DNA of 64,000 nt from Dialister histaminiformans (GTDB lineage: Bacteria > Bacillota > Negativicutes > Veillonellales > Dialisteraceae), in contig NZ_FMXA01000010.1 of assembly GCF_900103425.1 (NCBI RefSeq), positions 1 to 64,000 of the forward strand, given 5' to 3'. The position numbers were made by a program, and so were the translations under genes. The notes under the pieces were generated by a model. It was not told the origin of the DNA and made no database searches. It worked only from the letters and a program-made list of their open reading frames with translations. Shown here piece by piece: positions 1 through 64,000 of this stretch. The number at the start of each line of letters is the position of its first letter. Within the stretch, counting starts at the first letter, position 1.

Positions 1-219
1 TTTCTTCCTATCTCCATGCGGAAATTGGAAGGTATTCGGTATTAGCAGTCGTTTCCGTCTGTTGTCCCCATCCTGAAGGCAGGTTGTTTACGTGTTACTC
101 ACCCGTTTGCCACTAGAATCCAAAAAAGAGCAAGCTCTTTCTTTTCTTCCCGTTCGACTTGCATGTGTTAAGCACGCCGCCAGCGTTCGTCCTGAGCCAG
201 GATCAAACTCTCCATGATA
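1..219 (-). rRNA. rrs: 16S ribosomal RNA, 5' end (partial)
   Basis: The complement of this stretch is the start of a bacterial 16S rRNA. The universal 27F primer site lies at 192-211 in reverse complement, followed by the conserved helices leading to the GTGAGTAACACG region. The variable V1 arm (about 125-160) contains an AAGAGCTTGCTCTT hairpin. The gene continues beyond the left edge, so only about 219 nt of the 5' end is present. The exact mature 5' end is inferred from the primer site and may be off by a few bases. Confidence 0.97.
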
Positions 220-360
220 GATTGTTTGTTTGGCTCGATTATTTCTTGCCTATTAACCCTTTAAATTGCGGGATAATTTCTTATCCGCACATCGGCTTTA
301 TTGTTCGCTGTACTGTTCAGTTTTCAAAGAACCAATTCGCAATCACTTGCGATGTAAAGT

Positions 361-389
361 ATATTACCACAGGTTTTACCAACCTGCAA
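361..389 (-). promoter_or_regulatory. Probable rRNA operon promoter
   Basis: Reading the minus strand, TTGCAG (384-389) is followed by a 17-bp spacer and TAATAT (361-366). That is a good sigma-70-type promoter about 140 bp upstream of the mature 16S end. Downstream, the leader contains TTCTTTGAAAACTGAACAG (about 315-335), a sequence type common ahead of Firmicute 16S genes and likely part of an antitermination or processing leader. The 221-360 stretch holds no gene. Confidence 0.6.
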
Positions 390-404
390 CCCTTTTCACA
401 AAAG

Positions 405-450
405 ACAGTCTTATTATATTAATTATGTACAATTAATATAATAAGACTGT
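405..450 (-). terminator. Perfect 20-bp AT-rich inverted repeat, probable terminator
   Basis: The arms 405-424 and 431-450 are perfectly complementary with a 6-nt loop. On the minus strand the hairpin is followed by CTTTTG. It lies between the end of the secreted-protein gene (531) and the rRNA promoter, so it most likely ends that transcript and insulates the rRNA operon. Its AT-rich arms also sit where an UP element would be expected. The terminator role is inferred. Confidence 0.5.
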
Positions 451-530
451 TAAAATAGTAAACTCTATTCTTCTGCAAAATCAGCTTCCAGGATCGCCGT
501 CAGCCTCCAGGACATCTGGTTATACTTCGC

Positions 531-1106
531 TTAGATTTCAACCTGCATAGGTACCGGATAGAACGTATTGCTCTTCTTATCATAGGCCAGCTGATATTCG
601 GTGACAGCGCCCTTGCTGTCAATCAAATCAAGGACAAGTTTTTTAGCGGTAATGGCAATGTTGGCATCTTTCCAGTTCCCCGGAACGGAAGAGGCTTCAA
701 AGGCCTTAGTAAATGTACCGTTGTGATAAGATACCAGAATACATCCGTCAGCGTCCCCTGTCTCAATCAGGTAAAAGGTTCGTCCATTTCCTGAATTGAT
801 AATAGGAACAATACTAATGTTCAGCGAGTCAGGAGAGGTCTTTGCTTTTCCTTTGAACAGCTGCACAGGAATATCTTTTAATGTAAAGGGGGCATCTGTC
901 CCTGGTTCGAAAGTAACATCGGCTTTGCCCGGTGTCTGCTCCTTAAGAGTTACCAGAATCGGTGTGTCTGCCAGATCCATCATTATGGACGAATCTCCGG
1001 ATGGTATAGTGAGACTGGCTGAATTTCCTGAGATCCAGTCGGCATAGGCACTGCCGGATAACAAAAGCGCCGCCGAAAGTGCCATTGAAATAATCTTTTT
1101 CTGCAT
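531..1106 (-). CDS. Secreted protein of unknown function
   Basis: This 191-residue protein begins with a typical signal peptide: KK at positions 3-4, a hydrophobic core to about residue 18, and a likely cleavage after an A-Y-A motif near residue 22. The mature part looks like a beta-rich soluble domain with no cysteine-based catalytic motif that I recognise; a single Cys lies near residue 121. An AAGGAGGG ribosome binding site precedes the ATG at good spacing. It stands alone between the rRNA operon and phoR, so context gives no hint of function. It should be exported across the inner membrane and could be periplasmic. Confidence 0.8.
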   Translation of the reverse strand: MQKKIISMALSAALLLSGSAYADWISGNSASLTIPSGDSSIMMDLADTPILVTLKEQTPGKADVTFEPGTDAPFTLKDIPVQLFKGKAKTSPDSLNISIVPIINSGNGRTFYLIETGDADGCILVSYHNGTFTKAFEASSVPGNWKDANIAITAKKLVLDLIDSKGAVTEYQLAYDKKSNTFYPVPMQVEI

Positions 1107-1206
1107 ATAATTCCCTCCTTATCATAGATTCTCCGTCCTCTTTCTACGTATATTATAACATGCTAGGTAATAAGTCTGATGCCTTTCACGCTACTCTGTA
1201 TACCAG

Positions 1207-1243
1207 AAAAGGCACTGGTCCCATTATGGATTCAGTGCCTTTT
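1207..1243 (-). terminator. Rho-independent terminator of phoB-phoR
   Basis: The 11-bp perfect stem AAAAGGCACTG/CAGTGCCTTTT lies 35 bp beyond the phoR stop codon and has T-rich flanks on the minus strand. It closes the phoB-phoR transcript. Confidence 0.75.
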
Positions 1244-1277
1244 CGCAGACAGGCGGCTTTGTCTTCTCCCGCTGCCT

Positions 1278-3251
1278 TTAGTCTTTTTTCTTCTTTTTGC
1301 CTTTCTTTTTCTTTGTCTCCTCCCCTTTTTCCGCTTTCTTCGATTTTGATTTTTTCAGTTTTCCCTTCTTTTCATGAGCAGATTCACTGGATTCCTGCTT
1401 TTTCCTGGCCAGTGCTTCCTGTTTTTCTTTTATCCGCTCTTCCTGTTTTTTACGTTCTTCTTCCAGAGCCAGTTTCTTAGCCTGTTCCGCTTCTTCATGA
1501 GCAGCCTTTGCATTGCCTTCCTCAATGGATACTTCCTGAGCTGATAGGCATGGCATGGTTACCGTAATGGTGGTTCCCCGGCCTTCTACGCTGTCAAGGG
1601 TGACCGTGCCATGATGTCTGGAGATAATATGCTTACACATAGCCAATCCGAGCCCGGTGCCTCCGGTTTCCTTGCTCCGGCTGGATTCCACCCGGTAAAA
1701 GCGTTCAAAAATACGATTCTGCTTGTCTTTCGGAATGCCAATGCCCGTATCGGATACGGTAAGAACCATATGGTTATCCGCTGTCTTAGACAACTTCACC
1801 GATACCTGTCCATTCTGCCGGTTATACTTCACCGCGTTATCCAGCAGGTTAACCAAGAGTTCAGAGAGCAGGGAATGGTTACCATGCACATATACAGGTT
1901 CTGTTTCCGAGAGAACCGTCACACCCCGGTGATGTGCCTGTGGAGAAATGATGTCTACCACATACTTGACAACCTCTTCCATATTCACCATGCCCCAGGT
2001 AATGGTGGTATCGTTTTCTTCCAGTTTTGACAGATGGAGAATGGTGTTTATGAGTGTCACCATGCGCTGTGCTTCGCTATAAATCCGCTGCCCGAACATC
2101 CTTACATCCGCCTCATTGGCATACATACCATTGGCAATCATTTCTCCGAATCCACTGATTGACGTAAGAGGGGTCTTCAGTTCGTGGGATACATTGGCAG
2201 AAAATTCCCTTCGCATCTTTTCTGCCGCATACTGAGCTGACAGGTCTCTCAGCACAATAAGCAGGCCGTTTTCATTGTCAAATAACCGCAAAGGGGTCAT
2301 CAATACCATATACGGTGTGTCATACAGAGTCATGGTGTATTCCTGACTCTTCGTATTGTGATAAGCGCGGCTTATAGCACGAAGCCAGTCTTCATCATGG
2401 AAAATCACAGAAATCTTACGGTATCTGCGATTTCCTTCAATATGGAATATTCTGGCTGCCTTCACGTTATAATCAAGTATTTCCTTCTGTGAATTGAGTA
2501 CAATGAGGCCATTAGAAATAGAATCCTGTACTGCCTGCATCATTTTCCTGTCTTCTTCCAGATTTTCCAGATAGGCATCGGCCTGACGATGCAGTTCCTT
2601 TACTGTATCGAGCACCGGTTTCAGTTCTATATACTGCCCGGGAATCTCTACATTCTTTTCACCGGACATAATCCGGCTGATAACTACACTCATATCCCCC
2701 AGCGGGCTTAAGATTTCTTCCGTCTTCTTATTTGCTACCAGGACAGCCCCAACACTGAACACAATGATGAACAGAATCATCCCGGGAATATATCCATTGA
2801 ACATGCTGAGATTCAGACTTCTGACACTGGACAGACGAAGCAGCGTACCATCCGGTGCCTTATGGGTATAATACTCCTTGGGTATACCGTTGACGCTCTT
2901 ATGAATGGAAAAACTGCTTCCCTCTTCCATACCGGTCTTTACTTCCGACTGTGCAATATAATCTTCATCCAGGGGACCTGCTGAATCATAAAGCACCTGC
3001 CCATCCTTATTAAGCCAGACAATATGTATGCCTGATATATTATTTTCCTTGTATAGCTGCTTTAAATAGGAAATACTGTATTCCTTATTTTTTTCACTCA
3101 ATGCGCGGGATGCCGCATAGGTAGTCATCTCCAGCTCGTGAATCCGTTGCTGCTGCATTCCCTGATAATAAAGTACAGCCGACATCAGAAATGACACCAG
3201 CACAGCAACCAGTCCCATGAAAAAAAGACTGCGCTGAATTTGTTTCCTCAT
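1278..3251 (-). CDS. phoR: Phosphate-type sensor histidine kinase PhoR
   Basis: This is a 657-residue membrane sensor kinase. A first transmembrane segment lies at about 8-29 and a second at about 155-173, flanking an extracytoplasmic sensor domain of about 125 residues. A HAMP-like linker and a PAS-like domain (about 235-340) follow. The HisKA box carries the phospho-acceptor His356 in the motif SHELKTPL. The ATPase domain shows the N box (LLDNAVKYN) and the glycine boxes DTGIGIP and GGTGLGL. The kinase should phosphorylate the PhoB-type regulator encoded just upstream (11-bp gap). The adjacent pst genes support a role in phosphate sensing; a WalK-like role is the alternative. The last 70 or so residues form an unusual Lys/Glu-rich tail ending in KKKKGKKKKKD. 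Confidence 0.88.
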   Translation of the reverse strand: MRKQIQRSLFFMGLVAVLVSFLMSAVLYYQGMQQQRIHELEMTTYAASRALSEKNKEYSISYLKQLYKENNISGIHIVWLNKDGQVLYDSAGPLDEDYIAQSEVKTGMEEGSSFSIHKSVNGIPKEYYTHKAPDGTLLRLSSVRSLNLSMFNGYIPGMILFIIVFSVGAVLVANKKTEEILSPLGDMSVVISRIMSGEKNVEIPGQYIELKPVLDTVKELHRQADAYLENLEEDRKMMQAVQDSISNGLIVLNSQKEILDYNVKAARIFHIEGNRRYRKISVIFHDEDWLRAISRAYHNTKSQEYTMTLYDTPYMVLMTPLRLFDNENGLLIVLRDLSAQYAAEKMRREFSANVSHELKTPLTSISGFGEMIANGMYANEADVRMFGQRIYSEAQRMVTLINTILHLSKLEENDTTITWGMVNMEEVVKYVVDIISPQAHHRGVTVLSETEPVYVHGNHSLLSELLVNLLDNAVKYNRQNGQVSVKLSKTADNHMVLTVSDTGIGIPKDKQNRIFERFYRVESSRSKETGGTGLGLAMCKHIISRHHGTVTLDSVEGRGTTITVTMPCLSAQEVSIEEGNAKAAHEEAEQAKKLALEEERKKQEERIKEKQEALARKKQESSESAHEKKGKLKKSKSKKAEKGEETKKKKGKKKKKD

Positions 3252-3262
3252 AATTTATCCTC

Positions 3263-3955
3263 TTATTCCTTCTTTCTGCCTAAGCGGTAGCCAATCCCCC
3301 TTACCGTACAGACATGTTTGCCTTCTTCTCCCAGTTTCTGACGCAAACTCATAATATGCATATCGATGGTCCGGCTTTCCAGGGAGAATGGTTCTTCCCA
3401 TACGGCCTGCATAATCTGATCCCGGGAAAGGACCATATTTTTATTAATCATCAGATATTTCAATAATTCAAATTCTTTAAGTGTCAGATTGATCTCTTTT
3501 CCATCCACCTTCACTATATGCTGTTCCGGAATCATGGTAATTTTTCCATAATTGATAACATGGGATTCCACCGGTTCTGCATTTCTCCCTCGGCTTCGCC
3601 TGAGCACTGAACGGATGCGGGACAAAAGCTCCATAATGCCAAATGGCTTAGTCACATAATCGTCAGCTCCGCTGTCCAACCCTTTTACCACATCATACTC
3701 ACTTGATTTTGCGGTGGCCATGATGACCGGAATATCCCGGGTCTGTTCATAGTTTTTAAGTTTTTTCAGTACCTTGATTCCATCTTCTCCTGGAAGCATG
3801 ATATCCAGAAGTATCAAATCTGGAAGGTTCTGCTCCAGTGCCTTATAGAATGGAGCCGCTTCAGAAAATCCCCTGACTTCGTATCCCTGTCCTTTTAATG
3901 CATAGGTTACCAGTCCGCGAATGCTTTCATCATCTTCCACACAATAAATCAGCAA
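3263..3955 (-). CDS. phoB: Response regulator PhoB/PhoP family
   Basis: This OmpR/PhoB-class response regulator has an N-terminal receiver domain and a C-terminal winged helix. The acidic pair Asp8-Asp9, phospho-acceptor Asp51 (in LILLDIMLPG) and the conserved Lys of VTKPF are visible. The DNA-binding domain carries LTLKEFELL and the recognition-helix region ESRTIDMHIMSLRQKLG. I chose a TTG start at 3955 because GGAGG lies 8 nt upstream; an ATG at 3970 is in frame but has no site ahead of it. The gene is followed by phoR and lies downstream of the pst terminator. It most likely activates the pst genes under phosphate limitation. Confidence 0.88.
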   Translation of the reverse strand: MLIYCVEDDESIRGLVTYALKGQGYEVRGFSEAAPFYKALEQNLPDLILLDIMLPGEDGIKVLKKLKNYEQTRDIPVIMATAKSSEYDVVKGLDSGADDYVTKPFGIMELLSRIRSVLRRSRGRNAEPVESHVINYGKITMIPEQHIVKVDGKEINLTLKEFELLKYLMINKNMVLSRDQIMQAVWEEPFSLESRTIDMHIMSLRQKLGEEGKHVCTVRGIGYRLGRKKE

Positions 3956-3993
3956 TCCCTTTACCTCCATATATACTGAATATTTTATATTCT

Positions 3994-4043
3994 AAAAAAA
4001 GATGTCCTGCCCTCGGAACAGTTCCGAAAGCACAGGACATCTT
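3994..4043 (-). terminator. Terminator between pstB and phoB
   Basis: The stem AAGATGTCCTG/CAGGACATCTT encloses a smaller CGGAAC/GTTCCG hairpin, and a seven-T run follows on the minus strand. It ends the pst transcript 55 bp after pstB and just before phoB, so partial read-through or a weak phoB promoter would set the level of the two-component pair. Confidence 0.85.
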
Positions 4044-4097
4044 CATGCCTTGGCATTCCAAGATTCTTATCCTATTGTAACATACACTGGCAATGTA

Positions 4098-4913
4098 TCA
4101 GCCGAAATCACCGGATACATAACGAATGGTCTGCTTCTTTTCCGGATTATTGAAAAGTGTATGAGTATCTGCGCACTCTACCATTTCCCCCATATAGAAG
4201 AAAGCAGTATTGTCCGCAATACGCTGCGCCTGCTGCATATTATGGGTAACCATAATGACCGTGTATTTGTTCTTCAGTGTATTTACCAGCTCTTCAATTC
4301 TGGCCGTAGAGATTGGATCCAGTGCACTGGTTGCTTCATCCATGAGAAGTACAGAGGGTTCTACCGCAAGGGCTCTGGCAATGCACAGACGCTGCTGCTG
4401 CCCGCCGGACAGCCCCAGTGCCGACTTCTTAAGGCGATCCTTAAGTTCATCCCAGATAGCTGCCTGACGAAGGCTCTTTTCTACAATTTCATCCAATACC
4501 TTTTTCTGGGTAATGCCCTTCAGTCTCGGACCATAGGCTACATTATCATAAATACTTTTGGGGAATGGATTTGGCTGCTGGAAAACCATACCTACATTAC
4601 GACGCAGCACCAGTGGATCCATTTCCTTATAGATATCTACACCATTCAGGTTAATGCTTCCTTCAATATGGCATCCGCGAACCAGGTCATTCATTCGGTT
4701 TAATGTGCGAAGGAATGTAGACTTACCGCAGCCAGAAGGTCCGATTAACGCAGTAATCTTTTTTCTTTCCATGCGAAGATTAATATGCTTTAATGCCTGA
4801 AATTTGCCATAGAACAGATTCACGTCACGGCAGTTAAATGTAATGTTGGACTGTATAGCTATATCGGAAGAAGCGGTCTGCGCGCTTCTGTATGCCAATG
4901 TACTGGTTGTCAT
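4098..4913 (-). CDS. pstB: Phosphate ABC transporter ATPase PstB
   Basis: This 271-residue ABC ATPase energises high-affinity phosphate uptake with PstA and PstC. Visible motifs are Walker A (GPSGCGKST), the signature [15 protein letters not shown], Walker B followed by the Glu-containing [10 protein letters not shown], and the switch His (VTHNM). It has about 20 extra N-terminal residues compared with typical PstB. It is the last pst gene, 7 bp after pstA, and is closed by a strong terminator. Confidence 0.96.
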
Positions 4914-4920
4914 ATTTTAA

Positions 4921-5859
4921 TTATTCTCCTTCTATCTTTCTGGAAATTGCACGGCCAAGCCATCTGGACATGATACTGAAAAAGAGTACCAGACAGATTA
5001 ATACCGCAGATGCCGCTGCCGCTACATCCCCTGCATTAGCGGTTGTACCTTCTGTTCTGGAAGCCCAGACTGCCAATGACAGGGTTTCCCCCGGGCGGAA
5101 TGGGTTCAGCGGACAAACCGGGGAAGCCAGATTCCATACATTCCAGTTAATATCGGTACTCATACCTGCCGTATACAGAAGAGCTGCCGCTTCGCCAAAT
5201 CCACGGCCGGCTGCCAGCATGATACCGGTAATAATCGGCTGTACACAAGCTGGAAGTAATACATGTACAATGGTTTCCCATGGGGTAGCCGCCAGAGCCA
5301 GACTGCCTTCTCTGTATCCCTTAGGCAGCGCCTGCAACGCATTATAGGTGGTAGTAGTAATCAGAGGAATGGACAGGATGGAAACGGCCAGAGCACCGGA
5401 AAACAGATTCCACTGTGTTCCCACATAAACTACAAATGCCAGATAACCAAACAGGCCGACTACGACGGACGGAAGGGAGGATAATGTCTCCAGTGCCATC
5501 TGCAGTAAATCCGTGGTTCGTCCTGGAGCTGCATATTCTGACATATAGACGCCTGTAGCAATTCCAAGAGGTACAGAGACCAGAAGGGAAATAACCACCA
5601 GATAAATTGTATTAAAGAACTGGTTGCCAATCCCTTCATCTGTAAATGAGAAAATCGTTCCACTGTATGCTTCAATGCCGTTATACATGATGTAACTCAG
5701 CATAGCGATCAGAAGAAGTACAAAGCTTCCTGAAATTGCATACAGTGCACCGGTAGCCAGCCTGTCAGAGAAACGGGCATGCCGTATGGATGCATCCACC
5801 TGTGTAAGGGGATTTTTATTCTGTTCCGATGCCACTGCACCAGTACTTGTCGTAGTCAT
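4921..5859 (-). CDS. pstA: Phosphate ABC transporter permease PstA
   Basis: This inner-membrane permease of 312 residues has an N-terminal cytoplasmic stretch of about 30 residues, then six predicted membrane helices. The binding-protein-dependent transport (EAA) loop is visible as the segment ALPKGYREGSLALAATPW. It forms the translocation channel with PstC. Its ATG overlaps the pstC stop by four bases (ATGA), pointing to translational coupling. Confidence 0.94.
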   Translation of the reverse strand: MTTTSTGAVASEQNKNPLTQVDASIRHARFSDRLATGALYAISGSFVLLLIAMLSYIMYNGIEAYSGTIFSFTDEGIGNQFFNTIYLVVISLLVSVPLGIATGVYMSEYAAPGRTTDLLQMALETLSSLPSVVVGLFGYLAFVVYVGTQWNLFSGALAVSILSIPLITTTTYNALQALPKGYREGSLALAATPWETIVHVLLPACVQPIITGIMLAAGRGFGEAAALLYTAGMSTDINWNVWNLASPVCPLNPFRPGETLSLAVWASRTEGTTANAGDVAAAASAVLICLVLFFSIMSRWLGRAISRKIEGE

Positions 5860-6755
5860 GCGTTAGCCTGCCCCTTTCTTCCAATCAATCGAATGGCCAC
5901 AATAAACAGGAATGACATTATAAACAGGAAAAGTGCCATTGACCAGAGCGCCGCATTCAATTCCCCGCCATCCATAGCGCCGCCCATATCTGAAGCAATC
6001 GCTGCGGTAAGGCAATGTGCCGGTGCCAGAAGAGATGTGGGGAATGCCTTCATCTTACCGATAACCATAGCGACAGCCAGCGCTTCACCGAAAGCTCTGG
6101 ACAGACCAAGAATAATCGCGGTCAGAATCCCTCTTTTAGCCGCAGGAATCAGCACGCTGTAGATTACCTGCCATCGGGTAGCTCCCAGGCCATAAGCGCC
6201 TTCTAGGAACTTTGGATTTACACTTTCGATGGCATCGGCAGATATGGAGGTAATTGTCGGGTAAATCATGACTGACAACACAACGGATGCTGCCAGAATG
6301 GATTGCCCCTGGGGTAAATGGAAAAGTTCCTGAATCCATGGCACCAGTACAACCAGTCCTACCCAGCCATATACTACGGATGGAATCCCGGCAAAAATTT
6401 CAACCGCCGGGCGAATAACCTTACGCCCCAGTTCCGGCGAAATCTTTGTTATAAAGATAGCTGTGGCTACACTGAACGGAACGGCAATCAGCAAAGCCAC
6501 CATACTGGTAATAATCGATCCGGCAATAAACAATGCCGCACCTACCTTTCCACCGCCTGCCATATCATCAGCCGGTTTCCAGGTCATTCCAAACAGGAAT
6601 TCGCTTAATGAGTGACCAAACGTTACAAAAGTTTCTGAACCTCGAACCAGTAAAAATACAGAAATGGCTAAAGTGAGAATTACAATAGCCATTCCGCATA
6701 GTGATACCAGTCCTCTACCAGTGAATTCCCTTCTCCACTTAATATTGCGACTCAT
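5856..6755 (-). CDS. pstC: Phosphate ABC transporter permease PstC
   Basis: This 299-residue inner-membrane permease is the partner of PstA. Hydrophobic helices begin at about residue 17, and the EAA loop is seen in FLEGAYGLGATRWQ. An AAGGAG site lies upstream of the ATG. It is the second gene of the pst operon, 35 bp downstream of pstS. Confidence 0.94.
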   Translation of the reverse strand: MSRNIKWRREFTGRGLVSLCGMAIVILTLAISVFLLVRGSETFVTFGHSLSEFLFGMTWKPADDMAGGGKVGAALFIAGSIITSMVALLIAVPFSVATAIFITKISPELGRKVIRPAVEIFAGIPSVVYGWVGLVVLVPWIQELFHLPQGQSILAASVVLSVMIYPTITSISADAIESVNPKFLEGAYGLGATRWQVIYSVLIPAAKRGILTAIILGLSRAFGEALAVAMVIGKMKAFPTSLLAPAHCLTAAIASDMGGAMDGGELNAALWSMALFLFIMSFLFIVAIRLIGRKGQANA

Positions 6756-6790
6756 ATCTGCTCCTTATTGCATTTTCGGGATTTTGTTAC

Positions 6791-7666
6791 TTATTCCCGG
6801 GTAACCTTCATCTTGCTGGCTACACCATATCCCTGCTTTTCAATATCTGCGCTGTAATCTTTGCTCATGATGAAATCAATGAAAGCCTTAACTGCGCCGG
6901 TAGCTTCCCCCTTGGTATACATATGTTCATAGCCCCATACCGGATACTTACCGTTATATACATTCTCCAGTGTTGGTTCTACACCATCAATAGCCAGAGG
7001 AGTAACGGTGTTGTTATTCATCAGATAGGAAAGAGCTACATAACCAATAGCGCCCTTAGTCTGAGAAACAGTCTGTACCAGTGTACCGCTATCATCGGTT
7101 TCCATAGACTTATTGGACAATTCTTCCTTGCCATCCAGTGCATACTTGGTGAACAGTGCACGGGTACCGGATGTGCTTGGACGGGTAATCAGAACTACGG
7201 CTTCATCCGGGCCGCCTACATCCTTCCAGTTAGTAACCTTGCCGGTAAATATATCCTGGAGCTGTGCCTTGGTCAGGGACTTCACATTGGTGCCGATTTC
7301 CTTGCTGACTACCGGTGCCATAACGGTAACTGCTACCTTATGATCTACCAGTTCAGCAGCCTTAGCTTCCGGAAGCTTTTCCTTGGCAAATACATCGGAG
7401 TTGCCGATGTCTACAGAGCCTTCAGAAACCTGCTTAAGACCTGTGCCAGAGCCACCGGCATTAAGTGTAATAGACACCTGATCATTCTTTGCCTTAAACT
7501 TCTGTGCTGCATCCTTAGCCAGCGGAAGCAGTGCGGAAGATCCGGATACGGTTACCTTACCGGAAGGACCGGATTCTCCTGCATCATTTCCACCACAGCC
7601 GGTAAGTGCAAGCCCTGCTGCAAAAACAGAAATCAATAATGCTGCTGCCCATTTTTTCTTGTTCAT
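6791..7666 (-). CDS. pstS: Phosphate-binding lipoprotein PstS
   Basis: This 291-residue solute-binding protein begins with a lipoprotein signal peptide; the lipobox LTGC puts the acylated cysteine near residue 24. The mature protein has the phosphate-binding signatures SGSSALLPLA, the Gly-rich GGSGTG loop, and RPSTSGTRALF. It captures phosphate outside the inner membrane for PstCAB. It is the first gene of the operon, with PhoB-box-like repeats about 85-130 bp upstream. The lower conservation around the mouth is normal for the family. Confidence 0.95.
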   Translation of the reverse strand: MNKKKWAAALLISVFAAGLALTGCGGNDAGESGPSGKVTVSGSSALLPLAKDAAQKFKAKNDQVSITLNAGGSGTGLKQVSEGSVDIGNSDVFAKEKLPEAKAAELVDHKVAVTVMAPVVSKEIGTNVKSLTKAQLQDIFTGKVTNWKDVGGPDEAVVLITRPSTSGTRALFTKYALDGKEELSNKSMETDDSGTLVQTVSQTKGAIGYVALSYLMNNNTVTPLAIDGVEPTLENVYNGKYPVWGYEHMYTKGEATGAVKAFIDFIMSKDYSADIEKQGYGVASKMKVTRE

Positions 7667-7751
7667 AACTATCCTCCTGAATACATTTCTGAACCTGTAT
7701 TCAATATAAAGAACACAGGTAAATTTAATACCGGTTCCTTTGTCTTGTCTC

Positions 7752-7796
7752 TGTTAAAGACTGTAAATTTTGCGTAAAATACCCGAAGATTGTAAA
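7752..7796. promoter_or_regulatory. Candidate PhoB box: direct repeats between pstS and lipase
   Basis: On the plus strand TGTTAA (7752), TGTAAA (7762) and CGTAAA (7773) recur at 10-11-bp spacing, as in PhoB/PhoP operators made of 7-bp repeats with 4-bp gaps. Further TGTAAA copies lie at 7791 and 7817. The array sits in the shared 200-bp region between pstS (minus) and the secreted lipase (plus). A TATAAT at 7830-7835 could serve the lipase. Regulation by PhoB is inferred from the neighbours. Confidence 0.5.
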
Positions 7797-7866
7797 CATT
7801 ATCCGGTTCCCAAGCCTGTAAATCTGCGTTATAATTAATAGTACACTATGTAAAGGAGGAGTCTGT

Positions 7867-9138
7867 ATGCGATGGATGAAAAAAGCCGCCGTTGCTGTCA
7901 TGGCCATGTTTGTCTTCCTCCCTGTCTATGCGGAGTCTTCCCTATCCCCCAAAGATGCCTATGAGACTGCGAGAAAAGATTATCTCTGCGCCTGGATGTC
8001 CATGGCGGCCTACGATGACCCTATAAGTGAGCTGGGAAGAAATATGCTTGTGCATGAACATTGGAAACTGAGCAAAGCTTCTGTATCCGATGAACTGGGG
8101 CATGCCCGCTTTCTCATCGCCATGTCCGGCGACAAGGAGGAAAGGCCGCTGCTGATACTTTCTGTAGCCGGCACTACGGACTACACCGATGTAAAGGCCG
8201 ATCTCAGTTTTGACAAAACGCTGTGGGATTCATCGGCCGCTGCGCCTGACAAGACCCAAAATCTGCCAAAAGTTCACCGGGGATTTAAGCGATATGCTGA
8301 CTCCATCTGGAATACTCAGTTGGATACCATGACAGTAAGCCAGATATTAAATAGACAGGCCAGTGAAGGAGATATCCTGCTTACCGGACACAGTCTGGGC
8401 GGCGCTGTATCCACCCTCATGGGGGTAAAGATGATCGATTCCGGTCTTAACCAGCACCTGGAAGTGGTTACATTTGGCGCTCCTGCAGTAGGCAATCCGG
8501 CCTTCGTGGATACCTATGAATCCCTGCTGCCGCTGAAACGGATTGTCAATTCCGGTGATCCTGTGCAAAGCGTAGTTCAGAAGGTGGTAAAAAACTACAC
8601 GCAGATAGGCAGTGAGGAACGCTGGAAACCGGTAGAAGGCTCCCATTATTTCAGCCACCGCATGATGGTGTATCTGGACACGGCCATACGTAATTATTAT
8701 GATGCCCGGGATGCCTATGAAAAATCAGGCGGTCATATTCCGGAAAATATACCTGCCTCTCCCCCTTCCTTCTTTATCCTTCCTCTGCAGGTCACCACGG
8801 ATGATGCATTGGCTTCTGATATCCCCTATATGAAAAAAATTACTGCAGATTATTATCAAAAGCAGCTCCCCGGTGCCATTATGGGTACAGAAGGCAAAAC
8901 TACCGAAGAGGCTCTCTCCCTTGCCCGGCAGAATGGCTGCCGGTATACTCTGGAAAATGAACTGACTGCCAGAACCATACCAAGCAAAAATAACGAAATT
9001 CAGATTACTTTTATGCAGACACTGCGCACTGTAGATGGACATGTGATTTCTTACAGTGAATACAGAATGCCCGCCCGGGATATGACTCCGATAGAAGCCG
9101 CCTTATATGTGGCCGCTAAGGTTAAACCTTCTATCTGA
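7867..9138 (+). CDS. Secreted class 3 lipase
   Basis: This 423-residue protein has an N-terminal signal peptide (about 1-22) and an alpha/beta-hydrolase core of the Lipase_3 (fungal lipase-like) family. The nucleophile elbow GHSLGG places the catalytic Ser at 176. Asp231 (NSGDPVQ) and His260 or His264 (GSHYFSH) are candidates for the rest of the triad. After about residue 290 comes a second domain of about 130 residues that I do not recognise. It probably hydrolyses acyl esters of lipids in the periplasm or outside the cell. AAAGGAGG precedes the ATG. It is divergent from pstS and shares its regulatory region, so a role in releasing phosphorus- or lipid-derived nutrients under phosphate limitation is plausible but inferred. 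Confidence 0.85.
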   Translation: MRWMKKAAVAVMAMFVFLPVYAESSLSPKDAYETARKDYLCAWMSMAAYDDPISELGRNMLVHEHWKLSKASVSDELGHARFLIAMSGDKEERPLLILSVAGTTDYTDVKADLSFDKTLWDSSAAAPDKTQNLPKVHRGFKRYADSIWNTQLDTMTVSQILNRQASEGDILLTGHSLGGAVSTLMGVKMIDSGLNQHLEVVTFGAPAVGNPAFVDTYESLLPLKRIVNSGDPVQSVVQKVVKNYTQIGSEERWKPVEGSHYFSHRMMVYLDTAIRNYYDARDAYEKSGGHIPENIPASPPSFFILPLQVTTDDALASDIPYMKKITADYYQKQLPGAIMGTEGKTTEEALSLARQNGCRYTLENELTARTIPSKNNEIQITFMQTLRTVDGHVISYSEYRMPARDMTPIEAALYVAAKVKPSI

Positions 9139-9143
9139 TATAG

Positions 9144-9188
9144 AAAAAAGCTGTGGGAAAATGATTTCTCATTTTCCCACAGCTTTTT
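9144..9188. terminator. Bidirectional terminator between lipase and purD
   Basis: A stem of about 20 bp, A/T runs at both ends and CTGTGGGAAAATGA in the arm, lies between two convergent genes. It can end both transcripts. Confidence 0.9.
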
Positions 9189-9212
9189 CTGTCACAAAGA
9201 CAAAATGGATTT

Positions 9213-10484
9213 TTATTTTTTAAGATGCCGAAGTCCCTTTACCGCAATATCTGTACGATACTGTGCTCCGTCCCAGTGAATCTTTTTTACTCCCTGATAA
9301 GCCTTTTCTCTGGCTTCTTCAAGGGTTGGCGCCATAGCAACCACATTCAGCACACGACCTCCTGCAGTATAGAACGTATCGCCTTTAAGAGCTGTTCCTG
9401 CATGGAATACATGGCATCCTTCCTGTTCTGCTTCACGCAGTCCGGAAATCTTATCATCTGAAGAATGCGCCCCCGGATAGCCACGAGTTGCCATAACTAC
9501 ATCCACAGCATACCCCTTTTTCCATTTAATGGAATCAGGAGACAACGTGCCATGTACGCAGTCCATCATAATCTGCGCCAGATCACCATCCAGCATAGGA
9601 AGAACGACTTCTGTTTCCGGATCGCCAAAGCGGCAGTTAAATTCCACCACTTTAGGGCCTTCCGAAGTAATCATAAGCCCTGCATAGAGGCATCCGGTAA
9701 ACGGGTATCCTTCTGTGCGCATAGCATCTACCATCGGTTTGAGAATCCGGTCATAGACCTGCTGCATTACTTCATCCGTTACCACCGGAGCCGGGGCATA
9801 GGCGCCCATGCCCCCGGTATTCGGGCCTTCGTCGTTATCATAAACACGCTTATGGTCCTGTGAAGGAATCATAGGCACTACATGGGTACCATCGCAGAAT
9901 GCCAGCACAGAAGCTTCTTCGCCTTCCATAAATTCTTCAATGACTACCTGGCGGCCGGCCCCATTGAATGCCAGTCCTTCCATCATGTCATGAATGGCCT
10001 TGCTGGCTTCTTCAAAAGTTGCCGCAATAATAACCCCCTTGCCGGCAGCGAGCCCATCCGCCTTGATAACCAGCGGATAATTCTGCTTTTCTGCATAGGC
10101 AATGGCATCCTTTTCTTCAGTAAACGATTCATAAGCAGCTGTCGGGATATGATATTTCTTCATCAGATCTTTTGCAAACTTCTTAGACCCTTCTATGCGG
10201 GCGGCTGCACCAGATGGCCCAAAGAAAGCCAGCCCGGCTTCTTTAAATCGATCGGCCAGACCATCTACCAGTACCGTTTCAGGGCCAGCTACCGTAAGGT
10301 CAATGCCCATGTCCTTGGCCAGTCTTACATAGTCTTTGGATCCCTGCATGGGAATGACGGAAGCACAGTCAGTCATAGCCATGCTCCCAGGAGCTGCAAA
10401 TACGCCGGTAACCTGAGGGCTCTGTGCCAATTTCCATGCCAGTGCATGCTCGCGGCCGCCAGTACCAATTACCAATACTTTCAT
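9213..10484 (-). CDS. purD: Phosphoribosylamine-glycine ligase PurD
   Basis: This 423-residue ATP-grasp enzyme makes glycinamide ribonucleotide (GAR), step two of purine synthesis. The N-terminal Rossmann-like start VLVIGTGGREHALAWKL is characteristic. The ATP-grasp core includes KADGLAAGKGV and the metal-binding NCRFGDPETEVVLP. It is the last gene of the purine operon, 14 bp after purH, and is followed by the bidirectional terminator. Confidence 0.97.
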   Translation of the reverse strand: MKVLVIGTGGREHALAWKLAQSPQVTGVFAAPGSMAMTDCASVIPMQGSKDYVRLAKDMGIDLTVAGPETVLVDGLADRFKEAGLAFFGPSGAAARIEGSKKFAKDLMKKYHIPTAAYESFTEEKDAIAYAEKQNYPLVIKADGLAAGKGVIIAATFEEASKAIHDMMEGLAFNGAGRQVVIEEFMEGEEASVLAFCDGTHVVPMIPSQDHKRVYDNDEGPNTGGMGAYAPAPVVTDEVMQQVYDRILKPMVDAMRTEGYPFTGCLYAGLMITSEGPKVVEFNCRFGDPETEVVLPMLDGDLAQIMMDCVHGTLSPDSIKWKKGYAVDVVMATRGYPGAHSSDDKISGLREAEQEGCHVFHAGTALKGDTFYTAGGRVLNVVAMAPTLEEAREKAYQGVKKIHWDGAQYRTDIAVKGLRHLKK

Positions 10485-10497
10485 TCTTTATCTCCTC

Positions 10498-12039
10498 TCA
10501 GCAGTGACGGAAATGTCTGTGTCCCGTAAATACCATGGTAATGCCATACTTATTAGCCATATCGATGGATTCCTGATCGCGGATGGATCCGCCTGGCTGA
10601 ATTACACAGGTAATACCTGCCTTACCGGCAGCTTCCACCGTATCACCGAACGGGAAGAAGGCATCGGAAGCCAGCGCTGCTCCCTTGCACTTATCACCAG
10701 CTTCTGCGATGGCAATATCAGCAGAACCAACACGATTCATCTGTCCAGCGCCAATACCATAGGTTACATCCTTACCAGTGAGAACAATGGCATTGGACTT
10801 CACATGCTTTACTACCTTCCATGCAAATTCCATAGCCTGCCATTCTTCTTCAGTCGGTGCACGGTCAGTAACCACCTTGCAGTCCGCTCTGGTTTCACTG
10901 CTATCATCAGGGGTCTGAACCAGAAGTCCGCCAGATACCTTGCGCAGCTGGAGTTCTTCTGTTTCAACTTCCGGCACTTCCATAAGGCGGATATTCTTCT
11001 TTGTTCCCAGAATATCCAGTGCTTCCTGAGAAATCTTCGGAGCCATAACCACTTCAAAGAAAATCGGCTTCATAGCGGCTGCTGTTTCTCCGTCCAGTTC
11101 CCGGTTGAATGCCACGATGCCGCCAAAAGCAGATTTGCTGTCGGCTTCAAATGCACGCTGGAACGCTTCCAGCGGAGTATCTCCCAGGGCAGTTCCACAT
11201 GGGTTGGTGTGCTTTACAATGACGCAGGACGGACGGTCGGACCATTCGTGAGCCAGATTCCATGCCGCTTCCATGTCCACAATGTTATTGTAGGACAAAG
11301 CCTTGCCATGCAGCTGACGGGCAAAGGCAATACCGCCCTTAGCTTCCGGATCTCTGTAGAAGGCTGCCTTCTGATGCGGATTTTCACCGTAACGGAGATC
11401 CTGCAGTTTGGTATACGCCTTGCAGTATACGTCAGGCATCTGTCCTTCATCCCCAGTTACCTGACGGGTCAGATAATCGGCAATGGCACAGTCATATAAT
11501 CCGGTATGAAGGAACGCCTTGCGGGAAAGGTCAAGACGGAATTCTTCCGTAAGGGTATCTGTCTTAATCCTTTCCAGAATTTCATCATACTGTTTTGGAT
11601 CCACTACTATGGTTACATACTTATAGTTCTTTGCTGCAGCGCGAACCATGGACGGGCCGCCTATATCAATATTCTCGATAGCTTCTGCCAGAGTTACATC
11701 CGGACGGGCAATGGTTTCACGGAATGGATACAGATTGACTGCCACCAGATCAATACCCGTGATTCCATGTTCCTTCATAGCCTTTACATGTTCCGGATTG
11801 TCCCGGATAGCCAGAATGCCGCCATGAATCTTCGGGTGCAGTGTCTTGACACGTCCATCCATCATTTCCGGGAAACCTGTCACTTCAGATACCGGAATAA
11901 CCGGAATGCCGGCTGCTGCGATAGTCTTCAGAGTACCTCCGGTAGAAACGATTTCTACGCCCAGTTCATGAAGTCCCTTTGCAAATTCCACAACACCCGT
12001 TTTATCAGAAACACTGATTAATGCTCTTTTGATAGTCAT
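10498..12039 (-). CDS. purH: Bifunctional AICAR transformylase / IMP cyclohydrolase PurH
   Basis: This 513-residue protein carries out the last two steps of IMP synthesis. The N-terminal MGS-like cyclohydrolase domain (about 1-190) begins RALISVSDKTGVV. The C-terminal transformylase holds the KHTNPCG motif and ends in FTGHRHFRHC, close to the usual C-terminal RHF motif. The chosen ATG at 12039 has GAGGAGG upstream; an upstream in-frame start at 12108 would add 23 non-homologous residues. It lies 7 bp after purN. Confidence 0.96.
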   Translation of the reverse strand: MTIKRALISVSDKTGVVEFAKGLHELGVEIVSTGGTLKTIAAAGIPVIPVSEVTGFPEMMDGRVKTLHPKIHGGILAIRDNPEHVKAMKEHGITGIDLVAVNLYPFRETIARPDVTLAEAIENIDIGGPSMVRAAAKNYKYVTIVVDPKQYDEILERIKTDTLTEEFRLDLSRKAFLHTGLYDCAIADYLTRQVTGDEGQMPDVYCKAYTKLQDLRYGENPHQKAAFYRDPEAKGGIAFARQLHGKALSYNNIVDMEAAWNLAHEWSDRPSCVIVKHTNPCGTALGDTPLEAFQRAFEADSKSAFGGIVAFNRELDGETAAAMKPIFFEVVMAPKISQEALDILGTKKNIRLMEVPEVETEELQLRKVSGGLLVQTPDDSSETRADCKVVTDRAPTEEEWQAMEFAWKVVKHVKSNAIVLTGKDVTYGIGAGQMNRVGSADIAIAEAGDKCKGAALASDAFFPFGDTVEAAGKAGITCVIQPGGSIRDQESIDMANKYGITMVFTGHRHFRHC

Positions 12040-12046
12040 GTGTGAA

Positions 12047-12670
12047 TCATTCCTCCTCTGAATGCATACCGGAAACATGATTCCCGGAAATCGTAAGTTT
12101 ATCAGCACAGAATGCCGCTACGGCACGCACATATGTAGGATGTTCCCTGGTAAGAATCCGGGCAGATAGCGTTTCTTCTGTATCGTTATCATATACCGGA
12201 ACCGCTGTCTGGGTAATAATCGGGCCGTCATCCAGTCCGGTGCCAACAAAATGAACGGTGCATCCTGCCACCTTGACGCCTGCCTCAATAGCCTGCCGCT
12301 GCGCGTGAAGTCCGCGGAAACTTGGCAGCAGCGCCGGATGAATATTGATAATCCGGTGTGGAAAGGCATTGACCAGATTTTCTCCGCATATGCGCATGTA
12401 CCCAGCCAGACAGATTAAATCCGGTGTAAAGGAAACCGCTGCCCTGAGCAGGGCTTCATCGAAAGCCACCTTATCCGGATAATCCTTCTTTTCTATCACT
12501 ACGGAAGGCACATGCCAGCGGGCTGCCCTTTCCAGGACCTGTGCACCCTTATGGTCACAGATAACCCCTACTACTTCGCCGTTTATGCGTCCATCCATGA
12601 CCGCTTCATGAATGGCCTCCGCATTCGAACCGCGCCCGGATGCAAAAATCAGAATACGTTTCTTATTCAT
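12047..12670 (-). CDS. purN: Phosphoribosylglycinamide formyltransferase PurN
   Basis: This 207-residue folate-dependent enzyme formylates GAR with 10-formyl-tetrahydrofolate. The start KKRILIFASGRGSNAEAI and the catalytic segment INIHPALLPSFRG (Asn/His) followed by GCTVHFV and DDGPII are visible. I take the ATG at 12670, which overlaps the purM stop by 8 bp and has AGGTGG just upstream. An ATG four codons earlier is possible. Confidence 0.95.
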   Translation of the reverse strand: MNKKRILIFASGRGSNAEAIHEAVMDGRINGEVVGVICDHKGAQVLERAARWHVPSVVIEKKDYPDKVAFDEALLRAAVSFTPDLICLAGYMRICGENLVNAFPHRIINIHPALLPSFRGLHAQRQAIEAGVKVAGCTVHFVGTGLDDGPIITQTAVPVYDNDTEETLSARILTREHPTYVRAVAAFCADKLTISGNHVSGMHSEEE

Positions 12671-13724
12671 GGAAAAGACCACCTGTTACCACTACATCGC
12701 GATTTCCTTCTTCAATGGTGCCGACTTCATAAACCGGTTCATTCATTGCAGCAAGGATGTCCTTCGCCTTTTCCGCTTCTTCACGGTTCATAATGAGAAG
12801 CATACCCAGACCGCAGTTAAAGGTTCTGTACATTTCGTGAGGTTCTACGCCGCCCTTCTTTGCCAGGAATGGGAAAATCGGGAGCATCGGCCACTTATCG
12901 GCATCCAGTACAGCCCTGGTTCCTTCCGGAAGGACACGCGGAATATTGTCATAGAATCCACCGCCGGTAATATGGACCAGACCATGAACGTCACAGCCTT
13001 TCAGTACAGGAAGTACCGGTCTTGGATACAGACGGGTCGGAGTAAGGAGCACTTCACCCAACGGTCTGTCAAAATGCTTATAGGTCTTATCCAGTTTCAG
13101 ATCGTTATCTTTAATAATACGACGGACCAGGGAATACCCATTGGAATGAACCCCGCTTGACGGCAGACCGAGAATCACATCACCTGTAGAAATGTGTTCC
13201 CCGGTAATCAGATCCTTTCGGTCTACAATGCCTACAGCAAATCCGGCTACATCATAGTCCCCTTTGCTGTAGAATCCGGCCATTTCTGCGGTTTCCCCGC
13301 CAAGGAGGGCACACCCGGATTCCTTGCAGGCATCAGCCACCCCTCTGACGATTTCAGCCATATGTTCCGGATCCAGCTTTCCTGTGGCAATGTAGTCCAG
13401 GAAGAACAGCGGACGCGCGCCCTGTACCAGTACATCATTGACGCTCATAGCTACACAGTCCTGTCCGATGGTGTCATGGATATCCATTTCAATAGCCAGT
13501 CTGAGCTTGGTCCCTACGCCATCCGTTCCGGATACAAGGATGGGATCATCGGTGAGCTCATCCTTCAGTGAATACAGACCGCCAAATCCGCCAAGGTCCC
13601 CTACTACGCCCGGGGTATATGTAGACTTAACGCAATCCTTAATCAGTTCAACTTCTTTTTCACCGGCATCAATATTTACGCCAGCTTCTGCATATGTCAG
13701 ACCTTTTTTCTTATTCTTCCCCAT
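12663..13724 (-). CDS. purM: Phosphoribosylformylglycinamidine cyclo-ligase PurM
   Basis: This 353-residue AIR synthetase closes the imidazole ring with ATP. Hallmarks are the N-terminal TYAEAGVNIDAGEKEV, SGTDGVGTKL, GGETAEMAGFY and GVHSNGYSL. It belongs to the PurM/SelD/HypE fold and acts as a dimer in the cytoplasm. It is translationally linked to purN by overlap and lies 10 bp after purF. Confidence 0.97.
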   Translation of the reverse strand: MGKNKKKGLTYAEAGVNIDAGEKEVELIKDCVKSTYTPGVVGDLGGFGGLYSLKDELTDDPILVSGTDGVGTKLRLAIEMDIHDTIGQDCVAMSVNDVLVQGARPLFFLDYIATGKLDPEHMAEIVRGVADACKESGCALLGGETAEMAGFYSKGDYDVAGFAVGIVDRKDLITGEHISTGDVILGLPSSGVHSNGYSLVRRIIKDNDLKLDKTYKHFDRPLGEVLLTPTRLYPRPVLPVLKGCDVHGLVHITGGGFYDNIPRVLPEGTRAVLDADKWPMLPIFPFLAKKGGVEPHEMYRTFNCGLGMLLIMNREEAEKAKDILAAMNEPVYEVGTIEEGNRDVVVTGGLFHE

Positions 13725-13734
13725 GTTGTCCTCC

Positions 13735-15165
13735 TTATTCGTTCACCGGTTCACCGGTTTCCTTATCCAGTCCCCATCCGGGAACGGCTTCCGGATACCT
13801 GCCATTAAAGCAAGCCATGCACATATCTTCCTTCGGAATTTCCTTAATGGCCTTGGCCAATCCTTCTTCCGAGAGATAATGCAGTTTATCCGCTCCGATA
13901 AATTCTCTGATCTTATCCACTGGATACTTAGCGCCGATCAGCTGCTTTCTTTCTGCCGTATCAATACCGAAGAAGCAGGGGTAGCATACCGGAGGAGAGC
14001 TGATAAGCAGATTGATTTCTCTGGCGCCCATCTTTTTGAGCAGATTGATGATGATGCCGCTGGTGGTTCCACGGACAATAGAATCATCAATCAGAACAAT
14101 ACGCTTGCCTTCCACATTTCTGCGGATTGGGTTCAGTTTCATGCGCACTGCGATTTCTCTGTTCTTCTGTCCCGGTTTGATAAAAGTACGTCCCATATAC
14201 TTATTCTTCAGGAGCCCTTCACCAAATGGAATACCGGATGCTTCCGCATATCCCATAGCGGCTACGTTACCGGAATCTGGCACACTCATAACCACATCGC
14301 CATCAAAGTGCGCTTCCTTCCAGAGCTGGCGTCCCATTTCCAGGCGCGCTTCATAAATGCTCTGTCCATTCATAATGGAATCCGGGCGGGCGAAATAAAT
14401 ATATTCAAATGAGCATATACCGCCATGAGCCGGCTTGTGTCCTGTAAAGAATTCACTGTGTACACCCTTTTCATCAATAGTGATGATTTCGCCTGGCTGT
14501 ACATCCCGGTAGAAGGTTGCTCCAATCAGATCCAGTGCCGGAGTTTCAGAGGCCAGCACCCAGCCATGTTCAGTCTTGCCGATAACCAGCGGGCGGTATC
14601 CATAGGGATCTCTTACCCCGTACAGGGCGTGATTGGTGCAGGATACCAGGGCATAGGCTCCCCGGATTTCTCCCATAACTTCCTTAATCTGATCTTCCAC
14701 ACGTTTTTCCCTGGATCTGGCCAGAAGCTTGATAATGACTTCCGTATCCATGGTGGTCTGGAAGGTGGAACCGCCCTGCAGAAGACGGCGTCTGAGCGCA
14801 ATGGTATTTGTCAGATTCCCGTTATGGGCCAGGGCAAATGAACCATGCTGTCCTTCTGCCTGCAACGGCTGTACATTGCAGGGAACGGAAGAACCAGTGG
14901 TGCTGTAACGTACATGTCCGATGCCGATATAGCCTTCCTTCTCCGGAAGATTTCTGAACACTTCCGTAACCAGTCCCATGCCTTTGAATGTCTGCATCTC
15001 CTGTCCATCAGAAACCGTGATACCCGCGCTTTCCTGACCTCTGTGCTGCAGAGCGAAAAGTCCATAGTAGGTTTCCAGAACGGCCTGACGATCCGGGTCA
15101 AAAATGCCAAATACACCACATTCTTCATGAGGCTTATCATCATAGCTTATATCTGTATAGTTCAC
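13735..15165 (-). CDS. purF: Amidophosphoribosyltransferase PurF
   Basis: This 476-residue enzyme makes phosphoribosylamine from PRPP and glutamine, the committed step of purine synthesis. A 15-residue propeptide precedes Cys16 (CGVFGIF), the nucleophile after processing. The PRPP site is VLIDDSIVRGTT. Cysteines in PPVCYPCFFG and DMCMACFNGRYPE fit the Bacillus-type enzyme with a [4Fe-4S] cluster. The start codon is GTG at 15165, with AGGAG at the right distance. It lies about 50 bp downstream of purC. Confidence 0.96.
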   Translation of the reverse strand: MNYTDISYDDKPHEECGVFGIFDPDRQAVLETYYGLFALQHRGQESAGITVSDGQEMQTFKGMGLVTEVFRNLPEKEGYIGIGHVRYSTTGSSVPCNVQPLQAEGQHGSFALAHNGNLTNTIALRRRLLQGGSTFQTTMDTEVIIKLLARSREKRVEDQIKEVMGEIRGAYALVSCTNHALYGVRDPYGYRPLVIGKTEHGWVLASETPALDLIGATFYRDVQPGEIITIDEKGVHSEFFTGHKPAHGGICSFEYIYFARPDSIMNGQSIYEARLEMGRQLWKEAHFDGDVVMSVPDSGNVAAMGYAEASGIPFGEGLLKNKYMGRTFIKPGQKNREIAVRMKLNPIRRNVEGKRIVLIDDSIVRGTTSGIIINLLKKMGAREINLLISSPPVCYPCFFGIDTAERKQLIGAKYPVDKIREFIGADKLHYLSEEGLAKAIKEIPKEDMCMACFNGRYPEAVPGWGLDKETGEPVNE

Positions 15166-15214
15166 GATGCACTCCTGTCTTTGAAAACTGATTTACCTGA
15201 GATGTCCTGTATTA

Positions 15215-16078
15215 TCAGAACTTTTCCCCGGTGAGAAGTTCATAGGCCTCTTCATACTTGCCGATGGTCTTCTTAATGATGTCATCCGGCAGAGTATCCG
15301 TTGGATGCTGACGGAGATAATCTCTTACGAACTGCTTGTCGTAGGATGGCTGGCTCTTGCCTGCTTCATAGCCTTCCAACGGCCAGAAACGAGAATTATC
15401 CGGTGTAAGCATTTCATCCCCCAGGATGAATTCGCCCTTATCATTCAGACCGAATTCGAACTTGGTATCCGCAATGATGATGCCGCGGGAAAGCGCATAG
15501 TCAGCACACTTCTTATACAAGGCCAGGGACAGTTCCTTCAGCTTTTCCATGTATTCCTTACCTTTGCCCGGGAAGAACTTTTCAATCCATTCAGCGCCCT
15601 GTTCCATGGAGATGTTCATATCATGTTCACCTACCGGAGCCTTGGTACTCGGGGTGAAAATCGGTTCCGGAAGTTTCTGGCATTCCTTCAGGCCTGCCGG
15701 AAGCGGAATACCGCATACATGGCCATCCTTCTGATAGCCAGCCCAGCCGCTGCCGGTGATATAACCACGGACAATGCATTCTACCGGAATCATATTCAGC
15801 TTCAGTGTCTTCATGCTGCGGCGTGCGAACCATGGGGTACGGAAAAATTCCGGCATATCTGCGGTATCTGTGGAAATCATATGATTCGGAACGATGTCTC
15901 TGGTGTGATCAAACCAGAATCTGGACATGCAGTTCAGAATTGCGCCCTTTTCCGGAATATCTGTAGCCAGAATCTTATCAAATGCAGAAATACGATCGGT
16001 GCAGACCATAACCAGGCTGTCTCCCAGATCATACAGTTCACGAACTTTACCTTCCTTATATGGTTTATATTCTTTCAT
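15215..16078 (-). CDS. purC: SAICAR synthetase PurC
   Basis: This 287-residue enzyme joins aspartate to CAIR using ATP. Typical segments are the opening KEGKVRELYDLGD, the D-R-I-S-AFD motif, and IPVECIVRGYITGSGW. Its length matches the longer SAICAR synthetases. It lies 22 bp downstream of purE. Confidence 0.96.
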   Translation of the reverse strand: MKEYKPYKEGKVRELYDLGDSLVMVCTDRISAFDKILATDIPEKGAILNCMSRFWFDHTRDIVPNHMISTDTADMPEFFRTPWFARRSMKTLKLNMIPVECIVRGYITGSGWAGYQKDGHVCGIPLPAGLKECQKLPEPIFTPSTKAPVGEHDMNISMEQGAEWIEKFFPGKGKEYMEKLKELSLALYKKCADYALSRGIIIADTKFEFGLNDKGEFILGDEMLTPDNSRFWPLEGYEAGKSQPSYDKQFVRDYLRQHPTDTLPDDIIKKTIGKYEEAYELLTGEKF

Positions 16079-16100
16079 GTTGATTCCTCCCGTTATATCC

Positions 16101-16592
16101 TTATCTGCCTAATTCTTTCTGAAGTTTTTCGTCCTTTTCATAAATGGCCCTGGCCATATCTTCCCGATATGTCCTGTACTTAGCTGCCAGTCCTTCATCA
16201 GACAGAGCTCCCATCTGAATGGCCAGCAGGGCTGCATTCTTTGCCCCGTCAATAGCAACGGTCGCCACTGGCATACCACTCGGCATCTGAACAATGGAAA
16301 GCAGTGCATCCATCCCATCCAGTTTTGCGCCTGACAGAGGAATACCTACAACCGGCTTTGTAGTGAGACTTGCCACTACACCAGGAAGTGCTGCCGCCAT
16401 TCCTGCTCCGGCGATAAATACGGAAGCCCCCTTCTTTTCTTCATCCGCAACAAAGCGGCTGAGTTTTTCCGGAGTTCTGTGCGCTGATGCCAGTGCCGCA
16501 TCGTACGATACGCCAAAGTCGTCCAGAACCGCAAAGGCTTTTTTCATGACCGGAAGATCCGAATCACTGCCCATGACTACTGCAACATGCAT
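16101..16592 (-). CDS. purE: N5-carboxyaminoimidazole ribonucleotide mutase PurE
   Basis: This 163-residue class I PurE has the MGSDSD substrate-binding loop, the SAHRTPE motif with the catalytic His, and GIPLSGAKLDGMDALLSIVQMP. Class I enzymes rearrange N5-CAIR made by PurK, but purK is not in this window. It is the first gene of the pur operon and follows a leader of about 340 nt. Confidence 0.96.
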   Translation of the reverse strand: MHVAVVMGSDSDLPVMKKAFAVLDDFGVSYDAALASAHRTPEKLSRFVADEEKKGASVFIAGAGMAAALPGVVASLTTKPVVGIPLSGAKLDGMDALLSIVQMPSGMPVATVAIDGAKNAALLAIQMGALSDEGLAAKYRTYREDMARAIYEKDEKLQKELGR

Positions 16593-16667
16593 AAGAAGTC
16601 CTCCTTTATCCTTAAGGCTGTTTGCCCCAGATAGAAAAAATACTCCCTGCCCTACAATTCGGATATC

Positions 16668-16856
16668 TTAACGATACAATAAATCATAGTACAGAGAGTT
16701 TATAGATTCAGACATGGAATCAAGCCGCACAAAATTTGCGGCAAAAGAAAAAAGGTGGTCACCATGACATCTTCCCGGTTTATAAAAATATACAGTCCGG
16801 CCTTTCATCGTTCTTGCTGCTTTCTTCTGCAGGAACATATGAGTCAATGTCATCAT
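16668..16856 (-). CDS. Possible small protein in the purE leader
   Basis: A 62-codon reading frame starts with a double ATG at 16856 and has GGAAGGGG about 6 nt upstream. It sits between the predicted promoter (16934-16962) and purE. The product is basic in its first half (KKAAR, MKGR) and has three Cys/His residues in GRCHGDH; I know no relative. It could be a leader peptide that couples translation to purE expression, or a chance frame. Only the initiation site and position support it. Confidence 0.3.
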   Translation of the reverse strand: MMTLTHMFLQKKAARTMKGRTVYFYKPGRCHGDHLFSFAANFVRLDSMSESINSLYYDLLYR

Positions 16857-16873
16857 AACCCCTTCCCGATATA

Positions 16874-16906
16874 ATAAGAGCTGGCACAATATCTGCCGGC
16901 TCTTAT
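16874..16906 (-). other. Hairpin in purE leader
   Basis: A stem of about 13 bp (ATAAGAGC..GGCA/TGCC..GCTCTTAT, one imperfect pair) lies directly ahead of the ribosome binding site of the small reading frame. No T-run follows, so it is not a normal terminator. It has no purine-riboswitch core. The remaining non-coding stretch 16593-17060 shows nothing else recognisable. Confidence 0.45.
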
Positions 16907-16933
16907 GTATCCCATACCAGTCTTTTCAGATTT

Positions 16934-16962
16934 ATTTTATACGCTTTTACTGCACTTGTCCA
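16934..16962 (-). promoter_or_regulatory. Candidate promoter of the pur operon
   Basis: On the minus strand TGGACA (16957-16962) is followed by a 17-bp spacer and TAAAAT (16934-16939). This predicts a leader of about 340 nt before purE. No PurR palindrome or riboswitch was recognised by eye. Confidence 0.45.
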
Positions 16963-17060
16963 GACAAAATGGCCAGTTCATAAAATAATATTTAAAAATT
17001 TAATTTATTCTTATGCTTAATAAAACATAGTCCCTTTCCATAGCCTGCCGTAGACAAAAC

Positions 17061-17102
17061 AAAAGAGGAAGCATTCCCCATAAGGGAACACTTCCTCTTT
17101 TT
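17061..17102 (-). terminator. Terminator of the ffh-trmD-yebC operon
   Basis: The stem AAAGAGGAAG/CTTCCTCTTT with an inner TTCCC/GGGAA pairing lies about 60 bp after the yebC stop, and TTTTGTTTTG follows on the minus strand. Confidence 0.85.
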
Positions 17103-17165
17103 ATGCTGCCAGTCATCCGCTGCTGTTTACACAGCCGATACGGACCGTCAGGATACAAGTCGAAA

Positions 17166-17903
17166 TTATTCTTCGTTTTCTTCCGGAAGTTCCGCATTGT
17201 GATGAACTTCCTGTACATCATCCATACCTTCCAGTTCTTCAATGAGATGCTTCATGGTCTTAGCCTGATCTCCCTGAAGGGCTACGGTGGTATTTGGAAT
17301 CATTTCTACTTCAGATGCTTCTACCGGAATACCAGCGGCTTCGATAGCTTCGGATACGGTAACGAAGTCTTCCGGAGTGGTGATAACCTGATAGGTATCA
17401 CCTTCGGTAACTACGTCTTCTGCGCCAGCGTCCAGAGCCGCCATCATAACGGTATCTTCATCGCACTTATCCTTGTCGATGACAATGGTACCTCTGCGCT
17501 TGAACATCCATGCCACGGATCCGGTAGCCCCCAGGCTTCCGCCGTGATGGGTGAACGCGTGACGTATGTCAGCTGCCATACGGTTACGGTTATCGGTATT
17601 GCATTCCGCGATAATCGCAGCGCCGCCCGGGCCGTATCCTTCATAAGTCACTTCATCAAAGCCTGCGCCGGAAGAAGCACCAACGCCCTTGGCAATAGCT
17701 CTCTTGATGTTATCCTTCGGTACGTTGTTCTGTCTTGCCTTGAGCAGAGCCAGCTTCAGACGCATGTTACCTGTCGGGTTGGCACCGCCCATACGGGCAG
17801 CAATTGTGATTTCCTTGGAAATCTTAGTTGTGATTCTCGCACGGATGGCATCATTTTTGCCCTTCGTACGTTTAATATTTTCCCATTTAGAATGTCCGGA
17901 CAT
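17166..17903 (-). CDS. yebC: YebC/PmpR-family translation or transcription factor
   Basis: This 245-residue protein starts with the family signature SGHSKWENIKRTKG and has the usual three-domain length. Recent work on the family implicates members in helping ribosomes at proline stretches; older work described DNA binding. I chose the ATG at 17903, because its AAGGAGGA site overlaps the last codons of the upstream methyltransferase gene, and its A is shared with that gene's TAA stop. It is the final gene of the operon. Confidence 0.93.
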   Translation of the reverse strand: MSGHSKWENIKRTKGKNDAIRARITTKISKEITIAARMGGANPTGNMRLKLALLKARQNNVPKDNIKRAIAKGVGASSGAGFDEVTYEGYGPGGAAIIAECNTDNRNRMAADIRHAFTHHGGSLGATGSVAWMFKRRGTIVIDKDKCDEDTVMMAALDAGAEDVVTEGDTYQVITTPEDFVTVSEAIEAAGIPVEASEVEMIPNTTVALQGDQAKTMKHLIEELEGMDDVQEVHHNAELPEENEE

Positions 17904-18484
17904 TATAATTCCTCCTTTGTCCACCAGGGCTCGCCTAACAGGCGATCGAGGATGATGGCTACGGCGCTCCTCACGCAAAGGTGATTATAACTACCGCCAC
18001 CATAAATTGGTTCAATGATATAGTCAAATTCCTTCATCATTTCCTTAGTCATTCCGAAGCCTGTGCCAAACAAGATGAAAACTGGCTGGTCTTCGTTATG
18101 AATCTTTTCCCGCATAGCCCGATAACTCACAGTATTAGGATACACCCTGGCATCCGTTGTGACAATGGCCGGCTTTTTCCCGCATTCTTCCTCAATCATA
18201 TGAATGGCTGACTGGAGATCCGGAACCAACTCGGTTTCCTTGAACGCTTCCTTACGGTTTGCGTTATACTGGCTGCCGGCACCCGTCTTCCAGTGGTTCA
18301 TAATGCGGAGGGCCATATCACGCTGCGCCTGCACGGGATGAACGATGAAATATTTCTTTACATCATAAGTCCTGGCGGTTCTCGCAATATCATGAAGATC
18401 ATAATTTGTAAGAGCCGTAGTAACGACTTTCATGTGTTTATTATAAATCGGATAATGAATCAGTCCTATATAGACAGGAGCCAT
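17903..18484 (-). CDS. SPOUT-type RNA methyltransferase-like protein
   Basis: This 193-residue protein resembles the TM1570-like putative SAM-dependent RNA methyltransferases found beside trmD. It opens with IGLIHYPIYNKH and contains HDIARTARTYDV. The probable trefoil-knot SAM-binding part is LFGTGFGM and PIYGGGSYNHLCVRSA. The substrate is not known from sequence. The start at 18484 follows AGAGGTG; the gene begins 4 bp after the trmD stop. Confidence 0.85.
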   Translation of the reverse strand: MAPVYIGLIHYPIYNKHMKVVTTALTNYDLHDIARTARTYDVKKYFIVHPVQAQRDMALRIMNHWKTGAGSQYNANRKEAFKETELVPDLQSAIHMIEEECGKKPAIVTTDARVYPNTVSYRAMREKIHNEDQPVFILFGTGFGMTKEMMKEFDYIIEPIYGGGSYNHLCVRSAVAIILDRLLGEPWWTKEEL

Positions 18485-18488
18485 GTAT

Positions 18489-19232
18489 TCACACCTCTTC
18501 TTCCTGAACAATTTCTCTGATCAGTTTTTTATCTTCCGGGGAAAGTGTGAGTTTCTCCATAAGATCAGGCCGGTTTTTCATAGTACGGCGAAGAGCTTCC
18601 TTGCGCCGCCATCTGGCAATGTTGGCATGATGACCGGAAAGCAGGACCTCCGGTACCTTCATGCCTCGGAAATCCGCCGGTTTTGTATACTGCGGATATT
18701 CCAGTATCGGTTCATAAAAGGAATCGGTCACAGCGCTTCCGCTGTCCCCCAGAACCCCGGGAATCATCCGGGATACGGCATCGGCAATGACCATGGCTCC
18801 CAGTTCTCCGCCGGTCAGTACATAATCGCCAATGGAAATCAGTTCATCGGCAAGATATTCTTCCACGCGGTGGTCCACCCCTTCATAGTGCCCGCAGATG
18901 AGCACCAGATGGTCATAGTCCCGGTAAAGCTGCTTCGCCTTATCCTGCGTGAAAGTCTGTCCGGCAGGAGAAAGAAATATGACCCTGTCCCGTGGACCTT
19001 TTTCCGGCAGCACAGATTCCACCGCATCAAACAGAGGGCCGCACTGCATAAGCATGCCGGCGCCTCCGCCATAAATAGTATCATCCACATGATGATGCTT
19101 ATCTTTGGAAAACGTACGCGGATCAGTAACCGCCATTTCCACCCGTCCGGATTCAATCGCCCGTTTGATAATGCTGTGATCAAAAAAAGCTTCTATGAAA
19201 TCAGGAAACAGGGACAGAATATCAAATTTCAT
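18489..19232 (-). CDS. trmD: tRNA (guanine-37-N1)-methyltransferase TrmD
   Basis: This 247-residue SPOUT enzyme methylates G37 of tRNAs, which prevents frameshifting. It shows [10 protein letters not shown] at the start, [10 protein letters not shown], the knot segments [12 protein letters not shown] and [16 protein letters not shown], and a C-terminal helical domain. It follows rimM by 3 bp, the usual arrangement. Confidence 0.97.
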
Positions 19233-19235
19233 GAC

Positions 19236-19733
19236 TTACACCCATTCCAATAATTTAACCGTCATGACTTTATTTTCCTCATCAATAGAGAGGATACATG
19301 TCGGTATAGCCGGTATGCAGAGCTCTTTTCCATCCGCCTGCTTTACCACATATACATCATTGGCTCCGGTTTTCAGAACTTCCTTTATTGTTCCCACGTT
19401 GTCCCCCTCTTCGGTGACGACGGTCATACCGACAAGCTCAAAATAGTATATACTGCCTTCCGGGCGTTCCGGAAGAGCAGACAACGGAACCTGGACAATC
19501 TGATTGACCAGTGTTTCCGCCGTATTGCGGTCATCTACCCCCTCCAGATGGACGATGTAGACATTTTTATGCGGGCGCGCCGAAAGGAGGCCATAAGTCC
19601 GGCCTCCAAGGCGGATGCTCTTCAGTTTCTTATAAATAGACGGCCGATCCGTATCCGGCAATATACGCAAATCACCCCGCACGCCATGCGGGGCTACGAT
19701 TCGGCCGATGGTTATTAATTCATCGGAGTTCAT
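19236..19733 (-). CDS. rimM: 16S rRNA processing protein RimM
   Basis: This 165-residue ribosome maturation factor helps assemble the 30S head with protein S19. The N-terminal barrel starts TIGRIVAPHGVRGDLR, and the C-terminal PRC-barrel contains ELVGMTVVTEEGDNVGTI and CIPAIPTCILSID. It lies between ylqD and trmD in the conserved operon. Confidence 0.95.
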   Translation of the reverse strand: MNSDELITIGRIVAPHGVRGDLRILPDTDRPSIYKKLKSIRLGGRTYGLLSARPHKNVYIVHLEGVDDRNTAETLVNQIVQVPLSALPERPEGSIYYFELVGMTVVTEEGDNVGTIKEVLKTGANDVYVVKQADGKELCIPAIPTCILSIDEENKVMTVKLLEWV

Positions 19734-19739
19734 ATGCTT

Positions 19740-20147
19740 TTAATTGCGGAAAGCGACAATCTTCCCGTCTTCTACAAGAATTTCACTGGCCAGTACCTGA
19801 TTCATGTCGTCACCAATATGAAGGGTAACCACACGATTCATGGTTGGTCTGGTAATCTCAGCACCAATTGTCAGTTTATCGAGATGTTCCTTGTCGGCAA
19901 GGAGCTTTTCTCTTACCTGCGCAAGGCGCATATGCTGCTGATCAAACTGAGCGCGAAGCGGAGCTACGGCCTGCATGTTGATCTTGGCCTGTTCTGCAAT
20001 CTTAGCTTCTGCTTCGGATTTTAACGCAGACAGATCATGGTCTACACGGCTGAGGTTCTGGTCAATTTCATTCATCAATGTTTTCTTCAGCGTTTCTGTC
20101 AGTTTGGATTTAACTGTAACAGGAACGAGAATCTGCATTTCATCCAT
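19740..20147 (-). CDS. ylqD: YlqD family protein
   Basis: This 135-residue protein has the size and position of Bacillus YlqD, between khpA and rimM. The first part is beta-like (MQILVPVTVKSKLTE). The centre (about 30-95) is a charged heptad-rich helix likely to form a coiled coil, and the end is a short beta segment. Function is unknown; the operon suggests a link to ribosome or RNA maturation. Confidence 0.85.
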   Translation of the reverse strand: MDEMQILVPVTVKSKLTETLKKTLMNEIDQNLSRVDHDLSALKSEAEAKIAEQAKINMQAVAPLRAQFDQQHMRLAQVREKLLADKEHLDKLTIGAEITRPTMNRVVTLHIGDDMNQVLASEILVEDGKIVAFRN

Positions 20148-20158
20148 TTCTGCACCTC

Positions 20159-20386
20159 TTAGATAATATCGACAGCCACGCGGATTCCCTTTTTCAGGGC
20201 ACCTGCCTTAACCACGGTACGTATAGCATCCGCTATACGGCCCTTTCTGCCGATGACTTTCCCCATATCCTGGGGAGCAACATGAATCTGATATACCTCC
20301 ATGTTGCCCTTTTGCACTACGGTGACAGAGACAGCGTCTGGATCCTTAACGAGAGCCTTAGTGATAAATTCCACCAGTTCTTTCAT
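20159..20386 (-). CDS. khpA: KH-domain RNA-binding protein KhpA
   Basis: This 75-residue single KH domain has the RNA-binding GXXG loop as GRKG in KVIGRKGRIADAIRTVV. KhpA proteins bind RNA, often with KhpB/Jag, and affect cell elongation and division in Gram-positive relatives. It sits between rpsP and ylqD, the standard Firmicute place. Confidence 0.95.
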   Translation of the reverse strand: MKELVEFITKALVKDPDAVSVTVVQKGNMEVYQIHVAPQDMGKVIGRKGRIADAIRTVVKAGALKKGIRVAVDII

Positions 20387-20401
20387 AGCTGGACGCCTCC
20401 C

Positions 20402-20665
20402 TTACTTCTTTGCATCTGCAAACTGAGCGAGGATGCCGTTCTTCTTAAGAATAGAACGAACGGTGTCTGTCGGCTGTGCGCCTACGTTGAGCCAGTGAAG
20501 AGCCTTTTCAGCGTCGAGCTGAACCGGAGCGTCAACCTTAGCCGGATCATACCAGCCGAGAGTATCTGCCGGAACGCCGTTACGAGCTGCGCGGGAGTCG
20601 ATAACGACAATGCGGTAGAACGGGTTCTTCTTTGCGCCCATGCGGGTCAAACGAATCTTTAACAT
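20402..20665 (-). CDS. rpsP: 30S ribosomal protein S16
   Basis: This 87-residue protein starts LKIRLTRMGAKKNPFYRIVV, typical of S16, which is needed for 30S assembly. A strong AAGGAGGTG precedes the ATG. It follows ffh by about 30 bp. Confidence 0.98.
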   Translation of the reverse strand: MLKIRLTRMGAKKNPFYRIVVIDSRAARNGVPADTLGWYDPAKVDAPVQLDAEKALHWLNVGAQPTDTVRSILKKNGILAQFADAKK

Positions 20666-20693
20666 ATGTATTCACCTCCTTAAAATGATGCTG

Positions 20694-22052
20694 TTATCTA
20701 TGGAACATCCCAGGAAAGCCATTGCCTAAGAGGGATGGATTTATGCGCTTGCCATTTCTCATGCGCTTCATCTGTTTCTTCATTTCTTTGAACTGCTTAA
20801 CCAGACGGTTTACATCCTGAATCCTGGTACCGCTGCCATCAGCAATTCTCTTGCGGCGGCTGCCATTCAGAATTTCCGGTTTTCTGCGTTCTTCCGGAGT
20901 CATTGAGTAAATAATTGCCTCCAGATGTTTCATTTCCTTGCCATCAAAATCAATCTGCTTCAACGCTTCCTTATACTGACCCATACCAGGAATCAGTCCG
21001 AGAATGCTCTGGAAGGAACCGAGCTTCTTAATCTGATGGAGCTGATGAAGGAAATCATCCAGGGAGAATTCCCCCTTGGAAAGACGCTGTGCCGCATCTT
21101 TCATTTCTTCTTCATCTACCACGGTCTTGGCCTTGTCAATCAAGGTTTCCAAATCGCCAAGATCAAGAATACGGCTGGCCATACGGTTCGGGTAGAATTC
21201 TTCCAGCCCGCCATCCAGTTTTTCACTGACACCGATCAGCTTGATCGGCTTGCCGGTAACCGCTTTGATGGAAAGGGCGGCACCGCCTCTGGCGTCGCCA
21301 TCCAGCTTGGTAAGGATGGTACCATCAATACCCAGGCTGTCATCAAAGGCTTTCGCCGTGGTTACCGCATCCTGACCGGTCATGGAATCAAGGACCAGCA
21401 GGATTTCATGAGGATGAACCTTGGACTTAATCTGTCTCAGTTCTTCCATGAGCGCTTCATCAATGGTGAGGCGCCCTGCGGTATCAAGGATGACTACGTC
21501 TCTGCCAAGTCTTCTGGCTTCATCGACGGCATGTCTTGCGATTTCTACCGGTTCATGGCTGTCCTCTTCCGCATATACAGGAACTTTAACCTGTTCCCCC
21601 AGCACCTGCAGCTGTTTGATCGCTGCCGGACGGTATACGTCGCAGGCTGCCAGCATGGGATTCTTGCCCTTTTTCTTAAGCATAAGGGCCAGTTTCCCGG
21701 CTGTAGTCGTCTTACCTGCGCCCTGAAGGCCTACCAGCATGATTACCGTAAGTCCTGTGGAGGAAAGGGTAATCTTTGTCTGTGTTCCGCCAAGGAGCGC
21801 GGTCAGTTCATCCCGGACAATCTTGATAACTGTCTGATCCGGTTTCAGGCTGCCGAATACTTCTTCACCCAGCGCCTTTTCACGGACATCGGCAATGAAC
21901 TTCTTAGCCACTTTGAAATTAACGTCCGCTTCCAGCAATGATTTTCTGACTTCGCGAAGCGCGTTATCAATATCATCCGCTGAGAGCTTGCCTTTACCAC
22001 GGAGGTCTTTAAACGCGTTGCGCAGGCGGTCGCCCAGATTTTCAAACGGCAT
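20694..22052 (-). CDS. ffh: Signal recognition particle protein Ffh
   Basis: This 452-residue SRP54 GTPase delivers nascent membrane proteins to FtsY. The N domain starts MPFENLGDRLRNAFKDLRGKG. The G domain carries GLQGAGKTTTAGKLA, DVYRPAAI, DTAGR and TKLDGDARGG. The C-terminal M domain has the RNA-binding RIADGSG segment and a methionine-rich helix (KEMKKQMKRMRNG). It follows ylxM by 10 bp. Confidence 0.98.
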   Translation of the reverse strand: MPFENLGDRLRNAFKDLRGKGKLSADDIDNALREVRKSLLEADVNFKVAKKFIADVREKALGEEVFGSLKPDQTVIKIVRDELTALLGGTQTKITLSSTGLTVIMLVGLQGAGKTTTAGKLALMLKKKGKNPMLAACDVYRPAAIKQLQVLGEQVKVPVYAEEDSHEPVEIARHAVDEARRLGRDVVILDTAGRLTIDEALMEELRQIKSKVHPHEILLVLDSMTGQDAVTTAKAFDDSLGIDGTILTKLDGDARGGAALSIKAVTGKPIKLIGVSEKLDGGLEEFYPNRMASRILDLGDLETLIDKAKTVVDEEEMKDAAQRLSKGEFSLDDFLHQLHQIKKLGSFQSILGLIPGMGQYKEALKQIDFDGKEMKHLEAIIYSMTPEERRKPEILNGSRRKRIADGSGTRIQDVNRLVKQFKEMKKQMKRMRNGKRINPSLLGNGFPGMFHR

Positions 22053-22062
22053 GTGTTCACCT

Positions 22063-22386
22063 TCATTCTGCTAACAATTCCAATAAGGGAGCTGCTTCTT
22101 CCTTCTGCCTGTCCGTAAGGAGGGTCAGGAGCTTTTCTGCAGCCTTTGCTTTCTGTTTTTTTCTGGAGAGCATCCGGAGGGCCTTTTCATAGCCGGCCAG
22201 CTGTTCTTCCCCATGACGCATGGCATCATGGACTGCCTGACGGGAAATATGGAAATATTCAGCGATTTCCGCCAGTGTCAGATTTTCATTATAATACAGG
22301 TCCAGACATTCCCGCTGGCGCGCTGTGAGCAGCATGCCATAGCAGTCCAGCAGTTCTGCCTTTTCTACAATGTTTTCTATCGACAT
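22063..22386 (-). CDS. ylxM: SRP-associated HTH protein YlxM
   Basis: This 107-residue protein has a sigma-70 region-4-like helix-turn-helix (LTARQRECLDLYYNENLTLAEIAE, then HISRQAVHDAM). YlxM proteins are paired with ffh and can modulate SRP GTPase activity. It is the first gene of the operon, downstream of a consensus promoter. Confidence 0.92.
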   Translation of the reverse strand: MSIENIVEKAELLDCYGMLLTARQRECLDLYYNENLTLAEIAEYFHISRQAVHDAMRHGEEQLAGYEKALRMLSRKKQKAKAAEKLLTLLTDRQKEEAAPLLELLAE

Positions 22387-22407
22387 ATTTTCACCATTAC
22401 GAAGGAC

Positions 22408-22436
22408 ATTATATCAACCCCTGTATTACGTGTCAA
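22408..22436 (-). promoter_or_regulatory. Consensus sigma-70 promoter of the ylxM-ffh operon
   Basis: Minus strand: TTGACA (22431-22436), 17-bp spacer, TATAAT (22408-22413). Both boxes match the consensus perfectly. The start point should fall near 22401, leaving a very short 5' leader before ylxM. Confidence 0.9.
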
Positions 22437-22447
22437 GTATTTTTTCT

Positions 22448-23428
22448 TTACACGCACCTGAACTGTTCCTTATAGGCGTGGAGCAGTTGTATGAATTCTT
22501 TTTCTGTCTGGGCCTTCATAATGCCCCGGCGAAGTTCCGTAGCCTTCCGGAGACCGTGAAAATAATGGCTGGCATGGGCCCGCATTTCCCGTACCGCCAC
22601 ATATTCTCCCTTCCAGGCCGCCAGCCCTTTCAGGTGAAGTTCCGCCATATCCAGACGTTCTTCCGGCGTCGGATCCGGGAGTATGGTCCCATTTTCCAGA
22701 TATGCGTTGATGGATTCAAAGACCCAGGGATTTCCCCAGGCCGCCCGGCCTACGGCTACACCGGCGCATCCTGTCTCATCCATAAGGCGTTTGGCTGACG
22801 GGCCGTCTACCACATCTCCGTTGCCAAACACAGGGATGGATACCGCATCCACTACCTGGCGTATGACATCCCAGTGGGCATGCCCCATATACATTTCCTT
22901 TCTTGTGCGTCCATGCACGGTGATGGCCGCCGCTCCGGCTTCTTCCACTGCCTGCGCCAGTTCCACACAGTTAATGGATCCTTCATCCCAACCAATGCGC
23001 ATCTTTACCGTAACCGGTATGGAAACGGCCTTTACCATAGCTCTGACAATATCTGCCGCCAGACTCACATTCTTCATCAGTGCGGATCCTTCTCCGTTGC
23101 GGACGATTTTCTGCATAGGACATCCCATATTGATGTCCACCGCATCCGCCCCTGCCTTTTCCACTTCCCTGGCTCCCAGGGCCATGATGTCCGGGTCGCT
23201 GCCAAACAGCTGGATAGATACCGGATGTTCCCTGTCAGAAATCTTCAGCATATGTTCTGTCTTTTCATTCTTATAGTAGAGCCCTTTTGCGCTCACCATT
23301 TCCGTAGTGGTCATGGCTGCCCCGTGCTCCATCACAATGACACGATAGGGCAGATCACAGATGCCGGCCATAGGCGCCAGTACCGCCCAGCCTTTTAACG
23401 TCAGGTTTCCAATCTGCGGTTTCTTCAT
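22448..23428 (-). CDS. dusB: tRNA-dihydrouridine synthase DusB
   Basis: This 326-residue FMN enzyme reduces uridines in the D-loop of tRNA using NADPH. It has an N-terminal TIM barrel with LAPMAGICDLPYR, QLFGSDPD, and the catalytic Cys in NMGCPMQK, followed by VKMRIGW and TVHGRTR. Length and motifs fit the DusB branch. It precedes ylxM with a separate promoter in the 61-bp gap. Confidence 0.93.
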   Translation of the reverse strand: MKKPQIGNLTLKGWAVLAPMAGICDLPYRVIVMEHGAAMTTTEMVSAKGLYYKNEKTEHMLKISDREHPVSIQLFGSDPDIMALGAREVEKAGADAVDINMGCPMQKIVRNGEGSALMKNVSLAADIVRAMVKAVSIPVTVKMRIGWDEGSINCVELAQAVEEAGAAAITVHGRTRKEMYMGHAHWDVIRQVVDAVSIPVFGNGDVVDGPSAKRLMDETGCAGVAVGRAAWGNPWVFESINAYLENGTILPDPTPEERLDMAELHLKGLAAWKGEYVAVREMRAHASHYFHGLRKATELRRGIMKAQTEKEFIQLLHAYKEQFRCV

Positions 23429-23724
23429 TTTCCAATCTCCTATAATAAAGTATTATATATATTATTCTATACATAGCGTTGTATTTACAGACACTCATTA
23501 TACCACAGAAAAAAATCTTTCACCTTCCCAGAACCCCCATGCTGTCGGAGCTTTCCCCAACTTTTATTCTTTCTGCGGTCAAATAGTATACATTCATACT
23601 TGCCACTTGCATAACAAATATCTTATCATGAGAATGTATTTTAATCTGAAAATTTAAAACGCAACCTATAGAAGCTCTCTATGGGCAGGGATTCTATCTA
23701 TAGGATTGAAAGGACGATTCAACT
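23429..23724. other. Intergenic region dusB / DXS-like gene
   Basis: This 296-bp divergent region holds no gene. CCTATAG and CTATAGG arms (about 23670-23703) form an inverted repeat in the leader of the plus-strand gene. The minus strand has GGTATAATG (about 23500) as a possible -10 for dusB. I see no riboswitch signature. Confidence 0.5.
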
Positions 23725-25485
23725 ATGTATCTGGAAAAAATCAACAGCCCAGAGGATATAAAACAATATACCGCCCAGGACAGGAAAAAGCTGGCGGAAG
23801 AAATGCGCCAGGCCATCATTCAGCGGGTAAGCGTACATGGCGGTCATCTGGGACCTGATCTCGGTTTTGTAGAAGCATCCATTGCCCTGCATACCGTTTT
23901 TAACTCACCGGAAGACAAGATTGTATTTGATGTATCCCATCAGTGCTACCCTCACAAAATGCTGACCGGACGCAGTCAGGCCTACCTGTCCCCGGAACAT
24001 TATGACGATGTCTCCGGATATACCAATCCGGATGAAAGTGAACATGACTTTTTTAACGTAGGTCATACATCCACTTCCCTCTCCCTGGCCTCCGGGCTGG
24101 CCAAAGCCAGAGACCTGAAAGGGACGCATGAAAATATCATCGCCGTCATCGGCGACGGATCCATGAGCGGCGGCGAAGCGCTGGAAGGGCTGGATACTAT
24201 CGGAGAAATGGGCACCAACCTGATCATTGTGTTCAATGACAATAATCAGTCCATTGCCGAAGTGCATGGCGGCATGTATAAGCAGTTTGCCAAACTCAGA
24301 GAAACCCATGGACAATATCCGCACAACCTTTTTCGGGCCATGGGTCTGGACTACCGGTTTGTTGAACATGGCAATGATACGGAAGAACTGATCCGTGTAT
24401 TCAGGGAAGTAAAGGACATTGACCATCCTATAGTGATTCACGTAGTCACCCGTAAGGGACTGGGATATAAACCAGCAGAAGAAAACAAGGAAAAATGGCA
24501 CTCCTGCCGGGGATTTAACATTGCTACCGGTGAAAAAATCGGAAAGGGTCCAAATCCGTACTTTGATACCACCGCTTCCTATCTACTGCACCGCATGAAA
24601 TGGGATCACAGACTGGCCGCCATTGCTGCCGCCACTCCATCCAACTTCGGATTTACCCCCGATAAACGAAAGGAAGCGGGCAATCAGTACATTGATGTAG
24701 GTATTGCAGAAGAACAGGCAGCCGCTATGGCTTCCGGAATGGCAAAAAATGGAGTTCATCCCGTATTTGCCACATCTGCCACCTTCTTGCAGCGCGCCTA
24801 CGACCAGATTTCACAGGATGTATGTATCAACAACAATCCGGTAACCTTCCTGGTCACCTGGGCGGGGTTTGAAGCAATGAATGATGTGACCCATCTGGGA
24901 ATCTTTGATATCCCTATGCTCACCTCCATTCCCAATCTCATTTATCTGGCCCCTACTTCAGTGGCCGAATACCGGGCCATCCTGGACTGGTCAATCAACC
25001 AGAAGGAACACCCCGTAGCCATCCGTGTCCCGCTGCCCATGTTCACCGACTCCGACAGCCCTGTACAGAGTTCATATGACCGACTCAACCAGTCCCTGGT
25101 AACCCACAGCGGAAAAGACATCGCCATCCTGGGTGTCGGCAATATGTATCATGTAGCCAGAAAGGCAGCAGCCCATCTGAAGGATAAGGGGCTGGATGTC
25201 ACCATAATCAATCCGCTTTTCCTTTCCGGACTGGATACACAGCTCCTTACCCAGCTCATGGACAGCCACCGTCTCGTCGTCACACTGGAAGACGGCGTTC
25301 TGGACGGGGGATTTGGCGAAAAAGTCGCCGCCTTCTACGGTCCAACCACTATGCGGGTAATGAACTTCGGACTGAAAAAGGAATTCCGTGACCGTTATGA
25401 CCGGCAGGAACTGGCACAGGAAAATCACCTCACAGAAGAACAGATTGCTTCCGACGTATGGGACGCCTTCTGCCAGCTGAAATAA
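23725..25485 (+). CDS. DXS-family (transketolase-like) thiamine diphosphate enzyme
   Basis: This 586-residue protein has the domain order of 1-deoxy-D-xylulose-5-phosphate synthase: an N-terminal ThDP-binding domain, pyrimidine-binding domain and transketolase C-terminal domain. His41 in VHGGHLGPDLG, the GDGSMSGGEALEGLD diphosphate site with NDNN, and the catalytic Glu in DVGIAEEQAA are kept. However, the Arg of the usual DRAG motif is Trp here (TWAG), and the phosphate-contacting RYPRG reads RVPLP. It is also shorter than most DXS enzymes. It may be the divergent DXS-like paralogue seen in some Firmicutes, with a different acceptor substrate. AAAGGA lies upstream of the ATG. It stands alone, divergent from dusB. 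Confidence 0.8.
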   Translation: MYLEKINSPEDIKQYTAQDRKKLAEEMRQAIIQRVSVHGGHLGPDLGFVEASIALHTVFNSPEDKIVFDVSHQCYPHKMLTGRSQAYLSPEHYDDVSGYTNPDESEHDFFNVGHTSTSLSLASGLAKARDLKGTHENIIAVIGDGSMSGGEALEGLDTIGEMGTNLIIVFNDNNQSIAEVHGGMYKQFAKLRETHGQYPHNLFRAMGLDYRFVEHGNDTEELIRVFREVKDIDHPIVIHVVTRKGLGYKPAEENKEKWHSCRGFNIATGEKIGKGPNPYFDTTASYLLHRMKWDHRLAAIAAATPSNFGFTPDKRKEAGNQYIDVGIAEEQAAAMASGMAKNGVHPVFATSATFLQRAYDQISQDVCINNNPVTFLVTWAGFEAMNDVTHLGIFDIPMLTSIPNLIYLAPTSVAEYRAILDWSINQKEHPVAIRVPLPMFTDSDSPVQSSYDRLNQSLVTHSGKDIAILGVGNMYHVARKAAAHLKDKGLDVTIINPLFLSGLDTQLLTQLMDSHRLVVTLEDGVLDGGFGEKVAAFYGPTTMRVMNFGLKKEFRDRYDRQELAQENHLTEEQIASDVWDAFCQLK

Positions 25486-25503
25486 ATTTCACTTTTGAGA
25501 CAG

Positions 25504-25540
25504 CAAAAAACAGACCTGACAATGTCAGGCCTGTTTTTTT
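25504..25540. terminator. Terminator between convergent DXS-like and TM2 genes
   Basis: The stem AAAAACAG.CCTGAC/GTCAGG.CTGTTTTT with T-run follows the DXS-like stop by about 20 bp. With A/T runs on both sides it could act in both directions. Confidence 0.85.
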
Positions 25541-25566
25541 ATGCACATATTACTTTCCCACGGGTA

Positions 25567-26133
25567 TTACATGTAGATGCATCCATCGGCATCTGCTTTC
25601 TTGGTAATGGCAATGATACCTTCTACCAGAGCGATGAGCGCCGGAATAGAGGTCCAGCAGAATACCAGATAAAGAACCCCCATGAGTGTCTTTCCGGAAT
25701 AGAATTTATGCGCCCCAAGGCCACCGAGGAAAAATGCCAGAAGAACATAGGTGAGTTTGCTCACTCTCTTCTTTCCTGGAACGTAGGCAGCCGCCTGCTG
25801 CTGTGGTCCCTTGGAACTGTTATCAATGTGGATGTTGATATTACCATTTCCTTTGTTCTTTTCTTCCTCTGCCCTGGCTTTTTCTTCCTTGGCCTTGTTG
25901 GTAGCGTTCAGTTTGGCAATGCCGAACTGGTTGATGAATTCCTGATTGTTGTCAGTGTTTACCAGCTGATACTGCATAACTACGCCGCTGGCAGAAATCT
26001 GCAGCACATTGTCTTCATTGATGGTCAGGGTATCAATATCTGCAAAATTGATGACCTGTGTACTTTCCGGGGAATTAATCTGAATTCCCTTGTCAATAAT
26101 GGAAATTTCCTGTCCTCTGTCTGTGGTAAGCAT
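25567..26133 (-). CDS. TM2-domain membrane protein
   Basis: This 188-residue protein has an N-terminal soluble part (about 1-75) of beta character, a charged linker rich in Lys/Glu (KAKEEKARAEEEKNKG), then a C-terminal TM2 domain with two membrane helices (about 125-180) and the family motif FFLGGLGAHKFYSGK. TM2 proteins have no defined enzymatic role. The ATG at 26133 follows AAGGAGAGGG; an earlier in-frame Met 12 codons upstream lacks a site. It is monocistronic. Confidence 0.82.
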   Translation of the reverse strand: MLTTDRGQEISIIDKGIQINSPESTQVINFADIDTLTINEDNVLQISASGVVMQYQLVNTDNNQEFINQFGIAKLNATNKAKEEKARAEEEKNKGNGNINIHIDNSSKGPQQQAAAYVPGKKRVSKLTYVLLAFFLGGLGAHKFYSGKTLMGVLYLVFCWTSIPALIALVEGIIAITKKADADGCIYM

Positions 26134-26326
26134 AAAATCCCTCTCCTTTGGAGCCTGATGATTATACACCGGCGTGCAGCTGGCAGAGGCCGAGTGTAAT
26201 CATTACTATGTAAAATTATAAGTTTTATATACCTTTATATTACTATATGGAAAGATTTTCTGTAAAGACAATATAAATCCCCTCTTTTTCTGATTTTCCT
26301 CAAAGCCCCCGTCGTTCCGGACATAG

Positions 26327-26379
26327 AAAATCCTCCTTGGCTCTGATGGCAGCTGGCCATCGGTGCAAAAGAGGATTTT
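26327..26379 (-). terminator. Terminator of the DAACS symporter gene
   Basis: The outer stem AAAATCCTC/GAGGATTTT encloses GATGGC/GCCATC. TTTTC follows on the minus strand. A second perfect palindrome (TTTTTTCTTATAAGAAAAAA, about 26394-26413) lies between it and the gene. The rest of 26134-26326 holds nothing recognisable apart from AT-rich promoter-like sequence. Confidence 0.75.
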
Positions 26380-26421
26380 ACTGAATCCGGATGTTTTTTC
26401 TTATAAGAAAAAATTCAGATT

Positions 26422-27753
26422 TTATGCATTAACACTTGCTGCATCACCGGAAACATGACGGTCATCATTTTCCAGCACATCCTTCAGATCATGATTGGTC
26501 ATAGCGCATACAGCGGAGTCAGACCATACATTTTCTGCGGTTTCAATCATATCAATGATGGTGTAGATGGGAAGGATTACGCCCATGAGTCCCAGCGGAG
26601 CGCCGATGGAAGACATGAGAGACAGTGTCAGGAAATAGCATCCCATCGGAACACCGGCATTACCAATAGCGGAAATTACGGCAATGACTACCCATACCAG
26701 CATAGTGCCAATGGACAGATGGAAACCTGCGTTCTGCATAAGGAACAGGGATGTGGTAAGAATGAAGGCAGCGCATCCGTTCATATTAATAGTCGTGCAG
26801 ATTGGCAGTACGAAACGGGATACAGAATGGTTGACCTTCATATTTTCTTCCGCAGAAGCCAGAGTTACCGGAAGTGTACCAGCGGAACTCTTAGTGAACA
26901 GGGCAACGGCCAGAGCCGGAGACATCTGTCTGAACACCTTAATCGGGTTGAGGCCTCTTGCCAGAAGGAAGAGCGGAATAGTAATGAAAATCTGAATAAA
27001 GTTACCGCCAAGTACAACGGCTACATACTTACCAAGAGCACCGATGATGACACCAGCCTGAATCTGAGAAGAAAGCTGAGCCGCATAAGCCATAATGCCT
27101 ACTGGAAGTGCCCAGAGCAATGCACGGATGAGTGCAAACAGCACTTCCTGCAGTCCATAGATCCCCTTAAGCAGGACTTCCCGGTTTTCTGTCTTCTTCA
27201 TAAAGGCCAGAGCCAGACCTGTGGCAGCGGAAATAATCAGTACGGAAAGTACATTGCCGCTGAGGAATGGAGCCAGAATATTATTTGGAATGACAGAAAG
27301 GAAATGGTCGTAATAAGTCATCTGTTCCAGATCCTGCGGAACAGCGCTGGCACCGGCGCCGATAACGCTGGCCGGCAGATTACCCGGGGCAATCCAGATA
27401 TACAGACCCATAGCGATTAATGCGGCAGCAAATGTGGTGAGAAGGGTATAGGTTACGGCATGGCCGAAAATCTTACCTGTATTCTTCTGCGCTCCCAGGG
27501 CCGCCAGTGTGGTAATGACCGCCAGAGAAATGGTCGGAACGGCGATGAACTGGAACAGACGGGTATATACCTGAGCGATAAAGTTAAAAAGTTCATTAAG
27601 CGCGCTGTTGCCCATCCAGCCAAGTCCGGCACCAATGGCCAGGGCCAGAATCCAGATGACGAGCTGACGCTTGTTATGTCCCGCCTGGCCGGCCTTTAAT
27701 GCGGCATCTGCCTTTTCTCTGACAGTGCTCTGCTGATTGTTATTTACATCCAT
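26422..27753 (-). CDS. Dicarboxylate/amino acid:cation symporter (DAACS family)
   Basis: This 443-residue inner-membrane protein belongs to the SDF/DAACS family (glutamate, aspartate, dicarboxylate, serine/threonine or cystine carriers). The first reentrant hairpin has SSAGTLPVTL, helix 7 has the cation-site NMNGCAAF, and the second hairpin has AIGNAGVPMG; these differ from the NMDGT and GIPG versions of classical GltP/DctA. The N terminus (about 1-28) is a hydrophilic extension. It sits behind a T-box-like leader, which argues that the substrate is an amino acid. The exact amino acid cannot be read with confidence. Confidence 0.88.
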   Translation of the reverse strand: MDVNNNQQSTVREKADAALKAGQAGHNKRQLVIWILALAIGAGLGWMGNSALNELFNFIAQVYTRLFQFIAVPTISLAVITTLAALGAQKNTGKIFGHAVTYTLLTTFAAALIAMGLYIWIAPGNLPASVIGAGASAVPQDLEQMTYYDHFLSVIPNNILAPFLSGNVLSVLIISAATGLALAFMKKTENREVLLKGIYGLQEVLFALIRALLWALPVGIMAYAAQLSSQIQAGVIIGALGKYVAVVLGGNFIQIFITIPLFLLARGLNPIKVFRQMSPALAVALFTKSSAGTLPVTLASAEENMKVNHSVSRFVLPICTTINMNGCAAFILTTSLFLMQNAGFHLSIGTMLVWVVIAVISAIGNAGVPMGCYFLTLSLMSSIGAPLGLMGVILPIYTIIDMIETAENVWSDSAVCAMTNHDLKDVLENDDRHVSGDAASVNA

Positions 27754-27876
27754 TTATAAGATCCTCCTTACAATTATCTGATAATCTAATATTCCCACAA
27801 GAGCGGACAGGCTGCTTTACAATTGCGCCTGGCCTGCTTCTTCCGTTTGTGATACACAGCCTTCGCCTCCCTTTAG

Positions 27877-28137
27877 CAAAACAAAAGGCTTCCGTCCCTA
27901 AGGGACGAAAGCCTGGCTTCGTGATTCTCACCCAAATTTACAGATATGTCACCATATCTGCCTCTACCGGTACGTGTTCATACCGTAAACGCTTTATCGG
28001 GCGTACCCGGAACAGCCTACTCACATTTCAGCTTTCAAGCTCCAGAATGCACTTCAGTCCCATATCCGTACCCGCTCTCACTATCCGGGCTCGCTTTACC
28101 GTATTAGAAGACTTACTCTTTCTTTCATTGCTTTATG
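27877..28137 (-). promoter_or_regulatory. T-box-like leader RNA controlling the DAACS symporter
   Basis: The minus-strand transcript starts with an AGAGTAAG segment, a distal hairpin (28071-28089) with GTGAGAG in the loop, an AGTAGGC segment, a CGGG-CGTA-CCCG hairpin (27998-28009) and a perfect stem-III hairpin (27941-27960). These match T-box Stem I-III architecture. An ACGAAGCC/GGCTTTCGT antiterminator then competes with a terminator (27886-27914) followed by TTTTGTTTTG. The expected GGGTGGNACC bulge reads GGGTGAGAATC here. T-box leaders read uncharged tRNA. The candidate specifier near GAAAGCTGAA could be AGC (Ser) or GCT (Ala), but this is not secure. Confidence 0.72.
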
Positions 28138-28143
28138 TGTCAT

Positions 28144-28172
28144 ACTATAACGCACATAATGAGGTTTGTCAA
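28144..28172 (-). promoter_or_regulatory. Promoter of the T-box leader / symporter gene
   Basis: Minus strand: TTGACA (28167-28172), 17-bp spacer, TATAGT (28144-28149). It overlaps the region just past the stop of the preceding reductase gene, so the symporter has its own promoter. Confidence 0.85.
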
Positions 28173-28186
28173 TATGTGTTTTAAAT

Positions 28187-29812
28187 TTATACTCCAAGAA
28201 TCTGAAGCAGTTCATCTACGCTCTTCTTGCCGAAATGAACGTCATCCTCATTGATGATAAAGCACGGGACACTCATAATGTTGTACTTATCCTTCATATC
28301 CGGATAATGCTGCAGATCATAAACATCTACACTGACATTTGGGCTGCTTGCTGCAATGCGTTCTGCTGCCGCTACCAGATCCGGGCACATAGTGCAGGTA
28401 AGGGATACCGCAATATGGATGTTCTTCGGTTCGGAAATAGTTGCAATTCTCTTTTCTGCCTCTTCCCCGATATTCTGTCCCGGGCCGGCAGCATTGTACA
28501 GTGCCAGAATAAAGGAATTAAATTCATGACCACCTGGCACCCCATGGAAACGCATGCCCAGGTCATGGCCATCTGCATCAAGAATAGCGATGGTATGCTT
28601 CAGATCTTCATTCGGAGCTTCTACCACTTCCGCAGAAATCTTATTGCACAGGGATGCCAGTTCGGTAATCAGCTTTCTGTCATCTTCTGCATAGGAGCTG
28701 TTATCCGAATACAGGCGGAGGGTAATCGGCCGTTCCAGCCGGGCCAGAACCGGTGCCAGTGCCTGACGGATATCATCATCCAGGTAAGCGCCACTGGCTG
28801 CCTTCGGTGCTTCTGCTTCCTGCTGCGGCGCCTTTGGCGGTGCCTTTCTCACATAATCGCGCTTTACCCCCAGCTGACGATACAGGGTCCCCAGATACTT
28901 TTCAAGGGAAGTAGCGGCCACAGCGCCATCCGATACAGCAGTAACTACCTGACGAAGGTTCTTCACGCAGATATCTCCGGCTGCATATACACCGCTCACA
29001 TTAGTTCTCTGGTCTCGGTCGGTAATAATATATCCGCGGTCATCCAAATCGACCTTGCCTTTAACCAGGCCGTTTTCCGGAGCATAACCAACAAAGACGA
29101 ACACGCCGCAATAATCACCTTCCGGCGCATTATAAACTCTCTTCTCCCCTGTTTCCGTATCTTCCAGTACCACGCGGCGAATCGCCTGATCTCCGGATAC
29201 TTCCGCAATGCGGGTATGGGTCAGCAGGGTAACTTTTGGATTTTCCTTCAGTTCATCCACAACCGGGCTGTGAATGGAGAAATCATCACGGCGCACAACC
29301 ATATACAGTTTGCGTGCATAACGAGTCAGGAAGAGGCCTTCTTCTACGGCAGCAAAACCGCCACCCACTACGAATACATCCTTATCCGTAAAAAATTCGC
29401 CGTCACAGGTAGCACAGTATGCCACACCATGACCTTTGAACTCTTCTTCTCCGGCAAAGCCTGCCAGACGCGGATGAGCACCGGCTGCATATATGATACC
29501 GGCTGCTGTGAAATCTCCCCGTGTAGTATGTACCGTCTTATAGGTTCCTTCCAGATCCAGTCCTGTCACTTCCGCCGTAAGGAATTCTGCACCAAAAGCT
29601 CCTGCCTGACTATGCATCCCTGCAGTGAGCTTTTTGCCATTGGTATAGGGAATCCCCGGGTAGTTTACCACTTCCCCGGTAATGGTAATCTGACCGCCAA
29701 TAGTATCTTTTTCAATAACCAGTACGTGAAACTGAGCGCGCGCCATATAAATAGCGGCGGAAAGCCCCGCCGGGCCTCCGCCTACTATTATGGCATCATA
29801 TCTTTTTTCCAT
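28187..29812 (-). CDS. Thioredoxin reductase/AhpF-like flavoprotein with C-terminal thioredoxin-fold module
   Basis: This 541-residue protein begins with a thioredoxin-reductase module: FAD-binding GGGPAGLSAA (about 11-20), redox pair Cys133/Cys136 in YCATCDGEF, NAD(P)H-binding VVGGGFAA (about 149-154), and the FAD motif GVYAAGDI. A Pro/Ala-rich linker at about 325-345 leads to a tandem thioredoxin-fold module with Cys473/Cys476 (TCTMC) like the N-terminal domain of AhpF. In classical AhpF this module comes first, so the order is reversed here. It lies 14 bp after ahpC, so it should pass electrons from NAD(P)H to AhpC and act as a peroxide-detoxifying reductase. Confidence 0.88.
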   Translation of the reverse strand: MEKRYDAIIVGGGPAGLSAAIYMARAQFHVLVIEKDTIGGQITITGEVVNYPGIPYTNGKKLTAGMHSQAGAFGAEFLTAEVTGLDLEGTYKTVHTTRGDFTAAGIIYAAGAHPRLAGFAGEEEFKGHGVAYCATCDGEFFTDKDVFVVGGGFAAVEEGLFLTRYARKLYMVVRRDDFSIHSPVVDELKENPKVTLLTHTRIAEVSGDQAIRRVVLEDTETGEKRVYNAPEGDYCGVFVFVGYAPENGLVKGKVDLDDRGYIITDRDQRTNVSGVYAAGDICVKNLRQVVTAVSDGAVAATSLEKYLGTLYRQLGVKRDYVRKAPPKAPQQEAEAPKAASGAYLDDDIRQALAPVLARLERPITLRLYSDNSSYAEDDRKLITELASLCNKISAEVVEAPNEDLKHTIAILDADGHDLGMRFHGVPGGHEFNSFILALYNAAGPGQNIGEEAEKRIATISEPKNIHIAVSLTCTMCPDLVAAAERIAASSPNVSVDVYDLQHYPDMKDKYNIMSVPCFIINEDDVHFGKKSVDELLQILGV

Positions 29813-29826
29813 GATGCCTCTCCTTT

Positions 29827-30453
29827 TTATAACTTGCCTACCAGATCGAAAGTCGGCTTAATGGTTTCTGTGCCTGGTTTCCACTTAGCCGGGCAAACCT
29901 GGTCACCATGTTCATAAACGAACTGAGATGCTTCTACCTTACGGAGAAGTTCTTCTGCATTACGGCCAATGTTATCAGATACTACTTCATAAGAAGCTAC
30001 CTTGCCTTCTGGATTGATAACGATAGTTCCACGTTCTGCCATGCCGTCTGCCGGGCTATACAGGCTGAACTGCTTAGTGAGCTGTCCGTTCGGATCACCA
30101 ATCATAGCATATTCCACATGATTGATTCTATCGGAAGATTCATGCCATGCCTTGTGTACGAAATGGGAATCCATGGATACGGAGTAGATTTCGCAGCCAA
30201 TCTTCTTGAACTTTTCATAATTGTCCTGAAGGTCTGCCAGTTCAGTCGGGCATACAAAGGTGAAGTCTGCCGGATAGAAGAACAGTACGCTCCACTTGCC
30301 AAGAAGATCCTTCTTGGATACCTTGATGAATTCGCCCTGCTTATATGCATCGGCGGTGAAGTCGGAAATTTCCATCTTCAGCATGGATTTTGCCGGTCTC
30401 TGTTCCAATTTTTCCTGCAATAACTGTAAAAGCTGTTCATTAGTGATTTCCAT
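29827..30453 (-). CDS. ahpC: Peroxiredoxin AhpC
   Basis: This typical 2-Cys peroxiredoxin of 208 residues reduces hydrogen peroxide and organic peroxides. The peroxidatic Cys68 is in DFTFVCPTEL and the resolving Cys187 in HGDQVCPAKW. It has about 20 more N-terminal residues than classical AhpC. The ATG at 30453 is chosen for its AAGGAGG site; a Met eight codons upstream would lack one. It heads a two-gene operon with the AhpF-like reductase. Confidence 0.95.
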   Translation of the reverse strand: MEITNEQLLQLLQEKLEQRPAKSMLKMEISDFTADAYKQGEFIKVSKKDLLGKWSVLFFYPADFTFVCPTELADLQDNYEKFKKIGCEIYSVSMDSHFVHKAWHESSDRINHVEYAMIGDPNGQLTKQFSLYSPADGMAERGTIVINPEGKVASYEVVSDNIGRNAEELLRKVEASQFVYEHGDQVCPAKWKPGTETIKPTFDLVGKL

Positions 30454-30524
30454 AGTGTTTTCCTCCTTTAAGGACATACAAATTCATAAAATTTATACTT
30501 ATAACTATATTGAAATTTATTGAT

Positions 30525-30560
30525 TTACCTAAGTAGATAATAGCACTCCAGAATAGGTAA
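30525..30560. repeat. Inverted repeat TTACCTA/TAGGTAA around the ahpC promoter
   Basis: Perfect 7-bp arms at 30525-30531 and 30554-30560 bracket the -10 box and reach the -35 box. This placement fits an operator for a redox-responsive repressor, but it does not match the PerR consensus. The rest of 30454-30730 has no gene. Confidence 0.4.
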
Positions 30561-30565
30561 GTCAA
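30537..30565 (-). promoter_or_regulatory. ahpC promoter
   Basis: Minus strand: TTGACT (30560-30565), 17-bp spacer, TATTAT (30537-30542). The leader to the ahpC ATG is about 75 nt and AT-rich. Confidence 0.75.
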
Positions 30566-30692
30566 CAAAAAAAATGAACAATTTCAGAACAATTCTCAGC
30601 CCCGCCTCCTGGTCCGGCCCTGCCCGCAGGAAGATTACTTCGTACCCCCTCCTTGGGCTCTGTCCACCGCTTTTTGGATGGCAGAAACTCTT

Positions 30693-30728
30693 ATAATTTT
30701 ATTTTACCATATAATTTTATTTTACCAT
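30693..30728. repeat. Perfect 18-bp tandem duplication
   Basis: ATAATTTTATTTTACCAT occurs twice head to tail (30693-30710, 30711-30728) just beyond the gyrB terminator. It looks like a recent slippage duplication. Confidence 0.9.
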
Positions 30729-30729
30729 A

Positions 30730-30771
30730 AGAAAAGGATGTAAAAAGCATATTCTGCCTTTTACATCCTTT
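30730..30771 (-). terminator. gyrB terminator
   Basis: A 13-bp stem AAAGGATGTAAAA/TTTTACATCCTTT with T-rich minus-strand flank follows gyrB by 20 bp. Confidence 0.85.
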
Positions 30772-30791
30772 CTGACCACTCCTCCCTGTTT

Positions 30792-32828
<2,037 letters not shown>

Positions 32829-32839
32829 TCAATAAATTC

Positions 32840-32845
32840 ATTATA
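32840..32845 (-). promoter_or_regulatory. Extended -10 promoter of gyrB
   Basis: Minus strand TGTTATAAT carries a TGn extended -10 with a perfect TATAAT. No good -35 box lies at 17 bp, as is common for extended -10 promoters. The remaining 32846-33014 shows nothing else. Confidence 0.5.
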
Positions 32846-33014
32846 ACATATTAAGGGGATAAGCGCACCCCCTCCGGCCATTCTATACGCCTTTTATAAG
32901 CGATTCTGCTTAAAAAGCAATTCTGTTTGCCTCTTCATATTCCGGTTTTTCCTTTTTCCTGTTCCATGCTAGAATAAAGACAGTTAAAAATCAGTTGTAT
33001 AAAAAAGAGAACTC

Positions 33015-33932
33015 ATGAAAAAATATATTATCACACTGTTTCTCTTAATTTCTGTATACTTTGGTTATTCCTACGGTGTAAGCTCTCCTGAATCCGGCGA
33101 CAGTGCCTCATCTTCCGTTGCCTCGCATCTGGAAAATGCCATCACCCCGGCCAAAAGCTCCCTCATCCATCTCCTGGGAAAGGACAGTACCAACTCTGCA
33201 GCCCCGGATGATGCGGAAACCCTTCCTGCCGATCAGGAAGAAGGGCCTGACAACAAACCGCTTCCCGAGGAATCGTTCACTGAAAAGGTCAGCGATGTTA
33301 CGGATTTTAAAGAGAAACTGGAAACCCGTATACAACGGGAAACCTTCACTCCTCTTAAGAAAATCAACCCCATGCTCGTCCAAGCCCTGGTCGACACGGA
33401 AGACAAACGTTTCTATGAACACGGTGCCCTGGACCTGGTCGGTGTAGCCCGTGCTGCGGTGGCCAATTATATGGCCGGACGGACCGTACAGGGAGGGAGC
33501 ACCCTTTCCCAGCAGACAGTAAAAAACATATTCCTTTCCAACCATCGCACATTCTCCCGGAAAGTGCAGGAACTGCTTCTGGCCATACAGCTGGAACGGA
33601 ATTACAGTAAAGATGAAATCCTGGAACTGTATCTTAATACCATTTATTTTGGTCACGGTGCCTATGGCGTAGCCAACGCCTCAGAGGTTTATTTTGGGAA
33701 AACTCCGGAACAGCTCAACCTGGCCCAATGCGCCATGCTGGCCGGTCTCCCACAGGCCCCATCCGCCTATGACCCGTTGAACCACCCGCAGGCGGGCATG
33801 AAACGCATGCAGACAGTACTCGCCCTCATGGTGGAAGCCGGAGACATCCAACCTGAACAGGCACAGGCCGCCCCGGCCCATTTATGGGACAAAGGCAGCC
33901 TCCGGATACCTGGTAATCCCAGAAAAAAATAA
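33015..33932 (+). CDS. Monofunctional peptidoglycan glycosyltransferase (GT51)
   Basis: This 305-residue protein has an N-terminal membrane anchor (about 4-20), a Ser/Asp/Glu-rich linker (about 25-105), and a GT51 domain that polymerises lipid II into glycan strands. Catalytic Glu129 is in DTEDKRFYEHG. Further motifs are QGGSTLSQQTVKN, RKVQELLLAIQLE and ILELYLNTIYFGHGAYG. There is no transpeptidase domain, so it is MtgA-like rather than a class A PBP. It is alone on the plus strand between gyrB and mnmA. Confidence 0.92.
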   Translation: MKKYIITLFLLISVYFGYSYGVSSPESGDSASSSVASHLENAITPAKSSLIHLLGKDSTNSAAPDDAETLPADQEEGPDNKPLPEESFTEKVSDVTDFKEKLETRIQRETFTPLKKINPMLVQALVDTEDKRFYEHGALDLVGVARAAVANYMAGRTVQGGSTLSQQTVKNIFLSNHRTFSRKVQELLLAIQLERNYSKDEILELYLNTIYFGHGAYGVANASEVYFGKTPEQLNLAQCAMLAGLPQAPSAYDPLNHPQAGMKRMQTVLALMVEAGDIQPEQAQAAPAHLWDKGSLRIPGNPRKK

Positions 33933-33949
33933 TTTATTCCGAAAACAGT

Positions 33950-33994
33950 AAAAGTCGTGAATGCCATACTTCCTTTGCATGGCATCACGACTTT
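33950..33994. terminator. Bidirectional terminator between transglycosylase and mnmA
   Basis: The stem AAAAGTCGTGA/TCACGACTTTT, extended by TGCCAT/ATGGCA, has A and T runs at the ends and lies between convergent genes. Confidence 0.88.
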
Positions 33995-34029
33995 TTATAT
34001 GAGCAAACCAGTGGATATTCCGCTAACAG

Positions 34030-35082
34030 TTACAGCGGTCTTACAATGGTACCTCCCCCAATCAGGCGGTCTCCATCATAAAATACTACAGACTGTCCGG
34101 TAGTAATGGCTCTCTGTGGTTCATCAAAGACAACCCGGGCACGGCCATCCCGCTGAATATGCACTTCTGCCGGATGTACACTGACCCCATACCGAATCTT
34201 GGCTTCACAGCGGAAAGTTTCTCCTGGTACCTGTCCATCGGTAAAATCCAGATCATCTGCCAGCAATCTCTGGCGGAACAAATCTTCATTGGAACCGACA
34301 ATGACCTGATTCTTCTTTCCATCCAGAGCCACTACATAGAGCGGATGTCGGGAAGCAATGCCCAGCCCGCGGCGCTGCCCTATGGTGTAACGGGGAATTC
34401 CCTTGTGTTTTCCCAGTACCCGGCCATCCAGATCTACAATATCTCCTGGATGGAACACCTGCGGCGCATGCTTTTCCAGATAGTCCACATAGGTCTCTCC
34501 CTGTCCGAGGAAGCAGATATCCTGAGATTCCGGACGATTGTACACAGGCAGTCCCTTATCCTTTGCTATCTTGCGGGTATCGGTCTTATGTGTCCGTCCC
34601 AGTGGGAAAATAATATGTGCCAGCTGATCCTGTGTCAGATGATACATCATATAGGACTGATCCTTCTTCAGGTCCAGTGCCTTATCTACTTCATAGAAGC
34701 CTCTGTCCGGATCATAGATAATACGGGCATAGTGTCCGGTAGCAAAATACGGGCAATCAAAAAATGCCCGGGCCCTATCATAAAACACACCAAACTTCAC
34801 CTTGAAATCGCAGAGTACACAGGGATTCGGTGTAATTCCCTTCTGATAAGAATCCACAAAATAACGCAGCACAATATCCTTGTAAATATCCCGCAGGTCA
34901 ATTACCGTATGTGGGATTCCCAGGAAAGCGGCCATTTTGGCGGCATCGCTTAAATCCTGTCCATCAAAGAGCATCATGCTCGCGCCATGTACATCATACC
35001 CTGCCTCCTGCAGAAGACGGGCAGTCAGCGTACTGTCTACGCCGCCGGACATGGCCACTACTACCTTTTTCTTTTCTGTCAT
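34030..35082 (-). CDS. mnmA: tRNA-specific 2-thiouridylase MnmA
   Basis: This 350-residue enzyme thiolates U34 of tRNA-Lys, -Glu and -Gln. The ATP pyrophosphatase loop AMSGGVDST is at about 10-18. Catalytic cysteines are Cys88 (NPCVLC) and Cys190 (ESQDICFLG). The central GQRRGLGIA motif and C-terminal beta-barrel are typical. The ATG at 35082 is chosen for its GAAAGGA site, as upstream in-frame residues are not conserved-looking. The leader is about 110 nt. Confidence 0.94.
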   Translation of the reverse strand: MTEKKKVVVAMSGGVDSTLTARLLQEAGYDVHGASMMLFDGQDLSDAAKMAAFLGIPHTVIDLRDIYKDIVLRYFVDSYQKGITPNPCVLCDFKVKFGVFYDRARAFFDCPYFATGHYARIIYDPDRGFYEVDKALDLKKDQSYMMYHLTQDQLAHIIFPLGRTHKTDTRKIAKDKGLPVYNRPESQDICFLGQGETYVDYLEKHAPQVFHPGDIVDLDGRVLGKHKGIPRYTIGQRRGLGIASRHPLYVVALDGKKNQVIVGSNEDLFRQRLLADDLDFTDGQVPGETFRCEAKIRYGVSVHPAEVHIQRDGRARVVFDEPQRAITTGQSVVFYDGDRLIGGGTIVRPL

Positions 35083-35194
35083 ACAAATCCTTTCCCGGGG
35101 CGGGTTCTGCATGCTGTCCAACTTGCAGTCACCACAGTCCTGCCCCTGTAACCATCAAATCGCTACGGAGTGAAAGTCCGAAGGATACCGTGAT

Positions 35195-35200
35195 ATTATA
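35195..35200 (-). promoter_or_regulatory. Candidate extended -10 of mnmA
   Basis: Minus-strand TGGTATAAT is a TGn extended -10 about 115 bp upstream of mnmA. A clear -35 box is not seen. Confidence 0.4.
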
Positions 35201-35224
35201 CCATAACCACAGGCAAAGGCATGA

Positions 35225-35262
35225 AAAAAAGATCTGCAAAAATTATTTTCACAGACCTTTTT
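35225..35262 (-). terminator. Terminator of first TerC gene
   Basis: On the minus strand AAAAAGGTCTG pairs with CAGATCTTTTT (one G-U pair) and runs into T residues, 12 bp after the stop. Confidence 0.7.
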
Positions 35263-35273
35263 CTATATGAGTA

Positions 35274-35936
35274 TTACTGTGCTTTAGATGCGCGTTTTTT
35301 CCAGATATAGCCCCATACCCCTACCAGGATGGCTCCGCCGATTTCCAGCGGCAGTTTCCAGGATGTGGACAGTGCCAGTGTGGCATCGGATACCACCAGA
35401 CCACCGGAAGACCAGCCGATAAGCATACCTGCCAGATAAACAACGATAGGAAATCTATCCATAATCTTCACAATGATAGTGGATCCAAAAAGAATAATCG
35501 GCACAGAGAAAAGCATACCGAAGACCACCATGCCCAGATGTCCATTAGTTGCCCCTACAATAGCCAGAACATTATCCAAACTCATAATGGCATCCGCTGC
35601 AATAATGGTAACAATGGCCCCCATCAGCGTATTCTTACTCTTAATGTCCGGTGTCTCTTCATCTTCCTGCTCTCCAATCAACTTTGCCCCGATATAGAAC
35701 AGAATCAGTGCTCCCACCACTTTCAGATAAGGAATCTGCATAAGTTCCACGGCAATAGCCGCCAGAATAAAACGACAGCCTACCGCCCCCATGGCCCCAA
35801 AAAAGATGGCCTTTTTCCGGAGATGGACATCCAGATTTTTAGCCGCCATAGCGATAACGGCCGCATTGTCTCCCCCTAATGCCAGATCAAGAAATACAAC
35901 AGAAAGTACATTGGAAACCAACTGCCAGAGTGTCAT
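35274..35936 (-). CDS. TerC-family integral membrane protein (YjbE-like), copy 1
   Basis: This 220-residue protein has about seven hydrophobic helices. The family hallmarks are Asp/Asn-rich membrane motifs: LDLALGGDNAAVIAMA in helix 1 and ADAIMSLDNVLAIVGA in the middle. An acidic loop (GEQEDEETPD, about 88-97) is cytoplasmic or periplasmic. TerC/YjbE relatives are implicated in metal (often Mn2+) export and metalation of exported enzymes. The next gene upstream is a clear paralogue, separated by a terminator. No Mn riboswitch of the yybP-ykoY type was found in the 190-bp leader; a GGAGAAC/GTTCTCC hairpin (about 35956-35976) lies near the start. Confidence 0.85.
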   Translation of the reverse strand: MTLWQLVSNVLSVVFLDLALGGDNAAVIAMAAKNLDVHLRKKAIFFGAMGAVGCRFILAAIAVELMQIPYLKVVGALILFYIGAKLIGEQEDEETPDIKSKNTLMGAIVTIIAADAIMSLDNVLAIVGATNGHLGMVVFGMLFSVPIILFGSTIIVKIMDRFPIVVYLAGMLIGWSSGGLVVSDATLALSTSWKLPLEIGGAILVGVWGYIWKKRASKAQ

Positions 35937-36077
35937 TGTTCATACCCTTTCTTCCCGGAGAACCTGTACTGTTCTCCGTCTCTACCACACTTTTCAGACT
36001 TCCGAAACCAGGAATCTCCTCAGTTCGTCAGCCCGACTTTCTCGTCACTGGCCGGGAAAGAAATTGTTCATAAAATG

Positions 36078-36121
36078 GCAGAGGCCATAGAAAGATTGAA
36101 ATTATCTTCTATAGCCTCTGC
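36078..36121 (-). terminator. Terminator of second TerC gene
   Basis: GCAGAGGC/GCCTCTGC plus ATAGAA/TTCTAT form a nearly perfect stem 6 bp after the stop, with T residues following on the minus strand. Confidence 0.8.
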
Positions 36122-36127
36122 GCAGAA

Positions 36128-36829
36128 TTACTTGTCAAATTCAACTGACTGATTTACCGGTACTGCAGCCGGCCGGCGCATTCTCCTACGCACATAGCCA
36201 GCAGCAAGAATCAGGAATGTCAGCGCCACTTCCAGAGGAAGTTTGAAACCATCCGCCAGTCCCAGGGATGCGTCGGTGGCAATCATGCCGCCAGCCGCCC
36301 AGCCGATAACCATTGCCGCCACATAGATGGCAACCGGAAAGCGATCCATCAGCTTAAGAACCAGTGTACTTCCGAATACAATAATCGGAACAGAAATAAC
36401 CATGCCGAAGGCAAGCATTCCCAGATGTCCGTCTGTAGCACCTACAATAGCCAGTACATTATCAAGGCTCATAATCACATCGGCCAGGATAATGGTTCGA
36501 ATAGCGCCGCCCAGTGTCTGGCTGCTCTTAATTTCTTTTTCGCCATCGTCCTCGCCCGCTATAAGTCCCATACCGATCCAGAGAAGAATGACGGCCCCCA
36601 CCGTCTTCAGGAAAGGAATCTGCATGAGATACGTGGCAACTACTGCTAAAACAAAACGCGCAATCACTGCACCAGCTGTACCTATAAGAATCGCCTTTTT
36701 ACGAAGTTTGTGATTCAGGTTCTTAGCCGCCATACCGATAACTGCGGAATTATCTGCACCCAGTGCAAGATCCAGCAAAATTACCTGTGCAATCATGATT
36801 GCGTAGCCCAATCCATTTGAAAGGTCCAA
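36128..36829 (-). CDS. TerC-family integral membrane protein (YjbE-like), copy 2
   Basis: This 233-residue paralogue of the downstream gene shares LDLALGADNSAVIGMAAKNL and LADVIMSLDNVLAIVGATDGHLGM, with the same helix layout and a similar acidic loop (GEDDGEKE). The C-terminal tail is longer and basic (RRRMRRP). The start codon is TTG at 36829 with AAGGAG upstream; there is no nearby ATG in frame. Tandem duplication followed by separate terminators suggests independent control. Substrate is probably a divalent metal, by family. Confidence 0.85.
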   Translation of the reverse strand: MDLSNGLGYAIMIAQVILLDLALGADNSAVIGMAAKNLNHKLRKKAILIGTAGAVIARFVLAVVATYLMQIPFLKTVGAVILLWIGMGLIAGEDDGEKEIKSSQTLGGAIRTIILADVIMSLDNVLAIVGATDGHLGMLAFGMVISVPIIVFGSTLVLKLMDRFPVAIYVAAMVIGWAAGGMIATDASLGLADGFKLPLEVALTFLILAAGYVRRRMRRPAAVPVNQSVEFDK

Positions 36830-36880
36830 TATATGTTCTCCTTATCTTAAACGTCCGCTTGTGCGGAATAGAAAGCATAT

Positions 36881-36895
36881 GTTGAAAGTTTCAAC
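36881..36895. promoter_or_regulatory. Palindrome GTTGAAA-G-TTTCAAC upstream of TerC copy 2
   Basis: A perfect 7-1-7 palindrome lies about 50 bp upstream of the TTG start. A TTGACA-like -35 (36905-36910, minus strand) is 9 bp further upstream, so the palindrome would overlap the -10 region. It has the 7-1-7 form of Fur-family operators, but not the Fur consensus. A repressor site is inferred. The rest of 36830-37041 shows no gene or clear terminator. Confidence 0.4.
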
Positions 36896-37041
36896 CTGTT
36901 AAGTTGTCAACATCTTACGTATTGAGCATAGCAAAAACAGAGTAATAATGCAATATCCCGAAAATATTTTGCATATTTATATTTTTTATTGCTTTTTACT
37001 GATTTATGTTATGACTTTAGTTACGCATGTATCACGACCCC

Positions 37042-38346
37042 TTACTTCTCGAACGACGGAGCAAGGAAACCATACAGTGTAAGTCCAAAAAAGAATACCA
37101 GGGCGGCTGCCATCATAGCATCGGCGCCGGCAGCATAACAGGCATACAGGGTGTACAGCGAACCCACAAAGGATGCAATCATAGGCAGACGGAGCTCCTC
37201 CCTGCTTCCATGACCAGCCTTTATCATAATCAGCTCCATAGCTGCCATGCAGAAAAAATAAGGCACTATATTGGTGATGACAGCCAGATTGGCCAGCACT
37301 TCAAACTGTTCATTCAGAGATGGACTGATAGTCATCAGCGAAAGACCGGTCTGAATCAATCCGGCAATCACCATACCAGCCACCGGTGCCTCATACCGGT
37401 TTACTGACGCAAAAACGGAAGGGTAGAATCCTTTCAGTGCTGCCGCACGATACATATTGCCTCCAGTAAACTGCCACCCAAGAAGAGACCCAAGACAGGC
37501 AATACACATCAGCGCCATAACCACTTTTCCTGCCAGTGGCCCGAACATATATGCAAAGGCCAGCCCGAAAGGCGCATTGCTCTCTGCTACTTGCGATGCT
37601 GGAAGCAGGCCAAAAATCACATTGGTAGAAAGAATATATATCACGGCGCTGCCCAGAGTACCCCCCAGTACAGCAATGGGCACATTGCGTTCTGGGTTTT
37701 CTACCGCATCCGCATTGACGCAGGCCGACTCCAGTCCCAGAAAAGCCCAGAGGGTCATGACCACAGACTGCAGAATGCCCTGGCTGAACGGAAGATTCTG
37801 TACATTCCAGTTCGCCACAAACAGAGCAGGAGAAAAGAAGAACCATCCAGCAGTAGCAATTATAAATACAGGGACCAGTACCCCAAGAATGGTAATTCCG
37901 CCAATCCGTCCGGTAATGTCAGCCCCTCTGAAATTAGGTACTGTCGTAAGCCAGATAACGCCTATGGTATAAAGACAGGTGGGGACCGCTCCCAGGGAAA
38001 TACCCAGGCAGGTCGCGCCATACCCTACCGCAGACAGAGCAATGGCCACGTTGGATACCAAAATGGATACTGTATAGACATAGCAGCACAGGAAATTACC
38101 TGCCGTGCCAAAAGCATATTCGGCATACCCGCTCATACCACCTGCTTTTCTGCTGTACATTCCGCATTTGGCAAATGCGTAAGCCAGACAGGTAGAACAA
38201 AAGGTGGTTATGATCCATGAAAGAATGGATATACCTCCCACCTGAGCCAGACTGGCCGGAAGGAGAATGATTCCTGCACCAATCATATTGACTGCCGTAA
38301 GAAGCATAAGTTCCCAGACACTCATTTTTGAATTCGTATCGCTCAT
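37042..38346 (-). CDS. APC-superfamily amino acid/polyamine antiporter (PotE/CadB-like)
   Basis: This 434-residue permease has about twelve membrane helices. The first helix region MIGAGIILLPASLAQVGG and the later LESACVNADAVENPERNVPIA are typical of the basic amino acid/polyamine antiporter group (PotE, CadB, AdiC). No decarboxylase gene is adjacent, so the substrate is unknown. I chose the ATG at 38346 with GAGGTG upstream; an earlier in-frame start would add 39 hydrophilic residues. The gene is monocistronic, ending 500 bp before the ATP synthase terminator's far side. Confidence 0.85.
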   Translation of the reverse strand: MSDTNSKMSVWELMLLTAVNMIGAGIILLPASLAQVGGISILSWIITTFCSTCLAYAFAKCGMYSRKAGGMSGYAEYAFGTAGNFLCCYVYTVSILVSNVAIALSAVGYGATCLGISLGAVPTCLYTIGVIWLTTVPNFRGADITGRIGGITILGVLVPVFIIATAGWFFFSPALFVANWNVQNLPFSQGILQSVVMTLWAFLGLESACVNADAVENPERNVPIAVLGGTLGSAVIYILSTNVIFGLLPASQVAESNAPFGLAFAYMFGPLAGKVVMALMCIACLGSLLGWQFTGGNMYRAAALKGFYPSVFASVNRYEAPVAGMVIAGLIQTGLSLMTISPSLNEQFEVLANLAVITNIVPYFFCMAAMELIMIKAGHGSREELRLPMIASFVGSLYTLYACYAAGADAMMAAALVFFFGLTLYGFLAPSFEK

Positions 38347-38501
38347 TTTGCACCTCAGGAAAAGGAATCTTACATCCGCTTTTCCGAATATGTCGCTATA
38401 TGGCTTATCTTGCCCATTATGTATACATACCAACCAATCGGGAAAACGGTAAATATATAACAAAAGATGTAACCTTTATACAATATATCAGATTTTCAGC
38501 G

Positions 38502-38551
38502 CACAAAAAAAGAGGGTATGAAAATGAATTCTCATTTTCATACCACTCTGT
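38502..38551 (-). terminator. ATP synthase operon terminator
   Basis: GGTATGAAAATGA/TCATTTTCATACC is a perfect 13-bp stem, extended by AGAG/CTCT, followed by an eight-T run on the minus strand just after atpC. Confidence 0.92.
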
Positions 38552-38555
38552 TTTA

Positions 38556-38975
38556 TTACAGTGACTTAGTTACTCTCAGACGAAGGAGTGCACGGTTCAA
38601 AGCCAGCTGCGCACGGTCGGTATCAATATCCGCAGATTTTGATGCCAGACGTTCTTCAGCACGCTTTTTTGCGGCCTGAGCACGAGCTACATCGATGTCT
38701 TCAGCCATTTCAACCTGTGGTGACACAATATTCACACGGTCATCGTTGATTTCAAGAAAACCATTAAATACTGCAATCTGCTTTTCCTTGCCGTCCTTTT
38801 TAACACGGACCGGAGCAATGGTAAGAGCAGCTACCAGAGGAAGGTGGCCTTTCATAACAGCAAATTCACCATCAATTGCACGGGCAACAACCATTTCCAC
38901 GCCGTCAGCTGTATATACAGCGCCGTCAGGGCTCATGATTTCCACATGCATTGGAGATGTCAGGGTGTCAGCCAT
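38556..38975 (-). CDS. atpC: ATP synthase epsilon subunit
   Basis: This 139-residue central-stalk subunit has an N-terminal beta-sandwich (MHVEIMSPDGAVYTADGVEMV) and a two-helix C-terminal part with RAQAAKKRAEERLA, which in this family can inhibit ATP hydrolysis. It is the last gene of the operon, 3 bp after atpD. Confidence 0.95.
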   Translation of the reverse strand: MADTLTSPMHVEIMSPDGAVYTADGVEMVVARAIDGEFAVMKGHLPLVAALTIAPVRVKKDGKEKQIAVFNGFLEINDDRVNIVSPQVEMAEDIDVARAQAAKKRAEERLASKSADIDTDRAQLALNRALLRLRVTKSL

Positions 38976-38978
38976 AGC

Positions 38979-41332
<2,354 letters not shown>

Positions 41333-41337
41333 TCAGA

Positions 41338-42870
41338 TCACCCCTGTACGTTTTCAGACTTTGCTGCCTTGTAGCGAGCCTTGAATTCTTCAATAGCCGC
41401 ACGCAGCTGTGCATCGATATCATCGGTCAGCTTCTTCTTTTCCAGAATAGCCTTGCCGATTTCCGGATGGGAATTACGCAGGAAAGCAATAAGCTGATCT
41501 TCGAAAGGTACAACTTCTTCTACTGCGATGTCATCCAGGTAGCCCTTAACGGCGGTGAAGATGGCTTCAATCTGTTCTTCAACCGGGAATGGGCTGTACT
41601 GTGGCTGCTTCAGAACTTCGGTCGTTCTTTCACCACGGTCAATCTGTGCCTTGGTTGCTGGATCGAGATCGGAACCAAACTGAGCAAATGCTGCCAGTTC
41701 GCGATACTGAGCCAGTTCCAGACGCAGCGTACCTGCTACCTGCTTCATGGCCTTGATCTGTGCGGAACCGCCTACACGGGATACGGACAGACCAACGTTG
41801 ATTGCCGGACGAATACCGGAATAGAACAGGTTGGTTTCCAGATAAATCTGACCGTCGGTAATGGAAATTACGTTGGTTGGAATATATGCACCTACGTCGC
41901 CTGCCAGGGTTTCGATGATTGGCAGTGCGGTGATGGAACCGCCGCCGAGTTCGTCAGAGAGACGGGCAGCACGTTCCAGCAGACGGGAGTGCAGATAGAA
42001 TACGTCGCCCGGGTAAGCTTCACGTCCCGGTGGGCGGCGGAGCAGCAGGGACATTGCACGGTATGCTACCGCATGCTTGGACAGATCATCATAAATGATG
42101 AGGACGTCCTTGCCCTGATGCATGAAGTATTCCGCAATGGATACACCAGAGTATGGTGCCAGATACTGCATTGGGGAACCTTCAGAAGCGCCGGCATGAA
42201 CGATGATGGAATAATCCATAGCGCCTGCCTGCTTCAGTCTTTCATATACGCGGACTACGTTAGAGTTCTTCTGTCCGATGGAGACATAAATACAGATAAC
42301 GTTTAAGCCCTTCTGGTTCAAAATGGTATCGATGGCAATAGCTGTCTTACCGGTACCACGGTCACCGATGATTAATTCACGCTGACCACGTCCGATTGGA
42401 ACCATTGCGTCGATAGCCTTAAGACCTGTCTGCAGCGGAACATTAACTGGCTGTCTGTCAGCAATGCCCGGTGCCTTAATTTCAATGTCGCGATAGGTAT
42501 CAGTCTTGATATCGCCCTTGCCGTCAATCGGCTGACCAAGGGAGTTAACAACACGGCCCAGAACTGCGTCGCCTACAGGAACCTGCATCAAGCGGCCTGT
42601 TCTCTTAACTGTGTCGCCTTCCTTAATTGTTTCTGCCTGACCAAGAAGAACTGCACCTACGTTGCTTTCTTCCAGGTTAAGCGCCATACCATAGACTCCG
42701 TGTGGCAATTCAAGCAATTCACCGGCCATGCAGTTTTCAAGGCCATAAATGTGAGCAATGCCATCGCCGACTTCGAGTACTGTACCTACTTCATCGACAT
42801 TGAGGTCTACTTTGTAGTTTTCAATCTGTTTCTTAATGACAGATGTGATTTCATCTGAACTGATCTTCAT
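41338..42870 (-). CDS. atpA: ATP synthase alpha subunit
   Basis: This 510-residue non-catalytic nucleotide-binding subunit has the P-loop [18 protein letters not shown], the segment [26 protein letters not shown] in parts, and the VGGSAQ motif with the catalytic arginine finger region. It lies 15 bp after atpH. Confidence 0.98.
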
Positions 42871-42885
42871 ATCCTATAAGTCACC

Positions 42886-43431
42886 TCAACCTCTTTGCAT
42901 CATTTTCGCTTTCAGCGTGCTAAGCTGACGGGCTACAGAACCATCGATAAGACGGTCCCCTACCTTTACGGTAAAGCCACCGAGCAGCGCTGAATCCACT
43001 TCCTGCCGCATGATAATCTTCTTCCCGGTAATTTCTTCCAGCTTTGCACGGAGTGCATCGGCCTGTTTACCGGTAAGAGGAGCCGCACTGGTAACCAGAG
43101 CTTCCTCCACACCCAGCCCTTCATGGGCAAGGGATGTGTAGACATCAATCATGGATTCAAGGATAGATGCTCTATCCTTGTCGATTACGACGTAGCAGAA
43201 CTGCAGCACAATCGGCTGTACCTTATCTGCGAATATTTTCTTAATTGTATCTTTCTTAATTTCCTTGGACAGGAGCGGATGGCTCAGCAGCTTTTTAAGG
43301 TCTGCATTTTCACTGATTGCAGAAGCGATCAGTTTGAGATCCTTTTCCGTCTGTTCCAGGGTATGCTGTTCTACAGCAATTTCATAGATAGCTCGTCCAT
43401 ACTTTTTTGCAAGGATTACGGTCTTATCCAT
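42886..43431 (-). CDS. atpH: ATP synthase delta subunit
   Basis: This 181-residue peripheral-stalk subunit joins F1 to the b subunits. The opening AKKYGRAIYEIAVEQ and the C-terminal motif VGDRLIDGSVARQLSTLK are typical. It is separated from atpF by 2 bp. Confidence 0.95.
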   Translation of the reverse strand: MDKTVILAKKYGRAIYEIAVEQHTLEQTEKDLKLIASAISENADLKKLLSHPLLSKEIKKDTIKKIFADKVQPIVLQFCYVVIDKDRASILESMIDVYTSLAHEGLGVEEALVTSAAPLTGKQADALRAKLEEITGKKIIMRQEVDSALLGGFTVKVGDRLIDGSVARQLSTLKAKMMQRG

Positions 43432-43433
43432 GA

Positions 43434-43928
43434 TTATTTACCTGCTTTTTGAGCATCCAGCTTAGCGATGCTCTCATTGATTAACCGGTCATTGATGTCC
43501 GGTGTCATATTGGTGCTGATAATCTTCGCTGCGATATCACAGGAAATAGCGGCGAACTGGGACTTAAGATCATCAAGAGCATCCTTGCGTTCTCTCTCGA
43601 TTTGCTTAGTAGCAGCTTCCTTTTCCTTTTCAATAGCTTCATGCGCAGCCTGAATCTGGGCCTGAGCCTGTACTTCAGCTTCCTTTACCGCTTTGCTGAC
43701 AATTTCATTAGCCTTAACCTGTGCTTCGCTCAGCTGAGCTTCATAGGATTCCTTCAGCTTAGCTGCATCATCACGGGATTTAGCGGCAGAATCCAGGTCA
43801 TTCTTAATGCGGTTTGCACGTTCATCAAGAATCTTGATAATCGGCTTGTAGCAGTAATGACCGAGAATAGCGCAAAGAATAATAAAGTTGAGGATCTGAA
43901 TCAGCAGTGTACCATTAAGTTCTACCAA
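43434..43928 (-). CDS. atpF: ATP synthase b subunit
   Basis: This 164-residue stator subunit has one N-terminal membrane helix (about 6-27) and a long charged coiled coil rich in Ala, Lys and Glu (about 35-130). It holds the F1 head against rotation. It lies about 40 bp after atpE. Confidence 0.95.
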   Translation of the reverse strand: MVELNGTLLIQILNFIILCAILGHYCYKPIIKILDERANRIKNDLDSAAKSRDDAAKLKESYEAQLSEAQVKANEIVSKAVKEAEVQAQAQIQAAHEAIEKEKEAATKQIERERKDALDDLKSQFAAISCDIAAKIISTNMTPDINDRLINESIAKLDAQKAGK

Positions 43929-43968
43929 TTAGCTCTCCTCCTTAGGCTAAAAATTATTAAACTCAGAA

Positions 43969-44220
43969 TTAGCCGAGGAATGGGTTAGCGAATACCAGTA
44001 CAATTGCGATAACGATAGCGATAATCGGAATAGATTCGACCATACCGATACCAACCAGCATGTTGGTGAACAGCTGGCCTGCCATTTCTGGCTGACGGGT
44101 GGTGCCATCGATAGCTGCCTTAGCTACCTTGGAGTCGTTGAATGCTGCTGCGATGGAAGCGATTGCTGCGATGATAGCAGATGCAATGAGAGAGTACTGA
44201 ATAACGATTGTCTGATCCAT
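43969..44220 (-). CDS. atpE: ATP synthase c subunit
   Basis: This 83-residue rotor-ring subunit forms a helical hairpin with the usual RQPE loop (42-45). The ion-binding acid in helix 2 is Glu62 (VESIPII), followed by Ser63. Helix 1 lacks the usual GxGxGxG repeat; it reads AAAFNDSKVAKAA instead. Anchoring on the RQP loop, Asp29 falls where Na+-type rings have Gln32. A pair of carboxylates is therefore likely at the ion site, as reported for the Fusobacterium nucleatum Na+ ring (Glu32/Glu65). Ion specificity is inferred only. An AGGAGGAATTT site precedes the ATG. Confidence 0.96.
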   Translation of the reverse strand: MDQTIVIQYSLIASAIIAAIASIAAAFNDSKVAKAAIDGTTRQPEMAGQLFTNMLVGIGMVESIPIIAIVIAIVLVFANPFLG

Positions 44221-44272
44221 GATTTAAATTCCTCCTGAGAATTCAATAAATAATTTCCGGTCTTACCGGTAC

Positions 44273-44325
44273 GATTCCGTTTGGTGGGACGGTGCCCAGT
44301 GATTCCGTTTGAATGGACGGTGCCA
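44273..44325. repeat. Near-identical direct repeats between atpB and atpE
   Basis: GATTCCGTTTG followed by GGACGGTGCC occurs at 44273-44298 and again at 44301-44325 with small differences; a partial third GGACGG follows at 44335. A CCGGT/ACCGG hairpin lies next to it (44258-44271). The 138-bp gap is unusually long inside this operon. Confidence 0.75.
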
Positions 44326-44358
44326 TGCTGTTTTGGACGGAAACAGCTCCCTTCGTCC

Positions 44359-45021
44359 TTATACGCTTTCCTTCATGTATACAGAAACGAGCGTAGTAAA
44401 GATATAGGCCTGGATTACACCAACGAATAAGCTGAACGCAATCCATACGATAGGTACCAGCCACGGTGCCAAATTGTTAAGAACTTCCAGCAGAATTTCG
44501 CCGGCCAGAATATTACCAAATAGACGCATTGCCAAAGTAATTGGCTTGCTGATTTCTTCGATAAGATTCAGGAATACAAATGGGGCGATTGGTTGAAAGA
44601 AGTGTTTAATCCAATGACCGAAGCCCTTGTTCTTAATGTAGTAGAAATGAATAAGCAGGGATGAAGCTATCGCGAGTCCCAATGTCGTATTCAAATCATT
44701 AGTCGGAGATGCTGTCAGATGTTCTGTCGGCAGAAGACCGATCTGGTTGGCTGTCAGGATAAACATGAACAGTGTAAGCAGAACGGTAGATACCTTGCGG
44801 TAATTCTTACCCACATTCGCACGGAACTGGCCGAATAAAAATTCAAATACCATTTCCACCACATTCTGAACTCCCGATGGAACCATTGCACGGCCCCGGG
44901 TTGCAGCGAACACGATTAAGAAAACTATAAGAGCACTAAGCCATGTAGTAAAAATCGTATCCCAGTTTACAGACATTCCAAACAACATTGAAACAACGTG
45001 TGTACCTGTGTGAAGATGCAT
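44359..45021 (-). CDS. atpB: ATP synthase a subunit
   Basis: This 220-residue membrane stator contains the essential Arg in ISKPITLAMRLFGNILAGE, and the C-terminal helices IPIVWIAFSLFVGVIQAYIFTTL. Together with the c ring it forms the ion half-channels. The gene follows the atpI-like gene by about 40 bp, with a GGGGGTGAG-type site upstream. Confidence 0.95.
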   Translation of the reverse strand: MHLHTGTHVVSMLFGMSVNWDTIFTTWLSALIVFLIVFAATRGRAMVPSGVQNVVEMVFEFLFGQFRANVGKNYRKVSTVLLTLFMFILTANQIGLLPTEHLTASPTNDLNTTLGLAIASSLLIHFYYIKNKGFGHWIKHFFQPIAPFVFLNLIEEISKPITLAMRLFGNILAGEILLEVLNNLAPWLVPIVWIAFSLFVGVIQAYIFTTLVSVYMKESV

Positions 45022-45063
45022 AGTCTCACCCCCTCTCCCTTACTCTGGCAATACAAGAAACCA

Positions 45064-45444
45064 CTATTCCTTAATTAATTTGACTACTCTGTCCACAAGG
45101 GTCATAAGCGTCAAAGTAAGTAAGCCAACGAGATATCCAAAAATGTTAAGCGGCGTAAATACCACAGCTACACAGGTAAGGATTTGCAGCACCAGACGGC
45201 ACATGGCAAACAGAGACAGTCTCTGGCTGATGAAAACCGGGTCCTTCTCCTGCCTTTCCCACTGCTGTTCTTTAGCCAAAAGAAAAGAGAGAAAAAGAAT
45301 CTGAAATAATCCGCCTGCCACTACTCCAGCGCCTACCTGCCAGTTCCAGTACATAGTACCGGCCATGGCAAATATCCCTGCTGCAATGGCAGTCTGTCTG
45401 ATCATACGTCTGGCAAATCTGGCAAATGTCTGATCATATTTCAT
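45064..45444 (-). CDS. atpI: ATP synthase subunit I-like protein
   Basis: This 126-residue protein has four hydrophobic helices, typical of ATP synthase protein I, which helps c-ring assembly. Its place between atpZ and atpB supports the call. The ATG at 45444 has GGAGAG upstream, contained in the last codons of the preceding gene. Confidence 0.8.
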   Translation of the reverse strand: MKYDQTFARFARRMIRQTAIAAGIFAMAGTMYWNWQVGAGVVAGGLFQILFLSFLLAKEQQWERQEKDPVFISQRLSLFAMCRLVLQILTCVAVVFTPLNIFGYLVGLLTLTLMTLVDRVVKLIKE

Positions 45445-45449
45445 GAAAC

Positions 45450-45674
45450 TTATCTCTCCAACATTTTTCGAATTACTGACCAAAGTCCTGCTGCACCACC
45501 CATAACTGACATAATCATCAGTCCATAAGGGGAACAGCCTGCATACTCATCAATCTTGAGCCCACAATACACACCTACGCCTATACAGGTCAGTAGTGTC
45601 ATCCCTGCTCCGGATGCTACCGCAATCCGATGAAGAGGATTAAAATCGTCGGGCTTCTTTTCCGTCCCTTTCAT
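45450..45674 (-). CDS. atpZ: AtpZ-like ATP synthase accessory protein
   Basis: This 74-residue protein has two membrane helices (about 17-38 and 48-67) and a short hydrophilic start, as in the AtpZ/AtpI group of F-ATPase assembly factors found at the head of atp operons. It begins the operon. A palindromic ACACGT/ACGTGT pair (45715-45732) lies in the 92-bp upstream region and might mark an operator. Confidence 0.75.
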   Translation of the reverse strand: MKGTEKKPDDFNPLHRIAVASGAGMTLLTCIGVGVYCGLKIDEYAGCSPYGLMIMSVMGGAAGLWSVIRKMLER

Positions 45675-45766
45675 TTTATCCGTCTCCTGCCTGAGAATCT
45701 ACCACTTTTTGTATACACGTTAAAAGACGTGTTAAAACATACAGACATATTGTAACATAAAGTCTG

Positions 45767-46909
45767 CTATCTTGCTATAAAAACAGAAGGTTTCTTTTCA
45801 GAAATTCCATAAAAATACAAAATAGCCTGTACAATGCGTTCCGACGTATGTCCGTCACCATATGGATTTATGGATTCAGCCATTTCCTTATATGCCTTTT
45901 CATCGGTAAGCAGCTTATACGCTGTATTATACACCTTATCTTCATCGGTTCCTACCAGTTTCACTGTCCCGGAGGCTACCGCTTCCGGACGTTCTGTCGT
46001 ATCACGGAGAACCAGGACCGGCTTACCAAGACTCGGAGCCTCTTCCTGAATTCCGCCGGAATCGGTAAGGATGATGGCAGAACGGGCCATCAGGTTTGTG
46101 AATGGTTCGTATTCCATGGGGTCTACCAGATGAATACCCGGGACGCCATCAAGTACTTCCTTCACTGCCTGTCGTACAAGCGGATTTCTGTGAACCGGGA
46201 ATACTACTTCCGTATCCGGTACCGTTTCTACCAGCCGGCGAAGGGCCCGATATACATTGCGCATTGGTTCACCCAGGTTTTCACGGCGGTGCGTGGTTAC
46301 CAGGATGATGCGTTTATGTTCTTCAATGTCCTGAAGTTCTTTATCTTCAAACACATAATCCTTCTTCACCGTAGCCAGCAGGGCATCAATAACCGAATTG
46401 CCTACTGTGAAAATATGATCATCCTTCTGATTTTCCTTCAGCAGATTCTGTCTTGCTGTTTCGGTAGGAGCAAAGTGAAGGGTTGTCAACACGGAAGTCA
46501 GACGACGGTTAGCTTCTTCCGGGAACGGGGAGTACATGTTTCCGGTTCGGAGCCCTGCTTCCACATGACCTACATCAATCTGCTGATAGAACGCAGCCAG
46601 TGTGGCAGAGAATGTGGTTGTCGTATCTCCGTGGACAAGTACCAGATCTGGCTTTTCCTTTTCCAGCACTTCCTTGAGTCCCAGCAATACACGATCCGTA
46701 ATATCATACAGGGACTGTCCCTGCTTCATAATATCCAGATCATAATCCACCGGAAGCTGGAATAAATCCACCACCTGATCCAGCATTTCTCTGTGCTGCG
46801 CAGTAAGACATACCTTTGTTTCAATTTCCGGATGCTTCAGTAATTCTCTGACTACCGGAGCCATCTTGATCGCTTCGGGACGGGTCCCGAAAATTGCCAT
46901 AACTTTCAC
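45767..46909 (-). CDS. wecB: UDP-N-acetylglucosamine 2-epimerase
   Basis: This 380-residue enzyme interconverts UDP-GlcNAc and UDP-ManNAc. The start VMAIFGTRPEAIKMAPVV and the C-terminal LTDSGGIQEEAPSLGKPVLVLRDTTERPE are diagnostic in parts; the intervening HVEAGLRTGNMYSPFPEE segment is also typical. I chose a GTG at 46909 because AAGGTGG lies 5 nt ahead. It is 20 bp downstream of wecA, so both probably serve envelope polysaccharide synthesis. Confidence 0.95.
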   Translation of the reverse strand: MKVMAIFGTRPEAIKMAPVVRELLKHPEIETKVCLTAQHREMLDQVVDLFQLPVDYDLDIMKQGQSLYDITDRVLLGLKEVLEKEKPDLVLVHGDTTTTFSATLAAFYQQIDVGHVEAGLRTGNMYSPFPEEANRRLTSVLTTLHFAPTETARQNLLKENQKDDHIFTVGNSVIDALLATVKKDYVFEDKELQDIEEHKRIILVTTHRRENLGEPMRNVYRALRRLVETVPDTEVVFPVHRNPLVRQAVKEVLDGVPGIHLVDPMEYEPFTNLMARSAIILTDSGGIQEEAPSLGKPVLVLRDTTERPEAVASGTVKLVGTDEDKVYNTAYKLLTDEKAYKEMAESINPYGDGHTSERIVQAILYFYGISEKKPSVFIAR

Positions 46910-46929
46910 AATATCCACCTTCCGTTGTG

Positions 46930-48000
46930 TTATTTATCCACATGGCCATTCAGCCCATGTTCTTCTTTTGGATTGGCCGTTGCCATATTTTCCTTAAGCA
47001 CTCCCAGTTTCTTTGCCCAGAGGAGGAATACCGCCAGGGCAACCCCCACAATAGCTATTCCTACATATGGCTTGAGGTGAATTACCAGAAGGGCTACGCA
47101 GGAGAAAAATGCTGTCAGTGCATACATCACCAGCACCACATGTTTCTGATCCAGTCCCTGTGCCAGCAGACGATGATGCAGATGACTTTTATCCGGTGCA
47201 AAAATTGGAATACCGCTCAGTTTTCTTCGGACAATAGCCATAAGCGTATCCATAATCGGCACCGTAAGGGCAATAAGGGGAACAAACAGCACGGCGGCCG
47301 CCGCTGTCTTCATAGCCCCCAGTACGGACACCACAGCAATGATATATCCGAGAAACATAGATCCTGTGTCCCCCATGAAAATCTTTGCCGGGTTGAAATT
47401 GTACTGAAGAAATGCCAGGGCACTTCCCGCCATGGCCACCATACATGCTGCCGATTCCCACTGTCCCATCTGAAAGGCCAGCATGGCGATGGCTACCGAA
47501 GCAATGGCCGCCACCCCGGCCGCCAGACCATCCAGTCCATCAATAAGATTTACCGTATTGATAAACCCGATAATCCAGAAAATGGTAAGTGGAATAGAAA
47601 TCAATGCCGGCAGATAGATAAGTCCCGCCATGGGAAGAACCAGCCAGTCAATATGGATTCCAAACCCGATAACCACAATCGCTGCAGAAAAAATCTGTCC
47701 CAGCAGTTTCACCTTGGCAGGAAGGGAATATACATCATCCACCACCCCTACAAGAACCAGCACAGTGGCCCCAAGCATAATCCCCACCATTTCAAAGGAA
47801 ATGCCGACAGTACACAGTATAGATACCATAAAGCCGGCATAAATAGCCAGGCCGCCCAGTCTCGGTATGAGCCCATGATGTACCTTGCGGGCATTTGGTT
47901 TATCAACGGCGCCTATTTTCAGCGCAAATCGTTTAACTGCCGGTGTCAGCAGAAAGGTTACGACCAGTGCCGTCAAAAACGTGTACGCATACGCGAACAA
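46930..48000 (-). CDS. wecA: Undecaprenyl-phosphate GlcNAc-1-phosphate transferase
   Basis: This 356-residue multispanning membrane enzyme of the MraY/WecA/TagO family transfers a sugar-1-phosphate to undecaprenyl phosphate, the first step of O-antigen, teichoic-acid-like or other surface glycan synthesis. Motifs are RLGG near the start, GVVDDVYSLPAKVK, NLIDGLDGLAAG, FMGDTGSMFLG and HLHHRL. The best start is TTG at 48000 with AGGAGG 7 nt upstream; an in-frame TTG at 48024 lacks a site. Confidence 0.92.
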   Translation of the reverse strand: MFAYAYTFLTALVVTFLLTPAVKRFALKIGAVDKPNARKVHHGLIPRLGGLAIYAGFMVSILCTVGISFEMVGIMLGATVLVLVGVVDDVYSLPAKVKLLGQIFSAAIVVIGFGIHIDWLVLPMAGLIYLPALISIPLTIFWIIGFINTVNLIDGLDGLAAGVAAIASVAIAMLAFQMGQWESAACMVAMAGSALAFLQYNFNPAKIFMGDTGSMFLGYIIAVVSVLGAMKTAAAAVLFVPLIALTVPIMDTLMAIVRRKLSGIPIFAPDKSHLHHRLLAQGLDQKHVVLVMYALTAFFSCVALLVIHLKPYVGIAIVGVALAVFLLWAKKLGVLKENMATANPKEEHGLNGHVDK

Positions 48001-48080
48001 CGGACCACCTCCTAAAAAAGACAATACCTTACGCTCATTGTATCACACAAGACCAGCAAAGGAAACGAGGGGAAAGGGGG

Positions 48081-48138
48081 GACAGTAAAAGACAGGAATG
48101 ACGAGAAGATTTTCCTGTCATTCCTGTCTTTTACTGTC
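48081..48138 (-). terminator. Perfect 22-bp inverted repeat, terminator
   Basis: Arms at 48081-48102 and 48117-48138 are perfectly complementary around a 14-nt loop. The hairpin ends the upstream flavin-reductase-like transcript before wecA begins. GAGCCGAAAGC and ATGAGCTCTGTTCAT beside it (about 48140-48176) resemble the dispersed REP-like element of this region. Confidence 0.75.
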
Positions 48139-48187
48139 TCGAGCCGAAAGCTTGCGGTCCATGAGCTCTGTTCATGATTATCTTTCT

Positions 48188-48700
48188 TTATTTCTTTTTA
48201 TACACAGTGAGGATTTCGCCGATGAACAGATTATGGTCGTTGCCTTCATCTTTGCCGCTGTACCATTCTTCGTAAATAACATCATCCTTGAAATCCCGTC
48301 TGTCCATGCGGGCATTATAGAGCTTTCTCATGACAAACACATATTCCGCTTCCTGAATGCCCACCGCCGGCCCAAAGGATATGGGATGCAGATCGGTCTT
48401 TGCGTATTTATTCCCATCCCGGCCAGAATGGGAACCCAGGTATCCCATTTCCGATTTATAGGTTTCCGGAAGAATGGATAGTGTGAAATATTCATCTTTA
48501 TTCATGAAGTCCAGAGTATAGCGGCTGTTTCTCACGTAGACTGTCGCTGCCGGACGTCCCCACATGATACCCATTCCGCCCCACGAAACGATCATGGAAT
48601 TACAATCATCAGGATCGCCTGCCGTGAGCACCATCCAGTTTTTTATCATGTTGAAAATATTTACATTCAGCTTTTCCGGTTTTACTTCAATAAAAGCCAT
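48188..48700 (-). CDS. Flavin reductase-like domain protein
   Basis: This 170-residue protein has the split-barrel FMN-binding fold of flavin reductases. The segment WMVLTAGDPDDCNSMIVSWGG is the typical FMN-binding strand-turn, followed by WGRPAATVYVRNSRYT. It may reduce flavins or act as a small FMN oxidoreductase. The partner and substrate are unknown. GGAGGG lies ahead of the ATG. Confidence 0.88.
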   Translation of the reverse strand: MAFIEVKPEKLNVNIFNMIKNWMVLTAGDPDDCNSMIVSWGGMGIMWGRPAATVYVRNSRYTLDFMNKDEYFTLSILPETYKSEMGYLGSHSGRDGNKYAKTDLHPISFGPAVGIQEAEYVFVMRKLYNARMDRRDFKDDVIYEEWYSGKDEGNDHNLFIGEILTVYKKK

Positions 48701-48775
48701 AATAAGCCCTCCTCTGCCACTTTTTCTTTCATTATATCATGCATTTTTCATATCCTGATCTGCCAGAAAAAGGTT

Positions 48776-49978
48776 TTATCCCACTTTATTTTCCATCCAG
48801 AGAGACAGGTTGTCCACCAGGATATCCGGATCGGCTTCTCCCAGAACTTCCCCAGGCACCGTATCCAACGTGAGAATCCGCTTTTTATATTGCCTGGACA
48901 GATTCTGCAATACCCGGATTTTCTTTTCTGCCTCTTCTCCTTTCAGATGAGGAATGTACTGCCATGCCGTCTCCACATCCTGGCTCCTGGTGATGAAATC
49001 CACCAATCCATAAGGAGTCTTCCCGGCGGAGATACCGGCAAACCGGCGGCACAGTTCTATGGCTGCTGCAAGCCGCCCCTGCACGTCCCTGGATGTATCC
49101 GGTACATAAAGAGATCCAATGTGTGGGTCAGCAAAGTAGAAAAAGCACGCCTTTTCTGCTGTCGGTACGGTGCGCCCCAGGTCATCCGCCACCTGGATAA
49201 ATGGTGCCATGACAAGTAAACCGCTGCCTTCCAGTGCTCCCAGATAAGCATAGACACTCTTTTTCAGAAGCGGTCTGCCGGCGCGCCCCAGCGCAACCGC
49301 CATCTGATGCAGTGACACCGGCTCCCCGGCGTGGGATGCAATATAATTCACCACCCGGTCAAGCATGGATGCCCGAAGGGCCGGATGTTCCAACAGCACC
49401 TGTTCCATAAGGGCCGTATTGACCATTCCCTTCAGCTGTTCCATCCCGACGGCTTTCCGACTGCGGTCAATTCCCGGATATGTACTTTCTGTCAGATATT
49501 CAGCAAACCGCTCGTCATTCGCCTTTCTTCCGGACAGATACTCCCGGTAGGACAGAGGAAATACAAACAGCGGCTGTATGCGTCCTGGCAGCAGTTTTTT
49601 TAGCGCCGGCGTAAGCACACTCCGCCCGGATCCGGACAGGTAAATGTCCACATGACGATGCAGAAACAGCCGGTCAATCACCTTTTCAAAATGAGGAAGT
49701 TTTTCCACCTCATCCAGAATAAGCAGGGTTTCTTCCTGTCCTTCCATACGGGAAATAATTCCTTCGTATACCGTCTGCGCATCTCTGGGAACCGCAGGAT
49801 CATCAAAGGTAATGACCAGAATTCTGGATTCAGGGAATCCCCGGCGAACCATACGAAAGGCAAAATCCGCCAGAATGGTTGTCTTCCCGCACCCCCTGGG
49901 CCCATAGAGGACTTTCACATAAGGAGAACCCCTGTGGTGAAGCAGTTTTTTTATATAGTCGTATCTTCGATAATGCAT
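48776..49978 (-). CDS. AAA ATPase with DUF4143-like C terminus
   Basis: This 400-residue protein has an N-terminal P-loop ATPase with Walker A GPRGCGKTT (about 26-34), Walker B LLILDEVEKLP, and the sensor YLSGSGRS. The middle has SYREYLSG, seen in the archaeal/bacterial AAA_14-type ATPases. A helix-turn-helix-like segment follows (HQMAVALGRAGRPLLKKSVYAYLGALEGSGLL in parts), then a domain resembling a degenerate nuclease. These proteins are widespread in anaerobes, and their function is poorly defined. It is followed directly by yigZ. Confidence 0.85.
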   Translation of the reverse strand: MHYRRYDYIKKLLHHRGSPYVKVLYGPRGCGKTTILADFAFRMVRRGFPESRILVITFDDPAVPRDAQTVYEGIISRMEGQEETLLILDEVEKLPHFEKVIDRLFLHRHVDIYLSGSGRSVLTPALKKLLPGRIQPLFVFPLSYREYLSGRKANDERFAEYLTESTYPGIDRSRKAVGMEQLKGMVNTALMEQVLLEHPALRASMLDRVVNYIASHAGEPVSLHQMAVALGRAGRPLLKKSVYAYLGALEGSGLLVMAPFIQVADDLGRTVPTAEKACFFYFADPHIGSLYVPDTSRDVQGRLAAAIELCRRFAGISAGKTPYGLVDFITRSQDVETAWQYIPHLKGEEAEKKIRVLQNLSRQYKKRILTLDTVPGEVLGEADPDILVDNLSLWMENKVG

Positions 49979-49982
49979 GCTA

Positions 49983-50615
49983 TCACTTTCTTATGGGGAC
50001 ATATTCTTCCCCAATCTTCTCAATCTGTGCCTTTCCCGCTGTCATATCTGTAAATACACGGGCATGCTCCTCTGCCTTTTCCGGAAGGCAGAGAAAGGAT
50101 ATTTTCACCTTGTCACTGAATGCCCGGTCCAGCACCCGTATATCTGTACCTTCTACATAATGCTCAAAACTCCCCACCGCGGAATAAGGAATCGTGAGCT
50201 CCATGCGATTATGGGGCGTATACCTGGCCAGAGGCGCAGCCTTTACCGTATCCGCCAGGCTGCCAGCATAAGCACGGGCCAGCCCGCCTGCCCCCAGCTT
50301 GATACCGCCAAAATACCGGGTTACAATGCCCAGCACATTGGTGAGCTCATTTCCCTGAAGCACATGAAGCATAGGATGCCCTGCCGTACCGGAAGGCTCT
50401 CCGCCATCGCTTGACTTCTCAGCTATCTGCGTCGTTCCCAGCCGGTATGCATAACAATGATGGGTGGCATCCTTAAACTCCTTCTTAATCGCTGCCAGTG
50501 CCGATTCCACATCATCCGTCGTATGTACAGGAATAATATCTGCAATGAAAAGTGATTTCTTTATTTCCGTCTGTGTACGGCATGACGCCACAGGTGAAGA
50601 GTAGGGAGTAAGCAT
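49983..50615 (-). CDS. yigZ: YigZ/IMPACT family protein
   Basis: This 210-residue protein carries the IMPACT-family signature DGGEPSGTAGHPML and YFGGIKLGAGGLARAY, followed by a C-terminal ferredoxin-like domain. Its cellular role is not established. The ATG at 50615 with GAGGA upstream is chosen; an earlier in-frame start would add 67 residues unlike the family. Confidence 0.92.
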   Translation of the reverse strand: MLTPYSSPVASCRTQTEIKKSLFIADIIPVHTTDDVESALAAIKKEFKDATHHCYAYRLGTTQIAEKSSDGGEPSGTAGHPMLHVLQGNELTNVLGIVTRYFGGIKLGAGGLARAYAGSLADTVKAAPLARYTPHNRMELTIPYSAVGSFEHYVEGTDIRVLDRAFSDKVKISFLCLPEKAEEHARVFTDMTAGKAQIEKIGEEYVPIRK

Positions 50616-50705
50616 AAAATCCTCAATTCTGAATAAAATAAGTAAATGATATATTTTTATTATAGACCATTTGTTCGGTAATAGGAAGACGGAATGGAGA
50701 TAAGA

Positions 50706-50741
50706 GATCTGAGAATCGAGAGGAATCGCAAACATGGTAAA
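50706..50741. repeat. Dispersed intergenic repeat ending GCAAACATGGTA, copy 1
   Basis: This stretch resembles 57892-57930, where GAGA.T.GAGA..AATC precedes GCAAACATGGTA. Both copies are in intergenic regions near a GAGC/GCTC hairpin. The similarity covers about 36 bp. Confidence 0.5.
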
Positions 50742-50888
50742 GAATTCCCCTCCGACACAAAAACCAGTCAGGTTTTCTTCAGATATATGACACCGGCAAG
50801 TTTTCCTTTCGCTCAACTTTTAGCTTTTTACAGGAAAACTTTCCGCATCCTCCCTCTTACCTTCCACCTCTAACCTATCTTTTCTGCA

Positions 50889-50917
50889 CCGACCATGAGC
50901 CTTTGGCTCATCCATCT
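50889..50917 (-). repeat. REP-like element GATGAGCC-AAA-GGCTCATGGTCGGT, copy 1
   Basis: A GATGAGCC/GGCTCAT hairpin is followed on the minus strand by GGTCGGT. The same arrangement occurs on the plus strand at 59325-59350 (GACGAGCC/GGCTCATGGTCGGT). A shorter relative lies at 57943-57962. The rest of the 310-bp gap 50616-50925 has no gene. Confidence 0.65.
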
Positions 50918-50925
50918 CATCCCTT

Positions 50926-51741
50926 TCAGGGAATGAAATGGATTGTCTTTTTAAAATGCATCTTTATATTTTTTCCGTTGTAGTATATGGGCGCAAATTT
51001 CATCTGCCTGCAGGCCCGGAGAGCTTCTTCCCTGAATCCCAGGTTGGGAGCGGAGCTGAGAACCTTTACCGATTCTACCTTTCCTGAAAGCCCTACAAGG
51101 ATATCTGCCGTAACGGCTATCGGTTTATCGTATCCCATGTCCCTGGCTTCATCCGGATACTCGGCTCTGGCATCTCTTAATATCCTGTAAGAAATCCCTT
51201 CAGAAGACATAGCGGTATAAGAACCATCTCCATTCTTCCGGAAATTGCTCCCCATACCGCCGGAAGAACCACCATGACCGCCGCCTCTGTCTGAAGCCGG
51301 TCCTTCCTGCCCACCAGCTCCTCCATGCCCACCACTTCCCATATGACCTGCAGAAGGAGAAGCTACCGTCCTGCCAATGGCAGATGAACCTGAGGCCCCG
51401 GCCTCTCCGGATACAGGATGCTCCGGCAACGCCTTTTCTGCCTCCCCCCTCCAGGAAGTGCTGTCTGCAGGCGATGCCTTGCCTGCAGACTCCGTCACGG
51501 CTGCCCCCGCGTTCTGCCCCATATCCCTGAAATGGCTTCCTGCGCCGACAGTATCCCCGGTCTTGCCAGAGGCGGCTCCTTTCTCTGAGCCGGAATCTCC
51601 CAGCACAGCCACCTCTACCACTCCGGGCGGCAGCTGTTCCTCATGCTCCAGGAGCAACCATCCTCCCAGAGCTGCCGCCACGAGATGAATACCTATAGCT
51701 GCCCCCAGAGCAGCTATCTGCCGTCTTCTTTCCCCTCTCAT
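50926..51741 (-). CDS. tonB: TonB-type energy transducer
   Basis: This 271-residue protein has an N-terminal membrane helix (about 10-30) and a long periplasmic spacer (about 45-170) that is rich in Gly, Ser and Ala instead of the usual Pro/Lys repeats. A C-terminal TonB domain follows (about 180-271) with YPDEARDMGYDKP, VGLSGKVESVKVL and ALRACRQMKFAP. It links ExbBD to the outer-membrane receptor encoded at the start of this operon. Its ATG overlaps the exbD stop (ATGA). Confidence 0.88.
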   Translation of the reverse strand: MRGERRRQIAALGAAIGIHLVAAALGGWLLLEHEEQLPPGVVEVAVLGDSGSEKGAASGKTGDTVGAGSHFRDMGQNAGAAVTESAGKASPADSTSWRGEAEKALPEHPVSGEAGASGSSAIGRTVASPSAGHMGSGGHGGAGGQEGPASDRGGGHGGSSGGMGSNFRKNGDGSYTAMSSEGISYRILRDARAEYPDEARDMGYDKPIAVTADILVGLSGKVESVKVLSSAPNLGFREEALRACRQMKFAPIYYNGKNIKMHFKKTIHFIP

Positions 51742-52151
51742 GGTTTTTCTCCTGACGCCAGGCCAAACCGGGTAACCCCTGCCCCCTTCAATGCATCCAG
51801 CAAACTCATCACCCGGTCATAGCTGACATCCTTATCTGCTCGGATAACCACGGAAAAGGATGCATTTTCAGCCGATTTCCGTGCAGCAGCTTGCACAAGG
51901 GCTTCCTGGGAAATTTCTCTGTCGTTAAGAAACAGTTTTCCATCCCGGGTAAGAGTTACCATAAAAGGCGTGCCCGAAGTTCTCACAGAGTGAGCTGCCG
52001 CTGGAAGCCGTACCGGCATAGTGTGTACATTTTCCATGTACATTGTGCCTGCGATGAATGTAACCAGAAGAAGAAAAATCAGGTCGATCATCGGACTCAG
52101 CAGAATATAGGGCTCCTTATGATCCTGATGAAAACGTCTTCTCTGCCTCAT
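51738..52151 (-). CDS. exbD: Biopolymer transport protein ExbD
   Basis: This 137-residue ExbD/TolR-family protein has a basic cytoplasmic start, one membrane helix with the essential Asp in LLSPMIDLIFLLLVTF, and a periplasmic domain ending in VIRADKDVSYDRVMSLLDALK. It forms the proton-driven motor with ExbB. The start at 52151 overlaps the exbB stop by four bases. Confidence 0.92.
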   Translation of the reverse strand: MRQRRRFHQDHKEPYILLSPMIDLIFLLLVTFIAGTMYMENVHTMPVRLPAAAHSVRTSGTPFMVTLTRDGKLFLNDREISQEALVQAAARKSAENASFSVVIRADKDVSYDRVMSLLDALKGAGVTRFGLASGEKP

Positions 52152-52768
52152 GCTGCATCCCTGCCTCTGTTCCACGCAGCAATGGCCAGTTCCGCTGCCT
52201 GGTTGATATCATTTTCTGCCTGCTGCGCCCGTCCATTGAGCCAAGCGTAAAGGCACATGCCGGCGATGGCGATAATGAGTCCGAACACCGTAGTAATAAG
52301 GGCTTCTGCCAGCCCTGCCGTAATTCCCACCGTGTTTCCCAGATTTTCGCCCATAGCACCAAACGCCCCCATCATACCGGTCACTGTCCCCAGAAGACCC
52401 AACATAGGGGACAATCCGATTATGAGAGACAGAAAATTCAGATGCGCATACAGAGAGCGTATGAACCGGTCCGCCTGGGCATACACCACAGTTTCCACCA
52501 TATCCTTATCTGCCAATTCCGCTTCAGGAAGTGAACGGGTCACCTCGGCTGCAAACCCTGACGTCTTGCCGGCCAGACTGGCCGCTTCCTCTCCCCTGCC
52601 CTGGTTCAGCAGTGCTGTATATTTTTCCAGGAAAGCTGACGGTGAAATGACTTTCCGATAATACATAGCCCTTTCCAGTGCTATGGAAATAGACAGAACG
52701 GAACACAACAGAAGAGGCCACATGCAAGGACCTCCCTTAATAAACCAGGTCAGTACAGATGAAAACAT
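52148..52768 (-). CDS. exbB: Biopolymer transport protein ExbB
   Basis: This 206-residue MotA/TolQ/ExbB-family protein has three membrane helices (about 13-33, 105-130, 145-172). SPMLGLLGTVTGMMGAF and LAEALITTVFGLIIAI are the family segments. It forms the stator-like channel with ExbD. It lies 19 bp after the receptor gene. Confidence 0.94.
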   Translation of the reverse strand: MFSSVLTWFIKGGPCMWPLLLCSVLSISIALERAMYYRKVISPSAFLEKYTALLNQGRGEEAASLAGKTSGFAAEVTRSLPEAELADKDMVETVVYAQADRFIRSLYAHLNFLSLIIGLSPMLGLLGTVTGMMGAFGAMGENLGNTVGITAGLAEALITTVFGLIIAIAGMCLYAWLNGRAQQAENDINQAAELAIAAWNRGRDAA

Positions 52769-52787
52769 AATCTACTCCTTATCCTGC

Positions 52788-54887
52788 TCAAAAGGTATAC
52801 TTAACCCCCACATAGCAGGTTCTTTCAAATCCTGGAAGCAGAGTCTGATACGGTCCTGCCCCATTGCCATATTCATAATAATCCTTGTTAAACAGATTGG
52901 TGATACCGCCATATACCGTAAGCTGCTGCCCGGCCTTAAGGTTTACCGAAATATCGACCAGCCCATAGGAATGCATGAGCCCGTCATCCGCCTTGTCCGC
53001 ATCGGACAGATAATTGATATATTTGCCGAAGAATGTCCATCCCAGCCCCATGGACCAGCGGTCATCGAAGTCATAATCCGCATGAAGGGCAATCTTGTGC
53101 TTCGGTACCTTGGTGAGCCCTGCACGGGTATAGTCGATAGAATCAGCCGGGTATTCTTCCAGAAAATCTCGTCCTTCACTGTTCCATTTGCTGTGACCGA
53201 GAAGCCAGGTATAGGATTCAGAAAGTTTTAGTTTGCCAAGCTGCTGGCGAAGAGAGAATTCAGCCCCCCGTCTACGTGTGGACAGCAGATTGAGCGTATA
53301 GGCAGGATACAGCCCCGCCCCTGTATAATATCGGTTCATCTGATTCCCTGTATAGGATTCAAACAGGGTGATGCCCACAATAGATGCACCAATCTTATCC
53401 CGCCATCCCAGTTCATACAGATCATAGGTCTCATCCTCTGCAGAGGTAGGGATGTAGCTGCGCACACCATTCACCTTGATTGCGTCCTTTACCTGAATGG
53501 CATCCGGACCGGTGTAACCTCGTTCATACCGGACATAGACACGGCCTGTGTCATTGTAGTGGTAAGCTGCCGATAGTTCCCCTGCAGTATCCCAGCGATG
53601 AGACGTATCATCTCCAGATACATTATTTCCCACATCAAAGAATGACCAGTCAGTCTTTTCCCTTCTGAGCCCCTGAGTGAATGTATACTTTCCCCATTTC
53701 ACGGTATTGAGCACATATAGAGCCGCTGTTTTCCTGTCATAATTGAAATGGTACATCGTACCTGTACGCACCGAGCCTATATAATCAAGATTCTGCTCCT
53801 GCTTAATCCAATCGGCTCCGATAAGAAGATGGGAATCCTGCCCATAAGTGTGATCCGCCCGGACATGCATCCCACGGGTCTTTCTTTCCGTGGTCTGATC
53901 GTCATCATAGGCATTATTAATAAAATGCCCCTTATCGGCGAAAATATCTGTGGTAAGAGTCCAGTTCCTGCCCATATCCTTTTCATAGGACGCCTGATAC
54001 GTATCCAGCGCCGTGTCCGTCTTATCATAACCAGACCGAGTTCCCCAGATGTATTTCCCGTTCTCATAGCCGGCAATATACCGCTTAGGCGTGGGCACAT
54101 AATCTCGCCCATATTCCTTCAGATTCTGGTTAGTCACATTGGACAGGTACTGTCCGTCTTCCTCCAGATGGCTGGCACGAAACGTAATATGCTGTGTCGG
54201 ATCAATATCCCAGCGGAATCCACCATATCCATATTTAGTATTTCTCCAGGTATTATCAAACTGCAGATCCTGCTCCAGCCGGGTATATCCGGCCTGGATG
54301 GACAGCTGGTCATTTACCGGCTGGCTGAGAGCCACCCCGGCACGGTAACCATCGCTGTTCCATTCAGAAAATACGGAATTCGCCTTCTGGTTTCCAGCCT
54401 TTTTCTGTGTGGTCACATTAATAACCCCGCCGGATGCACCGGATCCATACAGGACAGAGCCGCCCCCGGGAATAATTTCAATCTTTTCTACATTTTCTAC
54501 AGGGACCACATCATAATGGAGACTCCAGGGATGGGAACTCATATTATTCAGCGGTACGCCATCTACCATGAATACCAGATTACGGTCCGCCTCATCGCCA
54601 CCCTGGCCGCGGATATCGATTTTTCCATACCCGGCAGCCCCTGTGTTGATGCTGGTCTGAGCATTCAGCACATCAGACAGCGTGCGATACCCTTTTCCTT
54701 CCATATCCTTCCTGGTAATCACAATGACCTGCTTTGTATCTTTCAACTGGCTGACCTCATCATGATCCGCTTTCACATAGCTGTCAGAAAGCGTGATGCT
54801 CTCCGGTGCAGCCCCCTGCACAACACCAGCCTGTCCAACCGCCAGTGCCATCACTGCCAGAAGAGCGCCTTTTCGTTTCCCTTTCAT
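52788..54887 (-). CDS. TonB-dependent outer-membrane receptor
   Basis: This 699-residue protein has a signal peptide (about 1-26), a plug domain (VIVITRKDMEGKGYRTLSDVL, IDIRGQGG, VDGVPLN, VEKIEIIPGGGSVLYGSGASGGVINV in parts), and a beta-barrel ending in an aromatic strand (CYVGVKYTF). A TonB-box-like segment (ITLSDSYV) follows the signal peptide. It should import iron complexes, cobalamin or another ligand. The ligand is not evident, though the plug resembles siderophore or vitamin receptors. It is the first gene of an exbB-exbD-tonB operon. Confidence 0.92.
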   Translation of the reverse strand: MKGKRKGALLAVMALAVGQAGVVQGAAPESITLSDSYVKADHDEVSQLKDTKQVIVITRKDMEGKGYRTLSDVLNAQTSINTGAAGYGKIDIRGQGGDEADRNLVFMVDGVPLNNMSSHPWSLHYDVVPVENVEKIEIIPGGGSVLYGSGASGGVINVTTQKKAGNQKANSVFSEWNSDGYRAGVALSQPVNDQLSIQAGYTRLEQDLQFDNTWRNTKYGYGGFRWDIDPTQHITFRASHLEEDGQYLSNVTNQNLKEYGRDYVPTPKRYIAGYENGKYIWGTRSGYDKTDTALDTYQASYEKDMGRNWTLTTDIFADKGHFINNAYDDDQTTERKTRGMHVRADHTYGQDSHLLIGADWIKQEQNLDYIGSVRTGTMYHFNYDRKTAALYVLNTVKWGKYTFTQGLRREKTDWSFFDVGNNVSGDDTSHRWDTAGELSAAYHYNDTGRVYVRYERGYTGPDAIQVKDAIKVNGVRSYIPTSAEDETYDLYELGWRDKIGASIVGITLFESYTGNQMNRYYTGAGLYPAYTLNLLSTRRRGAEFSLRQQLGKLKLSESYTWLLGHSKWNSEGRDFLEEYPADSIDYTRAGLTKVPKHKIALHADYDFDDRWSMGLGWTFFGKYINYLSDADKADDGLMHSYGLVDISVNLKAGQQLTVYGGITNLFNKDYYEYGNGAGPYQTLLPGFERTCYVGVKYTF

Positions 54888-54952
54888 TGTGTTCTCCTTC
54901 GCCTGCTCACAGGCTCCTGTACGTTATAACACGACCTTCCGGTCCGATTATT

Positions 54953-54962
54953 TTACATGTAA
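54953..54962. promoter_or_regulatory. Palindrome TTACATGTAA upstream of the TonB receptor
   Basis: A perfect 10-bp palindrome lies 66 bp upstream of the ATG. A minus-strand TATGAT (about 54971-54976) nearby could be the -10 box. The site could be an operator for a metal or redox regulator, but it does not match the Fur consensus. Confidence 0.3.
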
Positions 54963-55013
54963 CATTTTTATCATACCACGATTGCGAAAAATTCTTTATC
55001 TTATTCGTCGAAA

Positions 55014-55054
55014 ATATAAAAAGACCACAATGGACCGAATCTCCATTATGGTCT
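55014..55054 (-). terminator. Terminator of the split-barrel gene
   Basis: AGACCACAATGGA/TCCATTATGGTCT (one mismatch) is followed by TTTTTAT on the minus strand, 7 bp after the stop. Confidence 0.75.
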
Positions 55055-55060
55055 CCATTC

Positions 55061-55558
55061 TTACTGTTTCTGTTTATACAGATATCCGGACTTGCACTTA
55101 AACTCTTCCACTTCAATCTTAGCCACGCCCAGCGACTCAACCATTGCAGGAGTAAAAGAGAAATCCCGGTCTGCCTGCACCTTCATCAGGTTAGTCATAA
55201 TGCGGCATTTTTCTTCATTATCTTCCACTACCGACATACGGCCGCTTCCGATGATACTGCCATAGGCATTGCTGAAATTGCAGGGAACTTCACCGCCGTC
55301 CACCAGCTGAAATCCGGTATCTATTTCAAACCCTACATGAGGATTCTTCTGTATAAGATCCCATTTCCGTCCGCTTCTGGCTCCGTGGGTAAAAAAGGTA
55401 AGTTTCCCATCTTCATAAGTGTACCCATAATTGGTAGGTACCACATATACCCCATCACCATCCTGAATTCCTATGTGGATGATTTTGCACGCTTCCAGTA
55501 CTTCACGAATAATCTTTTCATCGGTAATAAATCTGCGGTTAGCAAATGGTGTAGCCAT
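55061..55558 (-). CDS. FMN-binding split-barrel protein (pyridoxamine 5'-phosphate oxidase/NimA-like)
   Basis: This 165-residue protein resembles NimA-like pyridoxamine 5'-phosphate oxidase-family proteins. It contains VYVVPTNYGYTYEDGKLTFFTHGARSGRK in parts, and NFSNAYGSIIGSGRMSVVED. It probably binds FMN and reduces a small substrate; nitroimidazole reduction is known for some family members, but no substrate can be read here. AAGGAG precedes the ATG. It follows a B3/B4-domain gene on the same strand. Confidence 0.85.
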   Translation of the reverse strand: MATPFANRRFITDEKIIREVLEACKIIHIGIQDGDGVYVVPTNYGYTYEDGKLTFFTHGARSGRKWDLIQKNPHVGFEIDTGFQLVDGGEVPCNFSNAYGSIIGSGRMSVVEDNEEKCRIMTNLMKVQADRDFSFTPAMVESLGVAKIEVEEFKCKSGYLYKQKQ

Positions 55559-55595
55559 ATTACTCCTTCTTTCTCCCGGCTATTCCATCCGGGAA

Positions 55596-56303
55596 TTAAT
55601 CAATAACAACTTCCTTATGATCCCTGTCCAGGAAAGCCGCTTCTGCTGTCCCTCCCAGTTCTCCAACAACCATGTCCTTCAGGGCATTGATAGCTTCAGT
55701 AAGAATTTCCCTTCTTTCCGGATCCACGCACTCAATACAGAGAAATACATTAGAAGCCTCTTCGGTCAGCATAGTGCGCACCGATTCTCTCCAGTTCCAA
55801 CAGCGGCATATGGCACCCGCATCATCCTTATATACCACTTCCCCTTCTTTAGGTGGTTCACTTTCATTACTGCCCAGGGTAATAAAAGGTTCTGTCCCAT
55901 CAGCCAGTGTCAGCCGGATATTTCCTTCAAACTTATCTATATCCTCGCCTCCCACAGGAAGGGCATAAGAAAGAGAAATCGAATTGTAAATATCTACCAG
56001 CGGATTAATGGTCCCGATATGTTTCCCCTGATAAACTCTCTTCAGCAGTGCTTCTATGGATGCTCTGACCCCTTTTTTCTTTTTAAACCGGGTAAAAGCA
56101 TCTCTCCACACCGCGATGACCGGATTCGAAGCAAAATCATCCTGAGTAAGCCATGACAGTCCCTTCTGTTCTGCTTCTTCCAGAAGCGGCTGATATCGAT
56201 TTTCATCCTTTATATGATTATCTATCCCATGCACGGTAATAATACCGATAGAAGCCTCCGGGAAAATATCCCAGAAAGAATCCTCAATAATAAATTTTTT
56301 CAT
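55596..56303 (-). CDS. B3/B4-domain protein (tRNA synthetase-like)
   Basis: This 235-residue protein is a stand-alone B3/B4 domain, the editing-site fold of the phenylalanyl-tRNA synthetase beta chain. The segments WRDAFTRFKKKKGVRASIEALLKRV (in parts) and INPLVDIYNSISLSYALPVGGED are characteristic. Free-standing members may edit mischarged tRNA or act in amino acid metabolism. The ATG at 56303 has AAGGAG upstream. The gene is divergent from a MocR regulator, which probably controls it and the following split-barrel gene. Confidence 0.82.
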   Translation of the reverse strand: MKKFIIEDSFWDIFPEASIGIITVHGIDNHIKDENRYQPLLEEAEQKGLSWLTQDDFASNPVIAVWRDAFTRFKKKKGVRASIEALLKRVYQGKHIGTINPLVDIYNSISLSYALPVGGEDIDKFEGNIRLTLADGTEPFITLGSNESEPPKEGEVVYKDDAGAICRCWNWRESVRTMLTEEASNVFLCIECVDPERREILTEAINALKDMVVGELGGTAEAAFLDRDHKEVVID

Positions 56304-56348
56304 ATCGGGTCTCCTTTTCGTAGCCAACAGTTCTCTTTTTTTATATAA

Positions 56349-56405
56349 TACCAGTAAACCGGAACCATAAAAAGTTCCACTTACTATGTTTTTTATAGTA
56401 CCAGT
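56349..56405. promoter_or_regulatory. Candidate MocR operator: TACCAGT direct repeats
   Basis: TACCAGT occurs at 56349-56355 and 56399-56405, 50 bp or about five helical turns apart, within the 138-bp divergent promoter region. GabR-type MocR regulators bind direct repeats, so this arrangement fits. GTAGCCA/TGGCTAC arms flank the region, and a TATAGT box (56394-56399) could serve the plus-strand gene. Confidence 0.5.
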
Positions 56406-56441
56406 TTGTATGGCTACCCATGTTGTAAAAGGAGACCCCTC

Positions 56442-57842
56442 ATGATTACCCTTGACCGTTCATCCCCTCTCAGTCTGTATGAACAGCTGTACAGAGAACT
56501 GAAAAAAGCCATTATCTCAGGAGAGCTGCCACCGGGAAAGCAACTCCCCTCTACTCGTGCACTGGCCCTTCAGTATGATATTTCCAGAAACACTGTGAAT
56601 ACGGCCTACAGCCAGTTATTGGTGGAAGGCTTTATTACCAGCCGTCCCGGTTCCGGATTCTATGTGGAAAAAATTCCTCTTCCTGTCACACTGAACCAGA
56701 CCACGCCTTCTGCCATACCGGAAGCACAAGGTCCTTCATGCACCTATGATTTTTCTTATGGGAGTCTGGATATCAATATCTATCGAAACAGAGCCTTTCG
56801 ACAGGCCATGTCACGAGCCTGGAACAACATGGAAAAGAGGAACAGTATCCCTTATGAACCTGCCGCAGGAAGCCTTCATCTCCGGGAAGCCATCACCCAC
56901 ATGCTCCATAGCTCCCGCGGCGTTGTAGCCACTCCAGATCAGATAATTCTCACATCCGGACATTATTACTCTCTGTTTCTCCTCACCGCCTTCTTCTCTT
57001 CTTCCCATTACTCCCTTATTCTGGAAGACCCCGGGTACCCGGCAGTATGGGATATATTTCAGAAGGAAAATTTTTCTATCCACGCCATCCCTGCCGGAAA
57101 GACCGGGATTGACACGGCCCCTCTGCACCAGTATACAAATGCCCTTCTTTATATCACTCCTTCCCATCAGTATCCCCTGGGCTCTATCCTGCCTATAAAA
57201 AAGCGTATGGAAATTCTCAACTGGGCCGTTCAAACCAACAGTTACATTATCGAAAACGACTATGACAGTGAACTTCACTACCGCGATATGCCCATACCTT
57301 CCCTGCAATCCATCGATTCCAATCACCGGGTTATCTACCTGGGAACCTTTTCCAAAAGTATCTCCCCTGACATTCGTGCCTCATATCTCGTTATGCCTGA
57401 AAATTTCCCTCTTCACCTGAAAGAACGCTTCCCCCGCATTTCCGCCTCTCTGCCTCAGCTCATGGAAGAAACGCTGGCGTACTATCTGGAATCCGATGCC
57501 TGGGAAAAGCATCTGAATATCATCCGCAACCATTTCCGGAAAAAACATGATGCCATTATTGCCTTTCTGAAAAAACATTTTGGTGAGAAGATAACCATCC
57601 ATGGCATCGGAGGCGGCGTTCACTTCGTCCTGGAACTAAAATCCTGCCTGTCCACCGAACAGATGATAGCCATCCTTAACACAGAATCCGTGCAGGTCTA
57701 TAATCCCGCTATGTTCTGGTCACATCCGGAGCAGGCTCCAAAACACATGCTCCTCATGGGATACGGCGGAATTCCGGAAGATGAACTGCCTGACCACCTG
57801 GAAGCACTTAGAAAAGGACTAAATAAGATTTTTGATAGATGA
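56442..57842 (+). CDS. MocR/PdxR-family transcriptional regulator with aminotransferase domain
   Basis: This 466-residue protein has an N-terminal GntR-type winged helix (about 1-75, PPGKQLPSTRALALQYDISRNTV in parts, then GSGFYV) and a C-terminal class I aminotransferase-like domain that binds pyridoxal phosphate. The PLP lysine is Lys305 in GTFSKSISP; ENDYDSELHY is also typical. Such proteins sense PLP or an amine and control vitamin B6 or amino acid genes. AAAAGGAG lies ahead of the ATG at 56442. Divergent from the B3/B4 gene, so that and the FMN split-barrel gene are likely targets. Confidence 0.92.
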   Translation: MITLDRSSPLSLYEQLYRELKKAIISGELPPGKQLPSTRALALQYDISRNTVNTAYSQLLVEGFITSRPGSGFYVEKIPLPVTLNQTTPSAIPEAQGPSCTYDFSYGSLDINIYRNRAFRQAMSRAWNNMEKRNSIPYEPAAGSLHLREAITHMLHSSRGVVATPDQIILTSGHYYSLFLLTAFFSSSHYSLILEDPGYPAVWDIFQKENFSIHAIPAGKTGIDTAPLHQYTNALLYITPSHQYPLGSILPIKKRMEILNWAVQTNSYIIENDYDSELHYRDMPIPSLQSIDSNHRVIYLGTFSKSISPDIRASYLVMPENFPLHLKERFPRISASLPQLMEETLAYYLESDAWEKHLNIIRNHFRKKHDAIIAFLKKHFGEKITIHGIGGGVHFVLELKSCLSTEQMIAILNTESVQVYNPAMFWSHPEQAPKHMLLMGYGGIPEDELPDHLEALRKGLNKIFDR

Positions 57843-57891
57843 GCTGTAAGAAGAAATCAGGCAATACAGACTATAAAGACAGGTACGATGG

Positions 57892-57962
57892 TAGAGGTTT
57901 GAGATTAGAGAAAAATCTGCAAACATGGTAGCTATGAACATTAAGATGAGCAGAGCTCATCG
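57892..57962 (+). repeat. Dispersed intergenic repeat, copy 2, with GATGAGC/GCTCATC hairpin
   Basis: The first part is similar to 50706-50741 and ends GCAAACATGGTA. A GATGAGC-AGA-GCTCATC hairpin (57944-57960) follows, related to the REP-like element at 50889-50917. Confidence 0.5.
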
Positions 57963-57964
57963 AC

Positions 57965-58022
57965 AGAAAAAAAGGAAACTTCTGAATTTCCCTTTTCAGG
58001 AAAGTTCAGAAGTTTCCTTTTA
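57965..58022. terminator. Bidirectional terminator between mocR and ADPRH-like gene
   Basis: AAAGGAAACTTCTGAA/TTCAGAAGTTTCCTTT, 16 bp perfect, lies between convergent genes with A/T runs at both ends. Confidence 0.9.
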
Positions 58023-58049
58023 CCTTTGATTTATTATGGTTTCTGTCTT

Positions 58050-59108
58050 TTATACTTCTCTTTTTTCTTCTGTTACAAACAGCATATCGGCCATCTGTCT
58101 GGCAATGTCTCCGCCTTCTACATCGTCTGTCCAGTAAGCTGGGAGGAAGCTGTCTCCAAAGCGGACGCCTTCCAGCGCTCCGGTAAGGGCTGCTGTGACT
58201 GTGCTTCGTCCATCGTGGTTGGCTGCTACGACTATAGCTTCAAATGGATCATCTACGGCATTGATGCAGTACACAGCAATAGCCAGTGCTTCCGCAGCTG
58301 TATCCCCTGTGCCCAGGGAACGAATGCTGTCCAGATGATCCCAGGCCCCCCCTTTACCTGCCGGGTGTTTGTTGGCCTGTTCTATCGCTGCGGTAAGAAG
58401 CAATGTCACTTCATCTCCGCCTTTAGCGGTTGCCAGCATTCTTGCCACCTTAGCCAGAGATTTTGGCAGAGACAGTCCAGATGCCAGATAGGCTGTCAGA
58501 GAAGCTACAGCACCGCCTGCCAGATACGCAGTAGGTTCCGAATGGGTAAGCGCTGAATTAGCCACCCCTTCCATAAAAGCCTGCTCCGGTTCTTTGGCAA
58601 ACAGCAATCCGGTCGGCACATTTCGAGTAAGCACCGCACTGCCCTTGCTTTCGTTAACGGTGACTTTAATAGTCCCCTTTTTTTCATTGGACAGCGCATT
58701 CAAAACGCCCTGTTCCGGCATTCTGCGTTCATGCATAAAGCGTTCGCGAACCAGGCATACCTTCTTCTCATGAGGCTGACGCCGGGTCCATGTCTTCTGT
58801 CCGCGCTTTGGCTCTTCCCCGGTCTGGCTATAGTACCAGCGCATCAGACCGCGATACACCCCGTCACGAGGTGTCAGTTTCTTCGCATCGCCCCAGAGCA
58901 ACCCATCAATTGCTGCAAGCATCATCTGCGAATTATCCGAAATGAGAGCTTTGGCATTCTTATCCTTCGGCTTTACCATGGTCCGAAGTCCAAAAGGGCC
59001 ATAATGTCTGATAATCTTACCCGTATTCAGTGTAACCAGCGGATACCCGAGAGCATCACCACAAACCTCTCCCAGCATGGCTCCGCGGAATTTTTCTATA
59101 TTTGCCAT
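58050..59108 (-). CDS. ADP-ribosylglycohydrolase-family protein, probably catalytically altered
   Basis: This 352-residue protein has the all-helical ADP-ribosylglycohydrolase/DraG fold, beginning KFRGAMLGEVCGDALGYP. In active members two Mg2+ ions are held by a TDDT motif and a D-S-D-S/T motif. Here they read SDNSQMM (about 57-63) and NHDGRSTVTAALTG near the C terminus, so an Asp is Asn and two more are Arg and Thr by eye alignment. It could be a pseudo-enzyme that binds ADP-ribose, or have a different activity. GAGGAGAG precedes the ATG at 59108; an upstream in-frame start would add 28 residues. Confidence 0.82.
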   Translation of the reverse strand: MANIEKFRGAMLGEVCGDALGYPLVTLNTGKIIRHYGPFGLRTMVKPKDKNAKALISDNSQMMLAAIDGLLWGDAKKLTPRDGVYRGLMRWYYSQTGEEPKRGQKTWTRRQPHEKKVCLVRERFMHERRMPEQGVLNALSNEKKGTIKVTVNESKGSAVLTRNVPTGLLFAKEPEQAFMEGVANSALTHSEPTAYLAGGAVASLTAYLASGLSLPKSLAKVARMLATAKGGDEVTLLLTAAIEQANKHPAGKGGAWDHLDSIRSLGTGDTAAEALAIAVYCINAVDDPFEAIVVAANHDGRSTVTAALTGALEGVRFGDSFLPAYWTDDVEGGDIARQMADMLFVTEEKREV

Positions 59109-59324
59109 CTTCTCTCCTCTCTTCTTGCCTGCCCTATCCGTCTGCTCCAGGACAGATAAAAGCAGTTTATAAAAACCGGAGTACTCATGCATTGCTAACC
59201 CGTATCAACATGAGTATAACTTCCGGTCAAACCATGAAACGCCCCAGCGTTCAAACCAACCACTTATATGTTTTTGGATATTGTTCCATATATAGTATAA
59301 CATAATTAGATGACAAGTGCATGG

Positions 59325-59350
59325 GACGAGCCGGTGGCTCATGGTCGGTA
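59325..59350 (+). repeat. REP-like element, copy 2
   Basis: GGACGAGCC-GGT-GGCTCATGGTCGGT matches the minus strand of 50889-50917 at about 22 of 26 positions, including the GAGCC/GGCTC hairpin and the GGTCGGT tail. Confidence 0.65.
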
Positions 59351-59562
59351 CAGGCCATAGGCCCGCCAGTCGGCAAATCCCTACAGGATTCAGGTCGGTG
59401 CCTTAACATCAGAAGGGCGGGACGGTGCAATTCCTGTAAAATGGCAAGGGATGGATTCTGGGAATAGCCTCCTTGGTAAAAATCGAAGAGCAACATAGCC
59501 CGTCATTCCTTCTGATTCACATAGTGGACTCTACTTTCCACCATCCGCTTGGGGTCGGATGG

Positions 59563-59588
59563 ATTCGAGACAACGGATTGTCTCGAAT
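59563..59588. repeat. Perfect 11-bp hairpin with CGGA loop
   Basis: ATTCGAGACAA and TTGTCTCGAAT are separated by four bases. There is no T-run on either strand, so it is unlikely to be a simple terminator. Confidence 0.8.
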
Positions 59589-59627
59589 GCCTGCAAATCC
59601 TTGATATCTTAATATATGGCAGGCGGG

Positions 59628-59653
59628 CGTGGCAACAATATCTTGTTGCCACG
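59628..59653. repeat. Perfect 11-bp hairpin with TATC loop
   Basis: CGTGGCAACAA and TTGTTGCCACG are separated by four bases, 40 bp after the previous hairpin. The same size and ...ACAA/TTGT... ends suggest a related element. No T-run follows. Confidence 0.8.
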
Positions 59654-59800
59654 GGATACAAGTCTTCTATCTAAGAAATTCTTTGAATTTCCATAAAAAT
59701 GGTATCCAGGTCCGTATTAAAGCCTGATAAAGGTAAGAACGCAGATTTCTGACTAAAACAAACCTGGAGATTGGACATTGTGCACTATATTTGGATATAG

Positions 59801-59895
59801 CCTTCCAGAGAGGGAAACATGCGGCAGTCTACCCTTCAATACAGCTTTCGGATGCTTTCCATTTGGTGAAGCTTTTGCATTCTTTCCTTTCTTTA
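59801..59895 (+). repeat. Repeat module copy 1 (CCAGAGAGGGAAAC... TTTTGCATTCTTTCC)
   Basis: It shares CCAGA..GGGAAAC, a GC-rich GCNGCA-like block and TTTTGCATTCTT with two copies upstream of the first porin gene (62624-62702, 62788-62860). The order is kept and the spacing varies. Confidence 0.5.
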
Positions 59896-60144
59896 CATAT
59901 GCAACCCCAATAGACCTTGTTGCGGTCTATTTTATCCTTTGTTTAGTCTGATAGGACTTCCAACAGGCGTCCGGTTGAAATCTATTGGTCTGATTTGTCT
60001 GTCTCATACAATGACCGCTGTACTTTGTACGCGGAGGTTCTGAAACCATATCGTGTGACGCCATCCAAAACGGAATACCGGCCGAAAGTGTGTTATACTG
60101 GATAAATAAAGGCAAATGCATTCTTTATTCCTAAGGAGGCCCCC

Positions 60145-60765
60145 ATGAACAGACCTATGAGACGTAAAGACCGGCTGGTTTCTGATTTCGATGAAATGGT
60201 ATCTATTGCTTCCCGAGCCCGCCAGATTATTATCGGCATGGTAGATGATGGACAGCCATATCTGGTTCCGCTGGATTTTGGCTACAAGGTCCATGATGGT
60301 ATCTTATCTTTCTATTGCCATTCCGCTTCTCAGGGAAGAAAAATTGATCTGATGAAAAAAAATCCTCATATCTCTTTTGTTCTGCCACACTCTTTCCGCA
60401 TTGGCCTGGGCAATGTACCGGTTATGTGGACTAACGCTTTTGAAAGCGTTATGGGTGAGGCCGATGTGGTATTCCTGGAAGATTTTGATGAAAAGCTGGA
60501 AGCTACTCAGTTGCTCATGGACCGCTACGATATGGGCAAGATTCCAGAATCCGTATACCGCACGCTGAATCACATGGAATGCTACCGTATGGATGTAACG
60601 TCCATGACCGGTAAGAGCAATCTCACCCGGCAGCAGCGGGATAACTGGGGCTTCGTGGAATCCCTCCAGCGTAAAATCAATGATCCTACCGTTCTTCTTT
60701 CCACCATCCGAAAAGATCTGGAAGCTCTGGGCAATCCAGATTCCGAAGAACCGGAATCCAAATAA
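60145..60765 (+). CDS. Pyridoxamine 5'-phosphate oxidase/NimA-like FMN-binding protein
   Basis: This 206-residue protein has the split-barrel fold. It opens with RRKDRLVSDFDEMVSIASRARQIIIGMVDDGQPYLVPLDFGYKV (seen in parts), followed by CHSASQGRKIDLMKKNPHISF. These segments are typical of the NimA-like family that binds FMN. It is longer than the paralogue at 55061 and has a helical C-terminal extension of about 50 residues. AAGGAGG precedes the ATG. Substrate is unknown. It is monocistronic with its own terminator. Confidence 0.85.
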   Translation: MNRPMRRKDRLVSDFDEMVSIASRARQIIIGMVDDGQPYLVPLDFGYKVHDGILSFYCHSASQGRKIDLMKKNPHISFVLPHSFRIGLGNVPVMWTNAFESVMGEADVVFLEDFDEKLEATQLLMDRYDMGKIPESVYRTLNHMECYRMDVTSMTGKSNLTRQQRDNWGFVESLQRKINDPTVLLSTIRKDLEALGNPDSEEPESK

Positions 60766-60814
60766 TCCCTCTATTTTCCCCTTATCAGGAAAATAGATCC
60801 CTCCGCTAAAGCCA

Positions 60815-60846
60815 AACCCCGGACAGTGTTTCTGTTGTCCGGGGTT
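60815..60846 (+). terminator. Terminator of the second split-barrel gene
   Basis: AACCCCGGACA/TGTCCGGGGTT, 11 bp perfect, is followed by CTTTCATT. A smaller CTATTTTCC/GGAAAATAG hairpin (60771-60796) lies just before it. Confidence 0.8.
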
Positions 60847-60855
60847 CTTTCATTC

Positions 60856-60886
60856 AAAAAGGATGCCCTTTCAGGACACCCTTTTT
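60856..60886 (-). terminator. Terminator of the first OmpM-type porin gene
   Basis: On the minus strand AAAAAGGGTG pairs with CATCCTTTTT (with a G-U pair), about 30 bp after the porin stop, and T residues follow. Confidence 0.75.
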
Positions 60887-60914
60887 CTTTTTTATGCAAA
60901 TTCCACTTTGTCTA

Positions 60915-62186
60915 TTAGAACAGGAAGTTGAATGTTACAGAGTAGGAATCGCTCGGATCGGCTACATTGTCAGCCTTAGCTGCAAATGCGTATTCACCGT
61001 GGAGAACTACGTTCTTTTCCAGTGCTACATCAGCCATTGCATTCCAGAATCTTACGTTGGTAGCGCCATCCTTGGAGAATGCCAGGAGGGTGCCGGTGGT
61101 GAGACCGGTGTCGCCGAAGTAAACATCTCTGTCAACATCGTTATATGCCACATCGAGCTGCCAGGTTCCCGGAGCCTTTGGATTTACGTGGCCATAGCCG
61201 AGACCTGCATTCCATGCGGTGTCATAGTCGGATGAGGTAGTGGTGTTCTTCCAGTATTCACCGAATACACGGAAGTTGTTGAACGGAACGTTGAGGGAAG
61301 CTCCCAGCAGTTCAGCGTTGTCATCGCCAGCATGCCAGCCAGTGTTCAGTGTACCTGCTTCGTTTTCATCACCGGTAAAGCGGATGTAATCCACGCCGAG
61401 TGTGGAGGTACCGATATTGGTACGGCCCTGAGCGAAGAATGCATCATGATCCTTTACGCCGGAAGAGCTTGCATTGAAGCGGCCAAAGCCTACGTTGACA
61501 TAGGAATCCTGGTCAAAGTTAACGCGTGCCTTTACACCATCCAGGCCCCTGGCATCACCGAAGAGCCAGCCTGCCTGGTCACCAAATACTACGCCTACGC
61601 GGCCTGCCTGTACATCCACAGCATTGCCAAACTGATGATCTACATAGAGAGCATCCATGTAGGTGCTGTCGGTGGAATCATCATCTCTGAAGTTCATATC
61701 CGTTCTAAGACGGCCTACTACGCGGGTATTGTCATTAACCTGCGCGGATGCCTGAATACGCATACGGCCATCCCACTGGTCGCCCTTGTTGCCGCCGAAG
61801 TCAATGTAACGAACACGAGCATCACCGGACCAGGAAATATTGCCTACCTTGTTTTCCAGGTTGGATACGCGAACGCCCAGATTATCCAGTTCGTCAGCAT
61901 ATTCGCCAGCGAGCTTGTCAATGGTAGCTCTCTGTTCCACATTGAACTGATCTTCGTTAGCCATAAGGCGAGCGATGATCTGTGCCAGTTCGTAACGGGT
62001 AATATTTCTCTGACCGCGGAAGGTGCCATCCGGATAACCTTCTACGATGCCCTGGTCGGACAGCTGGGATACCGCCTGGTAAGCCCAGTCAGAAGTGGAA
62101 ACATCAGAAAATGGATTAGCTGCATAAGCAGATACGCCTGCAGCCAGAGCTGCTACGGCAGCTGCGACTAAAGTTCTTCTAACCAT
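60915..62186 (-). CDS. ompM: OmpM-type porin with S-layer homology domain, copy 1
   Basis: This 423-residue outer-membrane protein has a signal peptide (about 1-22, AYA), one SLH domain (about 24-78; FSDVSTSDWAYQAVSQL, GYPDGTFRGQRNITRYELA in parts), a short coiled-coil helix (about 82-115), and a C-terminal beta-barrel of about 300 residues ending in VTFNFLF. In Negativicutes the SLH domain binds polyamine-modified peptidoglycan and tethers the outer membrane, while the barrel forms a pore. GGAGGAG lies ahead of the ATG. It is a paralogue of the next upstream gene and is likely highly expressed. Confidence 0.95.
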   Translation of the reverse strand: MVRRTLVAAAVAALAAGVSAYAANPFSDVSTSDWAYQAVSQLSDQGIVEGYPDGTFRGQRNITRYELAQIIARLMANEDQFNVEQRATIDKLAGEYADELDNLGVRVSNLENKVGNISWSGDARVRYIDFGGNKGDQWDGRMRIQASAQVNDNTRVVGRLRTDMNFRDDDSTDSTYMDALYVDHQFGNAVDVQAGRVGVVFGDQAGWLFGDARGLDGVKARVNFDQDSYVNVGFGRFNASSSGVKDHDAFFAQGRTNIGTSTLGVDYIRFTGDENEAGTLNTGWHAGDDNAELLGASLNVPFNNFRVFGEYWKNTTTSSDYDTAWNAGLGYGHVNPKAPGTWQLDVAYNDVDRDVYFGDTGLTTGTLLAFSKDGATNVRFWNAMADVALEKNVVLHGEYAFAAKADNVADPSDSYSVTFNFLF

Positions 62187-62320
62187 AAAGTAACTCCTCC
62201 TGAAACTACTTTCTCTTACACCAATTAAGGAGCTGCTTTATCTAATGCATGAGTGTCCTGGTTTCCTCAGCATAAAACATTCCTCCACATACCCCAAGGG
62301 ATTTCTGTGTGTTGGCACTA

Positions 62321-62349
62321 ATGATAGCGTTTGAATTCATTGTTGTGAA
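62321..62349 (-). promoter_or_regulatory. Candidate promoter of porin copy 1
   Basis: Minus strand: TTCACA (62344-62349), 17-bp spacer, TATCAT (62321-62326), each five of six to consensus. It predicts an untranslated leader of about 127 nt. Confidence 0.5.
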
Positions 62350-62592
62350 TATATCTATAGGTTATGTCAATCCATGGTCTCCATTCATATCAGAATTACC
62401 GAACAAAGCATATCAAATTTTGATTCTAATCCAATTGGATATCAGACCAAACAAACCGTTGAAGAACCAAAGACCGCAAGAAGCCTATTGGATTCTCGAG
62501 TGAAGGATTCTACGAATAGCAGCCTTTATGGAAAGACAGGGCTGTCCATAGTATGGAAATCAAAGATTTCATAATTCTATGAACTTACAACC

Positions 62593-62619
62593 AATGACGA
62601 CAAGAACCTTGTCGTCATT
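62593..62619. repeat. Perfect 12-bp hairpin with AAC loop
   Basis: AATGACGACAAG and CTTGTCGTCATT are separated by three bases. It sits right before the first repeat module, similar in form to the 11-bp hairpins at 59563 and 59628. Confidence 0.8.
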
Positions 62620-62623
62620 CCCC

Positions 62624-62702
62624 CTTTCTCTCCAGAACGGGAAACGTTTCGCAATCTTTCCATTCGTACAACTTTTTGCTTTCTTATTCTTTATAAGAAT
62701 AC
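62624..62702 (+). repeat. Repeat module copy 2
   Basis: It begins TTTCTCTCCAGA and continues with GGGAAACGT, CTTTCCATTC and TTTTTGCTTTCTTATTC. The next module at 62788 starts with the same TTTCTCTCCAGA. Confidence 0.55.
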
Positions 62703-62787
62703 CTTCCGCTCCCCCCTGCAATCAGTAAGAATTGCACGGCCCTGAACCGAGGACTTGCCGACAGCAAACAAACTTTGCGGCTTTTAT

Positions 62788-62860
62788 CCTTTCTCTCCAG
62801 AGAGGAAAACGTGCTGCATGCTTCCGTTAATTACCTTTTGCATTCTTAACGTATAATGCG
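62788..62860 (+). repeat. Repeat module copy 3
   Basis: It begins TTTCTCTCCAGA, then GGAAAACGT, GCTGCATGCTTCC and TTTTGCATTCTTAACG. The shared blocks keep the order of copies 1 and 2. Confidence 0.55.
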
Positions 62861-63093
62861 GAAACAGGAATACCGCCAGGTAATGTATCTTCCTGTTTAT
62901 CATTACGCTGATGAACAAGTACAAGCAAGCCCATTAAACTCTTCCTTTATGGAAATCTTCAGTAACAATTCTTTGTTGTCGTGCCCATGAAGCTCCACAA
63001 ATACTAGCTTCATGGGTATTAAAAAGCACACGAAATATCCTATAGCCCCTATAACCCGTCTTTTCAGTAAAGAACGTAATAATTTGAGCAACA

Positions 63094-63123
63094 AAAAAGG
63101 AATCTCTTTCGAGATTCCTTTTT
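63094..63123 (-). terminator. Terminator of the second porin gene
   Basis: AAAAAGGAATCTC/GAGATTCCTTTTT, 13 bp perfect with a four-base loop, and a T-run on the minus strand, about 30 bp after the stop. Confidence 0.9.
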
Positions 63124-63152
63124 CAGACTAGGTAAGTAATCGAGTTTATCGA

Positions 63153-64000
63153 TTAGAATACGTAGTTCAGGGATACGGTTGCGAGATCATCGTAGTCAGT
63201 GCTGGTGCCATGAGCCTTAACGTCGAAGTCGTATTCGCCGTGGAGTCTTACGTTCTTAGCTACAGTTACATCAGCAGCTGCATTCCAGAACTTAACTCCA
63301 GTTACATCCTTATCCTTGAGAGCGTCCAGTGCGGAAACATCATAGGTGTAGCCGCCGAGAATAGCATTCTTTTCAGCGTCAACGCGAGCTACGCTTACAC
63401 GGAAGGAGCCTACGCGAGCATCATCCTGGTGGCCATAGCCGAGACCTGCGGTCCAAGCGTCCGGATCACCCTGAGCATCGCTGTTCTTGAAGTAGTCGCC
63501 GAATACATCGAACTTGTCGGTGAGGCCGATGGTCAGGCCGCCGCCGTAAACTTCAACCTTGGACTGATCAGCACCCTTGATGTAGTCGAGGGTATATGCG
63601 AAACGGCCAGCAGCGCCATTAATCTGAGCATAGCCATATTCAGTGTTCTTCTGATCACCGAGATTAGAGTTCCACTTGTTATCCCAGTCAGCGAAACGGC
63701 CGTAACCAGCGGTGAGGCTGAATGCGTCGTTAGCGGTGTAGGTTGCTTCAGCGCCCTTAACTTCGCTATCGAAGAACATACCAGTCTGGCCAAAGAATTC
63801 AGCATACTTACCAATGTTTACGCCAACATGGTTGCCGAAGTCATGGTGTACATACAGTCTCTGCATGTAAGTATCGTTGTCTTCGTCGTTATTCTTGAAG
63901 TCCATGTCGGTGCGGAGCAGACCTTCAACGTAGGTGCTGTCGTTAACCTGAGCATGAGCGTTGATTCTCATACGGCCGTTGAAGTTGTCATCAGCATGGC
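63153..64000 (-). CDS. OmpM-type porin, copy 2 (partial, N terminus beyond window)
   Basis: The reading frame stays open to the right edge, so the signal peptide and the SLH domain expected of the family are not seen. The 282 visible residues are a beta-barrel. GRMRINAHAQVNDSTYVEGLLRTDMDF aligns with GRMRIQASAQVNDNTRVVGRLRTDMNF of copy 1 (in part), and the protein ends in VSLNYVF. It is a diverged tandem paralogue. Both copies probably supply the major outer-membrane porins. Confidence 0.92.
   Translation of the reverse strand, partial: HADDNFNGRMRINAHAQVNDSTYVEGLLRTDMDFKNNDEDNDTYMQRLYVHHDFGNHVGVNIGKYAEFFGQTGMFFDSEVKGAEATYTANDAFSLTAGYGRFADWDNKWNSNLGDQKNTEYGYAQINGAAGRFAYTLDYIKGADQSKVEVYGGGLTIGLTDKFDVFGDYFKNSDAQGDPDAWTAGLGYGHQDDARVGSFRVSVARVDAEKNAILGGYTYDVSALDALKDKDVTGVKFWNAAADVTVAKNVRLHGEYDFDVKAHGTSTDYDDLATVSLNYVF

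Follow-up and report, generated by a model that had tools for sequence, protein, structure and literature searches.

What is the RNA that precedes the gene for a DAACS symporter in this stretch of DNA (the window, 64,000 nucleotides in all)? It resembles a T-box leader, and the question arises from one short element close to its 3' end, the bulge that receives the acceptor end of the tRNA. According to a review, this bulge spans 7 nt in all known T-boxes, and UGGN always occupies its 5' edge (PMC7583486). The bulge of the DAACS leader, which lies between helices A1 (GGG:CCC) and A2 (ACGA:UCGU), reads UGAGAAUC.

Architecture of the leader and its specifier

A scan of the window with the Rfam covariance models (cmscan) matched RF00230 at 28137-27898 of the minus strand with 94.8 bits (E = 1.6e-19), over the full length of the model (positions 1-219) and narrowly above the gathering score of 93. 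A search of the 1.7-Mb source genome found 18 T-boxes, this leader among them. The minus strand from 28172 to 27886 holds, in order, a promoter, a 240-nt leader and a 13-bp terminator, after which the symporter gene follows (Table 1). The promoter and the T-rich-tailed terminator are both found ahead of the gene, where shuffles of the region would lead one to expect 0.8 sites like the former and 0.2 like the latter. For the 261-nt leader the folding z is -3.7, and none of 200 shuffles was equally stable. Antiterminator and terminator are mutually exclusive, as the 3' strands of A1 and A2 both lie inside the 5' arm of the terminator. The sequence-only reading had proposed a T-box-type leader with a TTGACA-17-TATAGT promoter and a competing terminator ahead of a DAACS gene, and all of these are present, with the covariance-model match above threshold and a PF00375 (SDF) gene downstream. 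At its edge the window also contains the 5' end of a 16S rRNA gene (1-218, minus strand).

Table 1. Positions of the leader elements and the controlled gene in the window
Feature	Positions	Strand	Basis
Sigma-70-type promoter TTGACA-17-TATAGT	28144..28172	-	11/12 consensus positions
T-box-type leader, stem I to antiterminator	27898..28137	-	RF00230, 94.8 bits vs gathering 93
Specifier triplet UGC (Cys) in GAAG-UGC-A-UUCU	28049..28051	-	Sequence and covariance-model alignment; frame rule
Stem III hairpin CAGAUAU-GGUGAC-AUAUCUG	27941..27960	-	Sequence and covariance-model alignment
Antiterminator helix A1, 5' strand GGG; partner CCC 27904-27902	27931..27933	-	Leader parse; outer-pair covariation
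Acceptor-end bulge UGAGAAUC, 8 nt; extra A at 27928	27923..27930	-	Covariance-model alignment and parse
Antiterminator helix A2 (ACGA ... UCGU) and loop	27905..27922	-	Leader parse
Intrinsic terminator, 13 pairs, loop UUA, U-rich tail	27886..27914	-	Fold and shuffle test
DAACS/SDF symporter, 443 aa, controlled gene	26422..27753	-	PF00375, 300 bits

The specifier was assigned by the rule that it is the triplet before the purine adjoining the helix. On its 3' side the specifier loop has the sequence GAAG-UGC-A-UUCU, in which UUCU closes the helix, and the rule gives UGC, a cysteine codon. Applied to the cysS, thrS, serS and valS leaders of the same genome, it returns UGC, ACC, UCC and GUC, the right codons in each case. 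All eight orthologous DAACS leaders described below have UGC, and the source genome encodes a tRNA-Cys with the matching GCA anticodon. The specifier does, as had been suggested, name an amino acid, and the partners suggested from sequence alone, tRNA-Ser and tRNA-Ala, give way to tRNA-Cys. A T-box at L217 (G010:C59:4005-4239) has a 6-nt bulge, UGGAAC, and carries GAAGUGCC at its specifier; at two other loci T-box sequences GGGTGGTACCGCG occur in pairs about 65 bases apart (L001 1682 and 1746; L040 1597 and 1664), perhaps marking partly tandem T-boxes.

The tail of tRNA-Cys is UCCA in 13 of 13 sequences, drawn from 11 of the 12 genomes of the family and counted without partial matches of 61 bases or fewer. 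The A of the bulge that would face the tRNA discriminator fits U73 of tRNA-Cys; Val and Ala, the amino acids of the other specifier frames, would call for U at this position (A73). We considered two changes on the tRNA side. An altered 3' end, CUCA, which would match UGAG exactly, is ruled out by the 13 UCCA tails, which include that of a divergent second copy. A second tRNA-Cys as dedicated partner is unsupported, since G004 and G008 have UGAGAAUC yet only one tRNA-Cys match each (E <= 0.001). The divergent second tRNA-Cys (GCA) lies behind the normal copy in both genomes of the genus (L110 1692-1766, G000:C16:13835-13909; L266, G001:C1:736568-736642); C replaces the usual U33 before its anticodon, its T-stem looks weaker and its tail is still UCCA, and it may not be used by the ribosome.

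The interrupted bulge in orthologous leaders

The letters of the non-canonical bulge had been read correctly from the sequence. In the covariance-model alignment it differs by a single inserted base, A at 27928 in GGGUG-a-GAAUCACG, and the 7-nt UGGN bulge is absent; one base must be flipped out for it to be complementary to UCCA. The best parse is UG(A)GA plus AUC, a binding site for UCCA, the tRNA-Cys tail, lengthened by one base. In the cysS leader of the source genome the motif is an ordinary UGGA.

Orthologues of the transporter occur in 31 of 61 genomes of the order (the query and 30 others, at 66-78% identity), and the next homologues fall below 30%. We examined the upstream regions at 30 of these 31 loci. 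A T-box motif precedes eight of the 30, all in the family of the source organism; it was not found ahead of the other 22, and an Rfam scan of 12 of those 22 gave no T-box. Of the 12 family genomes, 11 encode the orthologue, eight with the T-box and three (G003, G005 and G006) without. The bulge is UGAGAAUC in four of the eight leaders, from two genera (G000, G001, G004 and G008), UGUGAAUC in one (G009), UGGUAAUC in two (G007 and G010) and the canonical UGGAAUC in one (G011). Each of the eight can be parsed as UGGA, interrupted by one base or none, followed by a constant AUC, the 8-nt forms being UG(A)GA, UG(U)GA and UGG(U)A, each then AUC; UGGUAAUC can also be read as an ordinary UGGN within a longer bulge. 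The source genome, G000, has UGAGAAUC also in a second Cys leader, which lies on contig C13 and precedes an open frame of 42 codons. Similar open frames of 36-42 codons (MGxLxxKKxNxxxW...CLLFxGISxPAFHxF) immediately follow Cys T-boxes of different genera (L034 1344-1472, minus strand; L123 1697-1807, plus strand), and in G010 a raiA RNA (RF03072, 188 bits) and a further T-box follow the DAACS gene (L158 1136-1338 and 901-1095, both minus strand).

A local mutation or misreading, which a normal UGGN in orthologous leaders had been expected to indicate, does not account for this distribution. One orthologue in eight is indeed canonical, but five lack an uninterrupted UGG and seven have an 8-nt bulge, which speaks mainly against a local mutation; a sequencing slip is likewise ruled out by the same bulge in G001, G004, G008 and the second G000 leader. 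The interrupted bulge looks, from this comparison of sequences, like a real variant common to relatives. It is not essential, because the G011 leader is canonical and G003, G005 and G006 have no T-box at this gene.

The suggestion that the leader might be another RNA class built on a T-box scaffold is not supported, given that stem I, stem III, the antiterminator and the terminator are all kept and the G011 orthologue's leader is a plain Cys T-box, which gives the DAACS leaders common descent with canonical T-boxes. By strict definition we call the leader a T-box variant, because one family feature, the 7-nt UGGN bulge, is missing. It appears to descend from a T-box and, as far as its sequence can tell, most likely works like one.

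To place the bulge among other leaders of the same specificity, we gathered 25 Cys leaders and parsed 24, the cysS leader being unparsed and outside the counts; of 23 pattern places, L128 and L129, which belong to other families and show none of the features of a T-box, were dropped as chance matches. Across the 24, the outer pair of helix A1 covaries (G-C in 16, A-U in 8), and the fourth pair of A2 is A-U in 17, G-C in 6 and U-U in 1. An 8-nt bulge is found in seven of the eight DAACS leaders and in one of the 16 others, of which one more has 6 nt and the rest 7 nt. Fisher's exact test gives p = 1.8e-4 for this association, treating as independent leaders of which eight are orthologues sharing ancestry; the extra base in those eight may go back to one old event.

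Among 106 T-boxes sampled from the 12 family genomes, out of 269 matches and mostly the better-scoring ones, 103 have a plain UGGN, and the lineage is thus generally intolerant of loose bulges. The exceptions are the two G000 leaders and the unparsed L017, counted as without UGGN; L213, L053 and L064, which the script missed or misparsed, show UGG by eye and were taken as canonical. L017 (G000:C37:99071-99266) is a T-box match near a contig end, possibly decayed, with no recognisable UGGN at its 3' end.

Pattern searches of wider scope found no further loci of this kind among those read or scanned. In 380 genomes of the class, GGTGAGAATCACGN{2,28}CGTCC occurs only in G000 (2) and G001 (1), a pattern that misses G004 and G008, where the antiterminator has TGTCC; GGGTGAGAATCACGN{0,25}GTCCCTT across genome contigs gave two records, those two already known leaders. 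The ten places with GGTGAGAANCACG in 61 genomes of the order are five known leaders and five others that are not T-box-like. A looser split pattern gave 16 matches in the 380 class genomes, four of them known leaders; of the other 12, nine loci were scanned with Rfam and held no T-box, and the remaining three, L242-L244, are near-copies of the L241 match. An interrupted version of the usual UGGNACC was matched 17 times in 398 genomes of the phylum, about as often as in a reversed control (18), and Rfam scans at 12 of these loci returned one weak T-box match, at a different place.

Proposed tail contact and competing readings

We read the leader as a working, transcription-attenuating Cys T-box in which a bulged base in the duplex with the tRNA tail would weaken the contact, and on the sequence evidence we give this reading a probability of about one half. 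The UGC specifier of the nascent leader would read the GCA anticodon of tRNA-Cys. The UCCA tail of an uncharged tRNA-Cys would pair with the bulge and stabilize the antiterminator, so that polymerase reaches the transporter gene; when no uncharged tRNA-Cys is at hand, the 13-bp terminator would form. In the T-boxes reviewed, the tRNA tail pairs directly beside helix A1 and stacks there, and the stack continues into the acceptor stem (PMC7583486). The tail-binding site here would be one base longer than usual, UG(A)GA-AUC as against UGGA-AUC. Its U and G would pair with A76 and C75 adjoining A1, as in other T-boxes, and with the extra base flipped out the following G and A could then pair with C74 and U73. 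With the interruption lying behind A76 and C75, the stack on A1 and the check for charging would be kept, and the helix that otherwise runs unbroken into the acceptor stem would be interrupted. The contact is expected to be weaker because the interrupted forms are each computed at +1.1 kcal/mol, as against -2.7 for UGGA:UCCA (ViennaRNA, nearest-neighbour), a difference of 3.8 kcal/mol. By inference, a weaker contact would therefore mean a higher threshold, with more uncharged tRNA-Cys needed for switching on.

On the same model, the interrupted duplex may be too weak to switch at all. The main rival, which we regard as unlikely, is that acceptor-end sensing has been lost and that stem I still reads the anticodon and elbow of tRNA-Cys, leaving a fixed leaky attenuator or an anticodon-only sensor. 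The predicted instability of the duplex on its own, the broken UGG in five DAACS leaders and the G000:C13 leader, and the orthologues without any T-box are all consistent with such a loss. A lost site should drift, yet the 14-mer GGGUGAGAAUCACG, and the 8-nt bulge with it, is identical across the UGAGAAUC leaders (cross-genus pairs and the two G000 loci), whose bodies are only 48-61% identical; because of this invariance, the 14-mer is, to judge from the alignments, not drifting. The other forms in the family, UGUGAAUC and UGGUAAUC, retain complementarity to UCCA, and the specifier, the promoter and the terminator have all been preserved, which again argues against a loss of tail sensing.

A further reading, which we hold to be rather unlikely, is that the 8-nt bulge is neutral, tolerated in the lineage of DAACS leaders and working like one of 7 nt. 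Bulge length does vary in the family, as the 7-nt orthologue and the 6-nt Cys-type UGGAAC of L217 show, and the shared ancestry of the DAACS leaders means that few events may explain them all. Neutrality sits poorly with the concentration of the extra base in DAACS leaders among parsed Cys leaders and with the fixation of UGAGAAUC across two genera.

The extra base might alternatively act in the OFF state, strengthening a hairpin GUGA-GAA-UCAC over the bulge that masks the site for the tRNA tail and leaves the tRNA duplex unaltered. GUGAGAAUCAC folds with four pairs at -0.8 kcal/mol, and in all five UGAGAAUC leaders the hairpin belongs to the minimum-energy fold of the 3' part, beside the terminator. 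The effect is tiny, however: with the UGUGAAUC and UGGUAAUC forms the hairpin has just three pairs (-0.2 and -0.1 kcal/mol), and ordinary UGGAAAC leaders form a more stable hairpin (-1.2 kcal/mol). We therefore consider masking very improbable.

The transporter and the place of the leader among known T-boxes

The controlled gene product belongs to the SDF/DAACS family and is similar to solved glutamate/aspartate transporter homologues. It reaches none of the NCBIfam equivalog cut-offs. Against E. coli proteins of the same family it scores 89.7 bits with TcyP, 87.0 with GltP, 86.3 with DctA and 50.4 with SstT, yet it is only about 24-25% identical to each, so similarity does not settle the substrate. 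The Arg of the DMxRT motif binds acidic side chains. This position is Arg in GltP and TcyP and Glu in the symporter, as in SstT. Together with the Cys specifier, the Glu suggests, at the level of sequence, a small neutral amino acid such as cysteine as substrate. A T-box-controlled DAACS transporter is entered in a 2008 survey of T-box regulated genes with its amino acid given as '?' (PMC2494555), where the specifier found here is Cys in eight of eight leaders.

The closest known systems are the Cys class I (transcriptional) T-boxes of RF00230. The DAACS leader is like them in its UGC specifier loop, stem I, distal loop motifs, stem III, A1/A2 antiterminator, competing terminator and place ahead of an amino-acid gene, and differs in its 8-nt bulge with UG-A-GA. 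TBDB counts 48 entries that have a specifier and no canonical UGGN (PMC7778990); like the DAACS leader, these are T-boxes without a recognisable UGGN. In the titles and opening lines of the papers retrieved on T-box bulge variants, Cys T-boxes, TcyP and non-proteinogenic tRNA-Cys, we found no interrupted, conserved UGGN site.

Taken together, these data allow the tentative view that the leaders form a T-box subtype, in which a selected one-base interruption would break the stack between tRNA and T-box and raise the starvation threshold of a cysteine transporter above that of cysS in the same cell. The contact between UGGN and NCCA is the step at which T-boxes distinguish charged from uncharged tRNA, and a conserved natural interruption lends itself directly to testing to what extent the switch needs this contact and the continuous stack behind it. 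For this subfamily of DAACS transporters, the Cys specifier points to cysteine.

What the first reader, a model, noticed from the sequence alone, without database searches (positions are those of the whole stretch)
43969..44220. ATP synthase c subunit with a possible two-carboxylate ion site
Using the RQPE loop as an anchor, Asp29 in helix 1 falls at the Gln32 position of Na+-type c rings, while helix 2 has Glu62-Ser63 (Glu65-Ser66). The helix-1 GxGxGxG repeat is replaced by an alanine-rich segment with Asn28, Asp29, Ser30 and Lys31. A two-carboxylate Na+ site is known for Fusobacterium nucleatum (Glu32/Glu65). An Asp at this place would be a related but different version, and it bears on whether this organism uses Na+ or H+.
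Basis: partly seen in the sequence, partly recalled or inferred. Interest (0 to 1): 0.62.

Follow-up and report, generated by a model that had tools for sequence, protein, structure and literature searches.

The report
Proton-type two-carboxylate ATP synthase rotor subunit
The rotor protein of this bacterium's ATP synthase does carry two acidic residues at its ion site, but that is a normal trait of its whole bacterial class, resembles the proton-driven rotor of tuberculosis bacteria, and comes without the other residues or the known sodium pumps that a sodium-driven machine would need.

Summary
In detail: window 43969-44220 (-) encodes an 83-aa F-type c subunit with Asp29 at the Gln32/Glu32 position, Glu62-Ser63 at Glu65-Ser66, and the Gly motif replaced by S22/A24/A26/N28. 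The Na+ reading is not supported. The Thr67 and Tyr70 positions of Na+ rings are Ile64 and Ile67. In 117 Negativicutes c subunits the residue is Asp (94) or Asn (21), interchanged at least 11 times on a tree, never with Thr/Ser at E+2 or Tyr at E+5. In 162 distinct c subunits Asp/Asn gave 0/135 with that Tyr and Glu/Gln 11/11. The same Asp/Glu pair exists in Mycobacterium, whose H+-coupled c rings are also the best fold matches. The genome (99% complete) has one rotary c gene, no Na+ decarboxylase beta subunit, no Rnf/Nqr and no complex I-type pump, but three ornithine decarboxylases and at least seven PotE-type antiporters, one just downstream of the atp operon. Best reading: an H+-coupled 'mix'-type ring with a constitutively protonated Asp29, working on a proton gradient that ornithine/putrescine exchange could supply. 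New member of a known kind; the class-wide pattern makes H+ versus Na+ use in Negativicutes testable.

The parts
43969..44220 (-). atpE, F-type ATP synthase subunit c, 83 aa
   Evidence: TIGR01260 over cut-off; PF00137 over cut-off; only PF00137 match in the genome
44134..44136 (-). codon of Asp29, helix-1 carboxylate at the Gln32/Glu32 position (R-13)
   Evidence: sequence; alignment to 3zk1; class survey
44032..44037 (-). codons of Glu62-Ser63, main ion-binding Glu and the Ser66-equivalent
44020..44031 (-). codons of Ile64, Pro65, Ile66, Ile67: positions of Thr67, Gly68, Ile69 and Tyr70 of Na+ rings; Thr and Tyr absent
44137..44157 (-). codons 22-28, the former GxGxGxG stretch, now S22-I-A24-A-A26-F-N28
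44359..45021 (-). atpB, subunit a
   Evidence: PF00119 185.6 bits, TIGR01131 over cut-off
43434..43928 (-). atpF, subunit b
   Evidence: TIGR01144 over cut-off
42886..43431 (-). atpH, subunit delta
   Evidence: TIGR01145 over cut-off
41338..42870 (-). atpA, subunit alpha
   Evidence: TIGR00962 over cut-off
40445..41332 (-). atpG, subunit gamma
   Evidence: TIGR01146 over cut-off
38979..40412 (-). atpD, subunit beta
   Evidence: TIGR01039 over cut-off
38556..38975 (-). atpC, subunit epsilon (by position and reading; not scanned against families)
   Evidence: ORF; homologues directly after beta in 8 relatives
45450..45674 (-). AtpZ/ATPase_gene1-type accessory protein at the head of the operon
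   Evidence: PF09527 47.0 bits
45064..45483 (-). small protein between atpZ and atpB, AtpI-like by position only
   Evidence: ORF; no family match
37042..38463 (-). PotE-type putrescine-ornithine antiporter directly downstream of the atp operon, same strand
   Evidence: NF007938 616.4 bits (cut-off 409), TIGR04299 575.9 (cut-off 560); in genus mate G193 also downstream of the operon, 68% identical

Best explanation
This is an H+-coupled F-type ATP synthase c subunit of the 'mix' kind (a proton rotor that keeps some polar residues of the Na+ motif). Glu62 takes up and releases the transported proton. Asp29 stays protonated and acts as a hydrogen-bond partner of Glu62, which is why it is interchangeable with Asn in sister lineages. 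Ser63 may add a hydroxyl to that network. Without the Thr67 and Tyr70 equivalents the site lacks the water ligand and the lock of a Na+ site. In this organism, which lacks the known primary Na+ pumps that were searched for, the ring would run on a proton gradient, plausibly supplied by ornithine decarboxylation with electrogenic PotE ornithine/putrescine exchange, or run backwards to make one. Shown: sequence, conservation, gene content, fold match. Inferred: protonation state, H+ coupling, the role of PotE, and that loss of the Gly motif may give a ring larger than c11.
For: Thr/Ser never at E+2 and Tyr never at E+5 in 117 Negativicutes c subunits; Asp/Asn 0/135 with Tyr against Glu/Gln 11/11 in 162 distinct sequences, Fisher p 9e-17, not corrected for relatedness. 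At least 11 Asp/Asn switches on a subunit a+b tree, 8 independent pairs on well-supported branches. Same D/E spacing in the M. tuberculosis ring (8j0s), H+-driven per PMC3692424, and Asn in Bacillus PS3. AlphaFold hairpin pLDDT 89.9; best Foldseek matches are mycobacterial c rings, TM 0.78-0.83, against 0.61 for the Na+ rings 3zk1 and 1yce. No OAD_beta, Rnf/Nqr or Proton_antipo_M in the 99.25% complete genome; the genus mate also lacks OAD_beta and Rnf/Nqr. Three ornithine decarboxylases and at least seven PotE-family antiporters. Published rule: the Na+ type needs the full ligand set, including a polar residue at position 67 (PMC2359735); two-carboxylate H+ rings are expected to hold one permanent proton (PMC3692424).
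Against: Ser63 is kept, as in Na+ rings, and many class members with the same motif do have Na+ pumps (72 of 80 genomes have OAD_beta or Rnf/Nqr). No Negativicutes c ring structure or ion assay was found. Na+ pumps other than those searched (for example a Na+ pyrophosphatase) were not tested. No ring coordinates were available, so the D29-E62 distance was not measured.
Confidence: 0.84

Rival explanations
1. Na+-coupled two-carboxylate ring, an Asp version of the F. nucleatum Glu32/Glu65 site, with a protonated Asp29 and Na+ held by D29, E62, S63 and a backbone carbonyl.
For: D29, E62 and S63 sit at the right positions; Na+ pumps are common elsewhere in the class.
Against: T67 and Y70 equivalents are Ile, P65 replaces G68; no sampled class member has them; Asp never occurs with that Tyr; this genome and its genus mate lack the Na+ pumps searched for; the D/S motif shows no link with pumps (42/49 against 30/31, p 0.14, opposite direction).
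Confidence: 0.06
2. Promiscuous ring: H+ under most conditions, Na+ as well when Na+ is in large excess, as proposed for Methanosarcina acetivorans.
For: Ser63 plus two carboxylates keep part of a Na+ site; PMC3692424 explains M. acetivorans that way.
Against: The N-type ring of B. pseudomallei with two Glu, Thr and Tyr, predicted Na+-selective, proved predominantly H+-selective (PMC5376962); this site has fewer Na+ ligands.
Confidence: 0.07
3. Asp29 is not part of the ion site but a surface or inter-helix polar residue that happens to align there.
For: Helix 1 around it is polar (N28, D29, S30, K31), and no ring model was built here.
Against: Ungapped spacing to both the loop and Glu62, Asp/Asn restriction over the class, and Asp32 is described next to the site in mycobacteria.
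Confidence: 0.03

Closest known systems
Mycobacterial c ring (M. tuberculosis Asp28/Glu61; M. phlei Asp32/Glu65, PDB 4v1f, 8j0s)
   Same: Asp at R-13 and Glu at R+20, no Thr/Tyr of the Na+ motif; best fold match of the predicted hairpin; H+-coupled per PMC3692424
   Different: Ala instead of Ser after the Glu; GAGIGDG Gly motif intact; AYFI instead of IPII after it
Bacillus PS3 c ring (PDB 1wu0, 6n2d)
   Same: Asn at R-13 followed by E-x-x-P-I-I; the same short-side-chain class
   Different: Asn instead of Asp, Ala instead of Ser, Gly motif kept
Fusobacterium nucleatum Na+ c11 ring (PDB 3zk1)
   Same: Two carboxylates at the same two positions, Ser after the Glu
   Different: Glu instead of Asp; Thr67, Gly68 and Tyr70 are Ile, Pro, Ile here; GxGxGxG lost here; F. 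nucleatum pumps Na+ by a glutaconyl-CoA decarboxylase (PMC3692424), no OAD_beta here
Bacillus pseudofirmus OF4 c13 ring (PDB 2x2v, 4cbj)
   Same: Top sequence match in the PDB; Ala in the Gly-motif positions, E-x-V-P-I-I; its Val21, which counts to R-13, is a position where V21N slows growth at pH 10.5 (PMC4453477)
   Different: Only two of four motif positions are Ala here; no Pro at E-3; no carboxylate in helix 1 there
[quoted passage not shown]
   Same: Two carboxylates, predicted Na+ from sequence but measured predominantly H+-selective (PMC5376962)
   Different: Glu pair with Thr and Tyr; N-type operon

Membership tests
F-type ATP synthase subunit c | TIGR01260 / PF00137 match, RQP loop, Glu in helix 2, within an atp operon | tested here: met
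Two-carboxylate c ring | Carboxylate in helix 1 at the position of the site (R-13) plus Glu/Asp in helix 2 (R+20) | tested here: met
   sequence position only; facing geometry not measured
Na+-type c ring (I. tartaricus / F. nucleatum) | Gln or Glu at position 32 | tested here: not met
   Asp29
Na+-type c ring (I. tartaricus / F. nucleatum) | Glu65-Ser/Thr66 | tested here: met
   E62-S63
Na+-type c ring (I. tartaricus / F. nucleatum) | Polar residue (Thr/Ser/Gln/Arg) at position 67 | tested here: not met
   Ile64; rule from PMC2359735
Na+-type c ring (I. tartaricus / F. nucleatum) | Tyr70 locking the Glu | tested here: not met
   Ile67; never Tyr in the class survey
Na+-type c ring (I. tartaricus / F. 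nucleatum) | GxGxGxG helix-1 motif | tested here: not met
   motif positions S/A/A/N
Na+-type c ring (I. tartaricus / F. nucleatum) | c11 stoichiometry | not testable with these tools
   needs a purified ring
Na+-type c ring (I. tartaricus / F. nucleatum) | Na+ protects the Glu from DCCD/NCD-4 | not testable with these tools
   needs a purified ring
H+-coupled 'mix' class of Preiss 2010 | Incomplete Na+ motif with a polar or charged residue at a Na+-ligand position | tested here: met
   class defined in PMC2914638
H+-coupled 'mix' class of Preiss 2010 | Proton coupling | not testable with these tools
   inferred from motif and gene content only
Mycobacterial Asp/Glu c ring | Asp at R-13 and Glu at R+20 | tested here: met
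Mycobacterial Asp/Glu c ring | Ala after the Glu and intact Gly motif | tested here: not met
   Ser63; S/A/A/N
Alkaliphile AxAxAxA / PxxExxP c subunit | Four Ala in helix 1 and Pro at E-3 | tested here: not met
   two of four Ala, Gly59 at E-3

The most novel reading that the evidence does not exclude
The Negativicutes Asp/Glu-Ser ring is a distinct ion-site variant that can take Na+ as well as H+ (Asp29, Glu62, Ser63 and a backbone carbonyl replacing the Thr/Tyr network), so that class members with Na+-pumping decarboxylases couple them directly to ATP synthesis, while the pump-less genus of this window uses the same ring with protons from ornithine/putrescine exchange.
Probability: 0.08. Interest if true: 0.65.

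Novelty: new member of a known kind. Interest (0 to 1): 0.34.

Why it matters
Many Negativicutes pump Na+ with decarboxylases, and it is natural to assume that their ATP synthases use that Na+ directly, as in Propionigenium and Fusobacterium. The class-wide Asp/Asn site without Thr and Tyr predicts they do not, so the Na+ gradient would have to be exchanged for H+ or spent on transport. That can be tested on one purified ring. In this genus the absence of the known Na+ pumps and the wealth of ornithine decarboxylase/PotE genes suggest a use for putrescine formation (making a proton gradient), for which a 2025 paper on Dialister micraerophilus says the function is unclear. Whether this genome belongs to that species was not established.

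Tried and rejected
Considered and rejected: Na+ ring by analogy with F. nucleatum (missing Thr/Tyr, missing pumps). Considered: Asp29 unique to this organism; rejected, it is the class norm. Considered: D/S motif as a marker of Na+ energetics; no association with OAD_beta or Rnf/Nqr in 80 genomes, the trend runs the other way. Considered: D29 and S63 co-evolving; raw association p 0.007 but only 0-4 informative independent pairs on the tree, not significant. Considered: the organism as a histidine fermenter; no pyruvoyl histidine decarboxylase match (but that control rang nowhere, so not conclusive).

Full report
WHAT IS THERE. Window 43969-44220 on the minus strand encodes MDQTIVIQYSLIASAIIAAIASIAAAFNDSKVAKAAIDGTTRQPEMAGQLFTNMLVGIGMVESIPIIAIVIAIVLVFANPFLG, with an AGGAGG site upstream of the ATG. 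It lies in a full operon: atpZ-like 45450-45674, a small protein 45064-45483, then a, c, b, delta, alpha, gamma, beta, epsilon. It passes the TIGR01260 and PF00137 cut-offs, and PF00137 finds no second rotary c/K subunit in the 1.7 Mb, 99.25% complete genome, so there is no V-type or N-type ATPase with a recognisable c subunit.

REGISTER. Counting from the Arg of the RQPE loop, Asp29 is R-13 and Glu62 R+20, the spacing of F. nucleatum Glu32/Glu65 (and, from general knowledge, I. tartaricus Gln32/Glu65); the alignment to 3zk1 pairs D29 with E32 and ESIPII with ESTGIY. What was left out is the rest of the site: in the F. nucleatum structure Na+ is held by Glu32, Glu65, Ser66, the Val63 carbonyl and a water bound to Thr67, and Tyr70 holds Glu65 (PMC3692424). 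Here Thr67 is Ile64, Gly68 is Pro65 and Tyr70 is Ile67.

CLASS SURVEY. P0002 matched 291 of 300 genomes of the class. From 117 of them, spread over 34 families and most genera, the c subunits were read. Named relatives (Megasphaera, Veillonella, Acidaminococcus fermentans, Selenomonas, Mitsuokella) show that the class is Negativicutes. R-13 is Asp in 94, Asn in 21, Ile in 2; E+1 is Ser in 80 and Ala in 35; E+2 is never Thr or Ser; E+5 is never Tyr (Ile 106, Leu 8, Val 2, Met 1). Asp is thus the norm of the class. On a tree of subunits a and b, Asp and Asn changed places at least 11 times, which fits a side chain that acts as a neutral hydrogen-bond partner, that is, an Asp that stays protonated. 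This matches the interpretation of Schulz et al. that the second carboxylate is constitutively protonated and is then equivalent to Gln or Asn.

TWO SEPARATE KINDS. Pooling with named non-Negativicutes and with the extra, N-type-like c subunits found in some Negativicutes genomes, 162 distinct sequences split cleanly: Asp/Asn at R-13 had Tyr at E+5 in 0 of 135, Glu/Gln in 11 of 11 (Fisher p 9e-17; relatedness not corrected for, and only 11 Glu/Gln rows). Three Negativicutes genomes (G028, G049, G016) carry both kinds side by side, so the contrast is not simply one of lineage. Asp29 belongs to the Asn (Bacillus-like) kind, not to the Glu/Gln (Na+) kind.

KNOWN PRECEDENT. The same Asp/Glu pair is in the M. 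tuberculosis ring: GAGIGDG...ARQPE...VEAA, Asp28 at R-13 and Glu61 at R+20 (PDB 8j0s); M. phlei numbering Asp32/Glu65, described beside the bedaquiline-binding ion site. Schulz et al. name M. tuberculosis and S. pneumoniae as H+-driven two-carboxylate enzymes. Bacillus PS3 has Asn at the place. The predicted hairpin (pLDDT 89.9, helices 3-42 and 44-77) matches mycobacterial c rings best (TM 0.78-0.83) and the Na+ rings 3zk1 and 1yce less well (0.61); that measures hairpin shape, not ion choice. Sequence rules from the literature put this protein on the H+ side: a complete ligand set is needed for Na+ (PMC2359735), and proton rotors with a partial Na+ motif form the 'mix' class (PMC2914638). 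A caution from experiment: the B. pseudomallei N-type ring, with two Glu, Thr and Tyr, was predicted to be Na+-selective and was found predominantly H+-selective.

GENOME CONTEXT. The genome has no OAD_beta, no Rnf/Nqr and no Proton_antipo_M (complex I, Ech, Mrp type), each with positive controls elsewhere. The genus mate G193 also lacks OAD_beta and Rnf/Nqr. In 80 class genomes 65 have OAD_beta, 28 Rnf/Nqr, and only 8 neither. Seven of these eight, this one included, still carry D/ES, so the motif is kept without Na+ pumps. What the genome does have is a PotE-type putrescine-ornithine antiporter 92 bp after the atp operon on the same strand (37042-38463, over both curated cut-offs), at least six more of that family on two other contigs, and three ornithine decarboxylases, one of them set between antiporter genes. 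Decarboxylation inside plus exchange of a singly charged amino acid for a doubly charged amine would make a proton-motive force; the principle was shown for histidine/histamine (Molenaar 1993, cited in PMC8638253). Its use here is inference. Dialister micraerophilus makes putrescine from ornithine and the authors call its function unclear (PMC12208373); this genome may belong to that group, but no named record of it was matched (warns that near records are left out).

GLY MOTIF. In the window's family 10 of 12 sampled members have no Gly at the four motif positions. In B. pseudofirmus OF4 the AxAxAxA ring is c13 and Gly replacements give c12. A ring larger than c11 is therefore a fair guess for this organism; it would lower the gradient needed per ATP. 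It was not tested.

LIMITS. No coordinates of the model were accessible, so D29-E62 geometry in a ring was not measured. H+ coupling is inferred, not shown. Na+ pumps of other families, such as Na+ pyrophosphatase, were not searched. The survey took one genome per species and mostly one per genus.

VERDICT.

Noticed in passing
window 37042-38463 (-): PotE-type putrescine-ornithine antiporter directly downstream of the atp operon; the genome holds at least seven such antiporters and three ornithine decarboxylases (G000 contigs C15 and C21; L217, L218, L219).
   Followed up: partly
L219 2124-13424 (G000:C21:50000-64000): Cluster of four or five PotE-family antiporter genes around one ornithine decarboxylase (6156-8378), an unusual local expansion.
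   Followed up: partly
L199, L200, L201 (G028, G049, G016): Second, N-type-like c subunits with Gln or Glu at R-13 and ES[ML]AIY in Negativicutes genomes that also have an Asp-type ring.
   Followed up: partly
L204, L205 (G064 contigs C24 and C25): Two extra, divergent c subunits in one Negativicutes genome, with a changed loop (GRKPE, GKKPE); three c genes in all.
   Followed up: no
L061, L121, L134 (Selenomonadaceae-type, f14 g80 and relatives): c subunits whose Gly motif is replaced by bulky residues (I/M/V, e.g. TSIIMAVYGDS), still with Asp at R-13.
   Followed up: no
window 44273-44324: 24-nt direct repeat (88% identical, 28-bp spacing) in the a-c intergenic region; no unusual RNA fold (z +0.36).
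   Followed up: yes
window 35274-35936 and 36128-36829 (-): Two neighbouring YjbE-family putative metal transport proteins.
   Followed up: no
window 27898-28137 (-): T-box leader upstream of a DctA/GltP-like dicarboxylate or amino acid symporter gene (26422-27753).
   Followed up: no
window 1-218 (-): 5' end of a 16S rRNA gene at the window edge.
   Followed up: no
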